Virus record (IMG/VR): IMGVR_UViG_3300046689_000627
Coordinates: 1-62,530 of that record
Length of the DNA stretch: 62,530 bases
Source: a virus
Strand: one strand, 5' to 3'
Shown here: positions 1-62,530 of the stretch, piece by piece
How positions within the stretch are numbered: position 1 is the first letter of the stretch
How the letters are laid out: each line of letters starts with the position of its first letter
Position numbers and translations under genes: made by a program
Notes under the pieces: model-generated
What the model was told of the DNA's origin: nothing
Database searches by the model: none
What the model saw: only the letters and a program-made list of their open reading frames with translations

Positions 1-245
1 AGGGTCGGGTCGTCGCCTTTGGGTTGGTGGGAGAGGGGCTGCCACGGCCAGGGGGTGCCGTCTTCGGGGGCGTCGTCGCGGCCGTCGCGGGTGATGTGGG
101 AGGGGATGAGGGCGAGACCGATGCTGCCGCCGCGTTGGTCGTTTTCGGCGGGCAGGATGTGGGAGCCCTGGTAGACCCAGGGCGGGCCGATGGTTTCGTC
201 GTCTCCGTAGTCGCCGAGGCCGGGGATGCTGGCGTAGATGCTCAC
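1..245 (-). CDS. Phage-type hypothetical protein, 3' part beyond the window
   Basis: An open frame starts at GTG 245 and runs off the left edge (81 codons visible). The start follows a GGAG ribosome site and lies 11 bases after the SLOG gene, so it continues the same leftward operon. The N-terminus reads SIYASIPGLGDYGDDE, then an aromatic-rich stretch (PPWVYQGSH) and a TRDGRDD acidic patch. I recognise no catalytic motif. Steady GC-rich third positions argue for real coding. The function is unknown. Confidence 0.6.
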   Translation of the reverse strand, partial: MSIYASIPGLGDYGDDETIGPPWVYQGSHILPAENDQRGGSIGLALIPSHITRDGRDDAPEDGTPWPWQPLSHQPKGDDPT

Positions 246-256
246 GGTGTTCTCCG

Positions 257-688
257 TCAGGCGGTGATGGTGAGGGTGGGGATACCGGCGGCTTTGGCGC
301 GGCGCAGGCAGTCCGCGGTTCCGCTGCTGTTGGCACGGCTGGCTCCGACGAACAGGGCGGGTCCTTCGTCGACCATCTGCTGGTTGCGGCGGTGGCCGGC
401 GAGCGGGCAATACCAGGTGCCGCGGCGGTTGCGGCGCCGGTGCCCCGGCTGGCACTCGAGGCCGCAGGGGCCGTCCCAGTCGGCTGGCCGGCGGCGGCAT
501 GGGATTCCGTTGCTGATGGCCCAGTGGTCGCCGATGGTGTCGGCGCCGTCGGCGCAACCGTGCATCAACTCGATGCCGGTGTAGTCGGCCTCGAGGGCGT
601 CGTGCCAGACGAGGAGAAGCGTGTCCTCGAGGAGGCGGACGTCGGTCCAAGCCCGGCTGCCGGTCAATCCGAGGAGCGCGAGGGCCAT
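257..688 (-). CDS. SLOG-family (DUF2493-like) nucleotide-binding protein
   Basis: This 143-residue protein opens with LLGLTGSRAWTD (residues 5-16), the glycine-rich strand-turn typical of DUF2493/SLOG Rossmann-like proteins. It has the second signature GCADGADTIGDHWA (about 44-57) and a C-terminal GPALFVGASRANSSGT segment. SLOG domains bind nucleotides or derived signals and are frequent in phages and defence loci; the ligand here cannot be told. A GTAGGAG ribosome site precedes ATG 688. It sits 9 bases downstream of the DciA-like gene in one leftward operon. Confidence 0.75.
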   Translation of the reverse strand: MALALLGLTGSRAWTDVRLLEDTLLLVWHDALEADYTGIELMHGCADGADTIGDHWAISNGIPCRRRPADWDGPCGLECQPGHRRRNRRGTWYCPLAGHRRNQQMVDEGPALFVGASRANSSGTADCLRRAKAAGIPTLTITA

Positions 689-697
689 GGTGGTCTC

Positions 698-1495
698 CTA
701 CGCCGTGCCGAAGACGCGGCGAGGCAGGTTCAGGCCTGCCTGGTCGCGGCGTTTGAAGGCGCGGGCAGCATGCTCCGAGGCGGCCATGCTCCCGGCGGCC
801 GGGCCTGCTTGGGCTTCGGTGTCGGCCTGGGCCCAGACAGCTTCGCGATGCTCGGACTCGGGCTGCCGGTTGGCGCGGAGAGCAGCCTCCTGGCGGGCCA
901 TGGCCGCGGCCAGGTACGGGTCGGTGGGCGGCCGCTCTGGGCGGTGAGTGAAGGCGGCATCGATCGCGGCACGGTAGCCGGGTGAGGCTGTCTCCCGGGT
1001 GTGTACGGGCGCCTCCAGAGCGGGCGCGGGCGGCGCGGGCTCGGGGCCGTCGTGACAGTCGGTGGGGGCGGGTCCGGGCGGCAGAATGCGCAGGGCACGG
1101 ACGCTACGGCCACCGCTCTTCTCGGCGATGCGGCTGAGTATCTGGCGCTGGAACATGCGCAGCTGGGTGGCGTAGGCGTCGGATGCGGGGCGGAGATGGA
1201 GGATGCCGGTGCCGTGCTCGAAGCGGACTGCGGCCACCTTGTCGGCAAGTTCGGGGGCGACCGTCGGCCAGTGGTCAAGGATGCTGCCGCCCTGCTCCGG
1301 TGGTTCCCAGCCGCGTTCGGCCATCATCCGGTTGATGGCGGCGCCCAAACCCATGGGGTCGCCGGCCCGGCGGGTGGTGGAACGACTGGCGCTACGGGTC
1401 TTCCTCTGGGGTTGTGCGGGCCTGGTTTTGGCGCTGGCCCGGGCGGCGGCGAGGGCGGCGCGGGCGAGGTCGATTCCGGAGGGCTGCTGGCTCAC
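698..1495 (-). CDS. DciA-like (DUF721) helicase-loader protein
   Basis: A 265-residue protein. Residues ~47-130 carry the DUF721/DciA core (PMGLGAAINRMMAERGW, then WPTVAPELADKVAAVRF, LHLRPASDAYATQLR). DciA proteins help load or operate the replicative helicase DnaB. The N-terminal ~45 residues are basic and flexible, and the C-terminal ~100 are Ala/Pro-rich and unassigned. The GTG start overlaps the stop of the upstream winged-helix replication protein by 4 bases (GTGA), implying translational coupling. An initiator followed by a helicase loader recalls lambda O and P (inference). Confidence 0.75.
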   Translation of the reverse strand: MSQQPSGIDLARAALAAARASAKTRPAQPQRKTRSASRSTTRRAGDPMGLGAAINRMMAERGWEPPEQGGSILDHWPTVAPELADKVAAVRFEHGTGILHLRPASDAYATQLRMFQRQILSRIAEKSGGRSVRALRILPPGPAPTDCHDGPEPAPPAPALEAPVHTRETASPGYRAAIDAAFTHRPERPPTDPYLAAAMARQEAALRANRQPESEHREAVWAQADTEAQAGPAAGSMAASEHAARAFKRRDQAGLNLPRRVFGTA

Positions 1496-2940
1496 GCGGG
1501 GCTCCCGTTGAGGAAGGCGAGGATGTCGGCTTCGGCGTCCCAGTCGCTGCTGGCGCCATCGGAGAGGTCGTCTTGCCCGTAGGCGTGCATCTGCTGCTGG
1601 TAGCGGGCGAGGCCCTGCCGGTGGGCGGTCATGAAGTCGAGGCGGGCGGCGATGGACCCCTGGAAGGCGCCCTCGACCGGGTTTTCCTGCTCCCAGCGGT
1701 CGGCAGCCTCCTGCGCGGCCTGCATCTCCTGCTGATGTTCAGCGTCGGCGGTGAGGCGGGCCTGGATGAACGCGACGGGGTTGGTGGGCCGCCAGCGCAT
1801 CCCGGAGCACATGCCGTTCAGGTCGGCAGCGATCTGGTAGGCGTCCTGGTCCTGGTCGGTCCACGGCCGGAGCACGTACTCCAGGCGCCGCAGCGGCACA
1901 GTCTGGGTCCAGGTGACCAGGGCCCGTACCAGCCGGATGGTCTTGCTGGCTTTTTGGACGTCGGTGGCAACACGGCGCCTGCCGTTGATCTGGCTGCTCT
2001 GGTGGGGGATTCGCGGTTTCGGCGACCGAGCCTGCGAGGTGTAGTTACTACCCCCCACCATCTTCAGCTTTCCCTCTTCCTTCACCCAGGTAAGGGAAGG
2101 GGGCTCACGGCCCTCGAGAGCAGAGTTGTCCACAGGCGGGTTATCCACAGGCTTCCGGGACTGCGCAGGGATGACGACCTGGTTGCGCTGGTCGATGACG
2201 ATCCGCGCCGTGTAGCCGGATCCGATGATGGTGTGGCCCATGGCGTGGTCGTAGGAGGCCGGGATGACGGCGGCGTAGATGGTGGCGGTGGCGGCGTAGC
2301 CCTTGAGCCCCATCAGAGGGCGGATGTTGGTGCGGGTGCCGTGCTGAACCCAGGCGAGGGCGCCGAGCTCTCGCAGGTAGCCGATGTGCCGCTTGATGGA
2401 GGCCCTCGAGATGCCGAGGCGTGCGACCATCTCGTCCAGGCAGTAGCGGACGTGCCCGGTCGTGTAGTCCATGCGGTCGGCAAGGTCGTCGGCGACGCGC
2501 TGCGTAGTGGCGTTGGCGCGCGGGTGCAGGCCGGCTGCGATCAGCCACGCCACGGCGCCACGCCACTTACGCGGGCCACTCCTGCGCGACTTGGTGTGGG
2601 ACACCTCCTGGCAGGCGCCGCGGACGGGAGCGAACCGGGGCCCACTGTATTCGATCAGATGTTCGGGTTCGAGGGCGGGGGCGTGCGTGTCTGGTGTGGG
2701 CTGGGGGCACTGGGTGTCGCCCGTGCGGGGGGAGATAAGCCGCGAATCGCCAGGCTTCGGGTTGCCAAGCTGACAAGAAGGGGTGCGGTGCTGCACTATG
2801 TACCTGCCGTCCTGCGGACATGAAAAAGCCCGCTCGGTGGTGAAGGTGGTTCTCTCCGGAACCTGTAGGTCGCTCGCTCGGGTTGGCGCCCGGCGGGCCT
2901 TAGATCGGATTGGCGTCCGATCCGTGGTACGGGGCCGCAA
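1492..2940 (-). CDS. Winged-helix replication/regulatory protein of Streptomyces mobile elements
   Basis: Up to 482 residues; the first ~115 are low-complexity, so the true start may be internal. The central part (about 130-215) contains an HTH/winged-helix region: DDLADRMDYTTGHVRYCL, then RLGISRASIKRHIGYLRELG. I recognise the wider pattern (HTKSRR, PVDNPPVDN, a Trp/Arg-rich C-terminal half) from proteins on Streptomyces mobile elements usually labelled only as helix-turn-helix proteins. The codons for the VDNPPVDN segment contain two DnaA-box sequences. It is followed by a GTGA-coupled DciA-like gene, which favours a replication-initiator role; that is inference. Confidence 0.65.
   Translation of the reverse strand: MRPRTTDRTPIRSKARRAPTRASDLQVPERTTFTTERAFSCPQDGRYIVQHRTPSCQLGNPKPGDSRLISPRTGDTQCPQPTPDTHAPALEPEHLIEYSGPRFAPVRGACQEVSHTKSRRSGPRKWRGAVAWLIAAGLHPRANATTQRVADDLADRMDYTTGHVRYCLDEMVARLGISRASIKRHIGYLRELGALAWVQHGTRTNIRPLMGLKGYAATATIYAAVIPASYDHAMGHTIIGSGYTARIVIDQRNQVVIPAQSRKPVDNPPVDNSALEGREPPSLTWVKEEGKLKMVGGSNYTSQARSPKPRIPHQSSQINGRRRVATDVQKASKTIRLVRALVTWTQTVPLRRLEYVLRPWTDQDQDAYQIAADLNGMCSGMRWRPTNPVAFIQARLTADAEHQQEMQAAQEAADRWEQENPVEGAFQGSIAARLDFMTAHRQGLARYQQQMHAYGQDDLSDGASSDWDAEADILAFLNGSPA
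2126..2149 (+). promoter_or_regulatory. Two DnaA-box-like sites inside the replication gene
   Basis: TTGTCCACA (2126-2134) and TTATCCACA (2141-2149) lie in the same orientation, 15 bases start to start. The first matches the box preferred by Streptomyces DnaA, the second the classical bacterial box. They fall inside the coding sequence of the winged-helix protein. A small palindrome, GTAGTTACTAC, lies about 85 bases to the left. Together they are a candidate origin for the element. Confidence 0.5.
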
Positions 2941-3013
2941 GGCCCGGGATGGTGTTGGCGCACCAAGTCCGGGGAAGCGGCCAGGCGGTCGAGGAATCTC
3001 CCGCCGGAAGTAG

Positions 3014-3433
3014 CTAAGTCACCTGATCTCCCTTACTGGGTGAGGTCCGTCCTGCCGGAAAGCCGTAGCTCTCGGTAAGGTGTTGAACGACGGGGCACAC
3101 CTCGTGGTTGTAGAACCGAGCGAACTCGTCCAGGTCCCCGTCGTAGTCGTAGGCGGGGCAGGAGTGTCCGCGGCCGCCGTGCAGCTCCAGCAGCTTCCGA
3201 TCAGCGGCGCAGCGGCGCAGGACCGACTCCGGGTCGTTCGCCGCGATGTGAACGATGGATGCCGCTCGGTCCTCGCGAGACCGCGCCACCATGACGTTCT
3301 TCTGGTCCCGGACCCCGTACACGAACGGGTCTTCACGCCACCTCTGTCCGCCCTCGGCTTCCGTGAGCCGCGCCGTACGCTCACAGTCGCGGATAGCGTC
3401 GCTCAACCACACGACGATGCCAGCGCTGTTCAC
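3014..3433 (-). CDS. DUF6221-like protein
   Basis: A 139-residue protein starting MNSAGIVVWLSDAIRDCERTA. A central segment resembles DUF6221-type Streptomyces proteins: HIAANDPESVLRRCAADRK followed by a short Cys/His stretch (GGRGHSCPAYDYDGD). The family has no known function and is common on actinobacterial mobile elements and phages. Its start overlaps the stop of the preceding 70-residue gene by 4 bases (ATGA), so the two form an operon. Confidence 0.7.
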   Translation of the reverse strand: MNSAGIVVWLSDAIRDCERTARLTEAEGGQRWREDPFVYGVRDQKNVMVARSREDRAASIVHIAANDPESVLRRCAADRKLLELHGGRGHSCPAYDYDGDLDEFARFYNHEVCPVVQHLTESYGFPAGRTSPSKGDQVT

Positions 3434-3642
3434 CGCCGCTCCTCATCCCAGAGGCCGCCACACAGTGAAGCGTGGTGCGGGCCACTGATTACCAGGCAGC
3501 CGCGATCGTGACGCCCGGTGGGGATGGTGTACGGGTGCCAGGGTGCGTCAGGCGCCGCAGGCCGCTCCGTGTGGTACTCCTTCGGGCGGCAGCATACGCA
3601 GGCGGTGGCGTCGGAGACGGCGGAGCCGTCCCGGGCGGTCAT
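3430..3642 (-). CDS. Small Cys/His-rich hypothetical protein
   Basis: A 70-residue protein with a CVCC motif near the N-terminus (residues ~15-18) and further Cys and His residues (RHDRGCL, HHASLCGG). It may bind a metal ion. It is coupled by a 4-base overlap to the DUF6221-like gene. ATG 3642 itself overlaps the stop of a weak upstream reading frame (to 3944), which I do not accept as a gene. No family recognised. Confidence 0.5.
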   Translation of the reverse strand: MTARDGSAVSDATACVCCRPKEYHTERPAAPDAPWHPYTIPTGRHDRGCLVISGPHHASLCGGLWDEERR

Positions 3643-4006
3643 GCGACTGCGTGAGTAGTGGGGACAGTGGCCGAAACAGTCGACGCCGGTGTGATCTTCA
3701 CGGCGGAGTCTCGGGTCTCACTGTCTGATCGGGGAACACCCCGGGTACTCTTTGCCACGTCGGCACCTTCATTCGCTTCGCAGTGGTGTGGTGTCGTCAG
3801 CCCTCGCGTTCCGGCTTCGCAAACCGGGACCGCCACCCAACCGGTGGCAGCGGGGGCTTCCGACGTTGTCGGGCGATTTCCGTTCAGTCTCGCAACTGAC
3901 TGCACTTCAAACGCAAGGCTCAGCCTACCGTTTCGACCCGTCATCTGTCCCCGTCCCCTTCTCTCGTGTCGTTGGTACTACTGGTCACACCAGACATGGC
4001 GTGCCG
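3643..4006. other. Gene-poor stretch between two minus-strand genes
   Basis: About 360 bases without a convincing gene. A 101-codon minus frame (3639-3944) crosses it, but its composition is unlike its neighbours. The stretch holds a short inverted repeat GGGGAACACCCC near 3735 and a small hairpin CTGGT-CAC-ACCAG near 3980. It probably carries the promoter of the 3642-to-3014 pair; I could not place -10 and -35 boxes with confidence. Confidence 0.4.
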
Positions 4007-4417
4007 TCAGTGTTCCCGAGCTATCTCGCCGTCGGCCGGATGACCCGCCCGGACCACCAACTCACGCGACCGTCCCACCAGCCCGGCCATTGCACGAAAC
4101 CCCGCCTCCGACAAGGCTTTTTGCAGACCCTGCAAGCGATCCCTGTACAACCACGGCGCCCCCGCGACCCGGGAAGCCGCCCAGGCCGTCGCGCACGCCC
4201 GATCCCAAATCTCCTGCACCACTACTGGATCCACCCCCGGCCACTCATCCACCGGCAACCTGCGGGCCGCGCCCGCCGTCTCCAACTCGCCGGCCGCCAG
4301 CAGACCCGCCAGATACTCGGCCGACGACCTGGCCCGGACCGACAGCACCACATCTACCGAAACAGCATCGGCATCGTCGGGCGATGCAGGCGGCGGCGCG
4401 GGAACCTCGACGCTCAC
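4007..4417 (-). CDS. Hypothetical protein
   Basis: A 136-residue protein with an Ala/Val-rich helical centre (VVLSVRARSSAEYLAGLLAAGELE), then WDRACATAWAASRVAG, and a charged C-terminus. No cysteine motif, signal peptide or known domain is evident. GTG 4417 overlaps the stop of the WhiB gene by 4 bases (GTGA), so it is probably co-translated with WhiB and could act with it. Confidence 0.55.
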   Translation of the reverse strand: MSVEVPAPPPASPDDADAVSVDVVLSVRARSSAEYLAGLLAAGELETAGAARRLPVDEWPGVDPVVVQEIWDRACATAWAASRVAGAPWLYRDRLQGLQKALSEAGFRAMAGLVGRSRELVVRAGHPADGEIAREH

Positions 4418-5343
4418 GCGACAGCCCCCAACGGCGCGGCCGGACCAGCAGCAACCTCCAGCGGTGCGGTGGCGGGGAACAGGACAGTGACAGGAGCGGG
4501 GGCGAGGGCGTCGTCGAAGGAGAGCTGGCCGGCGACAGCCGCACCCCGACCCCCGCGCGGCCTCACACCGCGGGACACGACCTCCACCACGGCCTGGACG
4601 GCGACCGGCCCGGGCCCGGCAGCCATCATTGGTTCTGCGGAGGCCTCGGCCCCCGCGCCCGGAACCTTCGTCGGCGGCGGCACCGCCGGCACCGACCCGT
4701 CATCCTGAACCAGGTCCACGTCCTCGAGGAGCCCACGCTCCCGAGCCACAGCCAGAGCCCGCATCCGCGACACGGTCTTCGGCAGGCCCAACTTCGTGAC
4801 GATGCTGGAGCGCTGCCAGTTCGCCGTCCGCACATCCACCGGACCCTCACCCCACGAGGCCAGCAACCGGGAAGCCTCCACGGACACCTCGAACGGATCC
4901 CAGCACACCGCCAGCGCCCGAATCACGGCCCGCTTCTGCGCGGTCTCGAACTGCCGGTTCGGCGCGGCCGCCACCGCGTGCCGAGCCCGGATGAGCGCCT
5001 TGTGCCGCTCCAACGACCTGCGGCCACCCCACACCCCATCCGGCTCCGCCAACTTCCCATCAGCGGTCACCGACGACGCGTACAGATCACACGCCACCAT
5101 CACCGGACAGTTCAAGCACACCTCGATCGCGGCTTCCTCGCGGGCCCGGCGCTCCTTCTGCCCCTCCGGCGCCCAGGCATCCGGCCCATGATGCGCGCCC
5201 ACGTGCAGCGAGGGATCCCCCGTCATCCGCAGCGGGTTGTCCGCATCCGGCGCACACCCCCGATACCGGAAGTACGGGTGCTCCAGCCACTCCCTGTGCA
5301 GCTGCTCCGACAACTTCGCCGTCGACGTCACCGTGGTCACCAT
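4414..5343 (-). CDS. WhiB-family iron-sulfur regulator with long C-terminal extension
   Basis: A 309-residue protein. The N-terminal third is a WhiB domain: cysteines at 30, 76, 79 and 85 (CLNCPVMVAC), then the GVWGG turn at 103-107 and a basic tail (RRSLERHKALIRARH). WhiB proteins hold a [4Fe-4S] cluster and usually regulate transcription by contacting the housekeeping sigma factor. Most are 80-130 residues; this one adds ~180 residues, with a possible helix-turn-helix (VRTANWQRSSIVTKLGL) and an Ala/Pro-rich tail. Phage WhiB proteins are known to act as superinfection or regulatory factors; that role here is inference. Its start overlaps the upstream membrane gene. Confidence 0.85.
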   Translation of the reverse strand: MVTTVTSTAKLSEQLHREWLEHPYFRYRGCAPDADNPLRMTGDPSLHVGAHHGPDAWAPEGQKERRAREEAAIEVCLNCPVMVACDLYASSVTADGKLAEPDGVWGGRRSLERHKALIRARHAVAAAPNRQFETAQKRAVIRALAVCWDPFEVSVEASRLLASWGEGPVDVRTANWQRSSIVTKLGLPKTVSRMRALAVARERGLLEDVDLVQDDGSVPAVPPPTKVPGAGAEASAEPMMAAGPGPVAVQAVVEVVSRGVRPRGGRGAAVAGQLSFDDALAPAPVTVLFPATAPLEVAAGPAAPLGAVA

Positions 5344-5654
5344 GTAGGGCCTCCCTCCTGCGGCAGAACACTCTCGAACCCAGCGACCTCATCCAGGTCG
5401 CCGTCCCCGGCGCCGAGCAGCGAACCCAGCCGCCGCTCGAACGCCTCCACCTGTGCCACCAGCGCAGCGTTGTCCCGATGCGCACACCCGGCCATCAGCC
5501 GCTGCGACACCACCTCACGGCGCAACCGGCGATCCCGGCGCACCAGCGCACAAACCACAACCGCCGCGGCAAGAACCGCGGCGGCCACAGCAGAACGAAC
5601 CGCCAAAGCGGTCTCACCTCCAACAACAAGGGGGAAGGAACGGACAGAACTCAC
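5337..5654 (-). CDS. Small membrane protein with coiled coil
   Basis: A 105-residue protein with one transmembrane helix near the N-terminus (about 16-38, ALAVRSAVAAAVLAAAVVVC), a basic stop-transfer (RRDRRLRR) and a likely coiled coil (ALVAQVEAFERRLGSLL). The stop overlaps the WhiB start (ATGGTGA), and its own start overlaps the previous gene by 4 bases. Function unknown. Confidence 0.6.
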   Translation of the reverse strand: MSSVRSFPLVVGGETALAVRSAVAAAVLAAAVVVCALVRRDRRLRREVVSQRLMAGCAHRDNAALVAQVEAFERRLGSLLGAGDGDLDEVAGFESVLPQEGGPTW

Positions 5655-5959
5655 GGGTGGAACAGGGCGTTGTGCTGGGCCAGGCCGGCCAGGAACTCAG
5701 CGGACTCGGCCGCGTTCTGCCGAGCATCGAGTTCGGCCTCCTCGGCCAGGCCCAGGACCGCGGTGTCGACCGCCTCCTGCTCCTCGGCCGACAGCAGACC
5801 CCACCACGGCAGATCATCCGTACGACGGCGCGTGAACGACGACGGGCGACGGCGCTCCCAGCACAGGGCGAGAACGACGCCGAGCACAGAAACCAGCAGA
5901 ACGGCCGGCACCACCCAGCGGACCGGGTGAGCGAGCAGCCAGTGAACGAACTCGGGCAT
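5651..5959 (-). CDS. Small membrane protein
   Basis: A 102-residue protein starting MPEFVHWLLAHPVRWVVPAV, with one hydrophobic helix (~12-34) followed by ERRRPSSFTRRR and an acidic, Ala-rich helical tail (LSAEEQEAVDTAVLGLAEEA). I chose ATG 5959 because the longer frame upstream runs into the methyltransferase in a shadow frame. A 4-base overlap couples it to the next membrane gene. Confidence 0.6.
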   Translation of the reverse strand: MPEFVHWLLAHPVRWVVPAVLLVSVLGVVLALCWERRRPSSFTRRRTDDLPWWGLLSAEEQEAVDTAVLGLAEEAELDARQNAAESAEFLAGLAQHNALFHP

Positions 5960-6030
5960 GACAGGACTCCGATCGGCGAGAGCCGGTTGTGGGTGGTGGT
6001 GCGCCTCAGGCGGGGACTTGGCGGGCAGTG

Positions 6031-6065
6031 CCACCCCGGGCCCGCACGCGGCGGGCCCGGGGTGG
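6031..6065 (-). terminator. Strong hairpin terminator after the methyltransferase
   Basis: A perfect 15-base stem (CCACCCCGGGCCCGC paired with GCGGGCCCGGGGTGG) with a 5-base loop lies 1 base beyond the methyltransferase stop. No long T tract follows, as is usual in Streptomyces. Confidence 0.75.
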
Positions 6066-6066
6066 T

Positions 6067-7827
6067 TCAAGCGGCAGTCGCCAGGCGGTCCTGAGGGCTG
6101 TGGATGACGGCACGCAGCCGCAGCCCGATCCACTCGCCGACCTGCGGGGAGACGGCATTCCCGAAACCGTCGACCTGGTCGCGGGCCGAACCCCAGACGA
6201 TGAACGTGCCCTTGCGGCTGCCGAAGTCGACGTCGAAGCCGCAGCCGACACCGATCTCGTAGTCCTTCATCATCCGGTAGTAGCAGTTCTCCAGTCGCAG
6301 GTCGGCGAGCGAGGCATGCCACCGGGCGTTGAGCAGCGCAGTGGTGTCGTGGGCGGTGATCGTGCCGAGCGAATCGGTCAGCGGGTGCGGAGCGGTCCCG
6401 TGGTTGGGGCTGGTCCCGTTCTGCTTGTACCAGCCGGAGAACAGCATCTCCTGCGCCCGCGCCAGGCCGGCGAGGCCGGGCTGGTAGGGCCACTGCACCG
6501 CTTCCAGCCCCCCGCTGCTGACCGTTCCGGTGGCGGACAGAACACCCGGGATCTGCTCGGCGGTGAACGTCGGCATCGCCTCCTGGAGCATCGTGGGCAC
6601 GGTGTTGTTCCGATACGGGACCACCCCCGCCGACACCACCCCGAAGGTCTCTGAACCGACCTGCGTAGCCAGCGGCTCGTCCGCACCCCGCGGCGCGCCC
6701 TGATAGTTGTCGACCGCGAGCAGAAGTGCCGTTTCCTGCTGGCTGGTCTGTGTCGACATCGGCTGCCACGGATGCCGCTCGGATCCGTGCACCCCCTTCG
6801 CCGGCATCAGCACCGCGGGGAAGTCACCGAACCGCTCAAGACACCGTTGGGCGCGGGCCATCGTCGACGCCGCGAACGGGCCGACGTGCCCATCCGGGAA
6901 CGTCTTGATCGGCTTGTCACCGATACGGGTCCCGAGGTCTGTCAGGTCGAGCGCAACCAGCGACGGCGTCATCGGCGGCACCACCTCGCGACGGCATGAC
7001 GGGCACTGGTAGTCGTACTGCTTGCCGTAACTCACCGATCCGGACGGCGGGATCCCGGTCTTCCACGTCCACACCGCTTCGACGTCCTTGTCGCAGCCCT
7101 GGCACCGCGCAACCGGCCGGTGCTCCAAGTCCGGCATCGGCAGGGACTTGTGGACGAACACCCAGTAGCCCCGGTTCCGTGACTGCGGAACCCCGAAGAA
7201 CTGCGAGTTCAAGAACAGCACCTTGTGGTTGTAGTCCAGCAGTTCGAACTGCTTCAGCCACCACCGGTACGTCGACCCGTCCCCGATCTTCTTGCTTCCC
7301 GGGAGAAGCTGGCCCCACGACTGCAGTTCGGTGGTGCACTCCACCAGGATCATCCGTGGCCGGTGCTGTTTCGCGTAGTGCAGCACGCAGTTCGCCGTGG
7401 CCCGGTCCCGCTCCGACTTGGTGACCCGCGCCTCGTAGTCCGGGTCGTGCATCCCGAACAGGGTCAGCCCGTGCTCGTACGCCTTGGTGGTGTTCGCCTG
7501 CGAGTGATTAATGCACGAAACTCCTGCGACCAGAAGGTCGGCCGCGGGAAGGTCGCGTGCGGAGTGGTAGTCCGCTGCTTCTGGGTCGACCAGGTCAGCT
7601 ATCCAGTGTTCGGCCTCCGGATGGTTCGCCTCGTGGACCTGCACTTTGTAGTCGTTGTGGTTCGCGGCCATGATCGTGGTGAACCCGGCCCGCTTGATGC
7701 CCTCGGTGAGGCCTCCGAACCCGCTGAAGAGGTCGACCGCGACCAGGTCGTCGTGCCGGAACCGGCGGCGCCTGGCGGCCGGTCGATGCGTGGCGGTACG
7801 GGGCAGCTTCTTGGACGGGCGGGCCAT
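6067..7827 (-). CDS. Atypical cytosine-C5 DNA methyltransferase
   Basis: A 586-residue protein. Motif I is clear (VDLFSGFGGLTEGI, ~31-44), as are motif VIII (QSRNR, 215-219) and the C-terminal GNAVSP (~558). Motif IV, normally a Pro-Cys pair, reads VSCINHSQ: the candidate nucleophile Cys105 is kept but the proline is Ser. Motif VI, normally ENV, reads ECT (163-165). Two CxxC pairs (242-245 and 275-278) suggest an inserted zinc finger. The length exceeds the ~330-450 residues typical of phage enzymes. The start overlaps the Sak4-like ATPase stop (TGATG), so they form one operon. Likely function: modifying phage DNA against host restriction. Confidence 0.85.
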   Translation of the reverse strand: MARPSKKLPRTATHRPAARRRRFRHDDLVAVDLFSGFGGLTEGIKRAGFTTIMAANHNDYKVQVHEANHPEAEHWIADLVDPEAADYHSARDLPAADLLVAGVSCINHSQANTTKAYEHGLTLFGMHDPDYEARVTKSERDRATANCVLHYAKQHRPRMILVECTTELQSWGQLLPGSKKIGDGSTYRWWLKQFELLDYNHKVLFLNSQFFGVPQSRNRGYWVFVHKSLPMPDLEHRPVARCQGCDKDVEAVWTWKTGIPPSGSVSYGKQYDYQCPSCRREVVPPMTPSLVALDLTDLGTRIGDKPIKTFPDGHVGPFAASTMARAQRCLERFGDFPAVLMPAKGVHGSERHPWQPMSTQTSQQETALLLAVDNYQGAPRGADEPLATQVGSETFGVVSAGVVPYRNNTVPTMLQEAMPTFTAEQIPGVLSATGTVSSGGLEAVQWPYQPGLAGLARAQEMLFSGWYKQNGTSPNHGTAPHPLTDSLGTITAHDTTALLNARWHASLADLRLENCYYRMMKDYEIGVGCGFDVDFGSRKGTFIVWGSARDQVDGFGNAVSPQVGEWIGLRLRAVIHSPQDRLATAA

Positions 7828-8798
7828 CAGGCGGCGCTCCTCTCCGATGTTGTGGTATGGGTGCGGACGGCTTCCTGCTGGCGGCGGTAGGCGGCGCTGA
7901 GCCGGAAGGAGATGACCTCGCCGAGCGTGACGGCCTTCCCCCGCGGGTCGACGGCGGCCATCCCGGACGCCCGGCAGTACTGGACGTCCTGCGCGAGCTG
8001 GGACAGTGACTCGTACGTCGCCGTCGGGTCGTAGGCGCGGTGCAGGAACTCGGCGCGCGGAGCACGGTCGATTCCTTCATCAGCCCACTTCCTCAGCTCA
8101 GCCCCCACCGCAACGGCGTCCGTGAGGACCTCGTCCGCGAGGCCGGGCGCGGCGGACTTGGTGACCACCAGCTCGTGGGTCGGCAGCAGGGACGCCGCGA
8201 AGTCGACGTCATACTCGAGGCCGTCACGTGCCTCGGCGCGCATGCTCACCCGGGTCGGTACCGTCCGCCCGGCGGCGTCGGTGGTCAGGACGGCTTCCAG
8301 GCGGTTGCGCAGGATGCCGATGACGTGGCCGGGGAAACACTGCACGGCCTCGATCATCTGGCGTTCCACGGGCCGGACCTCGTCCCATGCCGCGTCCCTG
8401 CCGCCCTTGCCGCCGCGCTGGGCGACCTGGTCGCGGACGCCCTCGGGACCGCTCCAGAACGCCGACCAACTGGCGAGGACAACCACGTCGTAGGAGGCTG
8501 CGGCATACAACGCCAGGCAGAGGTCCTTCGGGTCGAACGACGCCATCTCCGTCACGTCGAACGTGACCTCGGCGGCGTACTGCCTAGACCTGCCGCGCTC
8601 GGTGTCGATGACCGCGATCGTGTCGCCCAGGGCCGAGGCCATCCGCAGCGCGGAGACCAGCCGGCCGGAACCGGGGGGCCCGTCGAGGAGCGCACGCACG
8701 GGACGGGCTTCCTTGGCGGCGGTCTCGAAGGGGAAAAGGGTGTGCGAGGTCGGGCCCTCCGCCGTCGTGCTGGCGGGGGCCTCAATGCCCTGCGGCAT
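7827..8798 (-). CDS. Sak4/RecA-like phage recombination ATPase
   Basis: A 323-residue protein from ATG 8798, preceded by GTAGGAG. A P-loop-like segment LLDGPPGSGRLVSAL (~38-52) has Arg where Walker A normally has Lys. AVIDTERGRSRQYA and VVVLASWSAFW resemble the Walker B side of RecA-core AAA proteins of the phage Sak4 type, which anneal single-stranded DNA. The C-terminal ~90 residues are helical. It is coupled to the methyltransferase. The Lys-to-Arg change could lower ATPase activity; the assignment rests on layout more than identity. Confidence 0.65.
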   Translation of the reverse strand: MPQGIEAPASTTAEGPTSHTLFPFETAAKEARPVRALLDGPPGSGRLVSALRMASALGDTIAVIDTERGRSRQYAAEVTFDVTEMASFDPKDLCLALYAAASYDVVVLASWSAFWSGPEGVRDQVAQRGGKGGRDAAWDEVRPVERQMIEAVQCFPGHVIGILRNRLEAVLTTDAAGRTVPTRVSMRAEARDGLEYDVDFAASLLPTHELVVTKSAAPGLADEVLTDAVAVGAELRKWADEGIDRAPRAEFLHRAYDPTATYESLSQLAQDVQYCRASGMAAVDPRGKAVTLGEVISFRLSAAYRRQQEAVRTHTTTSERSAA

Positions 8799-8826
8799 GA
8801 GGTCTCCTACATAGTTCAGTGATGAA

Positions 8827-8864
8827 GGGCGGCCGCCTGGCCGAACCATCCAGCGCGGCCGCCC
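8827..8864 (-). terminator. Hairpin between RHH-like and ATPase genes
   Basis: A perfect 10-base inverted repeat (GGGCGGCCGC and GCGGCCGCCC) with an 18-base loop in the 75-base gap. It could end the upstream transcript or attenuate read-through into the ATPase and methyltransferase. Confidence 0.5.
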
Positions 8865-8873
8865 CGAAAGCGC

Positions 8874-9671
8874 CTACTCGGCGGGCTCCCCCAGCCGGTC
8901 GATCAGAATCCAGCGGACGATCATCCCCGGATACAGGCGGACCCCGAGACGCTCCGACAGCACCGGCGCCAACTCCGCCAGCGCCTCGGCGAGATCCTCC
9001 CGGATCCGCACCGCGAGCTTGCCCCGCTCCACACCCTCCATCGAGCCCTTCACCGCCCGGGACGGACGCGGCAACTCCCACGCCCCGTCCACCATCTGAC
9101 GGATCCGCTCGTTGACCACCGCGTCCACGTCCAGGCCGGCCTCGGCGGCTGCGGTCATGAAGTGGTCGCGCAGCGGACGCGGCAGCACCAGGTTCAGCGT
9201 CGACATCGTCCCCAGGTCCACACCCAGCTCCGAGCACATCCACGCGATCGCGATACTCGACTCGGTGACCCGGTACCCGGCCTCCCGCGACCACTCCGCC
9301 AGCTGAGGCTGCACCTGCTTACGCAGGCTGTCGTCCACGCTCACCGGCAGGATCGACCGCTTCCCGCCCGACCGGGCCTTCGTCGCCTTCGGCGGCCGCC
9401 AGCCGGTCTCCAGCGCCTTGCGGTAGCCCTCCTCGGCCAGCGCCGGCAGAGGCACCGCGAACTCCGCCGAAGCCGCCCGCAGATCAGCCTTCAGATCCGC
9501 CGACATCATCAGCGACAGCTGACTGGTCTCGCGGGTGTCGGAGTCCCGCAGCAGCACCCAGCCGCCCGGAGCCAGGAACCCCTCGATCACAGCAGCCTCA
9601 TCGTGCAGCCCGTCCTCACGGAGTCGGGCTGCTCCACGGGCGGCGAGGGCGCGGTTCTGGTCCGTCGTCAC
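8874..9671 (-). CDS. Four-module ribbon-helix-helix-like protein, candidate regulator
   Basis: A 265-residue protein from GTG 9671 (GAAAGGA upstream). It appears built from four similar ~40-residue modules at about 51-91, 105-150, 158-198 and 217-261. Each has a short strand (LSLMMS, ILPVSV, LNLVLP, KLAVRI), then a D/R-L-R/A helix and a second helix ending in an aromatic/Leu-rich segment. That order matches ribbon-helix-helix DNA-binding units, normally one per chain. It is transcribed away from the GCATT-N7-AATGC operator at 9841, making it a candidate binder. The family assignment is from pattern only. Confidence 0.55.
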   Translation of the reverse strand: MTTDQNRALAARGAARLREDGLHDEAAVIEGFLAPGGWVLLRDSDTRETSQLSLMMSADLKADLRAASAEFAVPLPALAEEGYRKALETGWRPPKATKARSGGKRSILPVSVDDSLRKQVQPQLAEWSREAGYRVTESSIAIAWMCSELGVDLGTMSTLNLVLPRPLRDHFMTAAAEAGLDVDAVVNERIRQMVDGAWELPRPSRAVKGSMEGVERGKLAVRIREDLAEALAELAPVLSERLGVRLYPGMIVRWILIDRLGEPAE

Positions 9672-9838
9672 GGGGCGGTGTCCTTTCAACAGGCGCCGCC
9701 GTGAGGTCGGATGTCCGGGCGGGCGGCGCGTGGTGGGGGCATGTGCCACGCCAGTGTCCTCCATTCAGCATCGTGACGCCATGCCGACAGGCCTGGCGGC
9801 GGGGGCGGACGCCCCAACAACCACAACGATACCCGTGA

Positions 9839-9859
9839 ATGCATTGCCAGGCAATGCAT
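9839..9859. promoter_or_regulatory. Palindromic operator (GCATT-N7-AATGC core)
   Basis: ATGCATTGCC, one central A, then GGCAATGCAT: a perfect 21-base palindrome in the divergent region. The core GCATT-N7-AATGC (9841-9857) recurs at 53275-53291, placed identically relative to a promoter. Confidence 0.7.
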
Positions 9860-9872
9860 GAAGCGATATTGT
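9844..9872 (+). promoter_or_regulatory. Promoter of the WYL-protein operon
   Basis: TTGCCA (9844-9849), a 17-base spacer and TATTGT (9867-9872) fit a sigma-70-type promoter about 35 bases upstream of ATG 9906. The palindromic operator covers the -35 box, so its ligand should repress. Confidence 0.6.
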
Positions 9873-9905
9873 GTAGACACGCCGCGCCAACAGGGGGAGC
9901 CCACG

Positions 9906-10331
9906 ATGAAGCTCACCGCACGTCAGAGCCAGACCAAGACCCTGGCCGACCTGTACCGAGCTGCCGACCACCGTCGGGTCGTGACGATCACCTACCTCAA
10001 GCCCGGCGAGACCGAACCCACGGTGCGATCCATCGAGATCCACGAACTGCGCACCGCCAGTCTCAAGGGCAGCAAGGGCCGCATTACCGGCGGAGGCATC
10101 CGCATCATCGCCATGTGCCGACTCCGCGGCGAACGCCGCGAATTCGCCCTGTCCGGCCTGATCTCCTACACAGTCCACCGCATGGGCTACGTGCTCACCA
10201 TGCCGGAGAACACCACCTACGAGGATCCCGAGCCTGCGCCGGCCGACGACGCCGAAGCCCTGTTCTTCTACGAGCTGGCCCGCGACAAGGACGACGCCGA
10301 CTACCGACCCCGCGTACGCCTCGCTTCCTAA
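9906..10331 (+). CDS. Stand-alone WYL-domain protein
   Basis: A 141-residue protein from ATG 9906 (GGGGGAG upstream). It consists almost only of a WYL-like fold: VVTITYLKPGETEPTVRSIE, then a central IRIIAMCRLRGERREFALSGL segment ending in the Arg/Phe pattern of WYL domains. WYL domains bind ligands, often nucleic acid, and regulate defence and DNA-damage genes, usually with an HTH domain attached; none is present here. It is driven by the operator-controlled promoter at 9844-9872 and co-transcribed with the next gene. Confidence 0.7.
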   Translation: MKLTARQSQTKTLADLYRAADHRRVVTITYLKPGETEPTVRSIEIHELRTASLKGSKGRITGGGIRIIAMCRLRGERREFALSGLISYTVHRMGYVLTMPENTTYEDPEPAPADDAEALFFYELARDKDDADYRPRVRLAS

Positions 10332-10357
10332 TGCTGTCACCAACCCGAGAGGACCTG

Positions 10358-10786
10358 ATGACCACCCAGACCCCCATGACCGCCGAGGAAGTCTTCGCCG
10401 GCCACGACTTCCGCACCAACCAAGGCCGCGAAGGCACCGAGTACTTCTTCCGCGGTCACCTCACCGCCGACCAGATCGCCGACACCTACTACGCGCTCTA
10501 CCCCGAGCACCGCACCAACTTCCCCTACGCGGTTAAGCCGGGCAGCATCCGGCACGCCTGGCACGTCTTCACCGCCCACGAAGACCACTGCTACCTGATT
10601 GCGGACAACGATCCGGACGACCCGTTCACCCTGGACGAACTGCGCGACTTCGTGTTCTGCACCTGCGCCGCTTACCAGGCCCTCGCGCACGAGGGAACCG
10701 GATACGAGCACCGCCACCCGCACCACGCCACCGACGCTCAGGATGGAGCCATCGCGGTCACCTGGGTCACCATCGAACCCGCCTGA
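10358..10786 (+). CDS. Hypothetical protein
   Basis: A 142-residue protein from ATG 10358 with a GAGAGGA ribosome site. It is rich in aromatic and acidic residues (TEYFFRGHLTADQIADTYYA, IADNDPDDPFTLDELRDFVF) with a His-rich end (YEHRHPHHATD). No domain recognised. It lies 26 bases after the WYL gene and before a strong terminator, so it is the second gene of that operon. Confidence 0.6.
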   Translation: MTTQTPMTAEEVFAGHDFRTNQGREGTEYFFRGHLTADQIADTYYALYPEHRTNFPYAVKPGSIRHAWHVFTAHEDHCYLIADNDPDDPFTLDELRDFVFCTCAAYQALAHEGTGYEHRHPHHATDAQDGAIAVTWVTIEPA

Positions 10787-10793
10787 AACACCA

Positions 10794-10827
10794 AAGGCCA
10801 CCGCCCCGCACAGGGGTTGGTGGCCTT
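10794..10827 (+). terminator. Hairpin terminator of the WYL operon
   Basis: AAGGCCACC (10794-10802) pairs with GGTGGCCTT (10819-10827), with an inner CCCC/GGGG pair. It lies 8 bases after the stop. Confidence 0.75.
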
Positions 10828-10905
10828 GATACTGATCGCGTGAGGCGAAGCCTAGCCCAGGACCGCGTCACCCGTACAGCCCTTCGACGGATCACACTGG
10901 AACCC

Positions 10906-11106
10906 ATGGCCGAACAGCAGCAGGACACCCTCACCGGACCCGTCCCGGGCCAGCGCCGGCGCGTGTGGTGCCGAGGCGTCGGCTGCCACCACGAACTCAC
11001 CGACCCCGAGTCACGGCGCCGCGGCTACGGGCCGGTCTGCGATCCGGACTACCGCACCACGACACCCGACCACCACGTCGACCAGGACGCCATACCCGGC
11101 CTGTGA
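10906..11106 (+). CDS. DUF6011-like small zinc-binding protein
   Basis: A 66-residue protein starting MAEQQQDTLTG. The core WCRGVGCHHELTDPESRR followed by GYGPVC is the pattern of DUF6011-type proteins, where Cys and His residues probably hold one zinc ion. Function unknown. No good ribosome site precedes ATG 10906; an upstream in-frame GTG at 10840 is the alternative start. Confidence 0.6.
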   Translation: MAEQQQDTLTGPVPGQRRRVWCRGVGCHHELTDPESRRRGYGPVCDPDYRTTTPDHHVDQDAIPGL

Positions 11107-11230
11107 CAGACCATGACGCGCCGGGCGGGGGAGAGCGGAGGGAACGGTCCACCGTTTTCGCCGTAGCGTGTTCTCACCCGGCAAGGGGAGGGGCACTGCA
11201 GAGCCCCGTTCACGCGTCCGACCTGCACGT

Positions 11231-11347
11231 TTACAAAACTTCGGGGGCCCCACCCTCTAACCCGCACACGCGCGGCCCCCGCCCCGCACCATCCCGGACA
11301 CCGCCACCACAGGCGGAGGGGGAAGAGGTAGCTCCGAAGTTTTGTAA
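11231..11347. repeat. 14-bp inverted repeat pair upstream of the recombinase-like gene
   Basis: TTACAAAACTTCGG (11231-11244) and its perfect reverse complement (11334-11347) flank 89 bases. The right copy ends 31 bases before the recombinase-like start. The AT-rich arms stand out from the GC-rich surroundings. They could be recombinase binding arms, operators, or an attachment or inversion site. Confidence 0.6.
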
Positions 11348-11378
11348 GTTGATCCATTACGGATTCACGGCATCATGA

Positions 11379-12242
11379 ATGCCCATGGACGCCTCCACCC
11401 TGCTCACCGACTGGCTCGCGAACTCCGCCCTGCGCCCCTCCACCCAGGCCGAGTACCAGCGCGAGATCCACCACTTCCTCACCTGGTGCGCTCGACAGAC
11501 CCCACCCGTGGACGCCCTGACCGCACGCCCCAAGGACATCGCCGCCTGGGCCGCCGCCCACCACCTCACCCCCTACCTCGAGGGCCGCTCCTTCAACGGC
11601 CCCGACGCCCTCGCCCAGATCGCCGAACAGCACCCCGAGGCAGCCCGCTCCCACGACCGCCGCATCACCGCCCTCACCCAGTTCTACGAAGCCGCCTACA
11701 ACCGCGGCATCATCACCATCCCCCCGAACCTGACCGGACTACGCTCCGGCATCGTCCGCCCCGCCGGCGCCAAGAACCGCCTCGACCGCATGGAACGCAC
11801 CGCCCTGTTCACAGCCATCGGCGGCTGGGGCGCCCACCACTCCAAGCACTACCAGCGCGACCAGCTCGCCGTCTGGCTCCTCCTCGAAGGCATGCGCCCC
11901 GCACAGGTGATCCGCATCGACAAACGCCACCTGTACCCGCAGCCCGACGGCACATGGCAGGTCCGCGCCCCCGACGACCACGAGAACACCGGCAAACAGT
12001 TCGTCCTGGAGAAACTCACCGGCGCCGCCCTCAAGGCGTATCTGAAGGTGCGCCCCGACCCCGCCGACCCCGCCGAGTACGCACTGCTGCTCAACGACCG
12101 CCGACAAGCGCTGCAGTCCCGCTGGGTGAACCTGGTCGTCGGCCAGATCGCCGCCACCCACCCCCTGCTCGCCGACCGGGAACCACCAGTGACCGCAGAC
12201 GCCGTCGCCCACACCGGATTCTGGGACACCCCCGAGAAGTAG
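11379..12242 (+). CDS. Tyrosine-recombinase-like protein lacking the catalytic C-terminus
   Basis: A 287-residue protein. The N-terminus resembles the core-binding (SAM-like) domain of phage integrases (LLTDWLANSALRPSTQAEYQ, FLTWC). A catalytic-domain-like region follows: LAVWLLLEGMRPAQVIRI has the box I arginine and NTGKQF a candidate lysine. The HxxR motif and catalytic tyrosine are absent; the protein ends HTGFWDTPEK. It may be an inactive derivative kept for DNA binding, or belong to a divergent family. A 14-bp inverted repeat lies directly upstream. No ribosome site is obvious; ATG 11385 is an alternative start. Confidence 0.55.
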   Translation: MPMDASTLLTDWLANSALRPSTQAEYQREIHHFLTWCARQTPPVDALTARPKDIAAWAAAHHLTPYLEGRSFNGPDALAQIAEQHPEAARSHDRRITALTQFYEAAYNRGIITIPPNLTGLRSGIVRPAGAKNRLDRMERTALFTAIGGWGAHHSKHYQRDQLAVWLLLEGMRPAQVIRIDKRHLYPQPDGTWQVRAPDDHENTGKQFVLEKLTGAALKAYLKVRPDPADPAEYALLLNDRRQALQSRWVNLVVGQIAATHPLLADREPPVTADAVAHTGFWDTPEK

Positions 12243-12314
12243 GGGTGCTGGTAAGAATCCCGTCAGGGGCCGCAAATGACGATGAGGGGGCGCTCTGCCG
12301 ATACGGTTGCCCCC

Positions 12315-13214
12315 GTGGAGAGCGTGCACCAACTGCGAGTGTCGATGCCGGACATCGAGCCGGAGGTGTGGCGGCGCATCCACGTCTACTCACACACCAC
12401 GCTGTCCGGGTTGCACGCCGTCATCCAGGTCGCCATGGGCTGGGACGACGCCCATCTGTACGAGTTCGGCGCCCGGTGGGAGACGTACGGGCACAACGGC
12501 CGTGAGCCGTCCGCGTACACCGTCGCCCAGATGCTGCCCGACGCCGGCTCCGGCGCGGGGTACGTGTACGACTTCGGTGACCACTGGGTCCACCACATCA
12601 CGGTGGAGAAGATCCACCGCCCCGCTGCGAACACCCACTATCCGCGGTGCAGTGCCGGCCGCCGGGCGTGCCCGCCCGAGGACTGCGGCGGCCCGCTCGG
12701 CTACGAACGCACCCTGCGAGCGATCCGGGCCCGCAAAGGACCCCGCTACCGCGAACTGCGCGAATGGGGACAGCACAGATACAACCCCGCGGCATTCGAC
12801 CGCGACGAGATCAACCGCGGCCTCGCCGACCCGGCATCCGTCGGCTACCCCGAACCCGCCCCGTGGCAGCGGGAGGTCCTCGACCTCTCCAGCCGCCGGT
12901 ACCCAGGCGCACCCGCCACGGGTGGTCAACGGGTTGACCACCCCCAGGCCGAACCGGAAAAGGACCCATGGGAGTCCGAGTCCGCCGTCGAAGCGGTCAA
13001 GGCGTTGACCACCGAGCCACCGCCCAGCATCACCGACGCGGTCGCCTCCGTCCTGGACGCACTCGGCAAGGTAGACGAGGCCCGCGCCCTGCTCGGCGTC
13101 GCACTGCGGGCCGAGCAGGCAAAGACCGGCGCCAGTGCCAACGAACTCGCCGAGCGTGTCCGCGGCGCGATGTCCCGCCCCCTGGTCCTCAAAGCCCTCC
13201 GGCATACCGACTGA
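12315..13214 (+). CDS. pRiA4b ORF-3-like domain protein
   Basis: A 299-residue protein from GTG 12315. An in-frame ATG at 12276 gives 312 residues, but homologous sequence begins near HQLRVSMPDIEPEVWRRI. The N-terminal ~170 residues match the pRiA4b ORF-3 / IS1096 TnpR-like pattern: VWRRIHVYSHTTLSGLH, GWDDAHLYEF, YVYDFGDHWVH, then CPPEDCGGPLGY. The family is found on plasmids and mobile elements; its biochemical role is uncertain. The C-terminal third is a linker plus helices. Its linker codons contain a 22-base palindrome. It lies in the same direction as the recombinase-like gene. Confidence 0.75.
   Translation: MESVHQLRVSMPDIEPEVWRRIHVYSHTTLSGLHAVIQVAMGWDDAHLYEFGARWETYGHNGREPSAYTVAQMLPDAGSGAGYVYDFGDHWVHHITVEKIHRPAANTHYPRCSAGRRACPPEDCGGPLGYERTLRAIRARKGPRYRELREWGQHRYNPAAFDRDEINRGLADPASVGYPEPAPWQREVLDLSSRRYPGAPATGGQRVDHPQAEPEKDPWESESAVEAVKALTTEPPPSITDAVASVLDALGKVDEARALLGVALRAEQAKTGASANELAERVRGAMSRPLVLKALRHTD
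12921..12942. repeat. 22-bp palindrome inside the pRiA4b-like gene
   Basis: GGTGGTCAAC, two bases, GTTGACCACC: a perfect palindrome in the linker-coding region. A second, imperfect copy (GGTCAA near 12995, GTTGACCACC at 13004-13013) lies ~75 bases on. It could be an operator or a by-product of the encoded Val-Asp repeats. Confidence 0.5.
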
Positions 13215-13269
13215 AGTAACCCGCCAGTACCCGCACCGCAGACCGTCCGGGCCGGGCAGGATCGCGGAT

Positions 13270-13593
13270 ATGACCTGCGAAGACACTCCAACCCGGCTCA
13301 CCTGGACGGTCGAGTTGTACGAACCGTGCAGCCACGTGTGGATGTGCCGGGGCTACGGCCGCGCCACAACCACCGCCGATCCCGGCGACATCGCCCGGGC
13401 GGTGCTGGCCGGCTACCTTGCCGGGAACCCGGCGCGGGGCGGGGAAACGTTCCGCGCTATCACCCGCACTGACACCGGGGCCGAAGCCGTCGTGACCGCG
13501 GCCGAGTTGGCGGATGGCGAGTGGGAGGCGGGCCCGGACGTTCGCCAGGCCCTGCCCCTCTACCTCCGCGAAGCCCTCACGGGGGCTGGTTAG
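13270..13593 (+). CDS. Hypothetical protein
   Basis: A 107-residue protein starting MTCEDTPTRLTWTVELYEPC. It looks like a small alpha/beta fold: strand-forming start, helical DIARAVLAGYLAG, then strands FRAITRTDTGAEAVVT. No motif recognised. Its stop overlaps the end of the convergent integrase gene by 4 bases. No ribosome site is obvious before ATG 13270. Confidence 0.5.
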   Translation: MTCEDTPTRLTWTVELYEPCSHVWMCRGYGRATTTADPGDIARAVLAGYLAGNPARGGETFRAITRTDTGAEAVVTAAELADGEWEAGPDVRQALPLYLREALTGAG

Positions 13594-14681
13594 ACGAAGC
13601 GGTCCACGAGGTGGTCGTACACCTTCACGGCGGCCGCGGCGTGTTTGGCCTTGCGGGCGGAGTCGTCGCGGCGCCGGATGTAGCGGAGAGTGGTCTCGAT
13701 CGCTGCGTGGTCGGCGTACTCCTGGATTTCCTCCACGGGGGTGCCGGCGTCGTGCATGTGGGTCAGCTTCGACGCGCGGAGCACGTGCGGGGTGAGGTCT
13801 CGGCCGGGAAGGACACCGGCTTCCTTCCCTAGTCGGTTGAGGAGCCGGTCGACGCCGTGCCGGTCCATGGGGCGGTCGTCGTCGTCCAGGAGCAGCGGGC
13901 CGTTTTTCCGGTCTGCGGTGGCGACGTCGATGAGGTCGCACAGCCGGTCCGGTAGGGGCCAGGAGCGGCCCTTGCCGCCCTTGCGGGACAGGTCCAGCTT
14001 GCGTACGCCGCCGACGGTCTTGAGGTGGTGGAGCTGTGCGGTGCAGCACTCGGTGACTCGTCCGGCCAGGGTGTAGATGAGGACGACGACCAGGGCCTGG
14101 CGTGGTGTCTGGGCGGCGTTGATGACGGCCTGGAGTTCGGGGACTTCGAGGATCGGTGTGGCGGTCGTCTCGTCGCGCGGATCGACCTTGGGCCGGTCGT
14201 ACTTGGTGACGGGGGAGGCGATGGACTGGTCCTTGGTCTTCCACTTGGCGTAGTCGGACAGTGCGGTGAGAACGGACAGGCGCCGGTTGGTGGTGCGCGG
14301 CGCCCGGCCGGCGGCCTTCTGGGTCTTGGTCCAGGTCTCGATGATGCCGGGGGTGATGGCGCCGACGTGGAAGCGGTCATGGCCGCCCAACTCCCGGGCG
14401 ACGGTGGCCCAGAGGCAGATGTCGTCGGCGTACGCCTGCTTGGAGGTGACGGCGGGGACGGCCTCGCTGCCGAGCCAGGAGGTGATGAGGAGGAAGGTGT
14501 CGCGGTCGCAGGCTTCGGCGAGGAGTTCGAGGCGGTAGCGGCGTTCACCGAGACAGCGGGTGTGGGGATTGCGGCGGGCGACGGTGCCGAGCACGTCACG
14601 CAGCCAGAACAGCGCTTCCTCGGCGGCACCGGGCGCGGCGAGTTCGGCGCGGGGTCTGGCGGTGACGGCGTGCTCGGTCAC
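13590..14681 (-). CDS. int: Tyrosine-type site-specific integrase
   Basis: A 363-residue protein counted from GTG 14681 (AGGAAAG nine bases upstream); a TTG three codons earlier abuts that site and is less likely. The full catalytic set is visible: Arg208 (LAGRVTE), Lys237 (GGKGR), His299-x-x-Arg302 (HVLR), His325 (YADHAAIETT) and Tyr334 (LRYIRRRD). The N-terminal ~180 residues form the core-binding and arm-binding part. It should integrate and excise the prophage. Its start overlaps the upstream gene by 4 bases, and a palindrome at 15020 may control the pair. It is the only intact integrase in the window. Confidence 0.92.
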   Translation of the reverse strand: MTEHAVTARPRAELAAPGAAEEALFWLRDVLGTVARRNPHTRCLGERRYRLELLAEACDRDTFLLITSWLGSEAVPAVTSKQAYADDICLWATVARELGGHDRFHVGAITPGIIETWTKTQKAAGRAPRTTNRRLSVLTALSDYAKWKTKDQSIASPVTKYDRPKVDPRDETTATPILEVPELQAVINAAQTPRQALVVVLIYTLAGRVTECCTAQLHHLKTVGGVRKLDLSRKGGKGRSWPLPDRLCDLIDVATADRKNGPLLLDDDDRPMDRHGVDRLLNRLGKEAGVLPGRDLTPHVLRASKLTHMHDAGTPVEEIQEYADHAAIETTLRYIRRRDDSARKAKHAAAAVKVYDHLVDRFV

Positions 14682-14998
14682 GGGCGCCAACTTTCCTGGT
14701 AGTCCGGGTGCGTGTCGTACATGGCGGCGAGGTGCTGGGTGAACGGGCAGTCGTCGCCGTCGATGGGGCAGACGGCTGTCGTTACAGCCGGGAAGTTGGG
14801 TGCATGTTCCTCGAGGAGGGTCCGCTTGAGGGCGATGTCCGCGAGACCGAATTCGGCGTCTCGGTAGGGAGTGGTCTCGGCTGCGGAGGGATTGCGGTCT
14901 TCGCGGTATGCCAGCAGGGCGATGGAGGTCTCGTTGAGGCGGGCGTGGCAGAACCCCCAGGCTTCGGCCAAGCGGAGCGATGTGTCGGTGTTGTCCAT
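14678..14998 (-). CDS. Hypothetical protein coupled to the integrase
   Basis: A 106-residue, mostly helical protein (MDNTDTSLRLAEAWGFCHAR). It ends in a Cys/His-containing tail, CPIDGDDCPFTQHLAAMYDT then HPDYQESW, which resembles the tail of DUF6221-type proteins. It overlaps the integrase start by 4 bases (GTGA). It could be an excision or directionality factor by position alone; nothing in the sequence shows DNA binding. Confidence 0.6.
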   Translation of the reverse strand: MDNTDTSLRLAEAWGFCHARLNETSIALLAYREDRNPSAAETTPYRDAEFGLADIALKRTLLEEHAPNFPAVTTAVCPIDGDDCPFTQHLAAMYDTHPDYQESWRP

Positions 14999-15019
14999 GA
15001 TCCGAGTCTAGCCTTTATC

Positions 15020-15035
15020 CATAACACACGTTATG
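15020..15035. promoter_or_regulatory. Palindrome upstream of the integrase operon
   Basis: CATAAC-ACAC-GTTATG lies 22 bases upstream of ATG 14998, inside an AT-rich segment containing TATGGATAAAGG on the minus strand. The position suits an operator over the promoter of the integrase pair. It also touches the 3' end of the next gene (stop at 15031). Confidence 0.5.
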
Positions 15036-15309
15036 CGCATCCCCTAGAGCGATCCTGCGCGACGGGGCCTCCCGGGTAGTCCGGGTGGCTGTCGAACTGC
15101 CGGGCCTCGGTGCGCATCCAGTCCAGGTAGGCCATCGCCTCCTGGTCGCCGTACTCGGCGTGCACGACGAACCGACCGTAGGTCTCACCGAGCATCCGGT
15201 GATACTTCGGCATCCGGCCAGCCTCCTCGAAGCGGTTCTGGAGGAAGCTGTACCAGCGATCGCCAGCGACGAGCAATGCGGCAGCGTTCGGGGTGATGTT
15301 GGAGGTCAT
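15031..15309 (-). CDS. Hypothetical protein
   Basis: A 92-residue protein, MTSNITPNAAALLVAGDRWY, with a helical middle (KYHRMLGETYGRFVVHAEYG, MAYLDWMRTEARQF). Its tail SHPDYPGGPV echoes HPDYQESW of the neighbouring 106-residue protein, suggesting related C-terminal motifs. No known domain. The ribosome site is weak. Confidence 0.55.
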   Translation of the reverse strand: MTSNITPNAAALLVAGDRWYSFLQNRFEEAGRMPKYHRMLGETYGRFVVHAEYGDQEAMAYLDWMRTEARQFDSHPDYPGGPVAQDRSRGCA

Positions 15310-15417
15310 GCCCTGCGCAACGAGTAGCGCTTCTCCGTGGTCACCCAGCTGCGGTTAAGGAACATTATTCGTAGCCAGAGGGATTGTTGCCCCGGCGAGG
15401 CCGTCCGCGACGCTCCG

Positions 15418-15699
15418 TCAGGCGTCCTCGGCAGGCTTCTGCTTCGCTGAGCGGCTGTGCCCGCGGGCGATGCCGCTGACGCGTTCGGGTTTGACGCCGA
15501 GCGCGGGCGCCATGTCGGTGTAGCTGATGCCGTCGCGTTCGCGCAGCGTGCGCACGACGTGCTGTCGCTGTTCCCGTAGCCACTTCTGAAGGTCCGGGAT
15601 GGCGTTGAGGGCTTCGGTGAGCGCGACGGCTTGGTCCAGGGTCTCGTCGCTGGCCACGAGGGCCGTGAGCTGCTCGAAAGGCGGGGGCGGCTTGTCCAT
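15418..15699 (-). CDS. Small HTH regulator, candidate repressor
   Basis: A 93-residue protein counted from ATG 15699; the longer frame upstream only reads through the operator region. The N-terminal half is helical, and the C-terminal half carries a helix-turn-helix: LRERDGISYTDMAPALGVKP, then ERVSGIARGHSR. It faces the 15816-16704 operon across three GTGGGTACCCAC-type palindromes, one of them 13 bases from its own start, so it is the obvious binder and probably autoregulated. The absence of a ribosome site suggests leaderless translation. It may serve as a lysogeny switch, since no CI-type repressor is seen elsewhere. Confidence 0.7.
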   Translation of the reverse strand: MDKPPPPFEQLTALVASDETLDQAVALTEALNAIPDLQKWLREQRQHVVRTLRERDGISYTDMAPALGVKPERVSGIARGHSRSAKQKPAEDA

Positions 15700-15711
15700 A
15701 CGGAGAGAGTA

Positions 15712-15770
15712 GTGGGTACCCGCCAAAGAATCTAGTGGGTACCCACTTGACGTAATTGATGGGTACCCAC
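15712..15770. promoter_or_regulatory. Three tandem palindromic operators
   Basis: GTGGGTACCCGC (15712-15723), GTGGGTACCCAC (15735-15746) and ATGGGTACCCAC (15759-15770). Centres are 23 and 24 bases apart, a little over two helical turns. Only the middle site is a perfect palindrome. They fill the gap between divergent genes. Confidence 0.85.
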
Positions 15771-15776
15771 TAACTT
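15747..15776 (+). promoter_or_regulatory. Promoter of the RNA-ligase operon
   Basis: TTGACG (15747-15752), an 18-base spacer and TAACTT (15771-15776). The third operator lies wholly inside the spacer and the second abuts the -35 box, so repressor binding would block RNA polymerase. Confidence 0.7.
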
Positions 15777-15815
15777 GGAGGTATCGCAAGGGAACGGCAT
15801 ACAGGGGAGACGGAA

Positions 15816-16061
15816 ATGGCCAGCAGGGTTCACGCGAAGAGCACCGACACCAACGGAATGATCCGCATGGCCAAGACGGTCGCCGCACACGACGGCGTCA
15901 CCCAGTACCTGATCCCCGGCTACTACGGACTCCACCTCGACACCAGCCCCGCCCGCGGCGTGCAATACCTTCGCGTCGAGCCGAACGGCGAAGTGTGGAA
16001 GCACTCCCGCTGGCAGAACGGCGGGCCCAACGGACCCGAGGCGCCCAAGCAGATCGTCTGA
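15816..16061 (+). CDS. Small hypothetical protein, first gene of the RNA-ligase operon
   Basis: An 81-residue protein (MASRVHAKSTDTNGMIRMAK) with a compact alpha/beta look: GVTQYLIPGYYGLHLDTS, VQYLRVEPNGEVWKHSRW. It has a GGGGAG ribosome site and is the first gene behind the triple-operator promoter. No family recognised. Its partner is the RNA ligase 22 bases downstream. Confidence 0.6.
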   Translation: MASRVHAKSTDTNGMIRMAKTVAAHDGVTQYLIPGYYGLHLDTSPARGVQYLRVEPNGEVWKHSRWQNGGPNGPEAPKQIV

Positions 16062-16083
16062 CATCAAGAAAGGAGGGCTCACG

Positions 16084-16704
16084 ATGGACGTGCAGCTGCC
16101 GCGCTACCCGCGCACGCCACACCTGCCCACCTCCCCCGGAGCAACCGCAGATGACGTGCGCGGCGACTGGGCGTCCTTCGTGACGGAACCCGGCGCCGAG
16201 GTCGTCGCGACTCTCAAGATGGACGGGGAGAACACCACGCTCCACAGCGGCGGAATGTACGCCCGCTCGCCGTCCGGGCGCAGCCGGCCCTGGCAGGACC
16301 GCATGCGGGCGCTCGCCTCGGCGATCTGCCCCGACATTCCGGAGGGCTGGTTCGTGTGCGGCGAGAACCTCACCGTCCCCCACTCGATCCACTACGCAAG
16401 GTCCGTGCCGCAGTTCGCAGTCTTCTCCATCTGGAACGGCGACACCTGCCTGGCATGGGACGAGACAGTCGAATGGGCCGAGCTGTTGGGCCTGCCGACC
16501 GTGCCGGTCATCTACCGGGGCGAGCGCCCGACCCTGGACGTCCTGCACCGGAGGTTCACCGACAGCACCAACACGGACGCCGATGAGGGCTACGTGGTGC
16601 GCGATGCCCGATCGTTCCAGCGGAGCGAGTTCGGAGGGCGGATCGCCAAGTGGGTGCGTGCCGGACACGTAACCACGAACGGCAACTGGCCGCTGACCGC
16701 ATAG
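16084..16704 (+). CDS. RNA ligase family protein
   Basis: A 206-residue protein with the nucleotidyltransferase signature of ATP-dependent RNA ligases: motif I KMDGEN with candidate AMP-accepting Lys45, a downstream Arg (MYARSP), motif III-like FVCGENLTVPHS (Glu94), motif IV DEGYVVR (Glu168) and motif V-like Lys189 (IAKW). It lacks a long C-terminal domain, like short Rnl-type enzymes. It would seal RNA breaks. A near-perfect AAAGGAGGG ribosome site precedes it. Control by the triple operator suggests use on induction, perhaps to repair tRNA cut by host defences (inference). Confidence 0.8.
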   Translation: MDVQLPRYPRTPHLPTSPGATADDVRGDWASFVTEPGAEVVATLKMDGENTTLHSGGMYARSPSGRSRPWQDRMRALASAICPDIPEGWFVCGENLTVPHSIHYARSVPQFAVFSIWNGDTCLAWDETVEWAELLGLPTVPVIYRGERPTLDVLHRRFTDSTNTDADEGYVVRDARSFQRSEFGGRIAKWVRAGHVTTNGNWPLTA

Positions 16705-16720
16705 CTGTCGCACCGTCGAG

Positions 16721-16743
16721 GCCCCGCCCCTAACGGGTGGGGC
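16721..16743 (+). terminator. Terminator of the RNA-ligase operon
   Basis: GCCCCGCCC pairs with GGGTGGGGC around a short loop, followed by TTTGG. It starts 17 bases after the RNA ligase stop. Confidence 0.75.
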
Positions 16744-16776
16744 TTTGGCGTGTCATGCACCGCATGTGAGCTTATC

Positions 16777-16804
16777 GTGCCCCAAGAAAATGATCTTGAG
16801 GCAC
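16777..16804 (-). terminator. Hairpin downstream of the endonuclease VII remnant
   Basis: GTGCCCCAAGA and TCTTGAGGCAC form an 11-base stem with one mismatch. On the minus strand it follows the remnant's stop at 16849 and probably ended that gene. Confidence 0.5.
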
Positions 16805-16848
16805 TTCCCTGACTGTTCGAACCGTTCGATTCTTCGTCAGGAGCCGTT

Positions 16849-16995
16849 TTAAGCAGCGGCGCAGTCTTCGTCTCGTTCAGTCGCATCGGGCGAGTGGCGC
16901 TCCAGGTACGCGACCATGGCGCGCAGGACCCGGAGACTGTCCTGCGCGTTGCCGAGCGCGTAGTTGCAGGGACGACAGAGCGAAGGCTGTGAACG
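16849..16995 (-). pseudogene. Remnant of an endonuclease VII-type HNH gene
   Basis: The minus frame ending in TAA at 16849 reads SLCRPCNYALGNAQDSLRVL, then RAMVAYLERHSPDATERDED. This resembles the C-terminal part of Streptomyces recombination endonuclease VII proteins (L-C-x-x-C-N, GN.xDS...LR, YL). No start or catalytic HNH part is found upstream, so it appears truncated. A frame change or unusual start could hide the rest. Confidence 0.5.
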
Positions 16996-17058
16996 GCGGC
17001 CTGGACCGCCTGTTTCGCAGGCTTGGACCGCCCACCGAGCAGTGACCCCAGCACGTAC

Positions 17059-17091
17059 GGTGCCCCCGCTGAGGAAAGCAGCGGGGGCACC
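17059..17091 (-). terminator. Terminator of the GvpU-like gene
   Basis: GGTGCCCCCGCTG (17059-17071) and its perfect complement CAGCGGGGGCACC (17079-17091) around a 7-base loop, 18 bases past the stop. Confidence 0.85.
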
Positions 17092-17109
17092 GTTGCGCAG
17101 ACTATCGGG

Positions 17110-17547
17110 CTACTGAGGACGTCCCAACGACCAGCCCTGAACGTCCGCGATCCGCGCACGCCACAATGGGCGCGCCGGACCCTGAGGCACGATTCCGTCC
17201 ATGCTGCCGACGTAGTTCGTGATGAACTGCGCATCCCGAAGGTGCAGATGCGTTGGCCGGTCCGGACTGTGTTCCGCCAGCTCTTCCTCGATGACCCCGA
17301 CCAGGTCGGAGATGACGTCCGAGCTTCCGCCGACTGTGGCCAGCCATGCCTTCAGTTCGCTCTGCCACCTGCCGTGGCCGATCAGCTCTCCGCACACGAT
17401 GGCTCCGCCTACCTGCAGCGTCACGCTGAGAGCAGCAGTGTGGGTCTTGTCCTCGTCCATCATGGCGAGGATCGACATCAGGTAGACGTCCCTGACCGGC
17501 TCTGGGATCACTACGTGACTGTGCGCCTCGTGGGTCTCTTCGCTCAC
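17110..17547 (-). CDS. GvpU-like protein
   Basis: A 145-residue protein. The first strands, LSVTLQVGGAIVCGELIGHG, and the C-terminal block HLHLRDAQFI ... WRARIADVQGWSLG match the layout I recall for Bacillus gas vesicle accessory protein GvpU (LDISLNVNGAVISG, then FWRGKIAEVDGFFLG). GvpU is linked to gas-vesicle clustering. No other gas vesicle genes are nearby, so a moonlighting or phage role is likely. It lies downstream of dCTP deaminase in the same direction. Confidence 0.6.
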   Translation of the reverse strand: MSEETHEAHSHVVIPEPVRDVYLMSILAMMDEDKTHTAALSVTLQVGGAIVCGELIGHGRWQSELKAWLATVGGSSDVISDLVGVIEEELAEHSPDRPTHLHLRDAQFITNYVGSMDGIVPQGPARPLWRARIADVQGWSLGRPQ

Positions 17548-17618
17548 CGCTCACCGTTCCCGCGTGTTGACGGACCACCGGCTGGCCACGGTATCCGGCT
17601 GTATCGGGAAAGGGGAGA

Positions 17619-18200
17619 TCAATCGATCAATGCGGTGCGGTGGAAGTTCTGCCAGGACCTCGAGGCGGTCGGGCCCCGCTGCCCCTGATACCGGGATCCG
17701 CGCACCGCGCTGCCGTACGGGAACTCTGCCGGGCCCGTCATCTGGAACACAGCCAGCTGGCCCACCTTCATACCCGGCCACAGCTTGATGGGGAGGGTCG
17801 CGAGATTGCTGAGCTCAAGCGTGACGTGGCCCTGGAAGCCGGGGTCGATGAACCCCGCGGTGGAGTGCGTGACCAAACCCAGGCGCCCAAGCGACGACTT
17901 CCCCTCGAGCCGCGCGGCCAGGTCGTCCGGCATGGACACCAGCTCGTACGTGGACGCCAGGACGAACTCCCCCGGGTGCAGCACGAACGGCTCCCCGTCG
18001 GCTGGTTCGACCAGGCGGGTCAGGTCCGGCTGCTCCTGGGCGGGGTCGATGTGCGTCCACCGGTGGTTCTCGAACACGCGGAAGGACCGGTCGAGGCGGA
18101 CGTCAATGGACGCCGGCTGAAGCATCGCCTCTTCGTACGGGGTGACGCCGAGCCGGCCGGAGGTGATCGCCTTACGCAGGTCGGTGTCGGAGAGCAGCAT
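17619..18200 (-). CDS. dcd: dCTP deaminase
   Basis: A 193-residue protein matching the family end to end: [12 protein letters not shown] start, [29 protein letters not shown], the signature [29 protein letters not shown] with the catalytic glutamate, then [10 protein letters not shown] and the NFHRT tail. It converts dCTP to dUTP and feeds thymidylate synthesis, or in a phage context adjusts the nucleotide pool. The length matches actinobacterial enzymes. A chromosomal copy would also be expected, so this may be a phage-borne paralogue. Confidence 0.93.
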
Positions 18201-18209
18201 CCGCCGAGC

Positions 18210-18398
18210 CTACGGGCGCCCGGGCTTGGCCTTCCCCTGGGTGGCCCGCCACGTCTCGAGGTCGGCCTGGCACAGCACGCACAGCGGGCTCCCGCCGTTC
18301 CCGTACCGCTGGCAGGGGTGCTGGCAGGAGGTGCACGGGCCGATCAGGTTGGGCGGGCACTCCGGGGCGGGCGGCTTGGGTCTGGCTGGTGTACTCAC
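18210..18398 (-). CDS. Small zinc-ribbon protein
   Basis: A 62-residue protein. GPCTSCQHPCQRYGNGG and LCVLCQADLETW supply CxxC pairs that should bind zinc. It has a proline-rich start and a basic end (KAKPGRP). It lies 9 bases upstream of dcd, in the same operon. Function unknown. Confidence 0.6.
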   Translation of the reverse strand: MSTPARPKPPAPECPPNLIGPCTSCQHPCQRYGNGGSPLCVLCQADLETWRATQGKAKPGRP

Positions 18399-18432
18399 CC
18401 TCGCATCGTACGTACGCGCGGGCGTGGAGGCT

Positions 18433-18648
18433 TCAGGGCTTGCCAGCTTCCCGATCGGTGCGGATACGGCCGCGTGGGTCGAGGATGCCGTCGGCGATGG
18501 CGAGCATGCGCAGCGCGCGCCGGAAGACGTCGCCGCGTTTGTCCCTGCGGCGTGCGTAGGCGGCGAGGATGAGTGCCGAGCTGTCGTCGGGCCACCAGCG
18601 GATCGGTGGCCGGGGACTTCGGCTTGCAGGTTCGGTCACATCTCTCAT
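18433..18648 (-). CDS. Small hypothetical protein
   Basis: From ATG 18648, a 71-residue protein MRDVTEPASRSPRPPIRWWP with a helical, basic centre (SALILAAYARRRDKRGDVFR) and a charged end. An earlier ATG (18690) falls in the terminator hairpin and is less likely. No domain recognised. Confidence 0.5.
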   Translation of the reverse strand: MRDVTEPASRSPRPPIRWWPDDSSALILAAYARRRDKRGDVFRRALRMLAIADGILDPRGRIRTDREAGKP

Positions 18649-18698
18649 GGTTGCGCCGATCCCGTACGACGTTCCCCCGGCGCCCGGCATGACGAAGA

Positions 18699-18729
18699 GC
18701 CCCGCCCCTCCCGAAGGAGGTGGCGGGGC
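18699..18729 (-). terminator. Terminator at the end of the late operon
   Basis: GCCCCGCCCCTCC pairs with GGAGGTGGCGGGGC around CGAA, ending 4 bases before the collagen-like gene's stop. It would end the long leftward late transcript. Confidence 0.8.
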
Positions 18730-18732
18730 CTG

Positions 18733-19401
18733 TCAGGTGCGGCGTTTCAGGCCGAGGGGCAGCAGCGGCGTCGGCGTGGTGCTCGGGGCTGACTGGTCGC
18801 TGGGGCTGGGGCTCGGTGAGGCGGTGGGGCTGGCGGTGGACGTCTGTACGCAGTGGTAGCGGGGATTGTCCGGGTCGAAGTTGTCGACCGGCTCGCACCG
18901 GTACTCGTTGCCGTCCTGGTCGGTGTACGTCCACGACGACGGTGGTGAACCGTTACTGCCGTCCTTGCCGGGCGCCCCGGGTGCCCCGGACGCCCCGTCC
19001 TGGCCGGTGGCGCCGGTCGGGCCGACGATGCTTGACCCGGATGGTCCCGGAGGCCCGGTCGGGCCGGGGCTGGGGGTGATGGTGGGGGCGGCCTTGCCCG
19101 GCTTCCCTGATGCGCCCGACGGTCCTGCCGGTCCGGACGGACCGACCACGCCGGCCGCGCCGGTAGAGCCGGTGGAGCCGCGCGGGCCGACGACTGGTGT
19201 GGCGCCCAGGGAGCGGACCTGTGCCGCCAGGAGGTCGCCGCGGTGCTGCTCGGCCGTCAGTTCCTGGTTCATCAGCAGGAATCCGGTGACCACGGCCGCC
19301 AGCGTTGCCGCGGCCAGGACGATCGCCGCAGCAGCGACCACGTTGCCCCGGCGGCGGCGTTTGCCTGCTTCCACCCGGCTGCCAGGTCGCGGGTGATTCA
19401 C
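18733..19401 (-). CDS. Membrane-anchored collagen-like protein
   Basis: A 222-residue protein. A basic start (KRRRRGN) is followed by one transmembrane helix (~20-45) and a short coil. Then come Gly-x-y triplets over about residues 70-150 (GPRGSTGSTGAAGVVGPSG, GKDGSNGSP). A Cys-containing globular patch follows (YTDQDGNEYRCEPVDNFD) and a Ser/Pro/Thr tail. Phage collagen-like proteins are usually tail or head fibres; an N-terminal membrane anchor at the end of the lysis cassette is different and suggests a cell-envelope role, perhaps in lysogens. The start is coupled to the upstream gene. Confidence 0.75.
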   Translation of the reverse strand: MNHPRPGSRVEAGKRRRRGNVVAAAAIVLAAATLAAVVTGFLLMNQELTAEQHRGDLLAAQVRSLGATPVVGPRGSTGSTGAAGVVGPSGPAGPSGASGKPGKAAPTITPSPGPTGPPGPSGSSIVGPTGATGQDGASGAPGAPGKDGSNGSPPSSWTYTDQDGNEYRCEPVDNFDPDNPRYHCVQTSTASPTASPSPSPSDQSAPSTTPTPLLPLGLKRRT

Positions 19402-19745
19402 TACTTGCCTCCTCCGACCATGAACAGCACGACGGGCAGGACAAGGCCGAGCACCGGGATGAGCACCGATGCCACCATCCAGCGGCGGGTCTGCGTGACA
19501 CGGTTCGCGTCCTGATCCCGCCGGTCGTTGATCGCCCTCACGTCCTGGTCGTGTCTCTGCTCGAGGCGTTGCACGGCGACCGCCAGCTCCGCGATGTCCT
19601 TCGCGGTGGCCGCTTTCTCCACGGCGTACACATCGGCGCTCACCAGCCTGTCGAGCCGAGACTGGATCTGTGCCATGTCGTCGCGTACGTCGCCGCGCAG
19701 GGCCTGGATGAGCCGCCCGAGCTCCGCGTTCGACGGATCATCCAC
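19401..19745 (-). CDS. Coiled-coil protein with C-terminal membrane helix
   Basis: A 114-residue protein. Residues 1-80 are charged heptad-like helices (IQALRGDVRDDMAQIQSRLD, LAVAVQRLEQRHDQDVRAIN). A C-terminal hydrophobic helix (WMVASVLIPVLGLVLPVVLF) ends in GGGK. The pattern fits haemolysin XhlA-like or holin-accessory proteins found beside phage lysis genes. It lies between the holin-like and collagen-like genes. Confidence 0.65.
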   Translation of the reverse strand: MDDPSNAELGRLIQALRGDVRDDMAQIQSRLDRLVSADVYAVEKAATAKDIAELAVAVQRLEQRHDQDVRAINDRRDQDANRVTQTRRWMVASVLIPVLGLVLPVVLFMVGGGK

Positions 19746-19778
19746 GGCGTGCTCCGGTGGGGGGTTTCGGTAACAGGG

Positions 19779-20153
19779 TCAGTCCACGCTCTGCACCGGA
19801 GTCGGGCCCGGACGACTCGGGGCGGTCGCGGCGACCGGTGCGGTGACCTGGGTGCGCGACCACAGGCCGATCACGACGGAGACGCCGGACAGCCACAGTG
19901 CCTGGTGGTCGGCATCCAGCTTGAGGCCGAAGCCGACGGCGGCGGCGATGAGGGCCTGCGCGAGGTTGAACACAGCGGCGCCGATGCTGTCATGGGCCAT
20001 GATGGCGATCGCCAGGGCGACGACGCACGCGGCGGCCGTGTTGACGGTGGCCTGCTGCTCCACGGTGGCGTGGAAGACGTACGCGGAGCCGAGCTTGACG
20101 AGGATGCTGACGAGGGCCAGCACGGCGGCCGGCTCTCTGCCGAAGATCTTCAT
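19779..20153 (-). CDS. Holin-like membrane protein
   Basis: A 124-residue protein, MKIFGREPAAVLALVSILVK, with three to four hydrophobic helices covering most of residues 8-100, then a Pro-rich hydrophilic tail. The position directly after the amidase and the topology fit a holin that releases endolysin. No family-specific motif is visible, so the call rests on context. Confidence 0.65.
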   Translation of the reverse strand: MKIFGREPAAVLALVSILVKLGSAYVFHATVEQQATVNTAAACVVALAIAIMAHDSIGAAVFNLAQALIAAAVGFGLKLDADHQALWLSGVSVVIGLWSRTQVTAPVAATAPSRPGPTPVQSVD

Positions 20154-20180
20154 GAGGGTCTCCAGTTTGTTCAGGAGGGG

Positions 20181-21020
20181 TCAGACGTTGGGAACGTGGA
20201 GCTTTGCCCACGAGGTCGGGCCGGGGGTGCCGTTGGCGTCCGTGCCGGTGTAGCCGAGGTGTCGCTGCCAGGCTGCGTAGGAGGCGACGTCGCCGGAGCC
20301 CCACACGTCCGCGTTGGCCGAGCTGACGTAGTGGTTGCAGCCGACGGCGACGAGTCGCTTGTGCATCGCCGCGATGATCGGGCTGCGGCGGCCCGCCGTG
20401 AAGAACGAGGCGCCCGGGAACGGCTCGTAGGTCGGCGTCGGGGTGACCGGGGTGGGGCCGACCGCGAACAGGTTCGGCATCGGGCCCGGGTCGACGTGAC
20501 TGTTGCCGGGGATCTGGTTGTGCCCGTAGTGACCGCCCAGCTTCAGCCAGGTGTCCAGGGAGACGGTGTCGCGGGCGAACGCTGTGGGCGCACCGCCGGG
20601 CCACGCGTCCGGGACGCCGAGGCTGCGCAGCCACGTCATGATGCCGTCGAGGCCCTTGCACGGGGTGTCACGGACGGTCGCGTACTTCTTGCCGCCGACG
20701 GTCTCGCCCTCGGTGAAGACGGTCTCGATCTGGATGCAGTGCGTGCCGGTGCGGTTCGTCTTCACGGTGCCCGCGTTCTGCAACGACAGACTGCGGGAGT
20801 CCGCGGGGAACATCTGGGCTATCTCGCCGGTGAACGGATCCCACAGCAGGTGGGGGGCGACGTCGGCGCCGCCGCCGGTGAACCAGCCCAGTTCGTTGGC
20901 GAACGTCCAGTCTTTGGCGTTCGAGGTGATGTGCCACACCGCGCGGGCGGGGCCGCCGTTCATCGCGCCGGTGTTCCCGAGCGAGTGCCGAGCCGCGCCC
21001 GGCATCCACAGGTCGACCAT
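20181..21020 (-). CDS. N-acetylmuramoyl-L-alanine amidase endolysin
   Basis: A 279-residue protein from ATG 21020 (GAAGGGAA upstream). The amidase_2-like domain spans ~1-190: zinc ligands His30 (AVWHITSN) and the GHNQIPGNSHVDPG block (His167, His175), with TGTHCIQIET in the core strand. After a Pro/Thr linker, residues ~205-279 form a peptidoglycan-binding domain (IIAAMHKRLVAVGCN, WGSGDVASYAAWQRHLGY). It should cut the amide bond in peptidoglycan and lyse the host. It stands between a papain-like peptidase and the holin. Confidence 0.87.
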   Translation of the reverse strand: MVDLWMPGAARHSLGNTGAMNGGPARAVWHITSNAKDWTFANELGWFTGGGADVAPHLLWDPFTGEIAQMFPADSRSLSLQNAGTVKTNRTGTHCIQIETVFTEGETVGGKKYATVRDTPCKGLDGIMTWLRSLGVPDAWPGGAPTAFARDTVSLDTWLKLGGHYGHNQIPGNSHVDPGPMPNLFAVGPTPVTPTPTYEPFPGASFFTAGRRSPIIAAMHKRLVAVGCNHYVSSANADVWGSGDVASYAAWQRHLGYTGTDANGTPGPTSWAKLHVPNV

Positions 21021-21022
21021 GG

Positions 21023-21880
21023 TCACATTCCCTTCGCTTCGAGCCACGTGTGAGCAGCGGCCGCGAACGCCAGGTCCGGGTCGGCGGGCGTGGGGGTGGG
21101 GGTGGGTGGCACGTTGGCGAAGGGGTTCGGATCGCCGGTGAGGCCGGCGTAGTCCTCGCCCATGGTGCGCATGTCGATGCCGGTCGGAGACTTGCCGTCC
21201 TTGAACCACTCGGCGGTGACCGGCAGATAGATCTCGTCGACCTCGTGCTGGTAGAACGCCTGCGTCATCCCCTGCTCGGCACCCCAGGTGATGACCTTCC
21301 ATATGCCGGGGCCGAACGCACCGAGGAGGACGCAGTGGCCGCCGAGGCTGCGCGAGCCGCGTACGTAGTCCCACGGCTTGCCCGCGTTGAACTGGTCCTC
21401 GGCGGACTGCGGCACGTTCATGCCGATCGACACACCGCCGAACAGGGCGATGGCCTGCTTGACGAGGGTGGTGTTGCTGGGGTGGATGGACGCGTAGGCG
21501 AGGATCTTGTGTCCGCCGACGCCGGTCCGCATCCAGTAGCCCATGACGTCCGCGATGCGGCAGCCGACATCGGTGGAGGGGTCGCCCGGCTTGTAGCCGG
21601 AGACGGCCTCGTAGCCGGTGAGGACCGCGGTGTCGGTCACCTGGACGGCGGTGCCGGTGGACGCCTTGGTGATGAGTTCGATGTGGTGGCCGATCTCAGC
21701 GAACGTGCAGTCGCCGATCTCGTCGTTGCCGTACATGGGCCAGCCCGCTGCGTCGACGGGGGCCTGCCAGTCCACGCTGGCGGGGGGCGCCGGAAGTTCC
21801 GGCGTGACGTAGTCCTCCAGCCGCAGCTGCGGCCGAGCGGGTTGGGCGGGAAGCTTCCCGCCACGGAACCTGATGGTCAA
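21023..21880 (-). CDS. Papain-like cysteine peptidase of the lysis module
   Basis: A 285-residue protein. GNDEIGDCTFAEIGHH places a candidate nucleophile at Cys58 in a papain-type setting. GGHCVLLGAFG gives candidate His182 and KVITWGAEQG matches the region after the active-site Asn (Asn replaced by Thr). The C-terminus has a PTPTPTPADP linker and a short helix. It lies 2 bases before the amidase, so it may be a second wall or tail-associated hydrolase. The substrate is unknown; no signal peptide is seen. Confidence 0.65.
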   Translation of the reverse strand: MTIRFRGGKLPAQPARPQLRLEDYVTPELPAPPASVDWQAPVDAAGWPMYGNDEIGDCTFAEIGHHIELITKASTGTAVQVTDTAVLTGYEAVSGYKPGDPSTDVGCRIADVMGYWMRTGVGGHKILAYASIHPSNTTLVKQAIALFGGVSIGMNVPQSAEDQFNAGKPWDYVRGSRSLGGHCVLLGAFGPGIWKVITWGAEQGMTQAFYQHEVDEIYLPVTAEWFKDGKSPTGIDMRTMGEDYAGLTGDPNPFANVPPTPTPTPADPDLAFAAAAHTWLEAKGM

Positions 21881-21900
21881 GTGCCCTCCCGGGCATGGGA

Positions 21901-21923
21901 AAGGCCCCCGTTGCGGGGGCCTT
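21901..21923 (-). terminator. Hairpin terminator between tail and lysis genes
   Basis: AAGGCCCCCG pairs perfectly with CGGGGGCCTT around TTG. It lies between the small Cys protein gene and the peptidase gene, and could reduce tail-module transcripts entering the lysis genes. Confidence 0.8.
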
Positions 21924-21952
21924 GGGTGGAAGGTTTCGCCAGCCGGAGCCGG

Positions 21953-22162
21953 TCAGGAGACTTCGGGCTGGGGGTCGAGGAGAGTCGCGGTGAGGATCTC
22001 CATGTTCTGGTGGCACAGGCCGCACTGGACGTAGCAGTTGGTGCCGGCGTTGGAGTAGAAGGGGTTGACCTCGAAGGTCTTGTCGAAGTTGGGGCAGGCC
22101 TCGTTGTTGTCGCGGGCGGTGACCGCGTAGTAGAGGGCCGGTTGGAACGTCACGTCGCTCAT
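21953..22162 (-). CDS. Small CxxC protein of the tail module
   Basis: A 69-residue protein, MSDVTFQPALYYAVTARDNN, with EACPNFDKTF and CYVQCGLCHQNME, giving clustered cysteines that could bind zinc. The start overlaps the stop of the minor tail gene by 4 bases. Function unknown; probably a small tail or lysis accessory. Confidence 0.6.
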   Translation of the reverse strand: MSDVTFQPALYYAVTARDNNEACPNFDKTFEVNPFYSNAGTNCYVQCGLCHQNMEILTATLLDPQPEVS

Positions 22163-22956
22163 AGTCCGATGACCATCCAGTTGATGACGGTTGCGGTGGT
22201 GTTGGTGCGGGTGACCCACACGGTCAGGCCGGTGGAGGTGATGGCGGTGACGCCGACGCCGGTCACGTTGGTCCCCGGGGCGCCGGTCTGCGCGGTTGCG
22301 TAGGCGTAGAAGGTGGAGCCCGCCAGGCTCAGGCCGGTGACAGCGAGCGATGTCGGGGTGTTCGCTGCGGACGGGTTGATGGTGACCTGCCCGTATGACC
22401 AGTTCGAGGAGGTCATGACGCCGAGGACGTCGAAGTTGCACTGGGTGCTGGTCTCGCCCTGCACGTAGATGTACGGGGTCTGCCCGGCGTAGACGGACTC
22501 CAGGATCATCAGGGCCCGGTGGTCGGTTGCGCCGACCGACCCCGATGTCAGGGTGAAGTCGCTGTATTGGAAAGCGTCGGTGTCGTAGCTGAGGCCGGCC
22601 GGGACCTGGACGAGCCCGTTCTGGACGGGTCGGAACTGGAGGATCCCGGAGGCCAGGTAGGCGGAGAAGTTGTTCGGGTCCTGCAGCCCTCTGGTCCAGA
22701 GGCCGCCTCCGCCTCCGCTGTCTTCCGGGCCGAGTTCTGCCAGCAGTGTGGTGCCGTCGGTGTCGTAGATCTGCAGCGACTTGCTCTCCTGGCTGAGCAC
22801 GATCCGGGATCCGTCCGGCGCGGTCTGGAGCAGGCCGACCGTGGCGGATGTCAGCCTGCGGGCGGCCCGTAGTTCTTTCACCTGCCGTTCCAGGGCGGCG
22901 ACCTTGCGGGCCAGGGTTGTTGTGTCCGCGGGGAGTTGGTCCAGTTGGCGGGCCAT
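22159..22956 (-). CDS. Minor tail protein with N-terminal coiled coil
   Basis: A 265-residue protein from ATG 22956. A coiled coil (TTLARKVAALERQVKELRAA) is followed by a strand-rich part with GTTLLAELGPEDSGGGG and Ser/Thr-rich beta segments through to INWMVIGL. Such coil-plus-beta proteins follow the baseplate or fibre genes of actinophages and are likely tail-tip fibres. The start overlaps the stop of the preceding tail gene (TAATG). Confidence 0.65.
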   Translation of the reverse strand: MARQLDQLPADTTTLARKVAALERQVKELRAARRLTSATVGLLQTAPDGSRIVLSQESKSLQIYDTDGTTLLAELGPEDSGGGGGLWTRGLQDPNNFSAYLASGILQFRPVQNGLVQVPAGLSYDTDAFQYSDFTLTSGSVGATDHRALMILESVYAGQTPYIYVQGETSTQCNFDVLGVMTSSNWSYGQVTINPSAANTPTSLAVTGLSLAGSTFYAYATAQTGAPGTNVTGVGVTAITSTGLTVWVTRTNTTATVINWMVIGL

Positions 22957-24041
22957 TAGTTCTCCTCTACGAGGATGGGGCGGACCCGGTCTGCGGTTGG
23001 ATCGAGTTCCCACGACCAGCAGCGGGCGATGATGTCTGCGCCGTCTGGATGCCGGGGTGAGGTGTCCACGGCGAGCCGGAGGGTGTCCCCGAGGAACCAG
23101 TCCCAGTTCAGCCGGGGGGCTCGGGACGCGACGGCTTCGATCGCCCACACCTGGGCGCCCTGCTGCATGAGGGCGAGGGTTTGTGCTGCGTGTGATTCCA
23201 GCTGGTCGGGGTCGGTGAGACCCGTTGCTGGGGTGTAGCGGTATTCCCAGAGCGGCCAGCCGCCTGCGACCAGAGCTGTCGCCGTGTGTGCGGTCGAGGT
23301 GAGCCGGGAGGAGCCCTCGCCTTCGCCGCGGGCGATGACGACGGTGGCGCCTTTCCCGTCCTCGTAGGACTCCGACAGGGTGTAGCTGTCGACGCAGCCC
23401 GGGAAGTCGAACGTGCCCTCGGGAGTTGAGGCCTGGGTGCCGATAGCCGGGCGGACGCGTAGGGGAAACTGGAAACCGCTGTGGCTGGCATTCCATACCG
23501 TGTCGATGGTCCATTCCGGTCCGCCCTCCAAGGCCATGATCTCCTTGAGGCACGACAGGATCGTCTTGTCGTCGCCGTTGTCGGTCAGGTAGGTCATGGT
23601 GGTGCCCGTACTGGGGGCGTCGAGGATGATCGGTGGCCCGCTGGTCAGGGCTGGTGTGACGAGTGCGGTGATGACTGCCGCCTGGTCGGTGCCGATCAGG
23701 GTTTGGGTGCCGGGGTAGCGTCTGTCCAGGTAGAGCTCCAGGGTGGCGGCCCCCAGCTGGACGGTCTCGGTGCTGCCGCCGTCGCGGGTCAGGACGGCCC
23801 CGGCCCAGATCGGGGTGTCGGTTGCCGTGTCCACTGCGACGAGCAGGCTGCGGCCGGGGGCCGTTGCGGCATCCCATTCGCTTGGTGCGCCCGCCAGGTT
23901 GAGTTCGAACTGCAGGGTCGTGGAGTCGCCCAGTTTCCGGGTGAGGGCGCCTGTGGGTTTGAGGGAGCGGATGTCTTCGACGACGCCGCCGGTCTTCAGA
24001 TCGCAGCCGTACCAGGCCATCCGGTAGGGGCCGAGGGTCAC
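22956..24041 (-). CDS. Phage tail protein (siphovirus Gp37-like)
   Basis: A 361-residue protein from GTG 24041 (VTLGPYRMAWYGCDLKTGGV), overlapping the upstream stop by 4 bases. The order of strands (LTRKLGDSTTLQFELNL, IWAGAVLTRDGGS, LELYLDRRYP) and the later DWFLGDTLRLAVD fit the Gp37-like/ReqiPepy6 group of tail-tip proteins that follow the distal tail protein. It probably forms part of the baseplate hub. The assignment comes from order and fold pattern. Confidence 0.7.
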   Translation of the reverse strand: MTLGPYRMAWYGCDLKTGGVVEDIRSLKPTGALTRKLGDSTTLQFELNLAGAPSEWDAATAPGRSLLVAVDTATDTPIWAGAVLTRDGGSTETVQLGAATLELYLDRRYPGTQTLIGTDQAAVITALVTPALTSGPPIILDAPSTGTTMTYLTDNGDDKTILSCLKEIMALEGGPEWTIDTVWNASHSGFQFPLRVRPAIGTQASTPEGTFDFPGCVDSYTLSESYEDGKGATVVIARGEGEGSSRLTSTAHTATALVAGGWPLWEYRYTPATGLTDPDQLESHAAQTLALMQQGAQVWAIEAVASRAPRLNWDWFLGDTLRLAVDTSPRHPDGADIIARCWSWELDPTADRVRPILVEEN

Positions 24042-25102
24042 GTCGTGGCCTCGTACTGGCCGGTGACGGTGAATCGGTCGCCGGACGCCCACGTGTATGG
24101 GGAGATGGAGTCGGCGATGCCGGAGGCCACGGCGGCACCGGCCGCGGTGGCGCCGGCCATGTACAGCTGGAGAGTGAGGCCGTCAGCGGAGGTCTGCGCG
24201 ATACCGATGGCGCCTTTGCTGGTGCCGGGTGCGAAGGCCGTGGTGCCGATCGGGTAGTTGGCGACGGCCGCTGTGAAGGGCAGCGAGAAGATCCAGTTGT
24301 CGGCGCCGACCACTCCGGAACCGAAGTTGGTGGTCGACCCGAAGGTGATGTTCATGGTGTACAGGACCGTGCGGCCCAGTTTGCTGTAGCGGCAGTCCAC
24401 GGTGGCGTTGCCGAAGGAGGGCAGGTGGCTGCCGGTCGTCGTCGACCAGGTGGGCGTCCACGACGTCCAGGCGCCCGTCATCTTCTGGTAGGTGTCCCAG
24501 GTGCTGCCGTTGTACCTGAGCAGGTTGGTGCCGTTGTCGTAGTACTGCCCGGTGTACGGCGTGCTGGGCGCGCTGGAGGAGGGAAGGATGCCGCCCGGGG
24601 CGACCGTGTAGTTGAGTACCGCGGTGGACACGGACGGGGATCCGCTGCCGGAGTGCGGCACGGTGATCGTGGCGAGCGGGATGTAGATCTGCGTGCCTGC
24701 CGGGGTCGGTGCGACCGGCGTGGATGAGGGGGTGCCGGCGAGGTAGACGGCGTCGGCCTGGTTGAGGCCGGACGCGTCCACGCTGTTGTCCCACACCCTC
24801 AAATAGACCAGGTCGATCCGGTCGAGGGTGGCGTGCGCTGCAGTCAGTGTCAGGGTTGCGGCGGCGGACAGGCATGCCCGGTAGACGCCTTGCCCGGACA
24901 GGTACTGCACGTCCGCGACCCCGGTCGTCACGGTGATCGTGGATCCGGCGAGGGTGACGTTGAGGCCGCTGCCGCCTGGGCGGGCGCCGGCGCGGACGCC
25001 GAGCGCTGTTCCGTCGTGCATGCCGGTGATGATGTCGCCGCGGCGCAGGCTCAGCGCGGCGTAGGAGAGGCTGTCGATCCATTTCGGTGTGGCTTCCGCC
25101 AT
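24038..25102 (-). CDS. Minor tail / candidate receptor-binding protein
   Basis: A 354-residue protein starting MAEATPKWIDSLSYAALSLR. The N-terminal half resembles actinophage baseplate proteins (TLDRIDLVYLRVWDNSVDAS, YIPLATITVPHSG). A YTGQYYDNGTNLLRYNGSTW module and a Trp/Thr-rich beta domain follow, typical of tail fibres. It is likely involved in host recognition. It lies 12 bases after the distal tail gene. Confidence 0.7.
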   Translation of the reverse strand: MAEATPKWIDSLSYAALSLRRGDIITGMHDGTALGVRAGARPGGSGLNVTLAGSTITVTTGVADVQYLSGQGVYRACLSAAATLTLTAAHATLDRIDLVYLRVWDNSVDASGLNQADAVYLAGTPSSTPVAPTPAGTQIYIPLATITVPHSGSGSPSVSTAVLNYTVAPGGILPSSSAPSTPYTGQYYDNGTNLLRYNGSTWDTYQKMTGAWTSWTPTWSTTTGSHLPSFGNATVDCRYSKLGRTVLYTMNITFGSTTNFGSGVVGADNWIFSLPFTAAVANYPIGTTAFAPGTSKGAIGIAQTSADGLTLQLYMAGATAAGAAVASGIADSISPYTWASGDRFTVTGQYEATT

Positions 25103-25114
25103 GGCGGCCTCCCT

Positions 25115-25990
25115 TTACTGCCAGGCCGAGCGCCAGGAGACGCTCAGGGTCGCGGTCGCGTTGTATGAGGTGGACGTGAACAGGTAGCGGACCACCGACC
25201 CGGCGGGGATGGTGGGCCAGCCGGACGGAACGGTGAGGAAGCGCCGTCTTGAGGCGCTGCCGTTGAGGATCACCGTGTGGGCGTCGGTGTCGATGACCAG
25301 GACGTCGCCGGAGGCGAGGTCCTGGGTGAAGGTGAGGATGCGGACGCTGCCGTCCGGCATCTGCGCCTGGATTACCGGCGCGACGACCGGGCCGGTGATG
25401 GTGAGGACGGGCCGGGTTTCGAACGTGCCGATGTTCGTGGCGTCGACCTCCCCGGCCACCGTGGTCGCGGACAGCGTCCACGGGGTGGTGGCGGGCAGGG
25501 TGAGGCCGCCCGTGACGGACGGGAGCCCGGTGCTGCCGGACAGCAGGGTGGTGCTGTAGCGGCGCGGATCCGCTGCGGTCACCATCACGCTGTAGGTGGC
25601 GATCCGGTCCGTCACGTAGGCGAACAGCGGCTTGCCCGACCGGCGCACGGCGGCTTGTTTCGGAGTCGCCAGGTCGTAGACCACCAGTGTGGTGTCCGTG
25701 AGCGCAGCCGCGGACCGCAGCTGCTCCAGGGCATTCTCCAGGGTCATCCGGTCCGGGGCGATCACCGTCCCGGCCAGCGTGATCGGGCGAGCCCCGTAGT
25801 ACACAGGCGACGCCCATGCGCCGTGGTCGGCCTCCCGCTCGGTGTACTCGGACCGGACGTCGGGGCTGTCCCAGCCCTCAAGGGACTGGAGCGACCAGGA
25901 GACCCCGGCCGTGTCCACTCCGCCGAGCGGGATGGCGCCGAGGTCTACCCGGAGGCCGCCGAGATCCGTTCCGGGAATCCCTGCAGGCAT
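25115..25990 (-). CDS. Distal tail (Dit-like) protein
   Basis: A 291-residue protein from ATG 25990 (AAAGGGGG upstream; a GTG one codon earlier is possible). WSLQSLEGWDSPDVRSEYTE, GARPITLAGTVIA and LEQLRSAAA match the N-terminal Dit-type domain. A beta-rich C-terminal part holds ADPRRYSTTLL and a galectin-like region (VVAPVIQAQMPDGSVRILTF). It sits directly after the tape measure gene, the usual Dit position. Dit forms the ring joining tail tube and tip. Confidence 0.8.
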   Translation of the reverse strand: MPAGIPGTDLGGLRVDLGAIPLGGVDTAGVSWSLQSLEGWDSPDVRSEYTEREADHGAWASPVYYGARPITLAGTVIAPDRMTLENALEQLRSAAALTDTTLVVYDLATPKQAAVRRSGKPLFAYVTDRIATYSVMVTAADPRRYSTTLLSGSTGLPSVTGGLTLPATTPWTLSATTVAGEVDATNIGTFETRPVLTITGPVVAPVIQAQMPDGSVRILTFTQDLASGDVLVIDTDAHTVILNGSASRRRFLTVPSGWPTIPAGSVVRYLFTSTSYNATATLSVSWRSAWQ

Positions 25991-26003
25991 CACCCACCCC
26001 CTT

Positions 26004-29000
26004 TCAGCCCACGAAGTTCACGTGGCGGGCAATGTCGGCGGCCTGTTCGACCGCGGTCTGCTTGGCGCCGTTGAGGGTGATGTTGGTGATGCGGTCGCCG
26101 CGACCTCCCATCCACTGGCCGGAGTAGCCGCTGCTGGCGTACCGGCTGGCCGGCACCAGGTGGTAGCCGAGTGCTGCCGCCGAGGCGGCGAGCAGGGACC
26201 GGCTGCGGGCGGTACGCGTGAGCGGGATGAACGCCTCGGGTACGCCGGCTTCCCCGGCGAGGACCGGGGTGGGCTGGGTGAGGATGTCGCCGAGCGCCAT
26301 CGGCTGCCCGCCCTGCGCAACCCACTGCCGCACGAAGGTGTCCTTGTTCGCGGCGGGCAGCGCACTGATCTGCTTGGTCATCTTCGGCACCAGGGCCTTG
26401 ATGACGTCGGTGGTCAGGCCTGCGGCGATCAGGTCCGCGTAGCCGCGGCCGGTGCCTCCTCGCAGGGTGGACAGCAGGGTCAGGCTGTTGGCGAGGTCGT
26501 CGCCGGTGAGCGTGTTCTGCGCGGTGGAGACGGCCTTGTTGGCGGTGGCCGCGTCCTTGGCTGAGCCGGTGGCGGCTTGGTGGGCGACGGCCATCGCGTT
26601 GGAGTCGCCCTGCGCGGCCAGGGCCTGGGCGAGGTCGCCGTAGCCTTCCGCTGCGAGCTTTTGCAGGTCGGCGGCGAACTGCTGGTTCTGCTGGGTGGAG
26701 GCGTTCAGTTGCTTGTCGAAGTCCTTCAGTGTCGCCTTGGCGGTGTCACCGGTCTTCTGCAGCTTCTTGACGATGTCCTTGAACTGCTTGTCCGAGGCCC
26801 CGGCCAGCGAGTTGACGAGGGCGTAGCCGTCCTGGCCCATGCCCTCCAGGAGCGACTCGACTTCGGCGCCACCCCGCTTGGAGATTTTCGCGAGGTTGCC
26901 GCGCCACTTGTCCGTCGCCGCGACACTCGCGTTGAGCTGCTTCTCGTAGGCGGCCAAGTCGAACCCGGTGGGTGCCTTCGCTCCCTTCTTCACACCGAGG
27001 GCCTTGTCCGCGTCGTAGACGTGCTGCCGGTCCTTGCTGACCGTCTTGTCCGCAGCCTTCTTCGCCCCCCTGGCCTTGTCAACGCGCTCCTCGGCCGCCC
27101 GTAGCTGGGCCGCGGTGTGGTGCTCGTGACGCACCCTGGCCAGGTTCTTCTCCGCGGCGTTGAGGTCGTTGACCGCCTTCGTTTGCGCCTTCAGTGCCGA
27201 GTTGAGGGTGTTCCACGCATCCTTGAGGGCCTGAACAGCGTTGTCGTAACGGGTCTTGGCGTCCGAGGGGCCGCCGAGGACCGGCTGGCCGCTCGGCGTG
27301 TAGGTGAAGCCGGCGAGGCCTCCGGATGCGTACCGCTGGGCGTTGAGCTGGTCGAACATGGCCACGCCGTACTTCTGGACGGCCGCCGCCTTGATGACGT
27401 ACTCGCCGTTGGAGATGAGCGCCGGGATGCTGTCCGAGGTGCCCGTGCCGGGCCCGGCGACCGGGCCGCCGAACGGGATGTACTGCACGTTCCCGCCGTC
27501 GGCGTAGCGGCGGATGAGACCACCCTGGGCATGACCTCCGGTGGCCGAGTTACCGGAATAGCCTTTGTTGCGGACCTGCTGGTAGTAGGTGGTGACGGTG
27601 ACCGTCTTGCCGTGCAGGGAGTCGATGTAGCGCTGGATGGCCTGCGCGGCGGAGATCGGGCCGCCGGTCGGCAGGGTGATGGTGACCTGCTTGCCGTGCG
27701 TGCGGGAGATGTGGAAGCCGAGCGCGGTCAGCGCCCCCTCGGCGTCCTTGGTGAGCGCGGACATGGTGACGGACTTGCCGTGCGTGGCCGCGACCTTGTT
27801 CTGCACGTTCTGCAGGTCGGTGAGGGCCTTGCCGGTCAGCGCCGTCACGGCGACCGACTTGCCGGGCAGCTTCATCGCGATCAGCGCATCCAGGGCAGCG
27901 GCGGCCTTGCCGGTCGGGGCGGTGATCTCCATCTGGCGTCCGCCGGGCAGTGTCTTGACCTTGAAGCCGACGGACTCGATGTCCTTCAGGGCGTCCTTGG
28001 TCAGCGCGGACACCTTGATGACGCTGCCCTTCGGCATGTGCCCGGCCAGGCCCTGTACGTACAGCAGTTGCTTTTGCGTGTCCGACAGGCCCGGCGTGGA
28101 CATGGTGATGGCCAGGCTGCTGGGGATGAACCCCATCTGCGCGGCCAGCTCCTTGGCCTGGTCCGCGGTGAGTCCGAAGGCCTGGCCCGCCTTGACCGCA
28201 GCCTGGTAGGCCGTTTCCATGCGCGCCTCGGCCTGCTGAAGGGCAGGCACCACACCGGTGCCGTTGGCCCGCGCGAAGTCGTAGGTCGACTGCGCGGCGG
28301 ACGCGGTCTGCTCGTTGAGGGCCTGCAGTTTGTTCCACAGGCTCTGGCCGTTCTCCGAGGTCGTGTTGAGTGATCCGTCGACCTGGAGGAGGGCTTTGCC
28401 GTAGCCCTTGGACTTGTCGGCGCCGTCCTTGTAGCTGCTGTTGAGGTCGAGGATCGCGGAGTTCATCTGCGCCACCGCAGCCTGAACGTCCAGTTCGCCG
28501 CCCGAGAGCAGGTCCAATGCGGTGTGCAGGGCGGTGGCCTTCGTGTCCGCGTCGGAAGCGCTGTCGCCGAGGGTCTTGATGGCGGTCTGCAGCCGCCCCG
28601 TCGGGTCGGTCGCATCCAGGGCGGCCGCCCCGGAGCCCTTCACGGCGTCGGCCAGGTCCTGCTGCTTCTTCCGGGCCGTGTCGAACTCGCCGGACAGGCC
28701 TCCGAGGGCATCTGCGGCGTCCTTGTAGGACTGTCCGAGCGGGGTGAACACCCGCTCCTTGCCCATCTTGCCGACCGTCACCCACTCTTTGTTGGCGTTG
28801 GCGGCAGCAAGGAGTTTCGTCCGCAAGGCGTCAACGCTCGTGCCCTGCCCCAGATAGGCGTCCGTGAGCTGGGTGGTGCCGACACCCGCCTCGTGCATGA
28901 CGTCCAGTAGCTGCGTCTTGCCGTCCTTGAGTTTCGCGTCCGCGAGGGTCTGCACGGCTGCGGCCCGGACACTGCCGTCTGCCACGCCGGCGGACTGCTG

Positions 29001-31295
29001 GAGCGCCTGGGTGAGGCTGGAGATCCGCTGCTGGTGTGCGGCCGCCGCTGCGGCGGCCTCCTGCTGCTTCTTCGCCAGCAGATCAAGGCCGATCATGGCG
29101 GCGCCGAGGGCGACACCCCACGGCCCGCCGAGGAACGCCCACAGGCCACGTGCCGCGCCCATCAGGCCACGCCCGGCACCCGTGCCGATCGCCGCCATCG
29201 CCCCGCCCGCCGCAGCCCGGAACCCGGACAGGCGGCCGCCGGCCTCCTGGATCCCGGCGGAGGCGCTGCGGAAACTGGTGCCCATCGCCGCGATGGTCGG
29301 GCTGCGCTGCTCCAGTTCGGCCATGAGGCCGCCGAACCGGCCGAGCGTGACACCGGCGTTCGCGGCCTGCACCCGCTGATACAGGCTCGCGTCGCCGATC
29401 CCGCGGAACGCATTGATACCAGCCCGGCCGAAGTCGGCGACCGCGCTCTGCATGCCCTGGATCTGCCCCCGGAACGGGCGCATCGCCAGCATCGACAGCA
29501 CGGACAGCTGAATCGGCCCCGGCAGCGCGGCGAACGCGTGCGCGAGGCCGCCGACCAGTTCACCGATCGGCCGCAGGACTCCGGTCATGTCGCCGAACAG
29601 GCCGACACCGACCTGGAGGCGGCCGGTGAGCACGCCAAGGGCACCCGCCCCCGAGGAGACGGACGACACCATGGTGTGCAGGCCACCGAGCAGCGGCTGG
29701 GCTGCCGCGCCCGCGTTGTCCAGGGCCTGGCCGAGGGAGTGGATGGAGGCGATTGCCAGCGGGGCCGCCGCGACCGCCGTCGACGTCAGCGCCGCCTTCA
29801 CGGGGGTGGTGAGATCCTGGGCGGCGCGCGCGATCCCGCTGCCTGCGGCGCGCAGCTTCGCCTCGACCGTGGGCCCGTAGATGTCCCACAGGTCCCCGGC
29901 GATGCGGATGCCATCCTTGATGTACGGGATGGCGTCCGAGACGCCCTGCGACATTTTGCGGGTGATGCCCTCGAGGGCAGGCGAGACCCCCAGGTACACC
30001 TGCAGGAACGCGCTCTGGAGTTGCTTGCCGAGGCCGCGCATGGCGCCGCCCAGGCCCTTGCTCTCGGCGGCGGCCAGCGCTGCGGCCCCGCCGACGCGGC
30101 CGACCTGCACGCCGAACTGCTGAAAGGCGGTGCCGCCCTGGTGCGCAAGGGCCACCATGGCCGCCAGCGCGGGCTTGCCGAACGCCATCGCACTCGCGGC
30201 GGTGAACTGCTGCGTCGACATGTGCTCCTGGGCGGCACCGAGCTGGGTGATGACGTACTGCAGGCCCTTGAACCGGCCCTGCGAGTCGAACGCCTCGATG
30301 CCGAGTTCCTGCAAGCCCTTCTTGGCCTGTGTGGTCGGCTTCGACATGTTCACCAGCGCCGACCGCAGCGCGGTGCCCGCGGTCTCGCCGATGATGCCGG
30401 ACTTTCCGAGCAGACCGACCGCGGTCGCGGTGTCCTTGATGGAGACGCCCATGGTGTGGGCGATGGGGCCCACGTACTTCATGGCGTAGTAGATGTCCAT
30501 GAGTTCGCCGCTGGCGCTGTTCGCGGTGTTGGCGAGGACGTCGGCGACGTGGGTGGCTTCGGTGGACTTGAGGGCGAACTGGTCCATGACGTCGCCCTCG
30601 ATCTTCGCCGCCGTAGCGACGTCGGTGCGGGCAGCCGCCGACAGCTGGATCGTGCCCCGGGCGGCCTTGATGGCGTCCTGCGCGGACAGGCCCGCCTTCG
30701 CGAGCTCCACCATCGCGTCCGCGGCCTCCGCAGCGTTCGCACTGGGGAGTTTCATGTCGGCGCCGAGCACCTGGGCTTCCCGCCCGGCCGCCGACATCTG
30801 CGCCCCCGAGGCCCGGGTGACCTCGAGGAACTTGTTCATCGAGTCCGTGTACTCATTACCCGCATGGACGATGTCGTGCAGGCCGTACAGGATCGCCCCA
30901 CCCGCAAGGAGGGCGCCGAGGTGCTTGACCGGGCCGATGACCGACTCGACACCGGAACGGACGTGGCCCATGCCGTCGCGGGCCGCGCTCCCCAGCCGGC
31001 CGAACACGCCCGGCGCCGCGGCGGCCTCGTCGCGTACTGCACGCACCCCGCGCCCGGCGGCCAGAGCGGCGGCCTCTCCCTCGCGGACTCCTGCCGCGCC
31101 GCCCCGGGCCCCAGCGCCGAGCGCCGTCATGCCTGCGCGGGCTGCTGCTGCGTCGGCGCCCAGCGCCCGCACCCCACGCCCGGCGACCGCCGCGGCCTCC
31201 CCGACGGCGGTGATGGACGCTGCTCCCCCGGTCATCGCTGCGGCGACACCCGGGAGTTCAGCGATGACCCGGACGCGGACAGTACGGTCGGTCAC
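26004..31295 (-). CDS. Tape measure protein
   Basis: A 1763-residue protein from GTG 31295, the longest gene here, in the position that sets tail length. It is Ala/Gly-rich and largely helical, with hydrophobic segments at ~122-142 and ~712-740. A TMP core spans ~165-400 (NEYTDSMNKFLEVTRASG, SGELMDIYYAMKYVG, SIKDTATAVGLLGKSGI). About 150 residues of ~35-residue repeats lie near 1095-1245 (KVSALTKDALKDI, VAVTALTGKALTDL, VTMSALTKDAEGAL), with a coiled-coil C-terminal part. A 1763-residue protein predicts a tail on the order of 260 nm at ~0.15 nm per residue. Confidence 0.93.
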   Translation of the reverse strand: MTDRTVRVRVIAELPGVAAAMTGGAASITAVGEAAAVAGRGVRALGADAAAARAGMTALGAGARGGAAGVREGEAAALAAGRGVRAVRDEAAAAPGVFGRLGSAARDGMGHVRSGVESVIGPVKHLGALLAGGAILYGLHDIVHAGNEYTDSMNKFLEVTRASGAQMSAAGREAQVLGADMKLPSANAAEAADAMVELAKAGLSAQDAIKAARGTIQLSAAARTDVATAAKIEGDVMDQFALKSTEATHVADVLANTANSASGELMDIYYAMKYVGPIAHTMGVSIKDTATAVGLLGKSGIIGETAGTALRSALVNMSKPTTQAKKGLQELGIEAFDSQGRFKGLQYVITQLGAAQEHMSTQQFTAASAMAFGKPALAAMVALAHQGGTAFQQFGVQVGRVGGAAALAAAESKGLGGAMRGLGKQLQSAFLQVYLGVSPALEGITRKMSQGVSDAIPYIKDGIRIAGDLWDIYGPTVEAKLRAAGSGIARAAQDLTTPVKAALTSTAVAAAPLAIASIHSLGQALDNAGAAAQPLLGGLHTMVSSVSSGAGALGVLTGRLQVGVGLFGDMTGVLRPIGELVGGLAHAFAALPGPIQLSVLSMLAMRPFRGQIQGMQSAVADFGRAGINAFRGIGDASLYQRVQAANAGVTLGRFGGLMAELEQRSPTIAAMGTSFRSASAGIQEAGGRLSGFRAAAGGAMAAIGTGAGRGLMGAARGLWAFLGGPWGVALGAAMIGLDLLAKKQQEAAAAAAAHQQRISSLTQALQQSAGVADGSVRAAAVQTLADAKLKDGKTQLLDVMHEAGVGTTQLTDAYLGQGTSVDALRTKLLAAANANKEWVTVGKMGKERVFTPLGQSYKDAADALGGLSGEFDTARKKQQDLADAVKGSGAAALDATDPTGRLQTAIKTLGDSASDADTKATALHTALDLLSGGELDVQAAVAQMNSAILDLNSSYKDGADKSKGYGKALLQVDGSLNTTSENGQSLWNKLQALNEQTASAAQSTYDFARANGTGVVPALQQAEARMETAYQAAVKAGQAFGLTADQAKELAAQMGFIPSSLAITMSTPGLSDTQKQLLYVQGLAGHMPKGSVIKVSALTKDALKDIESVGFKVKTLPGGRQMEITAPTGKAAAALDALIAMKLPGKSVAVTALTGKALTDLQNVQNKVAATHGKSVTMSALTKDAEGALTALGFHISRTHGKQVTITLPTGGPISAAQAIQRYIDSLHGKTVTVTTYYQQVRNKGYSGNSATGGHAQGGLIRRYADGGNVQYIPFGGPVAGPGTGTSDSIPALISNGEYVIKAAAVQKYGVAMFDQLNAQRYASGGLAGFTYTPSGQPVLGGPSDAKTRYDNAVQALKDAWNTLNSALKAQTKAVNDLNAAEKNLARVRHEHHTAAQLRAAEERVDKARGAKKAADKTVSKDRQHVYDADKALGVKKGAKAPTGFDLAAYEKQLNASVAATDKWRGNLAKISKRGGAEVESLLEGMGQDGYALVNSLAGASDKQFKDIVKKLQKTGDTAKATLKDFDKQLNASTQQNQQFAADLQKLAAEGYGDLAQALAAQGDSNAMAVAHQAATGSAKDAATANKAVSTAQNTLTGDDLANSLTLLSTLRGGTGRGYADLIAAGLTTDVIKALVPKMTKQISALPAANKDTFVRQWVAQGGQPMALGDILTQPTPVLAGEAGVPEAFIPLTRTARSRSLLAASAAALGYHLVPASRYASSGYSGQWMGGRGDRITNITLNGAKQTAVEQAADIARHVNFVG

Positions 31296-31340
31296 GGCTG
31301 CCCCCGATCTTCAGTTGTTGAGCAGGAGCAGTGGTTCAGG

Positions 31341-31955
31341 TCAACTGGTGGACAGTCCGAAGGAGCGCAGTACGTCGGCCGCGGCCTGTGACGGCGGCCC
31401 GAGCTCGCCGGTTTGGAACTGGACGTTCAGCGCGGTGTTCCACAGCAGCGACAGCTGGCCGTCGGAGATGTCGTCCCAGAACGCGGCGAACTCCTCCGGC
31501 GTTTCCGGCTTGGGCTCGACGAGCTGGGCTTCGACGAGGACCGGCGCGAACGCGTCCGGGTCGAAGGGAGGCTCTTCGCTGCCGCCTCGCTTGGCTGCGG
31601 CTTCGATCTGCTCCTTCGTCGGCGGGTTCTCCAGCTGGAGCTTTTGGTAGAGGCGGTGCGGGACGGCCTCGAGGACGAACCGCACCCGCGACGCCTCAGC
31701 CTGCGCCTCCACGTCTACGAGACGCTTCGCGACATCGCGGGCAGTCTCCGTGCTGTTGACCTCGTCGTGCCGCTGGGCCCGCTCCAGGAGCTCCTCGAGG
31801 GCGCCGATCTCGGCGGACGCCTCGGCGTCCATGACCATGTCGACGTGACGGCGCGGGCGCTGGATCTTGGCGCGGATGTCGCCGAACGTCAGCGCCGGCT
31901 TCGCGGCCCGGCGCGCGGGCGGCTTCCTGCTTGTGCTCGTTGTTCTGGTTGTCAT
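31341..31955 (-). CDS. Tail assembly chaperone paralogue
   Basis: A 204-residue protein. A basic start leads to a body of family pattern: DMVMDAEASAEIGALEELLE, VRFVLEAVPHRLYQKLQLEN, FDPDAFAPVLVEAQLVEP, then WDDISDGQLSLLWNTALNVQ. This parallels the 158-residue chaperone at 32723-33199. It sits just upstream of the tape measure gene. I see no slippery heptamer leading to a further frame at its end. A second chaperone in this position is unusual. Confidence 0.7.
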   Translation of the reverse strand: MTTRTTSTSRKPPARRAAKPALTFGDIRAKIQRPRRHVDMVMDAEASAEIGALEELLERAQRHDEVNSTETARDVAKRLVDVEAQAEASRVRFVLEAVPHRLYQKLQLENPPTKEQIEAAAKRGGSEEPPFDPDAFAPVLVEAQLVEPKPETPEEFAAFWDDISDGQLSLLWNTALNVQFQTGELGPPSQAAADVLRSFGLSTS

Positions 31956-31987
31956 GGGGTCCCTGTCCTTGAAGTGGTGCGTGGTGC

Positions 31988-32368
31988 TCAGGTCATGGCC
32001 TGCCGGATGGCGATGTCGATGCCGGTGACCAGGTCTTCGGCGTTCGCATCCAGTGCGGGGCCGAGGTGCGGGAGGGGGGCGTTCTTGCTGGTGCCGTACT
32101 CGATGATGTTTCCGAGCGGGCCCTGCGCCCGGCCCTTGTCGGGGCCGATCTCGCCCTCGACTCCCTCGAGGGTGATCTTCGTGCTGTAGGTGATGCTGTA
32201 GGGATAGGCCGGAAGGTACTTGTGGCCCTTGATGCGGTTGCGGGCGTCGTCCCGGACCTTCTGGCTGGTGACCTGGACGGCCTTGCGGGTGTTGACCAGC
32301 AGCCGTACCGGGAAGGCCTCCAGATCGGCGACCACGGCGTTCAGCCCGAGCACGTCGATGCCTGCCAT
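31988..32368 (-). CDS. HK97 gp10-like head-tail/tail completion protein
   Basis: A 126-residue protein starting MAGIDVLGLNAVVADLEAFP. VNTRKAVQVTSQKVRDDARN, then EGEIGPDKGRAQGPLGNIIEYGT and a C-terminal AIRQAMT give the HK97 gp10-type pattern (KxVxxTAxxxxxxAR ... G...G..EFGT). Members are tail-completion or joining proteins and normally lie before the major tail gene; here it lies between chaperone and tape measure genes, which is out of the usual order. Confidence 0.7.
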   Translation of the reverse strand: MAGIDVLGLNAVVADLEAFPVRLLVNTRKAVQVTSQKVRDDARNRIKGHKYLPAYPYSITYSTKITLEGVEGEIGPDKGRAQGPLGNIIEYGTSKNAPLPHLGPALDANAEDLVTGIDIAIRQAMT

Positions 32369-32369
32369 C

Positions 32370-32729
32370 TCACGGCTCCCTTCGGAACACGGACACCTTG
32401 AGGCCGTCGGTTTTGCCGCCGTTTTCCTGGTGTGCGGCCACCCGGCGGGCGCCCGCGAGACAGGCGTGGCATTTCGTGATCGACGCGTCGTAGGCGAACT
32501 CGTTGTCCTCGCTGGTCGTCTCCGTAAGGGGGTGCCCGCAGTCCCCGCACAGCCCGGACTCGGCTTCCATCAGGGCCATCGCCCACCAGCGGTCCTCCGG
32601 CAGCCACAACGGCTCCCCGGGGGCGGGCTGGGGCCGGCCGAGAAGAATGCTGCGCGGAATGCCCCACGCCCGGGCCGCCTCGATCTCCCGCCGGTAGGGC
32701 AGCCGCGGATCCCGCAGGCGGGCTACGAG
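32370..32729 (-). CDS. Frameshifted extension of the tail assembly chaperone (G-T type)
   Basis: Reached by a -1 frameshift from the 33199-32723 gene. The extension reads LVARLRDPRLPYRREIEAAR, a Trp/Pro stretch, DRWWAMALMEAESGLC and two CxxC pairs (LCGDC, KCHAC) that look like a zinc site, ending KVSVFRREP. No independent start with a ribosome site lies near, although an open frame continues to 32858. The fusion would be 276 residues. In lambda-like phages the G-T fusion links tape measure and tail tube proteins during assembly. Confidence 0.75.
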   Translation of the reverse strand, partial: LVARLRDPRLPYRREIEAARAWGIPRSILLGRPQPAPGEPLWLPEDRWWAMALMEAESGLCGDCGHPLTETTSEDNEFAYDASITKCHACLAGARRVAAHQENGGKTDGLKVSVFRREP

Positions 32730-33199
32730 AAAGGGACGGGCGAGGGTTCCTCGTTCACCGCCAGCGCGGCCGCGAACAGCGTCCTGGCGGTGCCGTCGTT
32801 GACGACATCCAGCAGCCGGTCCACCTGCACGGGCGTCAGTGACGGCTCGACGCAGCACACGGACAGCAGCGCGGGCAGGAACGTACCCGCGTCGTACGGC
32901 TCCTTGGAGCCCTCAGGCGCGGGGTGGGCGGCGATCAGGTTGCTGTAGCCGCGGTGGCCCAGCGCCCGGAACCGGAATTCCACCGACGCCTCGCGCGCCC
33001 GCTGCCGGGCCTGCTCGAGACGCTCCTGCAGTTCGTAGGCCGGGTTCACCTCACCCAGCGAGGTGGGCTTCCACTCCCCCAACTGCCCGAGCTCCGCCTC
33101 GAGGTTCTCCAGCTCGCCGGCGACGTCGCCCGCGAGACACACCGGCACGGTGATCTCGCGGGGCGACGCTCCGGCCAGCAGCTCGGAGATGTCCGGCAT
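32723..33199 (-). CDS. Tail assembly chaperone (G type)
   Basis: A 158-residue protein, MPDISELLAGASPREITVPV. The family-like pattern includes LENLEAELGQLGEW, VEFRFRALGHRGYSNLIAAH, YDAGTFLPALLSVCCVEPSL and LFAAALAVNE. It begins inside the stop of the major tail gene (TGATG). It ends PSPVPFS over a CCCTTTC slippery site that gives the longer fusion. Position between tail tube and tape measure supports the call. Confidence 0.85.
   Translation of the reverse strand: MPDISELLAGASPREITVPVCLAGDVAGELENLEAELGQLGEWKPTSLGEVNPAYELQERLEQARQRAREASVEFRFRALGHRGYSNLIAAHPAPEGSKEPYDAGTFLPALLSVCCVEPSLTPVQVDRLLDVVNDGTARTLFAAALAVNEEPSPVPFS
32729..32735 (-). promoter_or_regulatory. Programmed -1 frameshift site CCCTTTC
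   Basis: On the minus strand the zero-frame codons GTC CCT TTC TCG TAG contain C-CCT-TTC, a canonical X-XXY-YYZ heptamer, two codons before the stop. Slipping back one base gives CCC TTT CTC GTA and opens the 120-codon extension. Confidence 0.85.
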
Positions 33200-33678
33200 C
33201 AGGCGACGACCGCGTGGGTCGCCGGGTCGCTGGTCACCTTCAGCGGGGCCATGAACTTGCTCACTTCGTTCGCGGCGGGGGCGATGTTCTGCGGCTCGCC
33301 CGCCGCAACCGGGTACACCTCTACCTTGTCGCCGGTGGTGAACGTGGTGGCGTAGGCGACGCCGCGGCGCACCACGATGTAGCCGACCGCCCCGTACACC
33401 AGCGTGGTGTACGGCTGGTCCTCCGTCGTCGTGGAGCCGCGCTTGAAGGTGAGCTCCACCGTGTAGGAGCGGCGGCCGGGCTGGTTCGTGGTGAACGTCG
33501 ACGCCAGCGAGCTGGTGTCGACGTCGGCGGTCGCCGGGTCGGTCTTCAGGCCGTCCGGGGTGAGCCGCGCCGTCCAGTCGTTGCCGGCGATGAGCTCCGC
33601 CGCTGTCGGCGCGCTGATGTTCGCGATGGAGGTCACGAACGCGACCTTGGTGTTGCCGTCGCTGATCAGATCAGCCAT
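33199..33678 (-). CDS. Major tail (tube) protein
   Basis: A 159-residue, beta-rich protein: MADLISDGNTKVAFVTSIAN, NDWTARLTPDGLKTDPATAD, RRSYTVELTFKRGSTTTEDQ, then VKVTSDPATHAVVA near the end. Size, composition and position (after connector genes, before the chaperones) fit the tube subunit. Its own terminator-flanked start suggests high expression. It is coupled to the chaperone by TGATG. Confidence 0.82.
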   Translation of the reverse strand: MADLISDGNTKVAFVTSIANISAPTAAELIAGNDWTARLTPDGLKTDPATADVDTSSLASTFTTNQPGRRSYTVELTFKRGSTTTEDQPYTTLVYGAVGYIVVRRGVAYATTFTTGDKVEVYPVAAGEPQNIAPAANEVSKFMAPLKVTSDPATHAVVA

Positions 33679-33701
33679 GTCTGCACCCTCCTCAGGGCAA
33701 G

Positions 33702-33724
33702 AAAAAAGCCCCGGTCAGCGGGGC
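33702..33724 (-). terminator. Intrinsic terminator upstream of the major tail gene
   Basis: On the minus strand GCCCCG-CTGA-CCGGGGC is followed by six T, the only classical T-tract terminator noticed in the late region. It separates head-connector from tail transcripts. Confidence 0.85.
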
Positions 33725-33749
33725 AGCGAGTCGTCTGGGGGCGGGCGGG

Positions 33750-34082
33750 TCAGATGCGCAGTGCGGCGACGGTCACCGAGGTGACCGCGGAGTATCCGAC
33801 GCTGGCCTGCTGGTTGATGTCGGCGTGGAGGCTCGCGTCGATCGGGCCGATGAACTTGTCCGTGGCGTTCGCGACGGTCACCGTCCGGTCCGGCACGGTC
33901 AGGCCCTTGTAGGAGTTGGACTGCGTCGTGATCGTGACGGTGACCGGCGACGCGCCACCGTTCTTGACGTGCAGGAAGATGTTGGACGCGCCGAGCGGGA
34001 TCTTGTCGCCGCCGCCCGCCGCGGTCGAGTAGGTCGCGGCCAGGCCGGCCGCGGTGATCGCCTGAAGACTCAGGACTGCCAT
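33750..34082 (-). CDS. Small beta-rich virion protein, possible decoration protein
   Basis: A 110-residue protein from ATG 34082 (AGGAG upstream). MAVLSLQAITAAGLAATYST is followed by NIFLHVKNGGASPVTVTITT, a single compact beta domain with Ala/Thr/Val bias. It lies between the tail-completion gene and the major tail gene. It could decorate capsid or tail tube; nothing decides which. Confidence 0.6.
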   Translation of the reverse strand: MAVLSLQAITAAGLAATYSTAAGGGDKIPLGASNIFLHVKNGGASPVTVTITTQSNSYKGLTVPDRTVTVANATDKFIGPIDASLHADINQQASVGYSAVTSVTVAALRI

Positions 34083-34092
34083 GAGGGACTCC

Positions 34093-34503
34093 TCACTGGG
34101 GGATGGAGCGGAGCCGCCACCGGCTGACCGCGTAATAGCAGGGGGGAACAACATCGTCATCACGCTTGACGGGCTGCCCGTCCAGCGATTCGGGTTTCCA
34201 GGACACCCGGCCGGAGACCGCGATCGGTGCGGTGAGGGCGGCCAGGGCCCGGTCGGAGACGTTCATGGCCTGCTCGGCCGTCAGGCCCACACAGGTCAGC
34301 TGAACGACTCCGGTGAAGTGGGTGCGGTCGTCGGCCAGTGATGCCGTCACCGTCTGCCCGGGGTCCGGGTACAGCACCACGTACGGTGTGGTGTCGGTGG
34401 GGGTGACGCCAGGCGGTACGCCGCCGAGGTACACGGTCAGGTCGGCTGTCTCGAGGGCCGCGGTGACCGCGTCCACGTGCGGCAGCACGGCGGGAGTCGT
34501 CAA
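34093..34503 (-). CDS. Tail terminator/completion protein (gpU-like)
   Basis: A 136-residue protein, MTTPAVLPHVDAVTAALETA. LTVYLGGVPPGVTPTDTTPY, VVQLTCVGLTAEQAMNVSDR and the C-terminal RWRLRSIPQ follow the pattern of small tail-completion proteins (DUF3168/gpU-like). Position between the joining protein and tail tube agrees. Confidence 0.65.
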   Translation of the reverse strand: MTTPAVLPHVDAVTAALETADLTVYLGGVPPGVTPTDTTPYVVLYPDPGQTVTASLADDRTHFTGVVQLTCVGLTAEQAMNVSDRALAALTAPIAVSGRVSWKPESLDGQPVKRDDDVVPPCYYAVSRWRLRSIPQ

Positions 34504-34516
34504 CAGGCGCCTCCCG

Positions 34517-34924
34517 TCAGGTTGCGGCTTCGACGGTGATCCGCCACGCGGTCGCGGTGCTGGAAAAGTCGACGGCCATCACTGCGAAGGTCTCGTCGAC
34601 GAGCCGGGTGTCACCGGATGCGGTGATCGTGACGGTGTCACCGACCTGCAGTGAGTCGGTGGCCAGCGATGCGAACGGCAGCGCGAGTTCGTAGCGGGCC
34701 ACAACCGTCAGCCGTTCCCCGGCTTCCTCGTTCCTGGGCACCCTTTGCGGCTTGAGCCGGCACGCCCCCGAATACAGCACCGTCGGCGCACCTGGGGTGA
34801 GGACGCTGGTGGACCGGTTCAGGGACGTCGTCCCCGGCCGGGTGATGGTGCACGAGTCCACCATGAGTTGCTGGTGCGCCAGGCGGCCGGCGGCGAGCAG
34901 CGGCTGAATGTCGATGGCCGTCAT
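34517..34924 (-). CDS. Head-tail joining (stopper-type) protein
   Basis: A 135-residue protein. LMVDSCTITRPGTTSLNRST, TVLYSGACRLKPQRVPRNEE, VVARYELALPFAS and QVGDTVTITASGDTRLVDET match the DUF6093/head-closure pattern of actinophages (a small beta barrel closing the connector). It lies next to the adaptor gene, with only 1 base between them. Confidence 0.7.
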   Translation of the reverse strand: MTAIDIQPLLAAGRLAHQQLMVDSCTITRPGTTSLNRSTSVLTPGAPTVLYSGACRLKPQRVPRNEEAGERLTVVARYELALPFASLATDSLQVGDTVTITASGDTRLVDETFAVMAVDFSSTATAWRITVEAAT

Positions 34925-34925
34925 G

Positions 34926-35555
34926 TCAGGTCACCGGCTTCACGGAGAACCCGCCGACCCGGTACGGGCGCAGCGCCTCCTTGTGGTCGGCCGACAACTG
35001 CGCGCCACCGATCGTCTCCGAGGCGAACGTCCGGCTGTAGTCGTCGATCGACTCGGACCTGAGGCCCTGCGGGTTGGTCAGGTTCATCGCGGCCAGGTCG
35101 CACACCACGTCCACGATGTCGTCGGGGACCTCCGTGTAGCCGTGGCTGTAGGTGACCCTCACGCGCTGCGCCCATACCCCTTGCGGGCGCAGCCACGGCC
35201 AGCCCATCAGCCGGGTTGGCGCCCACCAGGCCTCGCCGCGGGTGAGTTCGGTGCCGATTCGCGTGTAGTCGCGGCCCTCGAGGGCCGCGTACTCCACATC
35301 GGTGATCCCGAACAGCTCCACCACTGTCAGGAGGTGGGTGTCGTCCAGGACGAGGGGGCGTTGCGGCAGCCGCAGGATCCGCCCGTTGCCCGGCAGGGTG
35401 ATCGTGTCGTTCTCCACCAGGGTGATCTCCTGGCGGGTGTACTTGCGGACCCGGGCCGACGCGCGGCGGAGTGCGAACGCGGCCTGCGATGGGTCCAGTG
35501 ACCGCTGCAGAGCGTCCTCGAGGTCCGCCTGCGTCGCGAGAGGGGTCGGGGACAC
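34926..35555 (-). CDS. Head-tail connector adaptor protein (gp6-like)
   Basis: A 209-residue protein. An alpha-helical start (MSPTPLATQADLEDALQRSL, FALRRASARVRKYTRQEIT) is typical of gp6/gp15-type adaptors. A beta insert (RLPQRPLVLDDTHLLTVVEL, YSHGYTEVPDDIVDVVCDLA) and a terminal VGGFSVKPVT strand follow. The adaptor ring sits below the portal. Confidence 0.75.
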   Translation of the reverse strand: MSPTPLATQADLEDALQRSLDPSQAAFALRRASARVRKYTRQEITLVENDTITLPGNGRILRLPQRPLVLDDTHLLTVVELFGITDVEYAALEGRDYTRIGTELTRGEAWWAPTRLMGWPWLRPQGVWAQRVRVTYSHGYTEVPDDIVDVVCDLAAMNLTNPQGLRSESIDDYSRTFASETIGGAQLSADHKEALRPYRVGGFSVKPVT

Positions 35556-35571
35556 GGGCCGGCCCCCCTTT

Positions 35572-35964
35572 CTACTCCTGGCTGCCGCCGTCGCCGGTGT
35601 CGGCCATGGCGTTCAGCCGCTTCGCCACGGTCGACCGGGGCTTGTCCTTGGCCTGCTCCGCCGTCAGGGCGGCCGCCGCACGCTCGGGGTCGCCGTCCAC
35701 CCACGCCATGAGGTCGTCGATGGTGCCGTCCACCGGCGGCTCGTCACTGCCCGGCTCCTGCGGGTCGCCGTCGCCCTGCTCGCTCTCGGGCTTCTGCGGC
35801 TCCTGCTCGGGCTCCGGGTCGGCCTCCAGGACCTCGATGCTGCCCTCGGGGGCGTTGTCCGTGAAGTGGCGGGCCTGATCGCCCTCCAGCTCCGCGCCCT
35901 CACCGAACTCGGTGACGGAGTAGTTCCAGTACGCCCTGAACGGTTTGATCACACGCACGCGCAT
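35572..35964 (-). CDS. Small acidic head protein
   Basis: A 130-residue protein. The beta-like start MRVRVIKPFRAYWNYSVTEF is followed by a very acidic, Pro/Gln-rich linker (~50-80) and a helical end (IDDLMAWVDGDPERAAAALT, TVAKRLNAMAD) resembling small nucleic-acid or protein-binding helical domains. It lies between capsid and adaptor genes, as in many actinophages. Role unknown. Confidence 0.6.
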   Translation of the reverse strand: MRVRVIKPFRAYWNYSVTEFGEGAELEGDQARHFTDNAPEGSIEVLEADPEPEQEPQKPESEQGDGDPQEPGSDEPPVDGTIDDLMAWVDGDPERAAAALTAEQAKDKPRSTVAKRLNAMADTGDGGSQE

Positions 35965-35990
35965 GACTCAGCTCCTCCTTCGGAAAGGGA

Positions 35991-36031
35991 CCCGCCGGCG
36001 CAGGCGGACTGGGGGTGCCTGCGCCGGCGGG
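35991..36031 (-). terminator. Hairpin terminator after the major capsid gene
   Basis: CCCGCCGGCGCAGGC pairs perfectly with GCCTGCGCCGGCGGG (15 bases) around an 11-base loop, 5 bases past the capsid stop. It likely lets capsid mRNA outnumber downstream messages. Confidence 0.8.
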
Positions 36032-36036
36032 AGCGG

Positions 36037-37365
36037 TCAGGCGTGCTCGACGACCACGCCGCGCTTGAACAGCGCCGCGTCGCCGGTGCCCGAGTCGGTC
36101 GGAACGCCGTAGTCGCCCACCCATGACCAGGTCGAGGCGATGACCTGCTGCAGGCGGTCCTGCGGCGGACGCACCAGCAGCGTCATGTCGACGCCGGGGG
36201 CGACGTTGACCTGCCGGACCTCGGGCACGTCCTCCACGCCGGTCCCGGACAGCAGGGTGCCGGTCTTGTCGAACGGGGCCGCCATCAGCGCGGAGCCGCC
36301 GAGCACGATCGGCCGGTGCACCGTCAGGGTGCCCGCCGAGCCGCCGAGGATGGTCGGGGTCTCGATGTTGCGGACCCAGTCGATCCCGCCGAACCGGCCG
36401 ATGGACAGGTCCCGGTAGATGGGGCTGTCGACGCGGCCCTGCAGGGCCTGCTTGAAGTCGCTGTCGGAGAACAGCTGGGCCTCGGTGTCCGGGTCGATGT
36501 GGGCGACGTAGTAGCCGCCCAGCGTCGGCACGTTCATCTTCCGCAGCCTGGCGACCGCGGCACGGAAGTTCGCGAACGTCACCGTGTTGCTGCCGGTCAG
36601 GTCGTACGCGCTGTTGCCGGTCGCCCGGATCGTGGTCGGCGCATTGTTCGCAACGACGGCCTGGCCGACGGTCGCGGAGATCGCCGTGCCCAGGGTCAGC
36701 GTGTTCGTGGACGTGTTCACGCCCACGACGGTGTTGCCGGTGCCGCCGACCGTGATGGACAGCGGGTTCGCACCCGACACCGGGGTCGGGACACCGTTGA
36801 CGAGGACCGTGGAGAACCCGTTGACGGACTGCACGATCAGCGCGGTGCTGGTGGTCGACGCGGCGGTCGCCCACGTGCGGCCACCCGCGTACGCCGCGTA
36901 CAGCTTGTTCCGAGCGACCTGGTTGATGGTCTGCCCGGCGTTGATGCCGAGGGTCTCGATGTCCGCGAGGAACTTCGACGCGAGGGCCATCGCGTTGGAC
37001 AGCATGTTCGTGTCCATGCTGTTGGCGTACTGGTCCATCACGACCGACCACTGCTCGATGCCGTACGTCGACGCCGAGGGGTCCGAGCCGGTCACCGGCG
37101 TCGTCGCCGGCGCCAGCAGACCCTTGCGGGTGAAGGTCTTGGTGTCGCCGAGACCGCCCTGCCACGGCTCGCTGTCGGCGATCGCCGGGAACAGGAAGTT
37201 CGGCACAAGGGCGTCCCGGAAGACGCGGTCCAGGATGCCGTTCTGCAGCATCGCCTGGATCTGCGCGGGAACCACCGCGCGGACGCCGGCGTGCCGGTCG
37301 ATGCGGAACCACGACCGCGGGGCGCGGTTGAGCCGCGGGCGGGCCGCGGACATGGTGGGGGTCAT
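36037..37365 (-). CDS. Major capsid protein
   Basis: A 442-residue protein starting MTPTMSAARPRLNRAPRSWF. AMLQNGILDRVFRDALVPNF, YGIEQWSVVMDQYANSMDTN and FLADIETLGINAGQTINQVA form the helical spine pattern of N4 gp56/P22-like HK97-fold coats. A beta insertion (~180-245, ITVGGTGNTVVGV) may be an extra surface domain. YVAHIDPDTEAQLFSDSDFK and GRFGGIDWVRNIETPTI follow. It lies just after the scaffold and Prp-like genes and before a strong terminator. Confidence 0.88.
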   Translation of the reverse strand: MTPTMSAARPRLNRAPRSWFRIDRHAGVRAVVPAQIQAMLQNGILDRVFRDALVPNFLFPAIADSEPWQGGLGDTKTFTRKGLLAPATTPVTGSDPSASTYGIEQWSVVMDQYANSMDTNMLSNAMALASKFLADIETLGINAGQTINQVARNKLYAAYAGGRTWATAASTTSTALIVQSVNGFSTVLVNGVPTPVSGANPLSITVGGTGNTVVGVNTSTNTLTLGTAISATVGQAVVANNAPTTIRATGNSAYDLTGSNTVTFANFRAAVARLRKMNVPTLGGYYVAHIDPDTEAQLFSDSDFKQALQGRVDSPIYRDLSIGRFGGIDWVRNIETPTILGGSAGTLTVHRPIVLGGSALMAAPFDKTGTLLSGTGVEDVPEVRQVNVAPGVDMTLLVRPPQDRLQQVIASTWSWVGDYGVPTDSGTGDAALFKRGVVVEHA

Positions 37366-37368
37366 CAG

Positions 37369-37557
37369 TTACTCCTCAGTGATCTGGATGGACACGTGGT
37401 CCGGGTATTGCTGCGCGACCTGATCCAGGCCCAGCAGCGCGGTTTGGGTAATGGCCGACACGGCGGCGCAGACGCGACCCCCCACGGCAGGCTCGTCGTG
37501 ACCGGACACCTCAATTGAGGTGCGTCCGTTGCCCAACCGGGCCCGGATCTCGATCAC
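37369..37557 (-). CDS. Prp-like cysteine protease, candidate prohead protease
   Basis: A 62-residue protein. EVSGHDEPAVGGRVCAAVSA supplies His20 and Cys30, the spacing and surroundings of the Prp dyad (SGHA...G.DIVCAAVSAL). Prp in Firmicutes trims ribosomal protein L27, and a staphylococcal Prp is known to cleave phage capsid and scaffold proteins. Here the gene is shorter than the usual ~100-110 residues. It starts inside the scaffold stop (ATGA) and ends 3 bases before the capsid gene. By position it is the best candidate for head maturation, as no ClpP- or S78-type protease is seen. Confidence 0.7.
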   Translation of the reverse strand: MIEIRARLGNGRTSIEVSGHDEPAVGGRVCAAVSAITQTALLGLDQVAQQYPDHVSIQITEE

Positions 37558-38342
37558 GCGCGCTGCCGGTACCCGAACTGAGACAGGTATTCGGCGACCT
37601 CGTCCTTGTCGGCCGTGAGGTAGTCCGTCTTCGTGGGGCCACCACGGGAGCCCTGCCCGGGGTCGGGCCTCGGCTTCGTCTTCGGCCTGGCCGCCGGCTC
37701 AGCAGGAGCGGCCGGGGCTGCCGGGGCGGGTTCGGGCATGCCCCAGTGCGGCTTGCGCTCCAGCAGGTCCGCCAGGTCGGCCTCGATGGCGTCGGTGTCG
37801 ATCTCGCCGTCGGAGTCGACGTACTTTGCGGGGTCGCGCATCAGCACGTCCACCGCGTCGGACGGATCGGCGAACTGGCCGCTGGCCGCGACCTTCACCT
37901 CCGCCGACACCGCGCGGGCGACCGCCTTCGCGGCTTGGTTCTGCGCGCGCTCCGCCTGGCTCGTGGCCTTCTCCAGGTCGGACTTCTTGGCGTCCTCGAA
38001 CTCCTGCACCTTGCGGGCGAGCTCGGCAGCCTGCTTCTTCGCCGCAGCGGCTTCCTTCTTCGCCGCGGCGCGCTCAGTCTTCATCCGGGCGAGGGCCTTC
38101 TGGCCAGCCTCGCCCAGCCCCTTGTCGTCCTCCGGCTGGCCGTCGCCGTCACCGGAGTCACCGGGCTCGTTGTCGGTGTCGTCGTCGAGGGCGTCGGCGA
38201 GCATCTGCTGCGCGTCGTCATCCCCGGCGTCGGTGTCGCCCTCGGCCGGCTCGGGCGCGGTCTCGCCCTCTTCGCCGTCGTGGCGGTGAAGATTGAACCA
38301 GGTGGCTCCGGTTGCCGGGGCCTTCATTTCGATGGTGGACAT
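37554..38342 (-). CDS. Capsid scaffolding protein
   Basis: A 262-residue protein. Residues ~25-75 are acidic and disordered. A long Ala/Lys/Glu coiled coil follows (RMKTERAAAKKEAAAAKKQA ... VQEFEDAKKSDLEKATSQAE), then a helical region (DPSDAVDVLMRDPAKYVDSD) and a basic C-terminus (KPRPDPGQGSRGG ... YLSQFGYRQRA) that could bind coat. The composition and position before the capsid are typical. It is translationally coupled to the Prp-like gene. Confidence 0.87.
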   Translation of the reverse strand: MSTIEMKAPATGATWFNLHRHDGEEGETAPEPAEGDTDAGDDDAQQMLADALDDDTDNEPGDSGDGDGQPEDDKGLGEAGQKALARMKTERAAAKKEAAAAKKQAAELARKVQEFEDAKKSDLEKATSQAERAQNQAAKAVARAVSAEVKVAASGQFADPSDAVDVLMRDPAKYVDSDGEIDTDAIEADLADLLERKPHWGMPEPAPAAPAAPAEPAARPKTKPRPDPGQGSRGGPTKTDYLTADKDEVAEYLSQFGYRQRA

Positions 38343-38372
38343 TGCGTCCGCCCCTTCATGTGTGCATGCGAA

Positions 38373-38395
38373 AGGGGCGCCATTGCGGCGCCCCT
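38373..38395 (-). terminator. Hairpin upstream of the scaffold gene
   Basis: AGGGGCGCC pairs with GGCGCCCCT around 5 bases; on the minus strand TTT follows. It lies in the gap between the 82-residue gene and the scaffold. Confidence 0.75.
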
Positions 38396-38417
38396 CGGGT
38401 GGGTTAGTCGGTCGCGG

Positions 38418-38666
38418 TCAGCCCTTCAGGGAGCCGTCCGCGCTCCACGTGTCGGGTATGGCGTCGGACGCTCCGAGCGCTCCAGCGCGCTTGATGATGA
38501 AGCGGCGCACCCGGCTGCGGGCCTCTTCCGTGTTCGGGCGGACCCGGCCAACCGCGCGGATCGCGTTCTCGAGGTCTGCGCGCGTCTTGATCGGGAACGC
38601 GCCGCCTGGCATTGCCTGGCCTCGCGTGGCCGCCGCCTTCCGAGCGGCCGTATTCATGTCGGCCAC
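38418..38666 (-). CDS. Small basic head-module protein (DUF6582-like)
   Basis: An 82-residue protein. GAFPIKTRADLENAIRAVGR then RRFIIKRAGALGASDAIPDT is a motif I recognise from actinophage head-module proteins, where it also appears at the ends of larger maturation proteins. It is basic and helical. It lies between the MuF-like and scaffold genes. Confidence 0.65.
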   Translation of the reverse strand: MADMNTAARKAAATRGQAMPGGAFPIKTRADLENAIRAVGRVRPNTEEARSRVRRFIIKRAGALGASDAIPDTWSADGSLKG

Positions 38667-38675
38667 GTCGTTCTC

Positions 38676-39719
38676 CTAACTCAGGTAGCCGAAGCGCTTG
38701 AGCAACCTGACCAGCTCGTTTCGATCCTCCGAAAGCCGGTAGATCTCATTCGGAGTAAGCCGGGGCGTTCGGAGCTGGAACTTGGGCAGGCCCTGCTCAA
38801 CATCCACCCGGGACCGCGCGAACCGCTGCCCGGTCTTCTTCTCCGCCTCGCGCAGCATTTGCCGGTAGAAGTCCCCGCGGCGCGTAGTGCCCTCGAGCGT
38901 CGCCACGACCTTCTTGCCGTAGGCATCCAGCGTGATCGTGGACCGGCCGGCGTTGACGACCGAGTAGATGTCGGCGCCGTTCCGGATCGCCTCCGCGCCG
39001 CCGAGCCCGAACCGACGGTCCTGCTCGGCGCGGGACAGGGAGCTGAAGAAGCCCATCGGGTCCGTGTGTCGGCCCGGGCGGGCGTCCGTCGCGGGCGTGG
39101 CGTAGCACTGGCAGCGGCGATGACGTTGGAAGTCGGCGTTGTACCGGTACCAGCGGCCCGCGAGGATCACGCACCTTGAGCAGGCGCCCGCCCGGACCAT
39201 CCGCACATAGCCGGTGACCCGCCGGTTCGCGACCATCGCCACCCCGGCCGCGCCACGTCCCGCGTCCGCGACCTCCGACGCCACGATCTGCTGCAACTGG
39301 AACAGCCCCGACGTCATCGCTTCCTGCAGCGTCAGCCCGTTGCCGATCAGCGTCTTTGTGCGGATCACCGGCAGGTACAGGAGGCTGTCCAGCGTTCGGC
39401 CGTCCGCCGCCGTCCCGGAGAACTCCCGCGGACTCACGCGCGTGGCGCCGTCTGTGTAGTCGTTACCGAGGCCGTCCGCGCGGACCATCGCCTCGACGTA
39501 CGGCTGCCCGGTGCTCGCGGCCGCCAACTGCCCGGCCGCGACCGCGCGCATCATCGCCGGCCCGAGACCGTGCAGCCACGACCCGGACAGGTCGTTGGTC
39601 TGGAGCCGCTTCCACAGTTTCTCGACGGCGATGGTCGTCTGGAGGACGGCTCGGCGCTGCGCGACACCGTAGGCGGTGACGATGTCCTCGTGCGCCTGCG
39701 TCTCGACGGGGGTGCTCAT
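38676..39719 (-). CDS. MuF-like minor head protein
   Basis: A 347-residue protein. A helical N-terminal half (DIVTAYGVAQRRAVLQTTIA) is followed by GYVRMVRAGACSRCVILAGR and RHRRCQCYATPATDA, a Cys-bearing MuF/VG15-type core. A C-terminal region (AEAIRNGADIYSVVNAGRST, EIYRLSEDRNELVRLLKRFG) resembles toxin-like tails seen in some MuF proteins. It overlaps the portal stop by 4 bases. Confidence 0.78.
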   Translation of the reverse strand: MSTPVETQAHEDIVTAYGVAQRRAVLQTTIAVEKLWKRLQTNDLSGSWLHGLGPAMMRAVAAGQLAAASTGQPYVEAMVRADGLGNDYTDGATRVSPREFSGTAADGRTLDSLLYLPVIRTKTLIGNGLTLQEAMTSGLFQLQQIVASEVADAGRGAAGVAMVANRRVTGYVRMVRAGACSRCVILAGRWYRYNADFQRHRRCQCYATPATDARPGRHTDPMGFFSSLSRAEQDRRFGLGGAEAIRNGADIYSVVNAGRSTITLDAYGKKVVATLEGTTRRGDFYRQMLREAEKKTGQRFARSRVDVEQGLPKFQLRTPRLTPNEIYRLSEDRNELVRLLKRFGYLS

Positions 39720-41125
39720 GCCACGCCCGGCTCCTCAGCCGGCGCTGTGTCCGGTGTGGGGGCGGTCTGCGGCTCGGGCTGCGCCGTGCTGATCTGGTGC
39801 AGGTCCATCGCCGTCATCCGGGTCAGCGCATCGTCCTGCATCGTCCGCATCCGGATCCGCTGCTCCGCGCTGTAGCCGAGGTCCTCCCACGCCTGCTCCG
39901 TCGGCAGGATCCCCGCCGCGTGCAGTTTGGTGACCGCGTCCGCCTTCTGCGCGTACGTCGGCGTCGCAGCATCCCGCCACGCCGTCTCAAGACTGCGCGC
40001 CTTCGGGTCGAGATCCCCGTCCCGGACGAGGAGGGCGAGCCGCATGACCCGCTCCCAGGCCTCACCGAACGCCCGCTGACGTCGCTCCGACCGCTTCACG
40101 AGACGGGCCTCAGACGCGCGGATCGCGTCCGCAGACGGCGGCTGGTCCGTCGCCAGGCCCAGGAACGCCGGCGGCAGACCCGTCAGCGCGGCAACCAGGC
40201 GGGCGAGCTGGTTGATGGTGTCGTGGAAGTTGGTGAGCTGGGCCTCGGGGAACTGGCCGAACTTGACGGTCTCGCTCTCGTTCGACCAGATGCGGCCCGC
40301 CAGCGACGACATCGCGCCCAACGGCTGCCCGTTCTCGTCGGCGAAGTCATCCAGCGACATGCCCGTCGCCCACCGGCGCGGCATCGCGTGATACTCCGCA
40401 GACACCATCATGTCCGAGGCGACCTTGCAGGCCGCGTCACTGAGCGGGATCACCGCGCGCAGCTCCGACGTGCCGTCCATGTGCCGCAGCCGGGGCCGGT
40501 TCGCCAGCGTCACCACCAGCAGCCGCCCGAGACCATGCGGGTCCCGGTCGACCTCGACCCACTGGCCCTTCTGCATCTCGAACTGCACCCGCATGTCCGG
40601 CAGATACAGCATGGCGTTCTTCACCGGCATCGACCCGGATGCGGCCGGCTCATCCCACCGCTTGATGGCGGCGATCTCCTGCCGCGTCCTGGGGTCCCGT
40701 TCCGCGAACACCTCGAGCGCCGACTCCGCCGTGATGATCGGCGTTTCTTCGTCTTCGTCGTTCGCGCCGACGATCGCGTACGCCCGCCGCAGCGCGAGTG
40801 CATCGACGTGGGCCTGCTGGCTGCCTTCGTCGAGGTTGTTCGCCTGCCAGATCTCCCACAGGTCATCCGCGGTCGTCTCCGACTTGGCGTACCGGAAGCC
40901 CTCGATGTCCAACCGCTCATCAAGGGCGTCCACGACCAGCTGCGGCCAGTTAATGACCACCTGCCGCATCCGGTCGGAGAGCTCGACCTGAATCTCCGGC
41001 GCCATGTACGACAGCGGCTGATTGCCCTCGTAGTAGGCGTCCATGAGCTTCAGCTCGGGCAGCTCCTTGTCGTGCGCCTGGATCAGCCGCTTCAGCCACT
41101 CCTCCGGATTCAGGTCGAGGGCCAC
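39716..41125 (-). CDS. Portal protein (SPP1 gp6-like)
   Basis: A 469-residue protein starting MALDLNPEEWLKRLIQAHDK. MDAYYEGNQPLSYMAPEIQV, VVINWPQLVVDALDERLDIE, NLDEGSQQAHVDALALRRAY, then FHDTINQLARLVAALTGLPP and SADAIRASEARLVKRSERRQ form the SPP1-type portal pattern. It forms the dodecameric DNA gate. It lies between terminase and MuF-like genes, the standard order. Confidence 0.93.
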   Translation of the reverse strand: MALDLNPEEWLKRLIQAHDKELPELKLMDAYYEGNQPLSYMAPEIQVELSDRMRQVVINWPQLVVDALDERLDIEGFRYAKSETTADDLWEIWQANNLDEGSQQAHVDALALRRAYAIVGANDEDEETPIITAESALEVFAERDPRTRQEIAAIKRWDEPAASGSMPVKNAMLYLPDMRVQFEMQKGQWVEVDRDPHGLGRLLVVTLANRPRLRHMDGTSELRAVIPLSDAACKVASDMMVSAEYHAMPRRWATGMSLDDFADENGQPLGAMSSLAGRIWSNESETVKFGQFPEAQLTNFHDTINQLARLVAALTGLPPAFLGLATDQPPSADAIRASEARLVKRSERRQRAFGEAWERVMRLALLVRDGDLDPKARSLETAWRDAATPTYAQKADAVTKLHAAGILPTEQAWEDLGYSAEQRIRMRTMQDDALTRMTAMDLHQISTAQPEPQTAPTPDTAPAEEPGVA

Positions 41126-41150
41126 TACCGCACCCCCAACCTGGTCGTCG

Positions 41151-42785
41151 TCAGCGCATCACAGTCGTCTTCCGGGAGACCTTCGGTCGTGCCAGGCCTG
41201 CGGCGATCGCGTCGCCGGCTGCTTCGTGGGCGAGGATCGACACCACGGCGAGGTCGATCTTTTGGTGGGGTGCCGCCTTGCGCAGCACGTACCGGCCCGC
41301 AGGCCTTGCGGCCTTCCGGGCGTGCCCGACGTGGGCGGCGGTGTCCTCACACCCGTCGTGGGTGAAGGTGGTGTCGGCCTTCACCGTGTCGGTCAGCAGC
41401 CGCTCGCAGGCGGCATGCATCTGCACGGTGCGCTGCGTGTACCAGCGCACCACCCGCTTCTCCCCGTACCGTTCCGCCCACCCGTCGATCTCCGTCTCCC
41501 AGTACGGCGGGTCGCAGTAGGCGCGGACGATCTGGTAGCGGCGCATCAACTCGTCGACGGCGGCGTCGACCTCGAGGCGAGGCGTCTGCCCGCCCCACTC
41601 GGCCGGATCCCAGACCGTCGGCAGCTCGAGCGAGCTGTAGACGGGGGTGAACTGGTAGCCGTCCAGGGTCTCGAGGCGGATACCCGTCCAGTCGTCGATG
41701 TCCGAGCCGTCGAAGCCGAGGACCACCGGTGTGCCGTCGGGGACGTGCCGGGGCGCGGCCCGCATGTCCCACCGGTCCCGGGCCAACCACGTCCCAGTAC
41801 CCGCGGTGATGCGGTTGCCGAAGAACCGCTCGGCCTGCGCCTGGTCCCGCTCCAGGAGCTCGGCGGCCTCGGCCTCAATGCTGTCGAGGTCGACCCACCA
41901 CGAGTCCCCGTACACCGCCTTGTGGATCTTCCGGCGGTCCGTCTTCTTCGCGTAGTCCAGATCGGCCGGGGCCCGGCTGAAGTCGCGGAAGATGTCCTTG
42001 ACCTTCGCCTCGAACGTCCGCTGCGCCACCGAGTTCTCCGACGGGTCCCACCCGTTCGTGGTCTCCGTCGACCGGCCACCCATACCCGCCAGACCACGCC
42101 GCTGGGTGTCGGCGACCTTCTGCATCTTGTTCTCGGTCGTCCAGATGCCGGTCTCATCCTGAGGGGTGAAGGTGACGCGCTGCCCGAGACGGGACTGGGC
42201 GCTCGAGGTCACCGTGTCCACACGGCCGCCGCCCGGCAGCCGGATGAACTCCTCACCCGTCTTCGGGATCATCTCCGACAACGGACCCTTGTCGATCATC
42301 GGGCGGAGGGCGCCGTAGATGTTGTCGGTCTGCTCCTCCGAGAACGCCGTGATCTGGATCAGCGGAGTCGGCCACGGCATCCCCATCGGCTCACCGGGCT
42401 CGTACTCGTACACCCAGCCACAGCCGCAGCCATGTACCCGGCAGTCGTACACCTCACCGCCGGTCGCCCACCCGGCGAACACCGCCGGACCGACACCCTC
42501 CACGCACACCTGCGACGCGGTCAGCGGGCCCTTGCCCCACTTCTGCGGACGCACCAACTGGCTGCGCCGGTAGTGGAACGCCGACGCCGGCGACAGCATC
42601 GACCGCTCACGGCTGGCTTTTGGCTTCACCCGATAGTGGTTCAGGTAGAACCACAGCATCTCGTCCGTCAGAACATACGGCTCACCAGCGGAGAACCCGT
42701 CGGGGATGACGCAGTGCGCCTCCACCCAGTCCGCAATGAGGAAACCAAGCGTGGGCCACTGGACTACCTGCTCATCCCCCGCCAC
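41151..42785 (-). CDS. terL: Terminase large subunit
   Basis: A 544-residue protein from GTG 42785 (GAGG upstream; overlaps the preceding gene by 14 bases). The ATPase part has RRSQLVRPQKWGKGPLTASQ, the atypical Walker A form common in actinophage terminases, and VTFTPQDETGIW as Walker B region. The nuclease half has VVLGFDGSDIDDWTGIRLE and YCDPPYWETEIDGWAERYGE with acidic candidates, then KIDLAVVSILAHEAAGDA. It cuts and packages phage DNA. Confidence 0.92.
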   Translation of the reverse strand: MAGDEQVVQWPTLGFLIADWVEAHCVIPDGFSAGEPYVLTDEMLWFYLNHYRVKPKASRERSMLSPASAFHYRRSQLVRPQKWGKGPLTASQVCVEGVGPAVFAGWATGGEVYDCRVHGCGCGWVYEYEPGEPMGMPWPTPLIQITAFSEEQTDNIYGALRPMIDKGPLSEMIPKTGEEFIRLPGGGRVDTVTSSAQSRLGQRVTFTPQDETGIWTTENKMQKVADTQRRGLAGMGGRSTETTNGWDPSENSVAQRTFEAKVKDIFRDFSRAPADLDYAKKTDRRKIHKAVYGDSWWVDLDSIEAEAAELLERDQAQAERFFGNRITAGTGTWLARDRWDMRAAPRHVPDGTPVVLGFDGSDIDDWTGIRLETLDGYQFTPVYSSLELPTVWDPAEWGGQTPRLEVDAAVDELMRRYQIVRAYCDPPYWETEIDGWAERYGEKRVVRWYTQRTVQMHAACERLLTDTVKADTTFTHDGCEDTAAHVGHARKAARPAGRYVLRKAAPHQKIDLAVVSILAHEAAGDAIAAGLARPKVSRKTTVMR

Positions 42786-42990
42786 CGGACCCAGCCTCAG
42801 CAGGCGGCGTCCACCCAGGCGGCAGCTTCGACAGGTCAACATCCCCGGTGAAGACGATGACGTGCTCGATGCGCAATATCTCCCGCAGGAACGGAATGAA
42901 TCGGTTGAGTTCGTCGACTGTCTCAACGTCGGCGTCGATGTTCGCCAGCACGAGGACGTCGCCGGGCTCCAGCTTCACAAGCTGCGCCAT
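42772..42990 (-). CDS. Small hypothetical protein between terminase subunits
   Basis: A 72-residue protein (ATG 42990; a GTG one codon earlier is possible). LVKLEPGDVLVLANIDADVE and FLREILRIEHVIVFTGDVDL form a small alpha/beta fold, ending in a Gly-rich tail. TGATG couples it to the small terminase. Similar small proteins occur at this place in actinophages; function unknown. Confidence 0.6.
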   Translation of the reverse strand: MAQLVKLEPGDVLVLANIDADVETVDELNRFIPFLREILRIEHVIVFTGDVDLSKLPPGWTPPAEAGSGGGG

Positions 42991-43466
42991 CACGCATCAC
43001 CCCCGTCACCGGCGACGACCTTGAACCGGTCCCGGGCCGTACGCTTCCCGGCAGGCTTCGCAGCGCCCGCGTTCTCGCGCCGTTCCGCGACCTCGTCCTG
43101 GGCGATCCGCCACCGGTTCGCCCGCATGCCCGGCGTTGTCAGCCCCAGACTGTCCGCCATCTGCCGCACCAGCGTCGACAGATTCACCCGCGACTCCATC
43201 GCCTCGGCCTCGGAGAAGCGGCGGACGTACAGCGCCACCTCGAACTCCTGGCCATACCGCTCCCACATGATCGCCTGCGGCTTCCGCCACAAGGCATCCC
43301 ACAAGTCGGCTTCACGGATCGTCTGCTCAGTCAACGGCCACTCGGGCGTTGCGCCCTGTCGGCCCTCCGCAGGCAGGATCGTCCACTCGCCGGCATCCCG
43401 GTCACGCCGCAGCGCTGTCGGGTCAGGGGCGGGACCGGAGCGTGCTCGTGCTCCACCACTAGGCAT
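42990..43466 (-). CDS. terS: Terminase small subunit
   Basis: A 158-residue protein. ADLWDALWRKPQAIMWERYG, EVALYVRRFSEAEAMESRVN, LVRQMADSLGLTTPGMRANR and a basic end (AAKPAGKRTARDRF) match P27-type small terminases. It should recognise the phage packaging site. It lies upstream of the large subunit in the same operon. Confidence 0.82.
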   Translation of the reverse strand: MPSGGARARSGPAPDPTALRRDRDAGEWTILPAEGRQGATPEWPLTEQTIREADLWDALWRKPQAIMWERYGQEFEVALYVRRFSEAEAMESRVNLSTLVRQMADSLGLTTPGMRANRWRIAQDEVAERRENAGAAKPAGKRTARDRFKVVAGDGGDA

Positions 43467-43638
43467 GAGGCCACCTCACACCAGCCAGAATCAGACCGGC
43501 GACGATAGCCCCATTGATCAGGACGACAACGGCGGCCACACCGCCCGTCGTTGGCTGCCGCACCTTCCCGACAGCCGTCACCGCAGCAAGGGCGCCCCAG
43601 ACCATCCAGGCCGCCACACCGAACAAGAACCACTGCAT
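43459..43638 (-). CDS. Small two-helix membrane protein
   Basis: A 59-residue protein from ATG 43638 with a GAGGAG ribosome site. Two hydrophobic helices, MQWFLFGVAAWMVWGALAAV and VAAVVVLINGAIVAGLILAG, are joined by a short basic turn (GKVRQP). Its stop lies inside the terminase small-subunit start region (8-base overlap). Function unknown. Confidence 0.65.
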   Translation of the reverse strand: MQWFLFGVAAWMVWGALAAVTAVGKVRQPTTGGVAAVVVLINGAIVAGLILAGVRWPHA

Positions 43639-43670
43639 GAGGTACTCCTCGAGTCACGCCATTGCGGCGC

Positions 43671-43799
43671 TCATCTCCAGCTGGCATTGCGCACAGCCGG
43701 TCCAGACATGGCGGAACCCCCGACGACGCGGGGGCTCCTGTACTTCACGCGGCGGCACGGGCAGGTTGCGTATACGCCTGCGCTGTCCGGACACTGCAT
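43671..43799 (-). CDS. Possible very small Cys-rich protein
   Basis: A 42-codon frame MQCPDSAGVYATCPCRRVKY ending ASWR. The start is Cys-rich and codon bias is good for the first ~28 codons. The alternative frame from ~43760 reads GFRHVWTGCAQCQLEMSAAM, also Cys-rich, so one of the two (or a frameshift joining them) may be real. Confidence 0.3.
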   Translation of the reverse strand: MQCPDSAGVYATCPCRRVKYRSPRVVGGSAMSGPAVRNASWR

Positions 43800-43964
43800 C
43801 AGCACTTCCGTGCCGCCGCCGCTTCTGAAGTCACATTCCGTGACTGATCATTTCGGCCCAAGATCGTTCTGAAAACTTAGAACCCGGCCGACCAGCGCTG
43901 TCCCTCCCCGGCGGTCCGCAGTGGATCACCTGGACCTTCCCTCCCTGGCCTACGTCGCCCGGTT
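43800..43964. other. Short gap left of the first HNH gene, possible packaging region
   Basis: About 165 bases without a gene, between HNH endonuclease and terminase genes, where cos sites often lie in cohesive-end phages. It contains TGATCATTTCGGCCC and a GC-rich segment near 43910. I cannot identify a cohesive end from sequence alone. Confidence 0.3.
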
Positions 43965-44768
43965 TCAACTACGGACGGTCACGTGCTCGCCGAGCATGGG
44001 CAACTGATAGGTGCGGGGATCAGTGCGTGACCCCTTGATCGAGTTGCACTGGAAGTGGGCCGTCGCAACGTTGGCTCTCGTGTCGGAGCCACCCTTGGCG
44101 AGGGGAATCAGATGGTCGATGGTCGGCGCCCGAAGGTCTGGAACGAAGGCGGTCCGGTCCACCAGCCGGCCACAGAGATGACAACGCCACCCGTCACGCT
44201 CGAAGATCTCGATGCGCGCGTAGCGGTCCCGTTCTGTGGAGCGCACACGCATCCGGCGTCGAGCTTCGGCGGTGCGGGTAGCGCACTGCTCGGAACAGTA
44301 GCGAGGCAGGTCGCGGATGCTGATGGTGGCGGTGGCTATGAAGTGCTGACCGCACCGCCTACACGAGCCCGATACCCAGGCGGATCCGTGAGTACCTTGT
44401 GCCGCACGCGCGAGCTTTGCCGACACGCGAGCCTGGACCTTCGCTCGCCTGAGCTTGCGGAGTCGGGCTTCTCGCTTCCTTCGCAGTGCCACCTTGGCGT
44501 TGGCCAGGGCTTTAGCTGACGGCACCGGGTTGTTGTCCGTCGCCTTGCGCCACAGATCGCGGCATGCCAGCGAGCAGAACAGCCCGCCGTACTTCTGCTC
44601 TTGGCCCACGTACTTGGGGCAGTCGGTCTTACACCACGTGCACTGGACGATCACCTTGCGGTGTCGTTGCTCGGGGGTGGCGTGCTGCTGGTTGTAGTGC
44701 GTGGAGCACAGCCCTCGCGCTCGGTGGGGCTTGGTGCATTCGGGCAGCGTGCATGTACGCTCGACCAC
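43965..44768 (-). CDS. HNH endonuclease with N-terminal zinc fingers
   Basis: A 267-residue protein from GTG 44768. The N-terminal ~75 residues hold Cys/His clusters (CTLPECTKPHRARGLCSTHY, CTWCKTDC, FCSLACRD), then a basic helix and another Cys pair (CRRCGQHF, CSEQC). The C-terminal HNH domain is RDGWRCHLCGRL, TIDHLIPLAKGGSD, then HFQCNSIKG. Such HNH proteins beside terminase are often needed for DNA packaging in cos phages; a homing role is the alternative. Confidence 0.87.
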   Translation of the reverse strand: MVERTCTLPECTKPHRARGLCSTHYNQQHATPEQRHRKVIVQCTWCKTDCPKYVGQEQKYGGLFCSLACRDLWRKATDNNPVPSAKALANAKVALRRKREARLRKLRRAKVQARVSAKLARAAQGTHGSAWVSGSCRRCGQHFIATATISIRDLPRYCSEQCATRTAEARRRMRVRSTERDRYARIEIFERDGWRCHLCGRLVDRTAFVPDLRAPTIDHLIPLAKGGSDTRANVATAHFQCNSIKGSRTDPRTYQLPMLGEHVTVRS

Positions 44769-44798
44769 GTCGGCCTGCTTTCATCAGGTCGTCCATAG

Positions 44799-44828
44799 CC
44801 CCGGGAGTGTTGGTAGCACTCGCCGGGG
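44799..44828 (-). repeat. Hairpin upstream of the HNH gene
   Basis: CCCCGGGAGTG and CACTCGCCGGGG form a stem with one bulged base around a TTGGTAG loop. It lies 31 bases upstream of GTG 44768, in the leader of the HNH message. Confidence 0.55.
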
Positions 44829-44853
44829 TCCTTGCTTCCATTGTCCCAGTTCA

Positions 44854-44885
44854 GCCCGCTTCTTGGGTTCAATTGCCAAGCGGGC
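44854..44885 (-). repeat. Second hairpin in the HNH leader
   Basis: GCCCGCTT (44854-44861) pairs with AAGCGGGC (44878-44885) around 16 bases. It lies between the two HNH genes and could end the first transcript or structure the second. Confidence 0.55.
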
Positions 44886-44900
44886 CAGGGGTGTTGCTGG

Positions 44901-45293
44901 TCACCTCTCAGCCGCGTTCCATCCTCCGGGCTGGGCCGCTGCGGTCTCGCTGCTGTGGCACGGACCGCACAGGCCGCGCCCGTTGGCTGGGTTGTCGGGG
45001 TCCTTGCCTTGCTCGACGAGCTGCCGCCGGCTGAGTGGCCAGTGGTCGGCGTGTACTGAGCGTTGGCCGCACGGTGAGCCGTGGCCGTGCGCCTTGTCGG
45101 TGCAGACGCAGGTCGGGTTGGCGGCGAGGACGCCGGGCCGGAACCGCTGCTCGTGCTGCTTGCCGTAGCCGCGCTGCCGTGCGCTGCCGCGCCGCTGCTC
45201 TGCCTGCTTGCGGTGGCTGTCGCAGCGGCCGCCTTGGGTGAACTCTGGGCAGCCGGGTACGGGGCAGACGCGCCAGCCTCGGCGTGCGGGCAT
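44901..45293 (-). CDS. HNH endonuclease
   Basis: A 130-residue protein (GGAGG before ATG 45293). MPARRGWRVCPVPGCPEF and GGRCDSHRKQAEQRRGSARQ form a zinc-binding start. The catalytic part is RSVHADHWPLSRRQLVEQGK, then NGRGLCGPCHSSETA. This is the short form found next to phage terminase genes. Its position one gene upstream of the other HNH gene makes one of them likely a packaging partner of terminase. Confidence 0.87.
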   Translation of the reverse strand: MPARRGWRVCPVPGCPEFTQGGRCDSHRKQAEQRRGSARQRGYGKQHEQRFRPGVLAANPTCVCTDKAHGHGSPCGQRSVHADHWPLSRRQLVEQGKDPDNPANGRGLCGPCHSSETAAAQPGGWNAAER

Positions 45294-45314
45294 GGCGGCC
45301 TCCGTCTCGCGTGG

Positions 45315-47057
45315 TCAGACGGCGTACCAGCCCCAGGTGCTGCCGTTGTAGAGGGCTTGGTAGTGGCCGGTGGCGCCGGTGGTGAGGGTTGTGGTGGTGG
45401 TGCCGGTGCCGCTGGTGGTGTAGATGAGCTGGCTGCTCGTGGTGGCGACGGTGAGTGTGTTGGAGCCGATGTTCTTGAGCGCGTATTCGACGGGGCAGAA
45501 CGAGGCGTCGGGCAGGGTGCCGGTGAAGGCTCCACTGCTGGTGTCGCAGATGAGGACGCGGTCGATCGGCGAGCAGGTGAACGCGCTGGTCTTCCGTTTG
45601 ATGGGGCGTGGGTCTTGCCCGTTGATGAGTTCGATGCCGGTGGGTGCGGAGATGCTGACGCCGGTTTCGGTGAAGAGGCCTGTGAGTTTTACGCGGCCGA
45701 GTGCGCTGTTCATGGCGCCGGTGCTGCTGCCTGCGATGTTGGGGGTGCCGGATTCGGTGGAGAGTTGGTCGATGTCGATGATGGGGCCGACGCCGCCGCT
45801 TCCGCTGCCGTAGATGTACAGCTCGTGGGTGCAGGATTCGATGGAGGCGCTGATGACTTTCATGGCGTGGACGCTGCCGACGCTGCCTGCGTAGTTGCCG
45901 ACTGCGATGAGGGCTGCCCAGCAGTACAGGATCATCACGCGGGGGATGACGGCGTGTTCGGTGATGAAGAGGGCGTAGGTGTAGCCGCCGCCGCAGGAGA
46001 TGTTGTCGGCGATGACGTGGTCGTTGTTGCCGGGGGCTGGGAGCAGCATGCCGATGGACAGTCCGGTGCCGAAGGTGCCGGGGCTGCTGTAGTCGGTGCT
46101 GGGTGATGCGACGGTGCCTGCGGTGCCGTAGCCGACGTTTTCGATGTGGGCGTTGGCGACGCCCCAGAGGTTGAGTGCGCCGTAGGTGAGGCCGTATGCG
46201 GAGTGGGTGGTGAGGATGGCCAGGTTCTTGATGACGGCTTGCATGTTGGAGAAGACGGCGCCGCCGGAGTTGATGCCGTAGCCGCCGGCTTCGTTGGGGC
46301 CGCAGATGACGGCTGGGTTGCCGTGGGCGTTGATGTCTGCTGTCTGTGCGCTGGTGGAGGAGTACACGCCGAGGGAGAGCAGGCAGGATCCGGCGAACTG
46401 GGGCACGGGCTGTTGCCAGTGGCGGACGGCTGCGGCTCCGTCGGTTTCACCGCGGAATTCCAGGATCTTCTTGTTGCTCGTGGTTGCGACGGGTCCGAAG
46501 GTGATCTGGCCGTTGCCGCTCTTCGCTGAGGAGAGTGTGCCGGCGACGATGTACGGGCGCGGGGGGAAGTAGACCTGTGCGTAGGTGTGGGTGGCCAGGT
46601 AGGCCTCTGCCGCGGTCACGGCGGCTTGGATTGCGGTGGTGTCGTCGGTGCCCCAGATGACGACTGCGCCGCTGATGTTGCCGCCGGAGGCGTTCGCTGC
46701 GTTGAGGGTGATCTGGGTGGAGCTTTGGCGGCTGGCGACGGTGGTGACCAGTGTGGTCACCCCGGTGGTGGCTGCGCCTTTCACGGAGATGGTTTTGCCG
46801 ACGACGCTGGCCGGCCAGTTCGCGGTGGCGCTGGTGAGTGCGGCTGTTCCGGAGGACATGGCCCCGTCTGCGACGACCTGTGCGTCGCCGATCGCGCCGT
46901 ACGCGGAGGCGGTGACGTCGAACACCCACGGCTTGGACGCAGTTGCCCCGCTGCCGCCTCCGTGGTGGCGTTTCGGCGACCGGGACGACCAGATCCCGTA
47001 CGTGATGGCCGGCACCACCCGAACGATGGAGACCGGCGTCTTCATCAGCATGTTCAA
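45315..47057 (-). CDS. Beta-helix tail spike-like protein
   Basis: A 580-residue protein (TTG 47057 with GCGAGG upstream; ATG 47051 possible). After a strand-rich start, DDTTAIQAAVTAAEAYLATH and AQVYFPPRPYIVAGTLSS match the entry to pectate-lyase-type right-handed beta-helices of phage spikes. Coil-like repeats follow (VFSNMQAVIKNLAILTTHSA, ALNLWGVANAHIENVGYG). The end GHYQALYNGSTWGWYAV resembles fibre tips. It is the first gene of the leftward late operon, far from the other tail genes. Confidence 0.8.
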   Translation of the reverse strand: MNMLMKTPVSIVRVVPAITYGIWSSRSPKRHHGGGSGATASKPWVFDVTASAYGAIGDAQVVADGAMSSGTAALTSATANWPASVVGKTISVKGAATTGVTTLVTTVASRQSSTQITLNAANASGGNISGAVVIWGTDDTTAIQAAVTAAEAYLATHTYAQVYFPPRPYIVAGTLSSAKSGNGQITFGPVATTSNKKILEFRGETDGAAAVRHWQQPVPQFAGSCLLSLGVYSSTSAQTADINAHGNPAVICGPNEAGGYGINSGGAVFSNMQAVIKNLAILTTHSAYGLTYGALNLWGVANAHIENVGYGTAGTVASPSTDYSSPGTFGTGLSIGMLLPAPGNNDHVIADNISCGGGYTYALFITEHAVIPRVMILYCWAALIAVGNYAGSVGSVHAMKVISASIESCTHELYIYGSGSGGVGPIIDIDQLSTESGTPNIAGSSTGAMNSALGRVKLTGLFTETGVSISAPTGIELINGQDPRPIKRKTSAFTCSPIDRVLICDTSSGAFTGTLPDASFCPVEYALKNIGSNTLTVATTSSQLIYTTSGTGTTTTTLTTGATGHYQALYNGSTWGWYAV

Positions 47058-47251
47058 GGACGGACCTCGCCGCGGTGGCCGCGGCCGGAAGAAGTCCTAG
47101 GTCGCGTCTCCGACCGCCGTGATCGCAGCCACGGCCTGGAAGCGCAAGACGGCCCGGCAGGGAGTTCGCAGCTCCACCACGCCAGGCCGCCCAGGAAGCC
47201 GACGGAGTTTCGCAGCCCGTCGGCGTGAGATCGCAATTCAAGAAAGCAGGT

Positions 47252-47292
47252 GTCTCGTTGTCGAGACTACAGCCTCCCGCTGTGTCGACAAG
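47252..47292. promoter_or_regulatory. Inverted repeats in the divergent late/early control region
   Basis: GTCTCG-TTGT-CGAGAC (47252-47267) and TGTCGACA (47283-47290) lie between the divergent spike and initiator genes and share TGTCGA. They are candidate operators of the lytic switch. Promoter boxes are not clear. Confidence 0.5.
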
Positions 47293-47331
47293 TAGCCCCC
47301 CTCTGTTCCTCCGCACGGCGGGGGTGGCGCG

Positions 47332-48960
47332 ATGACCCAGACGCGACGTCCTTCCAACCAGAACCGTCCACGCGTGAGCCGCCCCGGTTCCACCGGTCTC
47401 CGCTTCGGCATGTTCGCCATCTGCGTGACTCGCGACCCTGACACGGGCCTCAACAAGGGCAAGGCAAAGCCGCTGTACGACCTTCTGGTCACCTTTGCGG
47501 ACGTCAGCTCCCGCGACACCGAAAGGGGCTACCCGTACCGTGACGCCCTGGCCGCATGCCTGGACTGCTCGAAGCAGACCGTGGACCGGGCCGCGGACTA
47601 CCTGGAGAAGGAGATCGGGCTCGTGACGGTCCACCGCCGCAAGGTGGAAGGCAAGCCGGACGAGAACGATGCCAACCTCTACGAGATCCACGACGCGTGG
47701 CTGATCCACGGCGTCACGCCGCCCGCCGGGACCCCGCCGCAGCTCGTTGCCCGGTACGGGCACACGGTCCCCGGCCTGGATGTCGACGCGTGGATTGTCG
47801 AGCACGCTCCCGGCTTCGACATGTCCGCTTGGCGGACCGCCTACGACGAGAAGCTGCGGGCTCAGGAGGCCTTGCGTGAGGAGCAGCGACGCAAGGAACG
47901 GGCCCGCCGGAAGAAGTCAAAGAAGGGGGGTGGCGTCACGGGTGACGCCACCTCTGAGGATGCCGGAGAGAGGGGGGGTGGCGTCACCCATGACGCTACG
48001 GGTGGCGTCACGGGTGACGTGACCGGTGGCGTCATGGGTGACGCCCTATCTAAAGCCGGTAGTCCAGAACCTTCCTCTACAGACGACGATGCCCCTTCGG
48101 GGCGTAGCCCCGGTGAACCCCGTAGGGCCTCTGCAGGTAGTAAGGGCTCGAGCGATGGCGGCTTCGCCGCGCCCGCGAAAGACAGCCCCGCCCCCTCACC
48201 CGAAGAATCCATCGACCGCGGCCGTACCCGGACTCTTAAGCTCGCTCCCGAAGAGCGCAAGCAGATGAAGGCCATCCTCCAGCTGCTGCCGTCGGACCTG
48301 CAGTCCGCCGTGGGGAACGTCATTCCGGCGAACGTTGGCCGCAGCGTGGTGGAGTCCCTCGCCGTCGGCACGGACCGGGAGCGGACGCCGCAGCAGTTGG
48401 TGGCTCACCGACTGCTGCCGCGCTGGCAGCGTTACTGGGCGCCCAAGTTCTACGCAGGGGAACTCACTCCCGAGGTGAACGGCAAGAAGCGCAAGCCGTT
48501 CGGCCCGCTGCTCGAGATGCTCAGGGACACTGCCGAGTGCAGGAACCTGACGTGCGAGGACCGGCACGACTTCGTCCTGGACGGCGAGTGCCGGAACTGC
48601 GCAATGCGGAAGGGCGACCAGGCCGCCGACCGAGAGCGGGAGCGTCGCGCGGCGCAGGAAGACGCCGATCGGCAGGCCCGTCAGGGCCAGGCGCAGGCGG
48701 CAGCAGAGGCAGCCTCGGCTACGGCTCCGGTGCCGGCACAGCGGGACAGCATGGTGCTGCACGCCCCACGGGTCAGCCGTGAGTGCGCGGAGGACACCTG
48801 CGCCCTGCGGCTCCCCGATGGCTGGGACGATGAGCTGTGCAGGAAGTGCCGCACCCGCGTCAACCGTGCTGCTGAGGTTCACCGGCAGCAGCAGGAGACC
48901 ACGGCCTGCCGTGAGGCGCCGGTGGACGCGTTGGCCTCCGCTGGGCCGGCCCCGTTCTAG
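47332..48960 (+). CDS. Lambda O-like replication initiator
   Basis: A 542-residue protein (GGGGGTGG before ATG). Residues ~20-130 form a winged-helix domain like phage O-type initiators: GLRFGMFAICVTRDPDTGLN, PYRDALAACLDCSKQTVDRA, ADYLEKEIGLVTVHRR. A charged helix (EEQRRKERARRKKSKKG) leads into a low-complexity linker whose codons are four 24-bp iterons. The C-terminal half (~300-440) is helical, followed by CEDRHDFVLDGECRNC and CRKCRT zinc-type clusters. Iterons inside the initiator gene match the lambda O arrangement. It is the first gene of the rightward region. Confidence 0.75.
   Translation: MTQTRRPSNQNRPRVSRPGSTGLRFGMFAICVTRDPDTGLNKGKAKPLYDLLVTFADVSSRDTERGYPYRDALAACLDCSKQTVDRAADYLEKEIGLVTVHRRKVEGKPDENDANLYEIHDAWLIHGVTPPAGTPPQLVARYGHTVPGLDVDAWIVEHAPGFDMSAWRTAYDEKLRAQEALREEQRRKERARRKKSKKGGGVTGDATSEDAGERGGGVTHDATGGVTGDVTGGVMGDALSKAGSPEPSSTDDDAPSGRSPGEPRRASAGSKGSSDGGFAAPAKDSPAPSPEESIDRGRTRTLKLAPEERKQMKAILQLLPSDLQSAVGNVIPANVGRSVVESLAVGTDRERTPQQLVAHRLLPRWQRYWAPKFYAGELTPEVNGKKRKPFGPLLEMLRDTAECRNLTCEDRHDFVLDGECRNCAMRKGDQAADRERERRAAQEDADRQARQGQAQAAAEAASATAPVPAQRDSMVLHAPRVSRECAEDTCALRLPDGWDDELCRKCRTRVNRAAEVHRQQQETTACREAPVDALASAGPAPF
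47929..48048 (+). repeat. Four 24-bp iterons, candidate replication origin
   Basis: Units begin at 47929, 47977, 48001 and 48025, all on a strict 24-base register, with one position (47953-47976) occupied by unrelated sequence. Each starts GGTGGCGTCA. The first is fully palindromic: GGTGGCGTCAC, GG, GTGACGCCACC. The others diverge mainly in the right arm. They encode Gly-Val-Thr-Gly-Asp repeats in the initiator. Confidence 0.85.
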
Positions 48961-48973
48961 GTCACGGATTCAG

Positions 48974-48997
48974 GGTGGGGACACCAGCGTCCCCACC
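48974..48997 (+). terminator. Hairpin after the initiator gene
   Basis: GGTGGGGAC pairs perfectly with GTCCCCACC around ACCAGC, 13 bases after the stop. Confidence 0.75.
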
Positions 48998-49037
48998 TGG
49001 TCCATCCTCATACAAATCACCGGAGAAAAGGAGAAAC

Positions 49038-49772
49038 ATGGGCAGGAAGAAGCCTGGTAAGCCGCGCCGACCGCGGAAGCGTGCACACACACTTCGGGAG
49101 CTCCAGCCGCCGGGTGAAGGCTACGAGGAATGGATCAGCGTCCGGCCTGGCATCGACCCTTCCCGGATTGACGATCCCCGGGTAGGCGCGGGAGCCCTCG
49201 AGATGATGCAGCGCCTGGCCGTCCTCGGTCCGCTGTACGACGGGCTCGTTCCCAAGGCTGCCCTGTACTTGGATGACATGATCGACCAGGGTAGGTTGCC
49301 GGTGTTCCGGGGCAAGGATGAGGGCAACCTGGTGCCGATCAAGGAGATCGCGGCCTTCTGTCAAGATCAGGGCAGCGTACGGGAGTCCATTCACAACCTG
49401 CACGCCATCGGAGCCCTCCTCGTCTTCATCGACGAAGAGCACAGCGCCCCCTACATCCGCATGGTGACCAAGCGTCCCGAGCCCGGTCAGCCGTGGCAAT
49501 TTAACGGCGATTCCGATGTTGCCGTCAGCACCGTCTGCGTCCCCAGCCACATTTGGGAAGAGCTCCCTTTGGATGTAGCTGCCGCGGTCGGGTTCATGCG
49601 GGCTTGCCGCTCCCAGCTGGAGAAACCGGACCCGGTCGTCTACGGGAGACACGCGGGCGTGAACGGCGCCGAGCACGCTCGAGAGCTTTTCGCCGCGGCT
49701 GAGGCCTCTGGGTACGTCGACTACAAGGGGTGCGACGCCTGCCCAGCCGGCCACCTCTGTACCCGGCCCTGA
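49038..49772 (+). CDS. Hypothetical protein downstream of the initiator
   Basis: A 244-residue protein from ATG 49038 (AAAAGGAG). The basic start MGRKKPGKPRRPRKRAHTLR is followed by a mixed fold: LYDGLVPKAALYLDDMIDQG, IKEIAAFCQDQGSVRESIHN (possible HTH), LLVFIDEEHSAPYIRMVTKR. It ends in a Cys pair (GCDACPAGHLC). The position after an O-like initiator would suit a helicase-loader or accessory replication protein, but no motif shows it. Confidence 0.6.
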   Translation: MGRKKPGKPRRPRKRAHTLRELQPPGEGYEEWISVRPGIDPSRIDDPRVGAGALEMMQRLAVLGPLYDGLVPKAALYLDDMIDQGRLPVFRGKDEGNLVPIKEIAAFCQDQGSVRESIHNLHAIGALLVFIDEEHSAPYIRMVTKRPEPGQPWQFNGDSDVAVSTVCVPSHIWEELPLDVAAAVGFMRACRSQLEKPDPVVYGRHAGVNGAEHARELFAAAEASGYVDYKGCDACPAGHLCTRP

Positions 49773-49782
49773 ACGGTGGAGC

Positions 49783-49802
49783 GCCCCGGCACTGACCGGG
49801 GC
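49783..49802 (+). terminator. Hairpin between convergent genes
   Basis: GCCCCGG pairs with CCGGGGC around 6 bases, between the stops of the 49038-49772 and 49813 genes. It could serve both directions. Confidence 0.7.
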
Positions 49803-49812
49803 ACTCTGTTCG

Positions 49813-50094
49813 TCAGCCGAGGGCGCCCATCCCTTGTTCGGTGGCCTCCATCAGGTCCGGGTGGGAGCCGTCAGCCGGCACCACGATCCGAATCAGGTTC
49901 AGATCGTGGAGGCGCAGCATCGCCCCATATAGCCCCAGCTGAAGTTCCGTCCATGCCTCCCGGGCCGGGTCGTCCTCTGGAACGCTGGCATCGAACGTGG
50001 GCGGGTGGATCGTGTGGAAGAAACTGGAAGGCGCGACCGGCTCCTTGGAGTGGGCGATCAGCTCGAGGAGACGGCGTTCGTCGTTGGACAGCAT
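49813..50094 (-). CDS. Small winged-helix-like hypothetical protein
   Basis: A 93-residue protein from ATG 50094. MLSNDERRLLELIAHSKEPV then LQLGLYGAMLRLHDLNLIRI suggests a small winged helix. A longer frame (to 50163) overlaps the next gene without better support. There is no ribosome site. It forms a small minus-strand group with the next two genes. Confidence 0.5.
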   Translation of the reverse strand: MLSNDERRLLELIAHSKEPVAPSSFFHTIHPPTFDASVPEDDPAREAWTELQLGLYGAMLRLHDLNLIRIVVPADGSHPDLMEATEQGMGALG

Positions 50095-50132
50095 GACGGC
50101 AGGGTAGAGGTAGCCGCCGACGCCGAACCGGC

Positions 50133-50438
50133 CTAAGCCGCAGTCCCGGGCCCGGCTTCCCACGGTTCCCCGAGCGGCCGGGTAAGCCCGTCATCCGCCA
50201 CCAGCCGCCGGCCGCGTTCCGTCTCGTCCAGCTCCCAGTGGTGTCGGCACTCCTCGCACCGGACTCCGTCCACCAGGTCCTCGGTTTCCCCGTTCGGGCA
50301 GTCCGTGCCGTCTCCGCGGCCCGCACACTCCTGTACCCAGGTATCTGCCACGTGTTCGACCGTGCGGCGTCGGTTCAGGTTCGTGGAGAGGGCGTGGAGG
50401 GCGCACAGGCGCTCACGTCCGGCACCGGACCCCAGCAC
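50133..50438 (-). CDS. Small Cys-rich hypothetical protein
   Basis: Up to 101 residues (GTG 50438; an internal start is possible). The conserved-looking part is WVQECAGRGDGTDCPNG, then VRCEECRHHWELDETERGRR, with four cysteines fit for zinc. The end is GEPWEAGPGTAA. Function unknown. Confidence 0.5.
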   Translation of the reverse strand: MLGSGAGRERLCALHALSTNLNRRRTVEHVADTWVQECAGRGDGTDCPNGETEDLVDGVRCEECRHHWELDETERGRRLVADDGLTRPLGEPWEAGPGTAA

Positions 50439-50471
50439 CCGCCAGCAGCCTCAAGAGGCTTCATCGGGCGG

Positions 50472-50639
50472 TCAGTCGGCTTCATCCCAGGGCGGGGGCG
50501 GGCTGGTGCTGTCCTCCCCGCATGACCAGCATTCAAAAGTGGCCGGCGCACGGAACCTGTCGCTCCACCATGAGGCAACGGGCTCGAGCCAGACGACGCA
50601 TTCGGTGCCGCACCAGCCGCAGATGAAGATAGTTTCCAC
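50472..50639 (-). CDS. Zinc-ribbon microprotein
   Basis: A 55-residue protein from GTG 50639 (GGGGGAGGGG upstream). IFICGWCGTECVVWLEPVAS and FECWSCGEDST give two CxxC pairs, a classic small zinc ribbon, followed by an acidic tail. Longer frames upstream lack ribosome sites. Confidence 0.55.
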   Translation of the reverse strand: METIFICGWCGTECVVWLEPVASWWSDRFRAPATFECWSCGEDSTSPPPPWDEAD

Positions 50640-50782
50640 GCCACCCCTCCCCCGGGCCCGTGTGGCCCCCACCTTGATAGCAGGGGCGGACGACAGTGAC
50701 GACCATGCCGTTTGGTCCGAATCGGCTTCGGATGGACACTGCTCCGGCACGCTCCACGGCCGACACAACACTTGGAGACCCG

Positions 50783-51115
50783 ATGAGCGAAGACACTCCT
50801 GTCCTGCCCGGCTTCATCGAGGACCACGACCAGGGGCAGAGCCTCCGCGTCTGGTGCCGCTGGTGCTGCATCTGGCACGAACACGGCTACACCGGAACCT
50901 CGATCGGCGGCACCGAAGACCGGGTCGCCCACTGCTTTGCCCCGGACAGCCCCTACAGGGAGACCGGCTACAGCATCCTCGTCTCCGGCACGCCGTTCTC
51001 CGCGGCCCGTGCGATGGTGCGGAAGGCGAACGTCACGCAGGAGCGGTCGATCACGGACGGCCGGATCACACCGACCGTACAGTTGCTCCGCGACCAGGAG
51101 CCGCCCGCCGGCTGA
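50783..51115 (+). CDS. Hypothetical protein with Cys/His cluster
   Basis: A 110-residue protein from ATG 50783 (TTGGAGAC upstream). LRVWCRWCCIWHEHGYTGTS carries clustered Cys, Trp and His, followed by HCFAPDSPYRETGYSILVSG. This compact pattern occurs in small Streptomyces phage proteins of unknown role. The C-terminal half looks like a short helix plus strand. Confidence 0.55.
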   Translation: MSEDTPVLPGFIEDHDQGQSLRVWCRWCCIWHEHGYTGTSIGGTEDRVAHCFAPDSPYRETGYSILVSGTPFSAARAMVRKANVTQERSITDGRITPTVQLLRDQEPPAG

Positions 51116-51121
51116 CAGCGT

Positions 51122-51157
51122 TCCTGCCCACGGTGTCAGACCCGGCTGGAAGACTGG
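51122..51157 (+). promoter_or_regulatory. Repeated upstream element, copy 1
   Basis: TCCTGCCC, 12 variable bases, then CCGGCTGGAAGACTGG, 36 bases before GTG 51194. The same element with identical spacing recurs at 52451-52486. It may be a phage-specific promoter. Confidence 0.5.
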
Positions 51158-51193
51158 GCCTTCTGCCGACAACACGCCCGTCAGGAGGAACCG

Positions 51194-52450
51194 GTGGCCG
51201 ACACGACCCACGCCCTGCCGGTGTACGAGCGCAGGGACGTGCCGGAGCACCTTCAGCACCTGCGGACTATGACGCAGCTGAAGGCGGACCGCCGGAAGCC
51301 CGCAGAGGGCCAGGCGCCGGTGGCGTTGCTGCGGGTGTACCGGCGCGGGCACGGCTGGGGCGAGTTCCCCCTGTACGACCCCGCCGGCGCCGCCGCGATG
51401 CGGCCGCTGTCGGCGAAGCAGCAGGCCGCGAAGACCGCCCGGCGGACGTGCCCGCGGTGTGGCGAGGTCCGAAACCACGTCGTGTACCGGCAGTGCGGGG
51501 TGTGCGACGTGAAGGACCATGAGGAGCGCCTGGCGTTGCAGGCCCGCACCTGCTGGAAGTGCCGGCGGGTCTCGGTCGCCGCCCTGCCGAAGGAGCAGGG
51601 GAGCCGGTGCATGCCCTGCTGGGTGCTCTGGCGGCTTCAACAGCAGTGCGAGGCTGAACGGCTTGCCGTGTGGCGCCGTACGTGTCCCGGGCCGGACTGC
51701 CAGGTGGTCACGGCCACGGACGAGGAGATCGCCGCGGAGAAGGCCGCAGGCACGTGGCTGTACCCGCGCTGGTGTCCGCCCTGCGCCGAACGGGACGAGC
51801 GGGAGCGTGAGGAGCGGCGGCAGGCCGAGCAGGAGGCACGGGAACGCGCCCTGGAGGCCCGCCGTCAGGAGGTTGCCGCGCTGGAGGAGTGGGCGCGGAC
51901 CGTTCTCGCCGACTCGGACACGGTCGTTCTGGACACGGAGACCACGGGCCTCGAGGACGATGCGCGCATCGTCGACCTTGGCGTCCTCGGGGTGTCCGGT
52001 GACGTCCTGGTGGACACGCTCGTCAACCCAGGCGAGCCGATTCCCGGCGAGGCGACTGACATTCACGGGATCACCGACGCCCTGGTGGCTGCGGCGCCCG
52101 CGTTCGGAGACGTCCTCGAGCAGCTCACCACCGTGCTGGCCGGCAAGCGGTGCCTGATCTACAACAAGCCGTACGACGTTGCCAGGCTGCGGCACGAACT
52201 GACCATGCACTACCGGCAGGCCGGCCACCCCGACCCCGAGGCCTCCGCCGCGGCATGGATCGACGGCATGCGCTTCGAAGACGTGATGATCCCGTACTCG
52301 GACTGGTTCGGCGACTGGTCGGACTACTGGGGGAACTATGCCTGGCAGCCCCTCTACGGCGGCGACCACCGGGCCATCTCGGATTGTCGTGCGGTCGTGG
52401 ACCGGCTCCGGGAGATGGCAGCGCGCGTCCTCGAGGGCGAGGCTGTCTGA
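51194..52450 (+). CDS. DnaQ-type 3'-5' exonuclease with zinc-finger N-terminus
   Basis: A 418-residue protein from GTG 51194 (AGGAGG). The N-terminal half has three zinc-type Cys groups: 86/89 with 101/104, 120/123 with 139/142, and 164/169 with 194/197. A charged coil follows (~198-232). The exonuclease has Exo I VVLDTETTGLE (Asp247, Glu249), Exo II YNKPYDVARL (Asp328) and Exo III GDHRAISDCRAV (His392, Asp397). This is a DEDDh nuclease degrading single-stranded ends, for proofreading, recombination or RNA trimming. The triple zinc region is an unusual addition and probably sets the substrate. Confidence 0.88.
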   Translation: MADTTHALPVYERRDVPEHLQHLRTMTQLKADRRKPAEGQAPVALLRVYRRGHGWGEFPLYDPAGAAAMRPLSAKQQAAKTARRTCPRCGEVRNHVVYRQCGVCDVKDHEERLALQARTCWKCRRVSVAALPKEQGSRCMPCWVLWRLQQQCEAERLAVWRRTCPGPDCQVVTATDEEIAAEKAAGTWLYPRWCPPCAERDEREREERRQAEQEARERALEARRQEVAALEEWARTVLADSDTVVLDTETTGLEDDARIVDLGVLGVSGDVLVDTLVNPGEPIPGEATDIHGITDALVAAAPAFGDVLEQLTTVLAGKRCLIYNKPYDVARLRHELTMHYRQAGHPDPEASAAAWIDGMRFEDVMIPYSDWFGDWSDYWGNYAWQPLYGGDHRAISDCRAVVDRLREMAARVLEGEAV

Positions 52451-52486
52451 TCCTGCCCGGGCAGTCCGTACCGGCTGGAAGACTGG
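52451..52486 (+). promoter_or_regulatory. Repeated upstream element, copy 2
   Basis: TCCTGCCC-N12-CCGGCTGGAAGACTGG ending 4 bases before ATG 52491. It matches the 51122 copy in both blocks and spacing. Being so close to the start, it would imply a short or leaderless message if it is a promoter. Confidence 0.5.
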
Positions 52487-52490
52487 CGTC

Positions 52491-52724
52491 ATGAACAGTC
52501 AGCAGCGGGCCGCGGAGCCCGGTGAACTCTGCACCTGCGGCCGGCAGGCGGTCACCGTTTTTTTCACCGACCGGTTCGGGGATGTCGGGTACTGCGGTAT
52601 CGAGGGTGCCGCGTTCAGGCCGGTGCTGCCGTGTCCGTGGTGCGGGAGTAGTGAGCCGCATAAGGAGCCGTGGGGTGACCCGGGGCGCTGCCCGGAGTAC
52701 CGGCTCTGCGCGTCGCAGAGTTGA
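52491..52724 (+). CDS. Zinc-ribbon small protein
   Basis: A 77-residue protein. ELCTCGRQAVTVFFTDRFGD, VGYCGIEGAA, and PCPWCGSSEPHKEPWGDPGR with a final Cys give several Cys pairs. The CTCGR...CPWCG order is common in small phage proteins. It directly follows the exonuclease under its own copy of the repeated element. Confidence 0.6.
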   Translation: MNSQQRAAEPGELCTCGRQAVTVFFTDRFGDVGYCGIEGAAFRPVLPCPWCGSSEPHKEPWGDPGRCPEYRLCASQS

Positions 52725-52758
52725 GTTGGCAAACAATGAAGTAAGGCCGCTCAGTACC

Positions 52759-53025
52759 TCAGGAGCTTTCTTCGGGCCCAGGCCAGTCAGGATCGTCCTC
52801 GGCAGTCAACAGAGTCCCCTGCCCCTCGTCCCAGGGGTTGGTCCACCCGCAGGCGCCGCACGAGTACCTCCCCCTGATCCCGGAAATCTGCGTGCCGCAG
52901 CGCCGGCAGTCCGTCGTGGTGATCTCCTGCCGGGCTAGGAACGCGGCGGCAGCCTGCGCCCGGGCCGGGTCCATGGCGTGCGGTACGGGCGTGCGCGTGC
53001 GTGGGGGATTCGGTTTCCTGCTCAC
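52759..53025 (-). CDS. Zinc-ribbon protein
   Basis: An 88-residue protein from GTG 53025, overlapping the stop of the next gene by 4 bases (GTGA). A basic, Pro-rich start, a helix (ARAQAAAAFLARQEITTT) and a ribbon DCRRCGTQISGIRG with YSCGACGWTNPW (two CxxC) lead to an acidic tail. It may bind nucleic acid. Transcribed with the 45-residue zinc protein. Confidence 0.6.
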   Translation of the reverse strand: MSRKPNPPRTRTPVPHAMDPARAQAAAAFLARQEITTTDCRRCGTQISGIRGRYSCGACGWTNPWDEGQGTLLTAEDDPDWPGPEESS

Positions 53026-53159
53026 GCCGTCGACTCTATCCGCGTACATGCCCCGCCGGCCGTCCCTGGGGTGTTGCCGGAGATAGGGCCGCAGTTCGGG
53101 CATGCCCACGATCCGTCTGAGCCCTGCTGTGCGCTGGCTCCGCAGTTCGGACAGTTCAC
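53022..53159 (-). CDS. 45-residue zinc-ribbon microprotein
   Basis: From GTG 53159 (GAGGGAG upstream), a protein starting VNCPNCGASAQQGSDG, then WACPNCGPISGN: two CPNCG knuckles and little else. Its stop overlaps the next start by 4 bases. It is divergent from the operator-controlled promoter at 53275, so it might be a regulator of that region. Confidence 0.6.
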   Translation of the reverse strand: MNCPNCGASAQQGSDGSWACPNCGPISGNTPGTAGGACTRIESTA

Positions 53160-53274
53160 GCTCGTCTCCCTCGTACGCGCTTCGGGGTCTCCAGCATGAG
53201 GCGTGAACGGTGTGGGCGGTAGAGGCGCGCTGGTGGGCCGATCTGGCCGCGACACCCAACGAACCCCCATTTTG

Positions 53275-53306
53275 GCATTGTTGCATAATGCTTAACACGG
53301 TACACT
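53275..53306 (+). promoter_or_regulatory. Operator-controlled promoter of the 53.4-60.7 kb operon
   Basis: TTGTTG (53278-53283), a 17-base spacer and TACACT (53301-53306). GCATT-GTTGCAT-AATGC (53275-53291) covers the -35 box. The operator-to-promoter geometry is identical, base for base, to that at 9841-9872. Confidence 0.7.
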
Positions 53307-53316
53307 GGAGGGGTTG

Positions 53317-53472
53317 ATGCGGCCGCACGCCTCCGCGTCAGGCCGGGGGAACACCCCGCCGAATCAGCGGCACGCTGAACAACCACGCCCCAATCACCGG
53401 GAGCCACCGTCATGGCCGACAGTCCCGAACGCCGCCGAGCAGAACAACTCCAGCAGCGCGCCGACAAGCTGA
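53317..53472 (+). CDS. Possible leader ORF overlapping the DUF3560 gene start
   Basis: Directly after the promoter, GGAGGGG precedes ATG 53317. The frame runs 51 codons (MRPHASASGRGNTPPNQRHA) and ends inside the DUF3560 gene in another frame. The product looks disordered. It could be a translated leader affecting the next start, or chance. Confidence 0.25.
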   Translation: MRPHASASGRGNTPPNQRHAEQPRPNHREPPSWPTVPNAAEQNNSSSAPTS

Positions 53473-53948
53473 AGCAGACCGCGGAGCAGCAAGGCGAACG
53501 CGCGTCCAGCATGTACGGACGGTTCGCCGGTGGCCAGCCCCTGCTTCCCGGCCACCACTCCTACCGCAGCGCCCGCCGCGCCAAGAACCGTGCCGACGCG
53601 GCCTCCGACCGGGCTATCGACGCCTACAAGGCAGCCCAAGACGCCGAGTCAAAGGCCAGGTGGGCCAAAGTGCACGCCGACACCAAGGACGAGATCACCG
53701 CCATCACCAGCACCCGTACACGGTCCTGGGAGCCCGGCGACTTCCGGCCCGGCGACATCGTCACCGTCCGCGTATTCGAGACCAGCACCAGCACCTACCG
53801 GGTCAAGCGCGTCAACAAGGAGACCCTGACCCTGGACGGCGGTGGCGGCGGCTGGGACGACCCCAAGCGCGAGTACGACCGGGTCCTGCTGTCCCGCACT
53901 CGGGACGGCGTCACCATCACCAACCCCGCCGACGCAGACAGGGCCTGA
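53412..53948 (+). CDS. DUF3560-like protein
   Basis: A 178-residue protein (GGGAG before ATG 53412). The N-terminal ~85 residues, QQRADKLKQTAEQQGERASS with FAGGQPLLPGHHSYRSARR, are the DUF3560 signature (charged helices around G.P.l.GHHS). A C-terminal small beta domain (FRPGDIVTVRVFETSTSTYR, LTLDGGGGGWDDP) may bind a partner. DUF3560 proteins are common on plasmids and phages; role unknown. First main gene of the operon. Confidence 0.75.
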   Translation: MADSPERRRAEQLQQRADKLKQTAEQQGERASSMYGRFAGGQPLLPGHHSYRSARRAKNRADAASDRAIDAYKAAQDAESKARWAKVHADTKDEITAITSTRTRSWEPGDFRPGDIVTVRVFETSTSTYRVKRVNKETLTLDGGGGGWDDPKREYDRVLLSRTRDGVTITNPADADRA

Positions 53949-54008
53949 GATGCCGCTGCCGGTCCTGCCCGGCCCGCCTGACCGCCACCCAGCCCCCAGG
54001 GAGACCCG

Positions 54009-54875
54009 ATGACCAGCCCGAACACCGACCAGCTCGACCTCGACACCATCGAAACCGCCACCGACGAACCGCCGAACAGCACCTTCACAGCAGCCGCCGT
54101 CGTAGCCGCGCTTCAAGGCGCTGGCATTGAGCGGGACAAGCTGCACGAGAAGGAAGTCAACGGCCTCCGCGCCGAACTGGCCGAAGCGCGAGAGGAACTC
54201 GCTGCCGCAGTCCGAGTCTCCGAGACACTGAACCGACGCCTCTCCGAGGAGCAGCTCGCAGGCTCCGCCCTGTACGCCGCACTGACCATGCCGACCACCC
54301 CGGAGCAGCGGCAGGCCGCGCTGGACAAGTTCACGGCTGTCGCACAGCAGGTCTCCGGGGCCGCCACCGAGCTCTGCGACCTGCCGCGCGGGGACTGGGA
54401 GCTCATGGTCCACGCCCGGGAGGACGTCGACGCCCTCGTCGCCGAAGTCCGCCGCCTCCGCGACGAGCTTGCCGAGACGAAGGCCCTCAACGACCCGCGG
54501 CTGCGCGGTCTCCTCGTCAAGGCCGCACCCGACAAGGACCTGTACGTCCAGTGGTCCACCGTCTGCGACATGCCCGGCGGCGTGTTCAGCCGCGAGACCG
54601 CCCTGGAGTACGGCTTCCCTCGCTCGAAGGTCGACCACGCGGACGAGCACGGCAGCAGCTCCCGTCTCGGCGACGGCGCGTGGGACGACAAGGGTTGGGT
54701 CGCCGAGCAGCGCGGCTGGCTGCGCCGGGACTTGATCGGTGAGTACGCGGTCGAGTACCTGCACGGGGACCGCATCGCCGCCTACGCATTGCTGGAGCCG
54801 TTCGACGATGAGCCGGAGTCCGCCGCCCGTCCGGCTGGGGCCGCGAACGAGGACAGCACCGGGAGTCGGCCGTGA
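54009..54875 (+). CDS. Coiled-coil hypothetical protein
   Basis: A 288-residue protein (AGGGAGACCCG before the ATG). Two coiled-coil segments, LHEKEVNGLRAELAEAREEL and VDALVAEVRRLRDELAETKA, are separated by a helical middle. The C-terminal ~100 residues look globular and Trp-rich (DDKGWVAEQRGWLRRDLIGE). No domain recognised. It overlaps the next gene by 4 bases. Confidence 0.6.
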   Translation: MTSPNTDQLDLDTIETATDEPPNSTFTAAAVVAALQGAGIERDKLHEKEVNGLRAELAEAREELAAAVRVSETLNRRLSEEQLAGSALYAALTMPTTPEQRQAALDKFTAVAQQVSGAATELCDLPRGDWELMVHAREDVDALVAEVRRLRDELAETKALNDPRLRGLLVKAAPDKDLYVQWSTVCDMPGGVFSRETALEYGFPRSKVDHADEHGSSSRLGDGAWDDKGWVAEQRGWLRRDLIGEYAVEYLHGDRIAAYALLEPFDDEPESAARPAGAANEDSTGSRP

Positions 54876-55078
54876 CCGCCCAACCGATCGGCACCGAGGT
54901 CTACTGCGACGGCCCCGACGAGACCAGCGACTGCCCCGACAGCGCCGCCGTCCGAGCCGCCATCACCTCGGTGGCGCCGCGGGAGGTCCGCGCCGACGGC
55001 CGCGCCGACGGCTGGAGCAGGCGCCGGCGGAACGGACGCCTCGTCGACCTCTGCCCTCGCTGCGTACCCCGCCCGTGA
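54872..55078 (+). CDS. Small Cys-containing protein
   Basis: A 68-residue protein from GTG 54872. MTAQPIGTEVYCDGPDETSD has a Cys pair (YC ... DC), and the end reads VDLCPRCVPRP, so one zinc could be held between ends. The middle is Arg-rich. It is coupled by GTGA to the coiled-coil gene. Confidence 0.55.
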   Translation: MTAQPIGTEVYCDGPDETSDCPDSAAVRAAITSVAPREVRADGRADGWSRRRRNGRLVDLCPRCVPRP

Positions 55079-55090
55079 CCATCCGCAAGA

Positions 55091-55127
55091 CCGGGTCGGC
55101 GGCTGCACCAATCAGCCGCCGGCCCGG
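55091..55127 (+). terminator. Internal hairpin in the operon
   Basis: CCGGGTCGGCGGCTG pairs with CAGCCGCCGGCCCGG (one mismatch) around 7 bases, in the 84-base gap after the 68-residue gene. It may partly terminate transcription. Confidence 0.65.
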
Positions 55128-55162
55128 CACCCCGAACTCTTTCACGACCACCAGGAGTGACC

Positions 55163-56341
55163 ATGAACCTCGGTGATCTCATCACCCGCCTCGAAGCCGC
55201 CGACCCCGACCAGACCGTCCGGCAAGGCTTCAACCACCCGCACTCGTACCGCGGCGACTACATGGATCTCGCGTTCGAACCCGCCGCCAACATCACCGTC
55301 GCCGACATGCTCGCCGCGGCCCGTTCCGCTCTCGGTGCCACCTATCAGGGTTGGAAGGGCGGCGACTTCACGATGAGCGAGCACACGTGGTGCTGGCTGT
55401 CGGCGGAGGGGGACGCGTCCGGGGAGACGATCAGTGGGCTGCTGCTGGACTTGCTGCTTGCCGAGCCCGCTGCCGTGTCTGCTGTCGTGCCGCCCACCCA
55501 GGACACGCCCGCCGACGCGATGGGGGGCCTCGTCCCGCGCGCGGTCCGCCCTCTCGACATCGAGCACGACGAGTTGATGGCGCGTGCCGCAGCGGAACAC
55601 GAGGCCCGGACCGCAGCCGACGAGGCGGCCACGGCCGCCATCCGGGCCGGCGCACTCCGGGAAGCTATCGACGTGGCTCGCGAGGAAGGCCACCGCCTCG
55701 AAGCCGAGCAGGGCATCGAGGCAGCGCGCGGCGCTCGGTCCGTCGCTTACCTGCTGCGCAAGCTGTTGGCCAAGGACGGACCGCGCCGTCTGGCCGCCGA
55801 GACGCAGCAGCCGACCGACGCGGACGTAGTCGAGGCGCACCGACTCGCCCTGTCCTTCGCGGTCGACGGTGCCGAGACGCGGCAGGCCGTGGTCTCCACC
55901 GCCGACAAGGCCTACGCCCTCGGCCTGACAGACACCGAGTACCGGGCCCGCTCCCACGCGGCCGCCGTCGCCACCGTCCGAGCCGCGATCCCCGGCATGT
56001 ACGCACACGTCGGGTTCCGGCTGGAGGACGCCCTCAACGAGGCTGCCGAGACGCAGCAGACCGAGACCGAGACGGACACAGCTCAGCTCGCCAAGGTCGT
56101 GCGCTGGGTGACAAGCGAAGCCGTCACCGCGAAGACCGAGTTCGGCGACGGCTACCGCGCATCGCAGCGCGACATCCGCGACGTCATCAACGGCCGCTTC
56201 GACTACAACCCGCACACCCCCGCCGTGTCTGCTGGCGTGCAGACCGACGAGGAGGCCCAGCCACGCCAGTCATGCGCCTGCGGACAGGACGGCTGCGAGT
56301 ACTGCGATGCCGAGGACGCCGACGAGGAGACGCAGCGATGA
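55163..56341 (+). CDS. Hypothetical protein with C-terminal zinc cluster
   Basis: A 392-residue protein from ATG 55163 (AGGAG five bases upstream; GTG 55157 less likely). It starts MNLGDLITRLEAADPDQTVR and has a Trp-rich early part (WKGGDFTMSEHTWCWLSAEG). Long Ala/Glu/Arg helices fill the middle (EHEARTAADEAATAAIRAGA). QSCACGQDGCEYCDAEDADE at the end gives a Cys knuckle. No family recognised. Confidence 0.6.
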   Translation: MNLGDLITRLEAADPDQTVRQGFNHPHSYRGDYMDLAFEPAANITVADMLAAARSALGATYQGWKGGDFTMSEHTWCWLSAEGDASGETISGLLLDLLLAEPAAVSAVVPPTQDTPADAMGGLVPRAVRPLDIEHDELMARAAAEHEARTAADEAATAAIRAGALREAIDVAREEGHRLEAEQGIEAARGARSVAYLLRKLLAKDGPRRLAAETQQPTDADVVEAHRLALSFAVDGAETRQAVVSTADKAYALGLTDTEYRARSHAAAVATVRAAIPGMYAHVGFRLEDALNEAAETQQTETETDTAQLAKVVRWVTSEAVTAKTEFGDGYRASQRDIRDVINGRFDYNPHTPAVSAGVQTDEEAQPRQSCACGQDGCEYCDAEDADEETQR

Positions 56342-56502
56342 GCAGCGGAGGCTTCACCGGCATCAGCCTCGCGGGCACCTGGGAGTGCGGCAGTTGCGGC
56401 GCAACCGGAGACGGCTGGTACAACGAGGACAACGGCTTGGTGCTGCACGACGAGAACGAGCAGCCCTTCGCCCCCGCCGACCACGTCTGCGGGGAGGTCT
56501 GA
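56338..56502 (+). CDS. 54-residue zinc-ribbon microprotein
   Basis: MSSGGFTGISLAGTWECGSC then GATGDGWYNEDNG and a final HVCGEV: a CxxC plus a distant His/Cys, enough for one zinc. The start overlaps the previous stop (ATGA) and the ASCH gene begins 5 bases later, so it is an embedded operon member. Confidence 0.6.
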   Translation: MSSGGFTGISLAGTWECGSCGATGDGWYNEDNGLVLHDENEQPFAPADHVCGEV

Positions 56503-56506
56503 CCAC

Positions 56507-56935
56507 ATGCGAGCCCTGACCGTACGCCAGCCATGGGCAGCAGCCATCGCCCACGGACCGAAGCGCATCGAGAACAGGCCCAACCCGATCCCGGCCGCCC
56601 ACGTGGGCACCAACATCCTCATCCACGCCGGCCTCGCCGAGGACGAGAACGCCCTCCCCGCCGACATGGTCCAGCAGTGGCCCCGCCACTTCGGCGCCAT
56701 CATCGCCGTCGCCACCCTCACGTCCTCCCACCAGGCAGCCAGGCCGCGCTGCTGCGCACCCTGGGGCTTCCCCCAGACCGACAACGAAAAGCTGTGGCAC
56801 TGGGAGCTGGAGAACGTTCAGGCCGTACCGCACCCGATTCTCGGTGTACGTGGGCAACTCGGGCTGTGGACCGTCGAAGACGACGTCCTGGCCGCCGTCC
56901 AGCGACAGCTCGACCTCGAGAGGACCAGCGCGTGA
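56507..56935 (+). CDS. ASCH-domain protein
   Basis: A 142-residue protein. MRALTVRQPWAAAIAHGPKR followed by IENRPNPIPAAHVGTNILIH is the ASCH start (a PUA-like RNA-binding fold with the conserved QPWA and E-N-R). ALPADMVQQWPRHFGAIIAV and LGLWTVEDD complete it. ASCH domains bind RNA or modified nucleotides; some are amidohydrolases acting on modified cytidine. The target is unknown. Confidence 0.8.
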   Translation: MRALTVRQPWAAAIAHGPKRIENRPNPIPAAHVGTNILIHAGLAEDENALPADMVQQWPRHFGAIIAVATLTSSHQAARPRCCAPWGFPQTDNEKLWHWELENVQAVPHPILGVRGQLGLWTVEDDVLAAVQRQLDLERTSA

Positions 56936-57786
56936 AGACCGAAGCCCGCGACCGATTCACCACCGAACTCGGCTTCACAGCCGACCCCGCACTTGAAGGG
57001 ATGCTGCAGGACGTCCTCGACGAGCACATCCAGAACCAGCCGGTCCTGCGAACCTGCCTCTACCCCGGCTGTCTGCGCCAGTACGACGTCATGTCCTGCA
57101 TGACGGGCGATCCGCCGCCACGACCGCAGTGGTCCGGGGACGGCTGGCGCACCCTCGGCAGCGTAGCCCTGTCCGGCGGCGGCCACATCTGCCCCGCCCA
57201 CGTCGACGTCATCACCGCCCACATGGCCCGCCCCGTCGAAGCACCCACCGGCCGGTGGATGGTGGCCTGTGCCTGCGAGTGGATGTCCCGCCCCCAGGTC
57301 TACGGCGGTCTCCTGCGGCCCCTGTGGGAGGAACACCTCCTCCTCGCCGCGGGCCAGCTCGAGGCACCTGTCACGCTTGCTGAGACGCCCGGCCGGCTAC
57401 CCCTGGAAGACCACACCGAGGAGACCCTCACCGAGCTGTACGAAGCCCTTGAGGACACCGCGTACGACCGTCAGGAGACGCGGGAAGCGGCGCAGGCCAT
57501 GTACAAGTCGTGGGACTGGCACCGGAAGCAGCTCGGCGGCGTCTCCCGCGCCGTCAACGCGGTCTGCAACATGATGCGGACGTCGGCCGACTTCCTGGAC
57601 CACCGCGACTGGACGGCAGACCGCACCGACGCCTACCTGTGGGGTGTTCTCATCGGCTGGAGCAACGAAGCCCTCGATGAGATCGCCGTCAAGCACCGGT
57701 GGAACGAGCACCGCATCAAGTACGTACGCGAGATGCGCGCCCTCCTCGCCCCCATCACCGACCCGCAGCCTCAGGAGACCACGTGA
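56932..57786 (+). CDS. Hypothetical protein
   Basis: A 284-residue protein from GTG 56932 (GTGA overlap with ASCH). Its start KTEARDRFTTELGFTADPAL is followed by CLYPGCLRQYDVMSCMTGD (Cys-rich), WMVACACEWMSRPQVYGGLL, then helices with KSWDWHRKQLGGVSRAVNAV. WGVLIGWSNEALDEIAVKHR ends it. It may be zinc-binding. No family recognised. Confidence 0.6.
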   Translation: MKTEARDRFTTELGFTADPALEGMLQDVLDEHIQNQPVLRTCLYPGCLRQYDVMSCMTGDPPPRPQWSGDGWRTLGSVALSGGGHICPAHVDVITAHMARPVEAPTGRWMVACACEWMSRPQVYGGLLRPLWEEHLLLAAGQLEAPVTLAETPGRLPLEDHTEETLTELYEALEDTAYDRQETREAAQAMYKSWDWHRKQLGGVSRAVNAVCNMMRTSADFLDHRDWTADRTDAYLWGVLIGWSNEALDEIAVKHRWNEHRIKYVREMRALLAPITDPQPQETT

Positions 57787-58148
57787 CCGAGCAGCCCTGC
57801 CCTTTCTGCGAGATCGTCGCCGGACGCGCACCCGCCCAGTTCGTAACCGCCTGGGACGACGCCATCGCCATCGTCCCGCTGAACCCGGTCGTACCGGGCC
57901 ACACGCTGGTCATCCCGCGCGATCACGTCCGCGACTTCGGCACCGACCCCGACGTATCCGCCGCCACCATGTACCGCGCGGCCGAACTCGCCCAGGGCCC
58001 GCGCCCCATGAACCTGATCACCAGCAAGGGGCGCGAGGCGACACAGAGCGTCTGGCACCTACACGTCCACCTGGTTCCTCGAGCGGAGAACGACGGGCTG
58101 GCACTGCCCTGGTACAGCGGCCGCAGCAAGAAGGCGGCAAAGCACTGA
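57783..58148 (+). CDS. HIT-family hydrolase
   Basis: A 121-residue protein from GTG 57783 (GTGA overlap). CPFCEIVAGRAPAQFV is the usual zinc-type HIT start, PLNPVVPGHTLVIPRDHV the middle, and HLHVH (92-96) the histidine triad, the central His being the nucleotide-accepting residue. HIT enzymes cut nucleotide-alpha-phosphate bonds. In a phage it may handle modified nucleotides or adenylylated intermediates. Confidence 0.9.
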   Translation: MTEQPCPFCEIVAGRAPAQFVTAWDDAIAIVPLNPVVPGHTLVIPRDHVRDFGTDPDVSAATMYRAAELAQGPRPMNLITSKGREATQSVWHLHVHLVPRAENDGLALPWYSGRSKKAAKH

Positions 58149-58612
58149 TGCCTGAGCAGCAGACCACAGCAGAGAAGCGCCTCCAGGCGGTCACCGAGGC
58201 CGTAGTCCTCTGGCGGGACAGGCCCGGCGGCGACGTCGGCCTCGCTATCGCGCTCGCTGGCATCCTCGACATCGAGCAGCCCGAACCGCCGGCCTCGGCC
58301 GCCCTGGTACGGGTACTGCGGGAATGCGACCGCATCGAGCGTGCGGTCCGCACCCAACCCACCAACCCGGACTTCGACGGCGCCTACCTGGCATGCCTCA
58401 GCCACATCCGCGACGCAGCAGGCCTCGTCCCGTCCGACGCTGACCCGCGGCAGGCCTCCTACGACGCCGTGTTCGCATACATCCGCCAGCAGCCCCGCGA
58501 CTTCCTGCCCACCACGGTCGTCGACCGGAACGCGATGATCTGGCACGCCGTGCACGCTGCCCTGGACGCAGCGAACGTCCCGAAGGCCAGTACGAGCAAC
58601 GAGGAGGGCTGA
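58148..58612 (+). CDS. Hypothetical protein
   Basis: A 154-residue protein, MPEQQTTAEKRLQAVTEAVV, mostly helical: DVGLAIALAGILDIEQPEPP, LVRVLRECDRIERAVRTQPT, DAVFAYIRQQPRDFLPTTVV. The first codon overlaps the HIT stop (TGATG). No known domain. Confidence 0.55.
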   Translation: MPEQQTTAEKRLQAVTEAVVLWRDRPGGDVGLAIALAGILDIEQPEPPASAALVRVLRECDRIERAVRTQPTNPDFDGAYLACLSHIRDAAGLVPSDADPRQASYDAVFAYIRQQPRDFLPTTVVDRNAMIWHAVHAALDAANVPKASTSNEEG

Positions 58613-58615
58613 GCC

Positions 58616-59437
58616 GTGCTCCGCTCTGTACCGGCGCCTGCCGAGGAGCAGCGACCGAAGCGATCGTTCCCTGAGTTCGTGGCCGCCATCTACGAAGACG
58701 AGCGTGTCGGCCATGAGGCCCGTGAACTCCTCCTGGCCGTCGCGTACGCGGTGGACCTGGCGAAGCGGGAAGACGGCGTCAGCCCGCTGAGGGTGGCCCG
58801 CCGGAAGCTGGGCGTGGAGGGCTACCGAAAGGCCCGCTACGACCGGCTGGTGGCCGACGACGCGCCCCGCTACGAGCCGCCCGAGTCCGCACACAACCTC
58901 CAGTTCGACCGCCCCGGCTGTGCAGCGCCACGCCTGCGCCCCTACCGTCCCCGCCGGGCCGTGCCGTACGCACCGGACCCTGACGCGCCCGTCCCCATCC
59001 GTCCATACACGCTGCCGCCAGAACTGGCAGCGCTGAAAGAGGAGGCGATGGCGAACTACAAGCCGCCCAGGGACTGGCGGACCGAGGACGGCGTATGTGG
59101 CGCCAACTCCCACCACCGCGTCCTGGAGAAGGACCCGCGGACCGGATGGGTGACCGCGCACTGGTTCTGCAAGCGGCACAAGGACCACGCCGACCGCGTC
59201 ACCGAACAGGTCCGCGTACAGAACGAGCAGGCCCCCGAACCGATCCCGAACACCGGCGGGCTCCTGCCGTGCTACTTCAAGGCGGACTGGGAGCGCGTGT
59301 ACCGGCACTACAGGCCCCGCTGGGAGCCCCCGAAATACGGTCTGGCAGCCGACGACTGGCCTTCCCTGCGAGAGGACCAGACGCGCCGGCACGGGCGCCT
59401 GCGCGCCATCAGCACCCTGAGCCTTGAGGAGGCATGA
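58616..59437 (+). CDS. Hypothetical protein, tandem paralogue A
   Basis: A 273-residue protein from GTG 58616. SFPEFVAAIYEDERVGHEAR (helical start), then RYEPPESAHNLQFDRPGCAA, WRTEDGVCGANSHHRVL and WVTAHWFCKRHKDHADRVTE form a Cys/His region. PEPIPNTGGLLPCYFKADWE and GLAADDWPSLRED follow. These blocks recur in the same order in the next gene. No family recognised; a zinc-bound DNA-binding module is plausible. Confidence 0.6.
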   Translation: MLRSVPAPAEEQRPKRSFPEFVAAIYEDERVGHEARELLLAVAYAVDLAKREDGVSPLRVARRKLGVEGYRKARYDRLVADDAPRYEPPESAHNLQFDRPGCAAPRLRPYRPRRAVPYAPDPDAPVPIRPYTLPPELAALKEEAMANYKPPRDWRTEDGVCGANSHHRVLEKDPRTGWVTAHWFCKRHKDHADRVTEQVRVQNEQAPEPIPNTGGLLPCYFKADWERVYRHYRPRWEPPKYGLAADDWPSLREDQTRRHGRLRAISTLSLEEA

Positions 59438-59438
59438 C

Positions 59439-60200
59439 GTGGGAGCAGCCCTGCACCTCGCTCACGCCCAACAGGTTCCGCCCGGGCCACGCAGGAAGCG
59501 CAAGCGCGGTGGTGGCGGAGGAGACGACTACGACGCTCTCGTGGCCCGCGTCTACCAGGACAAGCGGATGACGTCTGAAGCCCGCGAACTCATCCTGCTC
59601 CTCGCCTGGCTCACCGCTCGCGACCCCAACCGGTACGACGCCGACGGCAACCTCATCAGCTGGAGGAAACGGGCCTCCGTCATCCTCGGAGAGTACGGCC
59701 CCGGCCCCCGCCGACAGTCCCGCCTGGCCGATCTCCTGTACGCCGACCGGCCCCGGTATGAAGACAAGCGGGACGGCTGGGAGCAGCGCACCTGCGCCGC
59801 CCCCATGATCCGACGGCAAGGACTGTGCGGACAGCACGCCACCGACCGGGACTACACCGTCGACCAGGAAACAGGATGGCGCACAGCGGTCTGGTACTGC
59901 CGCCGCCATGAATCCTGGGGCCGCGCTCTTCGCACCCAGCGCCACGTGAATCCCGGCCCAGAGCCCATCCCGAACGCAGGCGGCCTCGTCACCTCCTACC
60001 TGATGTCCGAGGGGCAGGAACAGGCGTGGGCGCGGCTCTACAAGGAGGCCGCGGTGTGGAAGCGGGACTCACGGTGGGAACCACCAAAGGCGTACGGCGT
60101 CCGCGCGGACGACTGGCCCGTCCCGGGCAAGGAGCCCGTTCCGCAGCGGGCCCGTCTGAGGCTCGTCATCGGCGGCGCCGACCTCGAGGACCAGGTGTGA
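59439..60200 (+). CDS. Hypothetical protein, tandem paralogue B
   Basis: A 253-residue protein from GTG 59439 (AGGAGG six bases upstream), one base after paralogue A. Corresponding blocks: DALVARVYQDKRMTSEAREL, RYEDKRDGWEQRTCAAPMIR, WRTAVWYCRRHESWGRALRT, PEPIPNAGGLVTSYLMSEGQ, GVRADDWPVPGKE. It adds a basic N-terminus (GPRRKRKRGGGGG). Same unknown role as A. Confidence 0.6.
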   Translation: MGAALHLAHAQQVPPGPRRKRKRGGGGGDDYDALVARVYQDKRMTSEARELILLLAWLTARDPNRYDADGNLISWRKRASVILGEYGPGPRRQSRLADLLYADRPRYEDKRDGWEQRTCAAPMIRRQGLCGQHATDRDYTVDQETGWRTAVWYCRRHESWGRALRTQRHVNPGPEPIPNAGGLVTSYLMSEGQEQAWARLYKEAAVWKRDSRWEPPKAYGVRADDWPVPGKEPVPQRARLRLVIGGADLEDQV

Positions 60201-60700
60201 CCGACCAGGAACCCACCCAAGTCGAGCGCCTTGCCGACCAACTGGCCCGCCAGTACGACTACCGGTCCCTGGCCGAGCTCGAGCAGGAAGACCCCGAACG
60301 CGCCCAGGAGCACCGGGACGCGGCCGCACACCTGGCGCCGTGGATCCAGGAGTGCCCCCGCGAGGAACGCCGGGCCGCGTTCGGCCGCGGCTTCGACAAG
60401 GGCAAGGAACGCCAGAAGGTACGCACCGCCGGCGACGTACGCCGCCTCGAGGCGGAGGTTGCCGAACTACGGCAGGACCGTGACCCGGACGGCCTGCGGG
60501 CCCGCATCCGCGACCTGGAACACGCCCTCGCAGGGTGGGACCGGTTCATGACCGGCCGGGTCCGTCCGCGGCCTGACGTACCGCCGGACTGGAAGGCGCA
60601 GGCCGCGGAGTGTCTGGCCAAGCTGACCGAGGTGCAGCGGGAGTTGGCTGTACTGAAGGGCGTGCAGCCGTCCAATGCGACCAGGGAGCGGTCGTCCTGA
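60197..60700 (+). CDS. Coiled-coil hypothetical protein, last gene of the operon
   Basis: A 167-residue protein from GTG 60197 (GTGA overlap). Charged helices throughout: VERLADQLARQYDYRSLAEL, DVRRLEAEVAELRQDRDPDG, LAKLTEVQRELAVLKGVQPS. It may oligomerise. No known domain. Hairpins follow its stop. Confidence 0.6.
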   Translation: MTDQEPTQVERLADQLARQYDYRSLAELEQEDPERAQEHRDAAAHLAPWIQECPREERRAAFGRGFDKGKERQKVRTAGDVRRLEAEVAELRQDRDPDGLRARIRDLEHALAGWDRFMTGRVRPRPDVPPDWKAQAAECLAKLTEVQRELAVLKGVQPSNATRERSS

Positions 60701-61108
60701 GCCGCTACGCGATTGCGGGCTGGCGGCCGGTACCGGGGCCCCTGGTGTAGGGCGGGTGGGTACCGGCCGCATCCTGGCAGTCAGGGAACGGGGGTCGGGC
60801 TGGCGGTGTTTCGGGCGCCGCGCTGCGATTCCCTCACGGGAAACGGCGCCCGGAAACCGGGGGCTCAACCGGATTCGTTCCCGGCCCCCATTCGCACATA
60901 CCGTCCGGTAATTCAAGAAGCCGGTCGGTAGTCGCGAAAGGGTTGTATCCACGCGATCACTGGTGATGACACTGGCAGGCCAGCGCCGCGCAGCACTGAG
61001 CATGCATCACGCACCGACACACTTTCTACGGAAGATCTATAGGACTAAAACTCGCCGTACTAATTACACTGACCGAGAGTCAACGACTATCCGGGGGAAT
61101 CCGCACCA
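60701..61108. other. Intergenic region with stacked hairpins, candidate prophage right edge
   Basis: About 400 bases without a gene. Inverted repeats: GCGGCCGGTACC (60723-60734) with its complement (60759-60770), the 60813-60851 hairpin, and GGGGGC/GCCCCC (60859-60889). To the right the sequence turns AT-richer (~61020-61090, e.g. CTATAGGACTAAAACTCG). Gene content changes from phage to host-like across it. Confidence 0.5.
60813..60851 (+). terminator. Terminator of the 53.4-60.7 kb operon
   Basis: GGGCGCCG (60813-60820) pairs with CGGCGCCC (60844-60851), with inner TTCCC/GGGAA pairing. It is the strongest of the three hairpins after the operon. Confidence 0.7.
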
Positions 61109-61936
61109 GTGAACCGCAACGCCCTGAGACAGCTCCTCAAAGATCGGCGCGCGCATATAGCCCCCGAGACCCACGGCCTGACCCGGCCCACAGGCCAGGG
61201 CCGCCGTGCCCCCGGCCTGTCCCAGTACCAGGTTGACCAGCTCACCAACCGGTCCTTCGGCACCTACCACCGCCTCGAGTCCGGCGCCTACGCCAACCCG
61301 CCCGTGGACCTTCTGCGCGACGTTGCCCGCCTGTTCGTGTTCAACGAGCAGGAATGGATCGGTCTGTGCCGGTACGCGCGCGGTGAAGAGCCGCCCGCCC
61401 CCCTGTACGACACGAGCGGCGACGCCGTCCCCTCTGCCTGGGAGGACGCGGTGGCCTGCTGCCGGCACATGGCCTACGTCACCGACGCCTCCTGGAATCT
61501 CCTCACCTGCAACCCGCAGTTCCGCCAGCTGTTCGAGTCCGGGCAGGCGCCCGCGAACACGATGCGGTGGATGCTGCTGGACGGGCGTGAGCAGCTCACC
61601 GACTGGGAGACGGCCTGGGCGCCGCTCGTCATGCCCCAGCTGAAGGCCGCTCTGGCGCTGCGCGCCGACGACCAGGTGCTGCTGCAGATCGAAGGGGAGA
61701 TACTCGCCGATCCTGTGGCACGGCCCCTGTACGAGGCGGGCGGGACGTCCATTCACCCGGACGGTGACGAGCGGCCGGTCCGGCATGCGAGTGAGGGGGC
61801 CGGCTGGGTGACGATGTGTGTGGCGCAGCCGCTTGCGTCTCCCGGCTCGAGGTTCATGATCCTCGTTTTTCGGCCGGGTCCTCGCCAGACCGTCAGCCGT
61901 CCGTCAATGCTACGGGCCCCCTTACCGGCCATATAG
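61109..61936 (+). CDS. XRE regulator with MmyB-type ligand domain
   Basis: A 275-residue protein from GTG 61109. The N-terminal HTH is MNRNALRQLLKDRRAHIAPE ... GLSQYQVDQLTNRSFGTYHR, typical of the MmyB-like XRE group, followed by LLRDVARLFVFNEQEWIGLC. The MmyB-like domain spans ~95-265 (WEDAVACCRHMAYVTDASWN, NTMRWMLLDGREQLTDW). In Streptomyces this family activates nearby biosynthetic genes and may bind fatty-acid-like ligands. It precedes a type III polyketide synthase in the same direction, so it may control it. Confidence 0.82.
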   Translation: MNRNALRQLLKDRRAHIAPETHGLTRPTGQGRRAPGLSQYQVDQLTNRSFGTYHRLESGAYANPPVDLLRDVARLFVFNEQEWIGLCRYARGEEPPAPLYDTSGDAVPSAWEDAVACCRHMAYVTDASWNLLTCNPQFRQLFESGQAPANTMRWMLLDGREQLTDWETAWAPLVMPQLKAALALRADDQVLLQIEGEILADPVARPLYEAGGTSIHPDGDERPVRHASEGAGWVTMCVAQPLASPGSRFMILVFRPGPRQTVSRPSMLRAPLPAI

Positions 61937-62060
61937 GTCTGTTTTTGTTCCGGTTTGGCGGGCGGTGAGGCACCATGCCGTGGACGGCGGAGGCAACATA
62001 CCAGCCAACTTTGCCGTACGTTGACCCGTCCAGGTCGCGGCACTTTTTTGGGGGAGACTC

Positions 62061-62530
62061 ATGCCCGCTCACATCGCCCGCCCCACCACCGTCCTCGCCG
62101 CCCACAAAGTCACCACCGCCGAGATAGCCGACGACATTCGCACCCGCCATCCCCACCACCCCCGCCTGGGGGCGATCCTCCGCGTCATCGGCAACTGCGG
62201 CGTGGACACCCGCTACTTCACCCAACCGCTGGACGCCCCCACCATCAGCGGCTCCGCCCCCATCAGCGAGCGCGCCCCCCGCGCCTTCGTCGACGGCCTC
62301 GCCATGGCCGAGCAGGCAGCCCGCTCCGCCCTGGCCCAGCACGGCCTGCAACCGGCAGACATCACCGGTCTCATCACCACGCACGCGACCGGCTGGGCCG
62401 TCCCCAACCTTGACATCCACCTGATCGCCCGACTCGGACTCCGCCCCGCAATCCGTCGCACCGCCCTGACGACCGCGGCCTGCGCCGGCGGCACCCACGC
62501 CCTCATCCGCGCCACCGAACAAACTCTGCT
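62061..62530 (+). CDS. Type III polyketide synthase, 5' part
   Basis: The frame opens at ATG 62061 (GGGGGAG upstream) and runs off the window (156 codons). IRTRHPHHPRLGAILRVIGN, GVDTRYFTQPL, APRAFVDGLAMAEQAARSAL and ITGLITTHATGWAVPNLDIH follow the chalcone-synthase-like N-terminal half. TTAACAGGTHALIRAT holds the candidate catalytic Cys141. It makes aromatic or pyrone polyketides from malonyl-CoA. It looks like a host gene beyond the prophage. Confidence 0.85.
   Translation, partial: MPAHIARPTTVLAAHKVTTAEIADDIRTRHPHHPRLGAILRVIGNCGVDTRYFTQPLDAPTISGSAPISERAPRAFVDGLAMAEQAARSALAQHGLQPADITGLITTHATGWAVPNLDIHLIARLGLRPAIRRTALTTAACAGGTHALIRATEQTL

Follow-up and report, generated by a model that had tools for sequence, protein, structure and literature searches.

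Palindromic iterons within a phage initiator gene: a candidate replication origin of a type found on Streptomyces plasmids

Origins inside an initiator gene are already known, with lambda O, repC and the rep1-rep2 plasmids of Streptomyces as examples. The iterons of pSLA2 lie inside rep1, and Chang, Kim and Cohen, to go by their 1996 title (cited in PMC1876496), reportedly dealt with 'phage-like, centrally located' origins in Streptomyces. The rep1 and rep2 genes of the pSLA2/pSCL1 type are described in PMC13152386. Lambdoid phages have an origin built from iterons plus an AT-rich tract, placed midway in gene O, the product of which is the initiator that binds these iterons (PMC7466680). In repABC plasmids, oriV similarly lies within the initiator gene repC, beside an A+T-rich region (PMC3155836), and for PLE RepA, an initiator of the RepA_N type, covariation of the N-terminal DNA-binding domain with the origin is reported (PMC8263062).

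The locus described here lies on a 62,530-bp stretch of phage DNA (the window) and resembles lambda O and ori-lambda in that palindromic iterons and an AT-rich tract occur in the middle of an initiator gene (PMC7466680). An earlier note on this DNA had called the origin lambda-like. The protein differs from lambda O in that Pfam revealed no PF04492 (Phage_rep_O) domain in window Rep and the match to the O-like phrog_391 was weak (E 0.02); no P-like loader was identified. Among documented systems of the same hosts, the closest precedent is pSLA2/pSCL1 rather than lambda. pSCL1 Rep1 is likewise a winged-helix (HTH_36) protein from the same host genus with palindromic repeats in mid-gene (one copy of GAGTCAAATCGACTCC and two of GAGTCAAAATGACTCA; GAGTCA..TGACTC repeats in the linker), and rep1 is followed by a DnaB-N/AAA helicase gene. 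Unlike window Rep, pSCL1 Rep1 has a half-site of GA-GT-CA with a 3-base spacer, and the two proteins lack BLAST similarity, Rep1 finding only itself by tblastn among the loci compared. No rep2-like helicase gene was recognised in the window, next to rep or elsewhere, whereas one adjoins a distant relative of window Rep on NBC_01650, a 13-kb linear plasmid with CG-core iterons that links the two systems; the DnaB-N/AAA helicase encoded there is 59% identical to that of pSCL1. The PLE system differs from the window in its intergenic iterons, its protein family and, as far as the available portion of PMC8263062 goes, in having no residue-to-base rule, while repABC plasmids differ in protein family, in their operon and in an origin described by a large A+T region instead of by such iterons (PMC3155836).

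The gene and its DNA-binding domain are located as follows:

47332-48960, plus strand: rep, initiator gene (542 aa), assigned from the open reading frame, a phrog_270 match, homologues and the order of winged-helix elements in an AlphaFold model
47395-47700, plus strand: winged-helix DNA-binding domain, placed from alignments and the model, with recognition helix S-K-Q-T-V-D-R (x1 = K, x2 = Q)

The encoded protein comprises the N-terminal winged-helix domain, a basic linker, the iteron-encoded stretch, a variable C-terminal part with CxxC motifs and a GPAPF tail. That the gene encodes a winged-helix initiator, as proposed in the earlier note, agrees with a modest match of residues 52-121 to the replication initiation protein family phrog_270 (E 6e-4), with the topology of the model and with matches of relatives of window Rep to HTH_36. 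Matches to DnaD-like families were weak, and no Pfam family, winged-helix domains included, scored above its gathering cut-off against window Rep itself. The AlphaFold model, built for the N-terminal piece (start 47377) from 24 aligned sequences and of moderate confidence (mean pLDDT 66, 27 residues below 50), contained helices at 30-44, 55-62 and 66-80 and two wing strands at 83-86 and 101-104; the third helix, the predicted recognition helix, begins with the residues after an invariant serine. PDB profile searches returned generic winged helices and DnaD. Foldseek matches to the model were weak, none below E 0.001, and some were to plasmid initiator chains, with TM scores of 0.4-0.5 to 4pt7 ('Structure of initiator'), 4pql ('N-Terminal domain of DNA binding protein') and 5kbj ('Structure of Rep-DNA complex'), which we take to be RepA_N proteins; with a model of pLDDT 66, these fold matches are only suggestive.

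About 600 bp inside rep lie the repeats and the tract that adjoins them, none of which is assigned to a strand:

47929-47952: iteron 1, a perfect hyphenated palindrome, core GT/GT, GGTGGCGTCACGGGTGACGCCACC
47953-47976: spacer between iterons 1 and 2, the resulting 48-bp offset being kept in all close homologues
47977-48000: iteron 2, core GT/GT, GGTGGCGTCACCCATGACGCTACG
48001-48024: iteron 3, degenerate in its right arm only, GGTGGCGTCACGGGTGACGTGACC
48025-48048: iteron 4, core GT/GT, degenerate in the outer part of its right arm, GGTGGCGTCATGGGTGACGCCCTA
48041-48090: AT-rich tract, candidate DNA-unwinding element, 48% AT versus 31% for the window (99th percentile)

The four units were found at the positions first noted for them (47929, 47977, 48001 and 48025), the palindrome of unit 1 was indeed perfect, and the array was also detected by TRF. 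Over 24 bases, identities to unit 1 were 24, 19, 22 and 20 for units 1 to 4, as compared with 8 of 24 for the slot at 47953-47976. This slot had been thought a decayed unit; since the offset between the first two units is 48 bp in the window and in 13 of 13 close homologues, it is a conserved spacer with no phage-specific decay. Single palindromes of comparable size and strength were as frequent in the window as in shuffles (18 versus 18.6), as would be expected of chance or low-complexity repetition in GC-rich coding DNA. Against that explanation, four copies are in register, and all four occurrences of the framework GTGGCNNCANNNNTGNNGCCAC with up to 2 mismatches, as well as all three of the strict core GGC-NN-CA-N4-TG-NN-GC with a symmetric dinucleotide, in the 62,530 bp fell within the array. 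The non-random feature is therefore the in-register repetition and not the individual palindromes, and chance, given conservation of the array in all close homologues, is refuted as an explanation and hardly credible. An Rfam search gave no match.

The check proposed in the earlier note, a comparison of homologous initiators, bore out its interpretation: in about 30 homologues, mostly from Streptomyces plasmids, the palindrome GTGGC-NN-CA-N4-TG-NN-GCCAC is kept while its reading frame shifts. The encoded peptide was GGVTGDAT in most cases, VASPVTP in L024 and VAAPMRP in L010, and GPHPCG also occurred; the palindromes of L010 and L025 were read in all three frames, as were those of NBC_01650, with spacings of 24, 23 and 23. 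Over 44 loci, frame 1 accounted for 66 of the 103 strict sites, frame 0 for 25 and frame 2 for 3, the remaining 9 being non-coding; frames were mixed within 18 loci, and iteron spacings of 22-24 bp and about double that were common. In one homologue (L153) the array lies past the stop codon and in another (L163) across and past it. These comparisons bear on the possibility that a flexible Gly-Val-Thr-Gly-Asp linker peptide is the selected feature and the DNA repeat its by-product. The window units are all in one frame, as the earlier note had pointed out in observing that 24 is divisible by 3, but coding does not dictate this spacing, units 23 bp or other distances apart being common. The divergent peptides, the three frames of NBC_01650, the arrays beyond or across stop codons and the continued complementarity of both palindrome arms in homologues leave this explanation largely refuted and very unlikely. 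Since the same palindrome is read in other frames or is non-coding in homologues, the peptide repeat is the by-product and the DNA is what is conserved, and the repeat was present in all close homologues.

The window tract noted above has counterparts elsewhere: the 50-bp stretch with the highest AT content in the whole gene adjoined the array (from -14 to +60 of its end) in 22 of 29 homologues, compared with about 6% expected per gene. We consider it very probable (roughly 0.86) that the array serves this phage replicon as its replication origin and that the product of the surrounding gene binds there. This interpretation, already put forward in the earlier note, draws on the plasmid homologues, the frame-independent palindrome, the AT maximum, the return of mainly winged-helix genes by pattern scans, the tracking of recognition helix and iteron core, and the helicase neighbour in NBC_01650; counted against it are the damaged right arms of units 3 and 4, the sub-threshold Pfam scores of the winged-helix domain with its modest phrog_270 match, and the result that none of the window ORFs scanned could be recognised as a replicative helicase or loader gene. 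For the gene next to rep (49038-49772), Pfam gave nothing and PHROG only a weak match of Cox-like type. In the proposed mechanism, the winged-helix initiator would use its recognition helix to bind the four palindromic iterons, with one protein on each half-site GGC-GT-CA; the array, once occupied, would open the adjoining AT-rich tract (48041-48090), and host helicase and primase would then be recruited, perhaps through the C-terminal region of Rep. Because the origin would lie within the gene, protein and binding site would travel together and might change specificity jointly.

Initiators often autoregulate through iterons, and the array might instead serve mainly as an operator at which Rep represses transcription of its own gene or, given the terminator-like score of the minus-strand hairpin of unit 1, as an antisense terminator. 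Both roles are improbable as the main function, as the array is 600 bp into the gene, next to the AT-rich maximum and with no promoter-like match nearby, and terminator-like matches equalled the shuffle mean; neither the promoter nor the terminator scan gave a signal above shuffles. Autoregulation could coexist with origin function, and the array may have an operator or partition role in addition.

The window is of phage origin, with a terminase that shares 68% identity with its counterpart in Streptomyces phage Kromp and genes for a tape-measure protein and a head protease. The earlier note had called rep a phage initiator gene, but the gene family was not found in 50,697 phage records (no usable match by tblastn with full-length or N-terminal window Rep). 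Its relatives sit on Streptomyces plasmids, both linear and circular, where eleven close ones and several distant ones were noted, and close homologues, on plasmids and in genomes, were 61-83% identical over the N-terminal region; matches were present in 13 of 394 Streptomyces genomes. Window Rep belongs to this plasmid Rep family by similarity of its winged-helix domain and linker and by its iteron type. Linear plasmids with relatives ranged up to 467 kb and circular replicons from 91 to 116 kb, the former including a 31.7-kb S. cellulosae plasmid with the homologue at its centre (15.9-17.4 kb) and the latter a 91,197-bp replicon of strain QHH-9511, equal in length to an IMG/VR virus record that carries a rep homologue. 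Thus, phage and Streptomyces plasmids have a replicon type in common, and a candidate origin with a testable mechanism is located in a phage even though no Pfam family reaches threshold for its initiator. Plasmid-type genes were also noted in the window, for a pRiA4b ORF-3-like protein (12276-13214, E 2.5e-52) and an MmyB-type regulator (61109-61936), and no integrase was recognised among the window ORFs scanned, so a phage-plasmid life of this virus is possible.

Searches by DNA pattern alone used a degenerate tandem pattern on IMG/VR and on the 394 Streptomyces genomes. Streptomyces matches with two equal symmetric cores were all in the Rep family of the window, bar one repetitive protein, and those from IMG/VR were mostly in winged-helix initiators of unrelated phages, HTH_36 proteins included. 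In one IMG/VR phage (L043), the linker that carries the iterons, here GGCAACANNNNTGTTGC, belongs to a true Phage_rep_O protein (PF04492, E 7e-22). Phage_rep_O linkers of L043, L049 and L051, all from IMG/VR, carry GGCAACACTACTGTTGC iterons in 24-bp register, with copy numbers that differ by contig. The generic pattern gave 5 chance-like matches in 397 mixed Actinomycetota genomes, none with two equal symmetric cores, and the strict tandem motif is for this reason uninformative in that set. Matches of the pattern scans set aside as chance or unrelated were those of L106 (a collagen-like repeat), L148 (a repeat protein), L128 (GGGTTAAGES repeats), L159 (no clear initiator), L147 (intergenic) and L151 (an AAA ATPase whose HTH is C-terminal, with a GT core and x2 = E).

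Core dinucleotides differed by group (GT, CG, AG, TT and GA), and comparison of proteins with their iterons suggests, with moderate confidence, that residue x2 of the recognition helix (S-x1-x2-[TS]-[VIL]-[DQ]-R) sets N1 in a grammar, GGC-N1N2-CA-N4-TG-NN-GCC, common to unrelated winged-helix initiators of phages and plasmids, such that Asp specifies C, Lys or Gln specifies G and Ser mostly A or T. This putative rule, a correlation, is the part that exceeds known cases; neither it nor the Rep family, the sharing between phages and plasmids or the iteron grammar was found in the open-access literature searched. The rule was fixed in writing before IMG/VR was scanned separately for paired palindromes with GT, CG or AG cores. 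The CG scan returned 20 stretches, 19 with a winged-helix gene, and x2 was Asp in 11 of 11 new initiators; in L053 (SRTQVQR), a CG-core locus seen previously, x2 is Thr. The GT scan gave Lys in two of three new initiator lineages (L146/L149 and L150), the prediction being missed by L152 (SRSTVQR, x2 = Ser), the helix and GT core of which are the same as those of pSCL1 Rep1, and the AG scan gave one Streptomyces-type match with Ser. A second irregular case, L042, has Ser with mixed GT/AT cores. Over the 44 loci, combinations of x2 and N1 were Asp/C 23, Lys/G 8, Gln/G 1, Ser/A 6, Ser/T 2, Ser/G 2 and Thr/C 2, and the association of Asp with C, counted by cluster, gave Fisher p values of 8e-6, 3e-4 and 0.007 at 60%, 50% and 40% identity. 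In a tree with x1 and x2 masked, in which many deep branches were poorly supported and the Ser class was almost one Streptomyces clade, L065 (Lys, GT) paired with L162 (Asp, CG) and L037 (Lys, GT) with L022 (Ser, TT/AT), implying repeated joint changes of x2 and core.

Low-copy plasmids carry centromere-like repeats, and a partition site for a ParB-like protein is accordingly a further reading of the array, less likely even than the linker-peptide explanation, as the sites vary in step with the recognition helix encoded by the surrounding gene and are confined to the rep gene. If the proposed rule is true, cognate pairs of origin and initiator and incompatibility groups could be predicted from sequence, so that origin specificity and plasmid/prophage incompatibility would be readable from it, origins in metagenomic phages and plasmids could be found by DNA pattern alone, and the choice of compatible Streptomyces vectors would be helped.

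Several minor features were also noted. The homologue of L037 (NZ_CP108855.1) seems split at the array into overlapping ORFs (87330-87866 and 86651-87337), apparently by a frameshift or as a two-gene arrangement, and its iterons fall outside the frame of the first ORF. An S. mobaraensis plasmid (L041, 2295-2491) has a gene of the Rep1-Rep2 type with five intragenic repeats of a different iteron type, centred on AATCGGGGAAAACCCGATT. In the window, a near-perfect palindrome, GTGGGGACACCAGCGTCCCCAC, at 48975-48996, 14 nt past the rep stop codon, resembles the GA-core iterons GTGGGGACACCAGTGTCGCCAC of a relative on an S. pseudovenezuelae plasmid (L032); it is not conserved downstream of homologues and is possibly a terminator hairpin. 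Window Rep ends in GPAPF (48946-48957), and most Reps of the family without an adjacent helicase gene end in -PF (GPAPF, EPPF, HAPF or NAPF), like the C-terminal tip of SSB, which may be a recruitment tail; two family members beside a rep2 helicase gene (NBC_01650 and NBC_00304) end in ILARGSGL.
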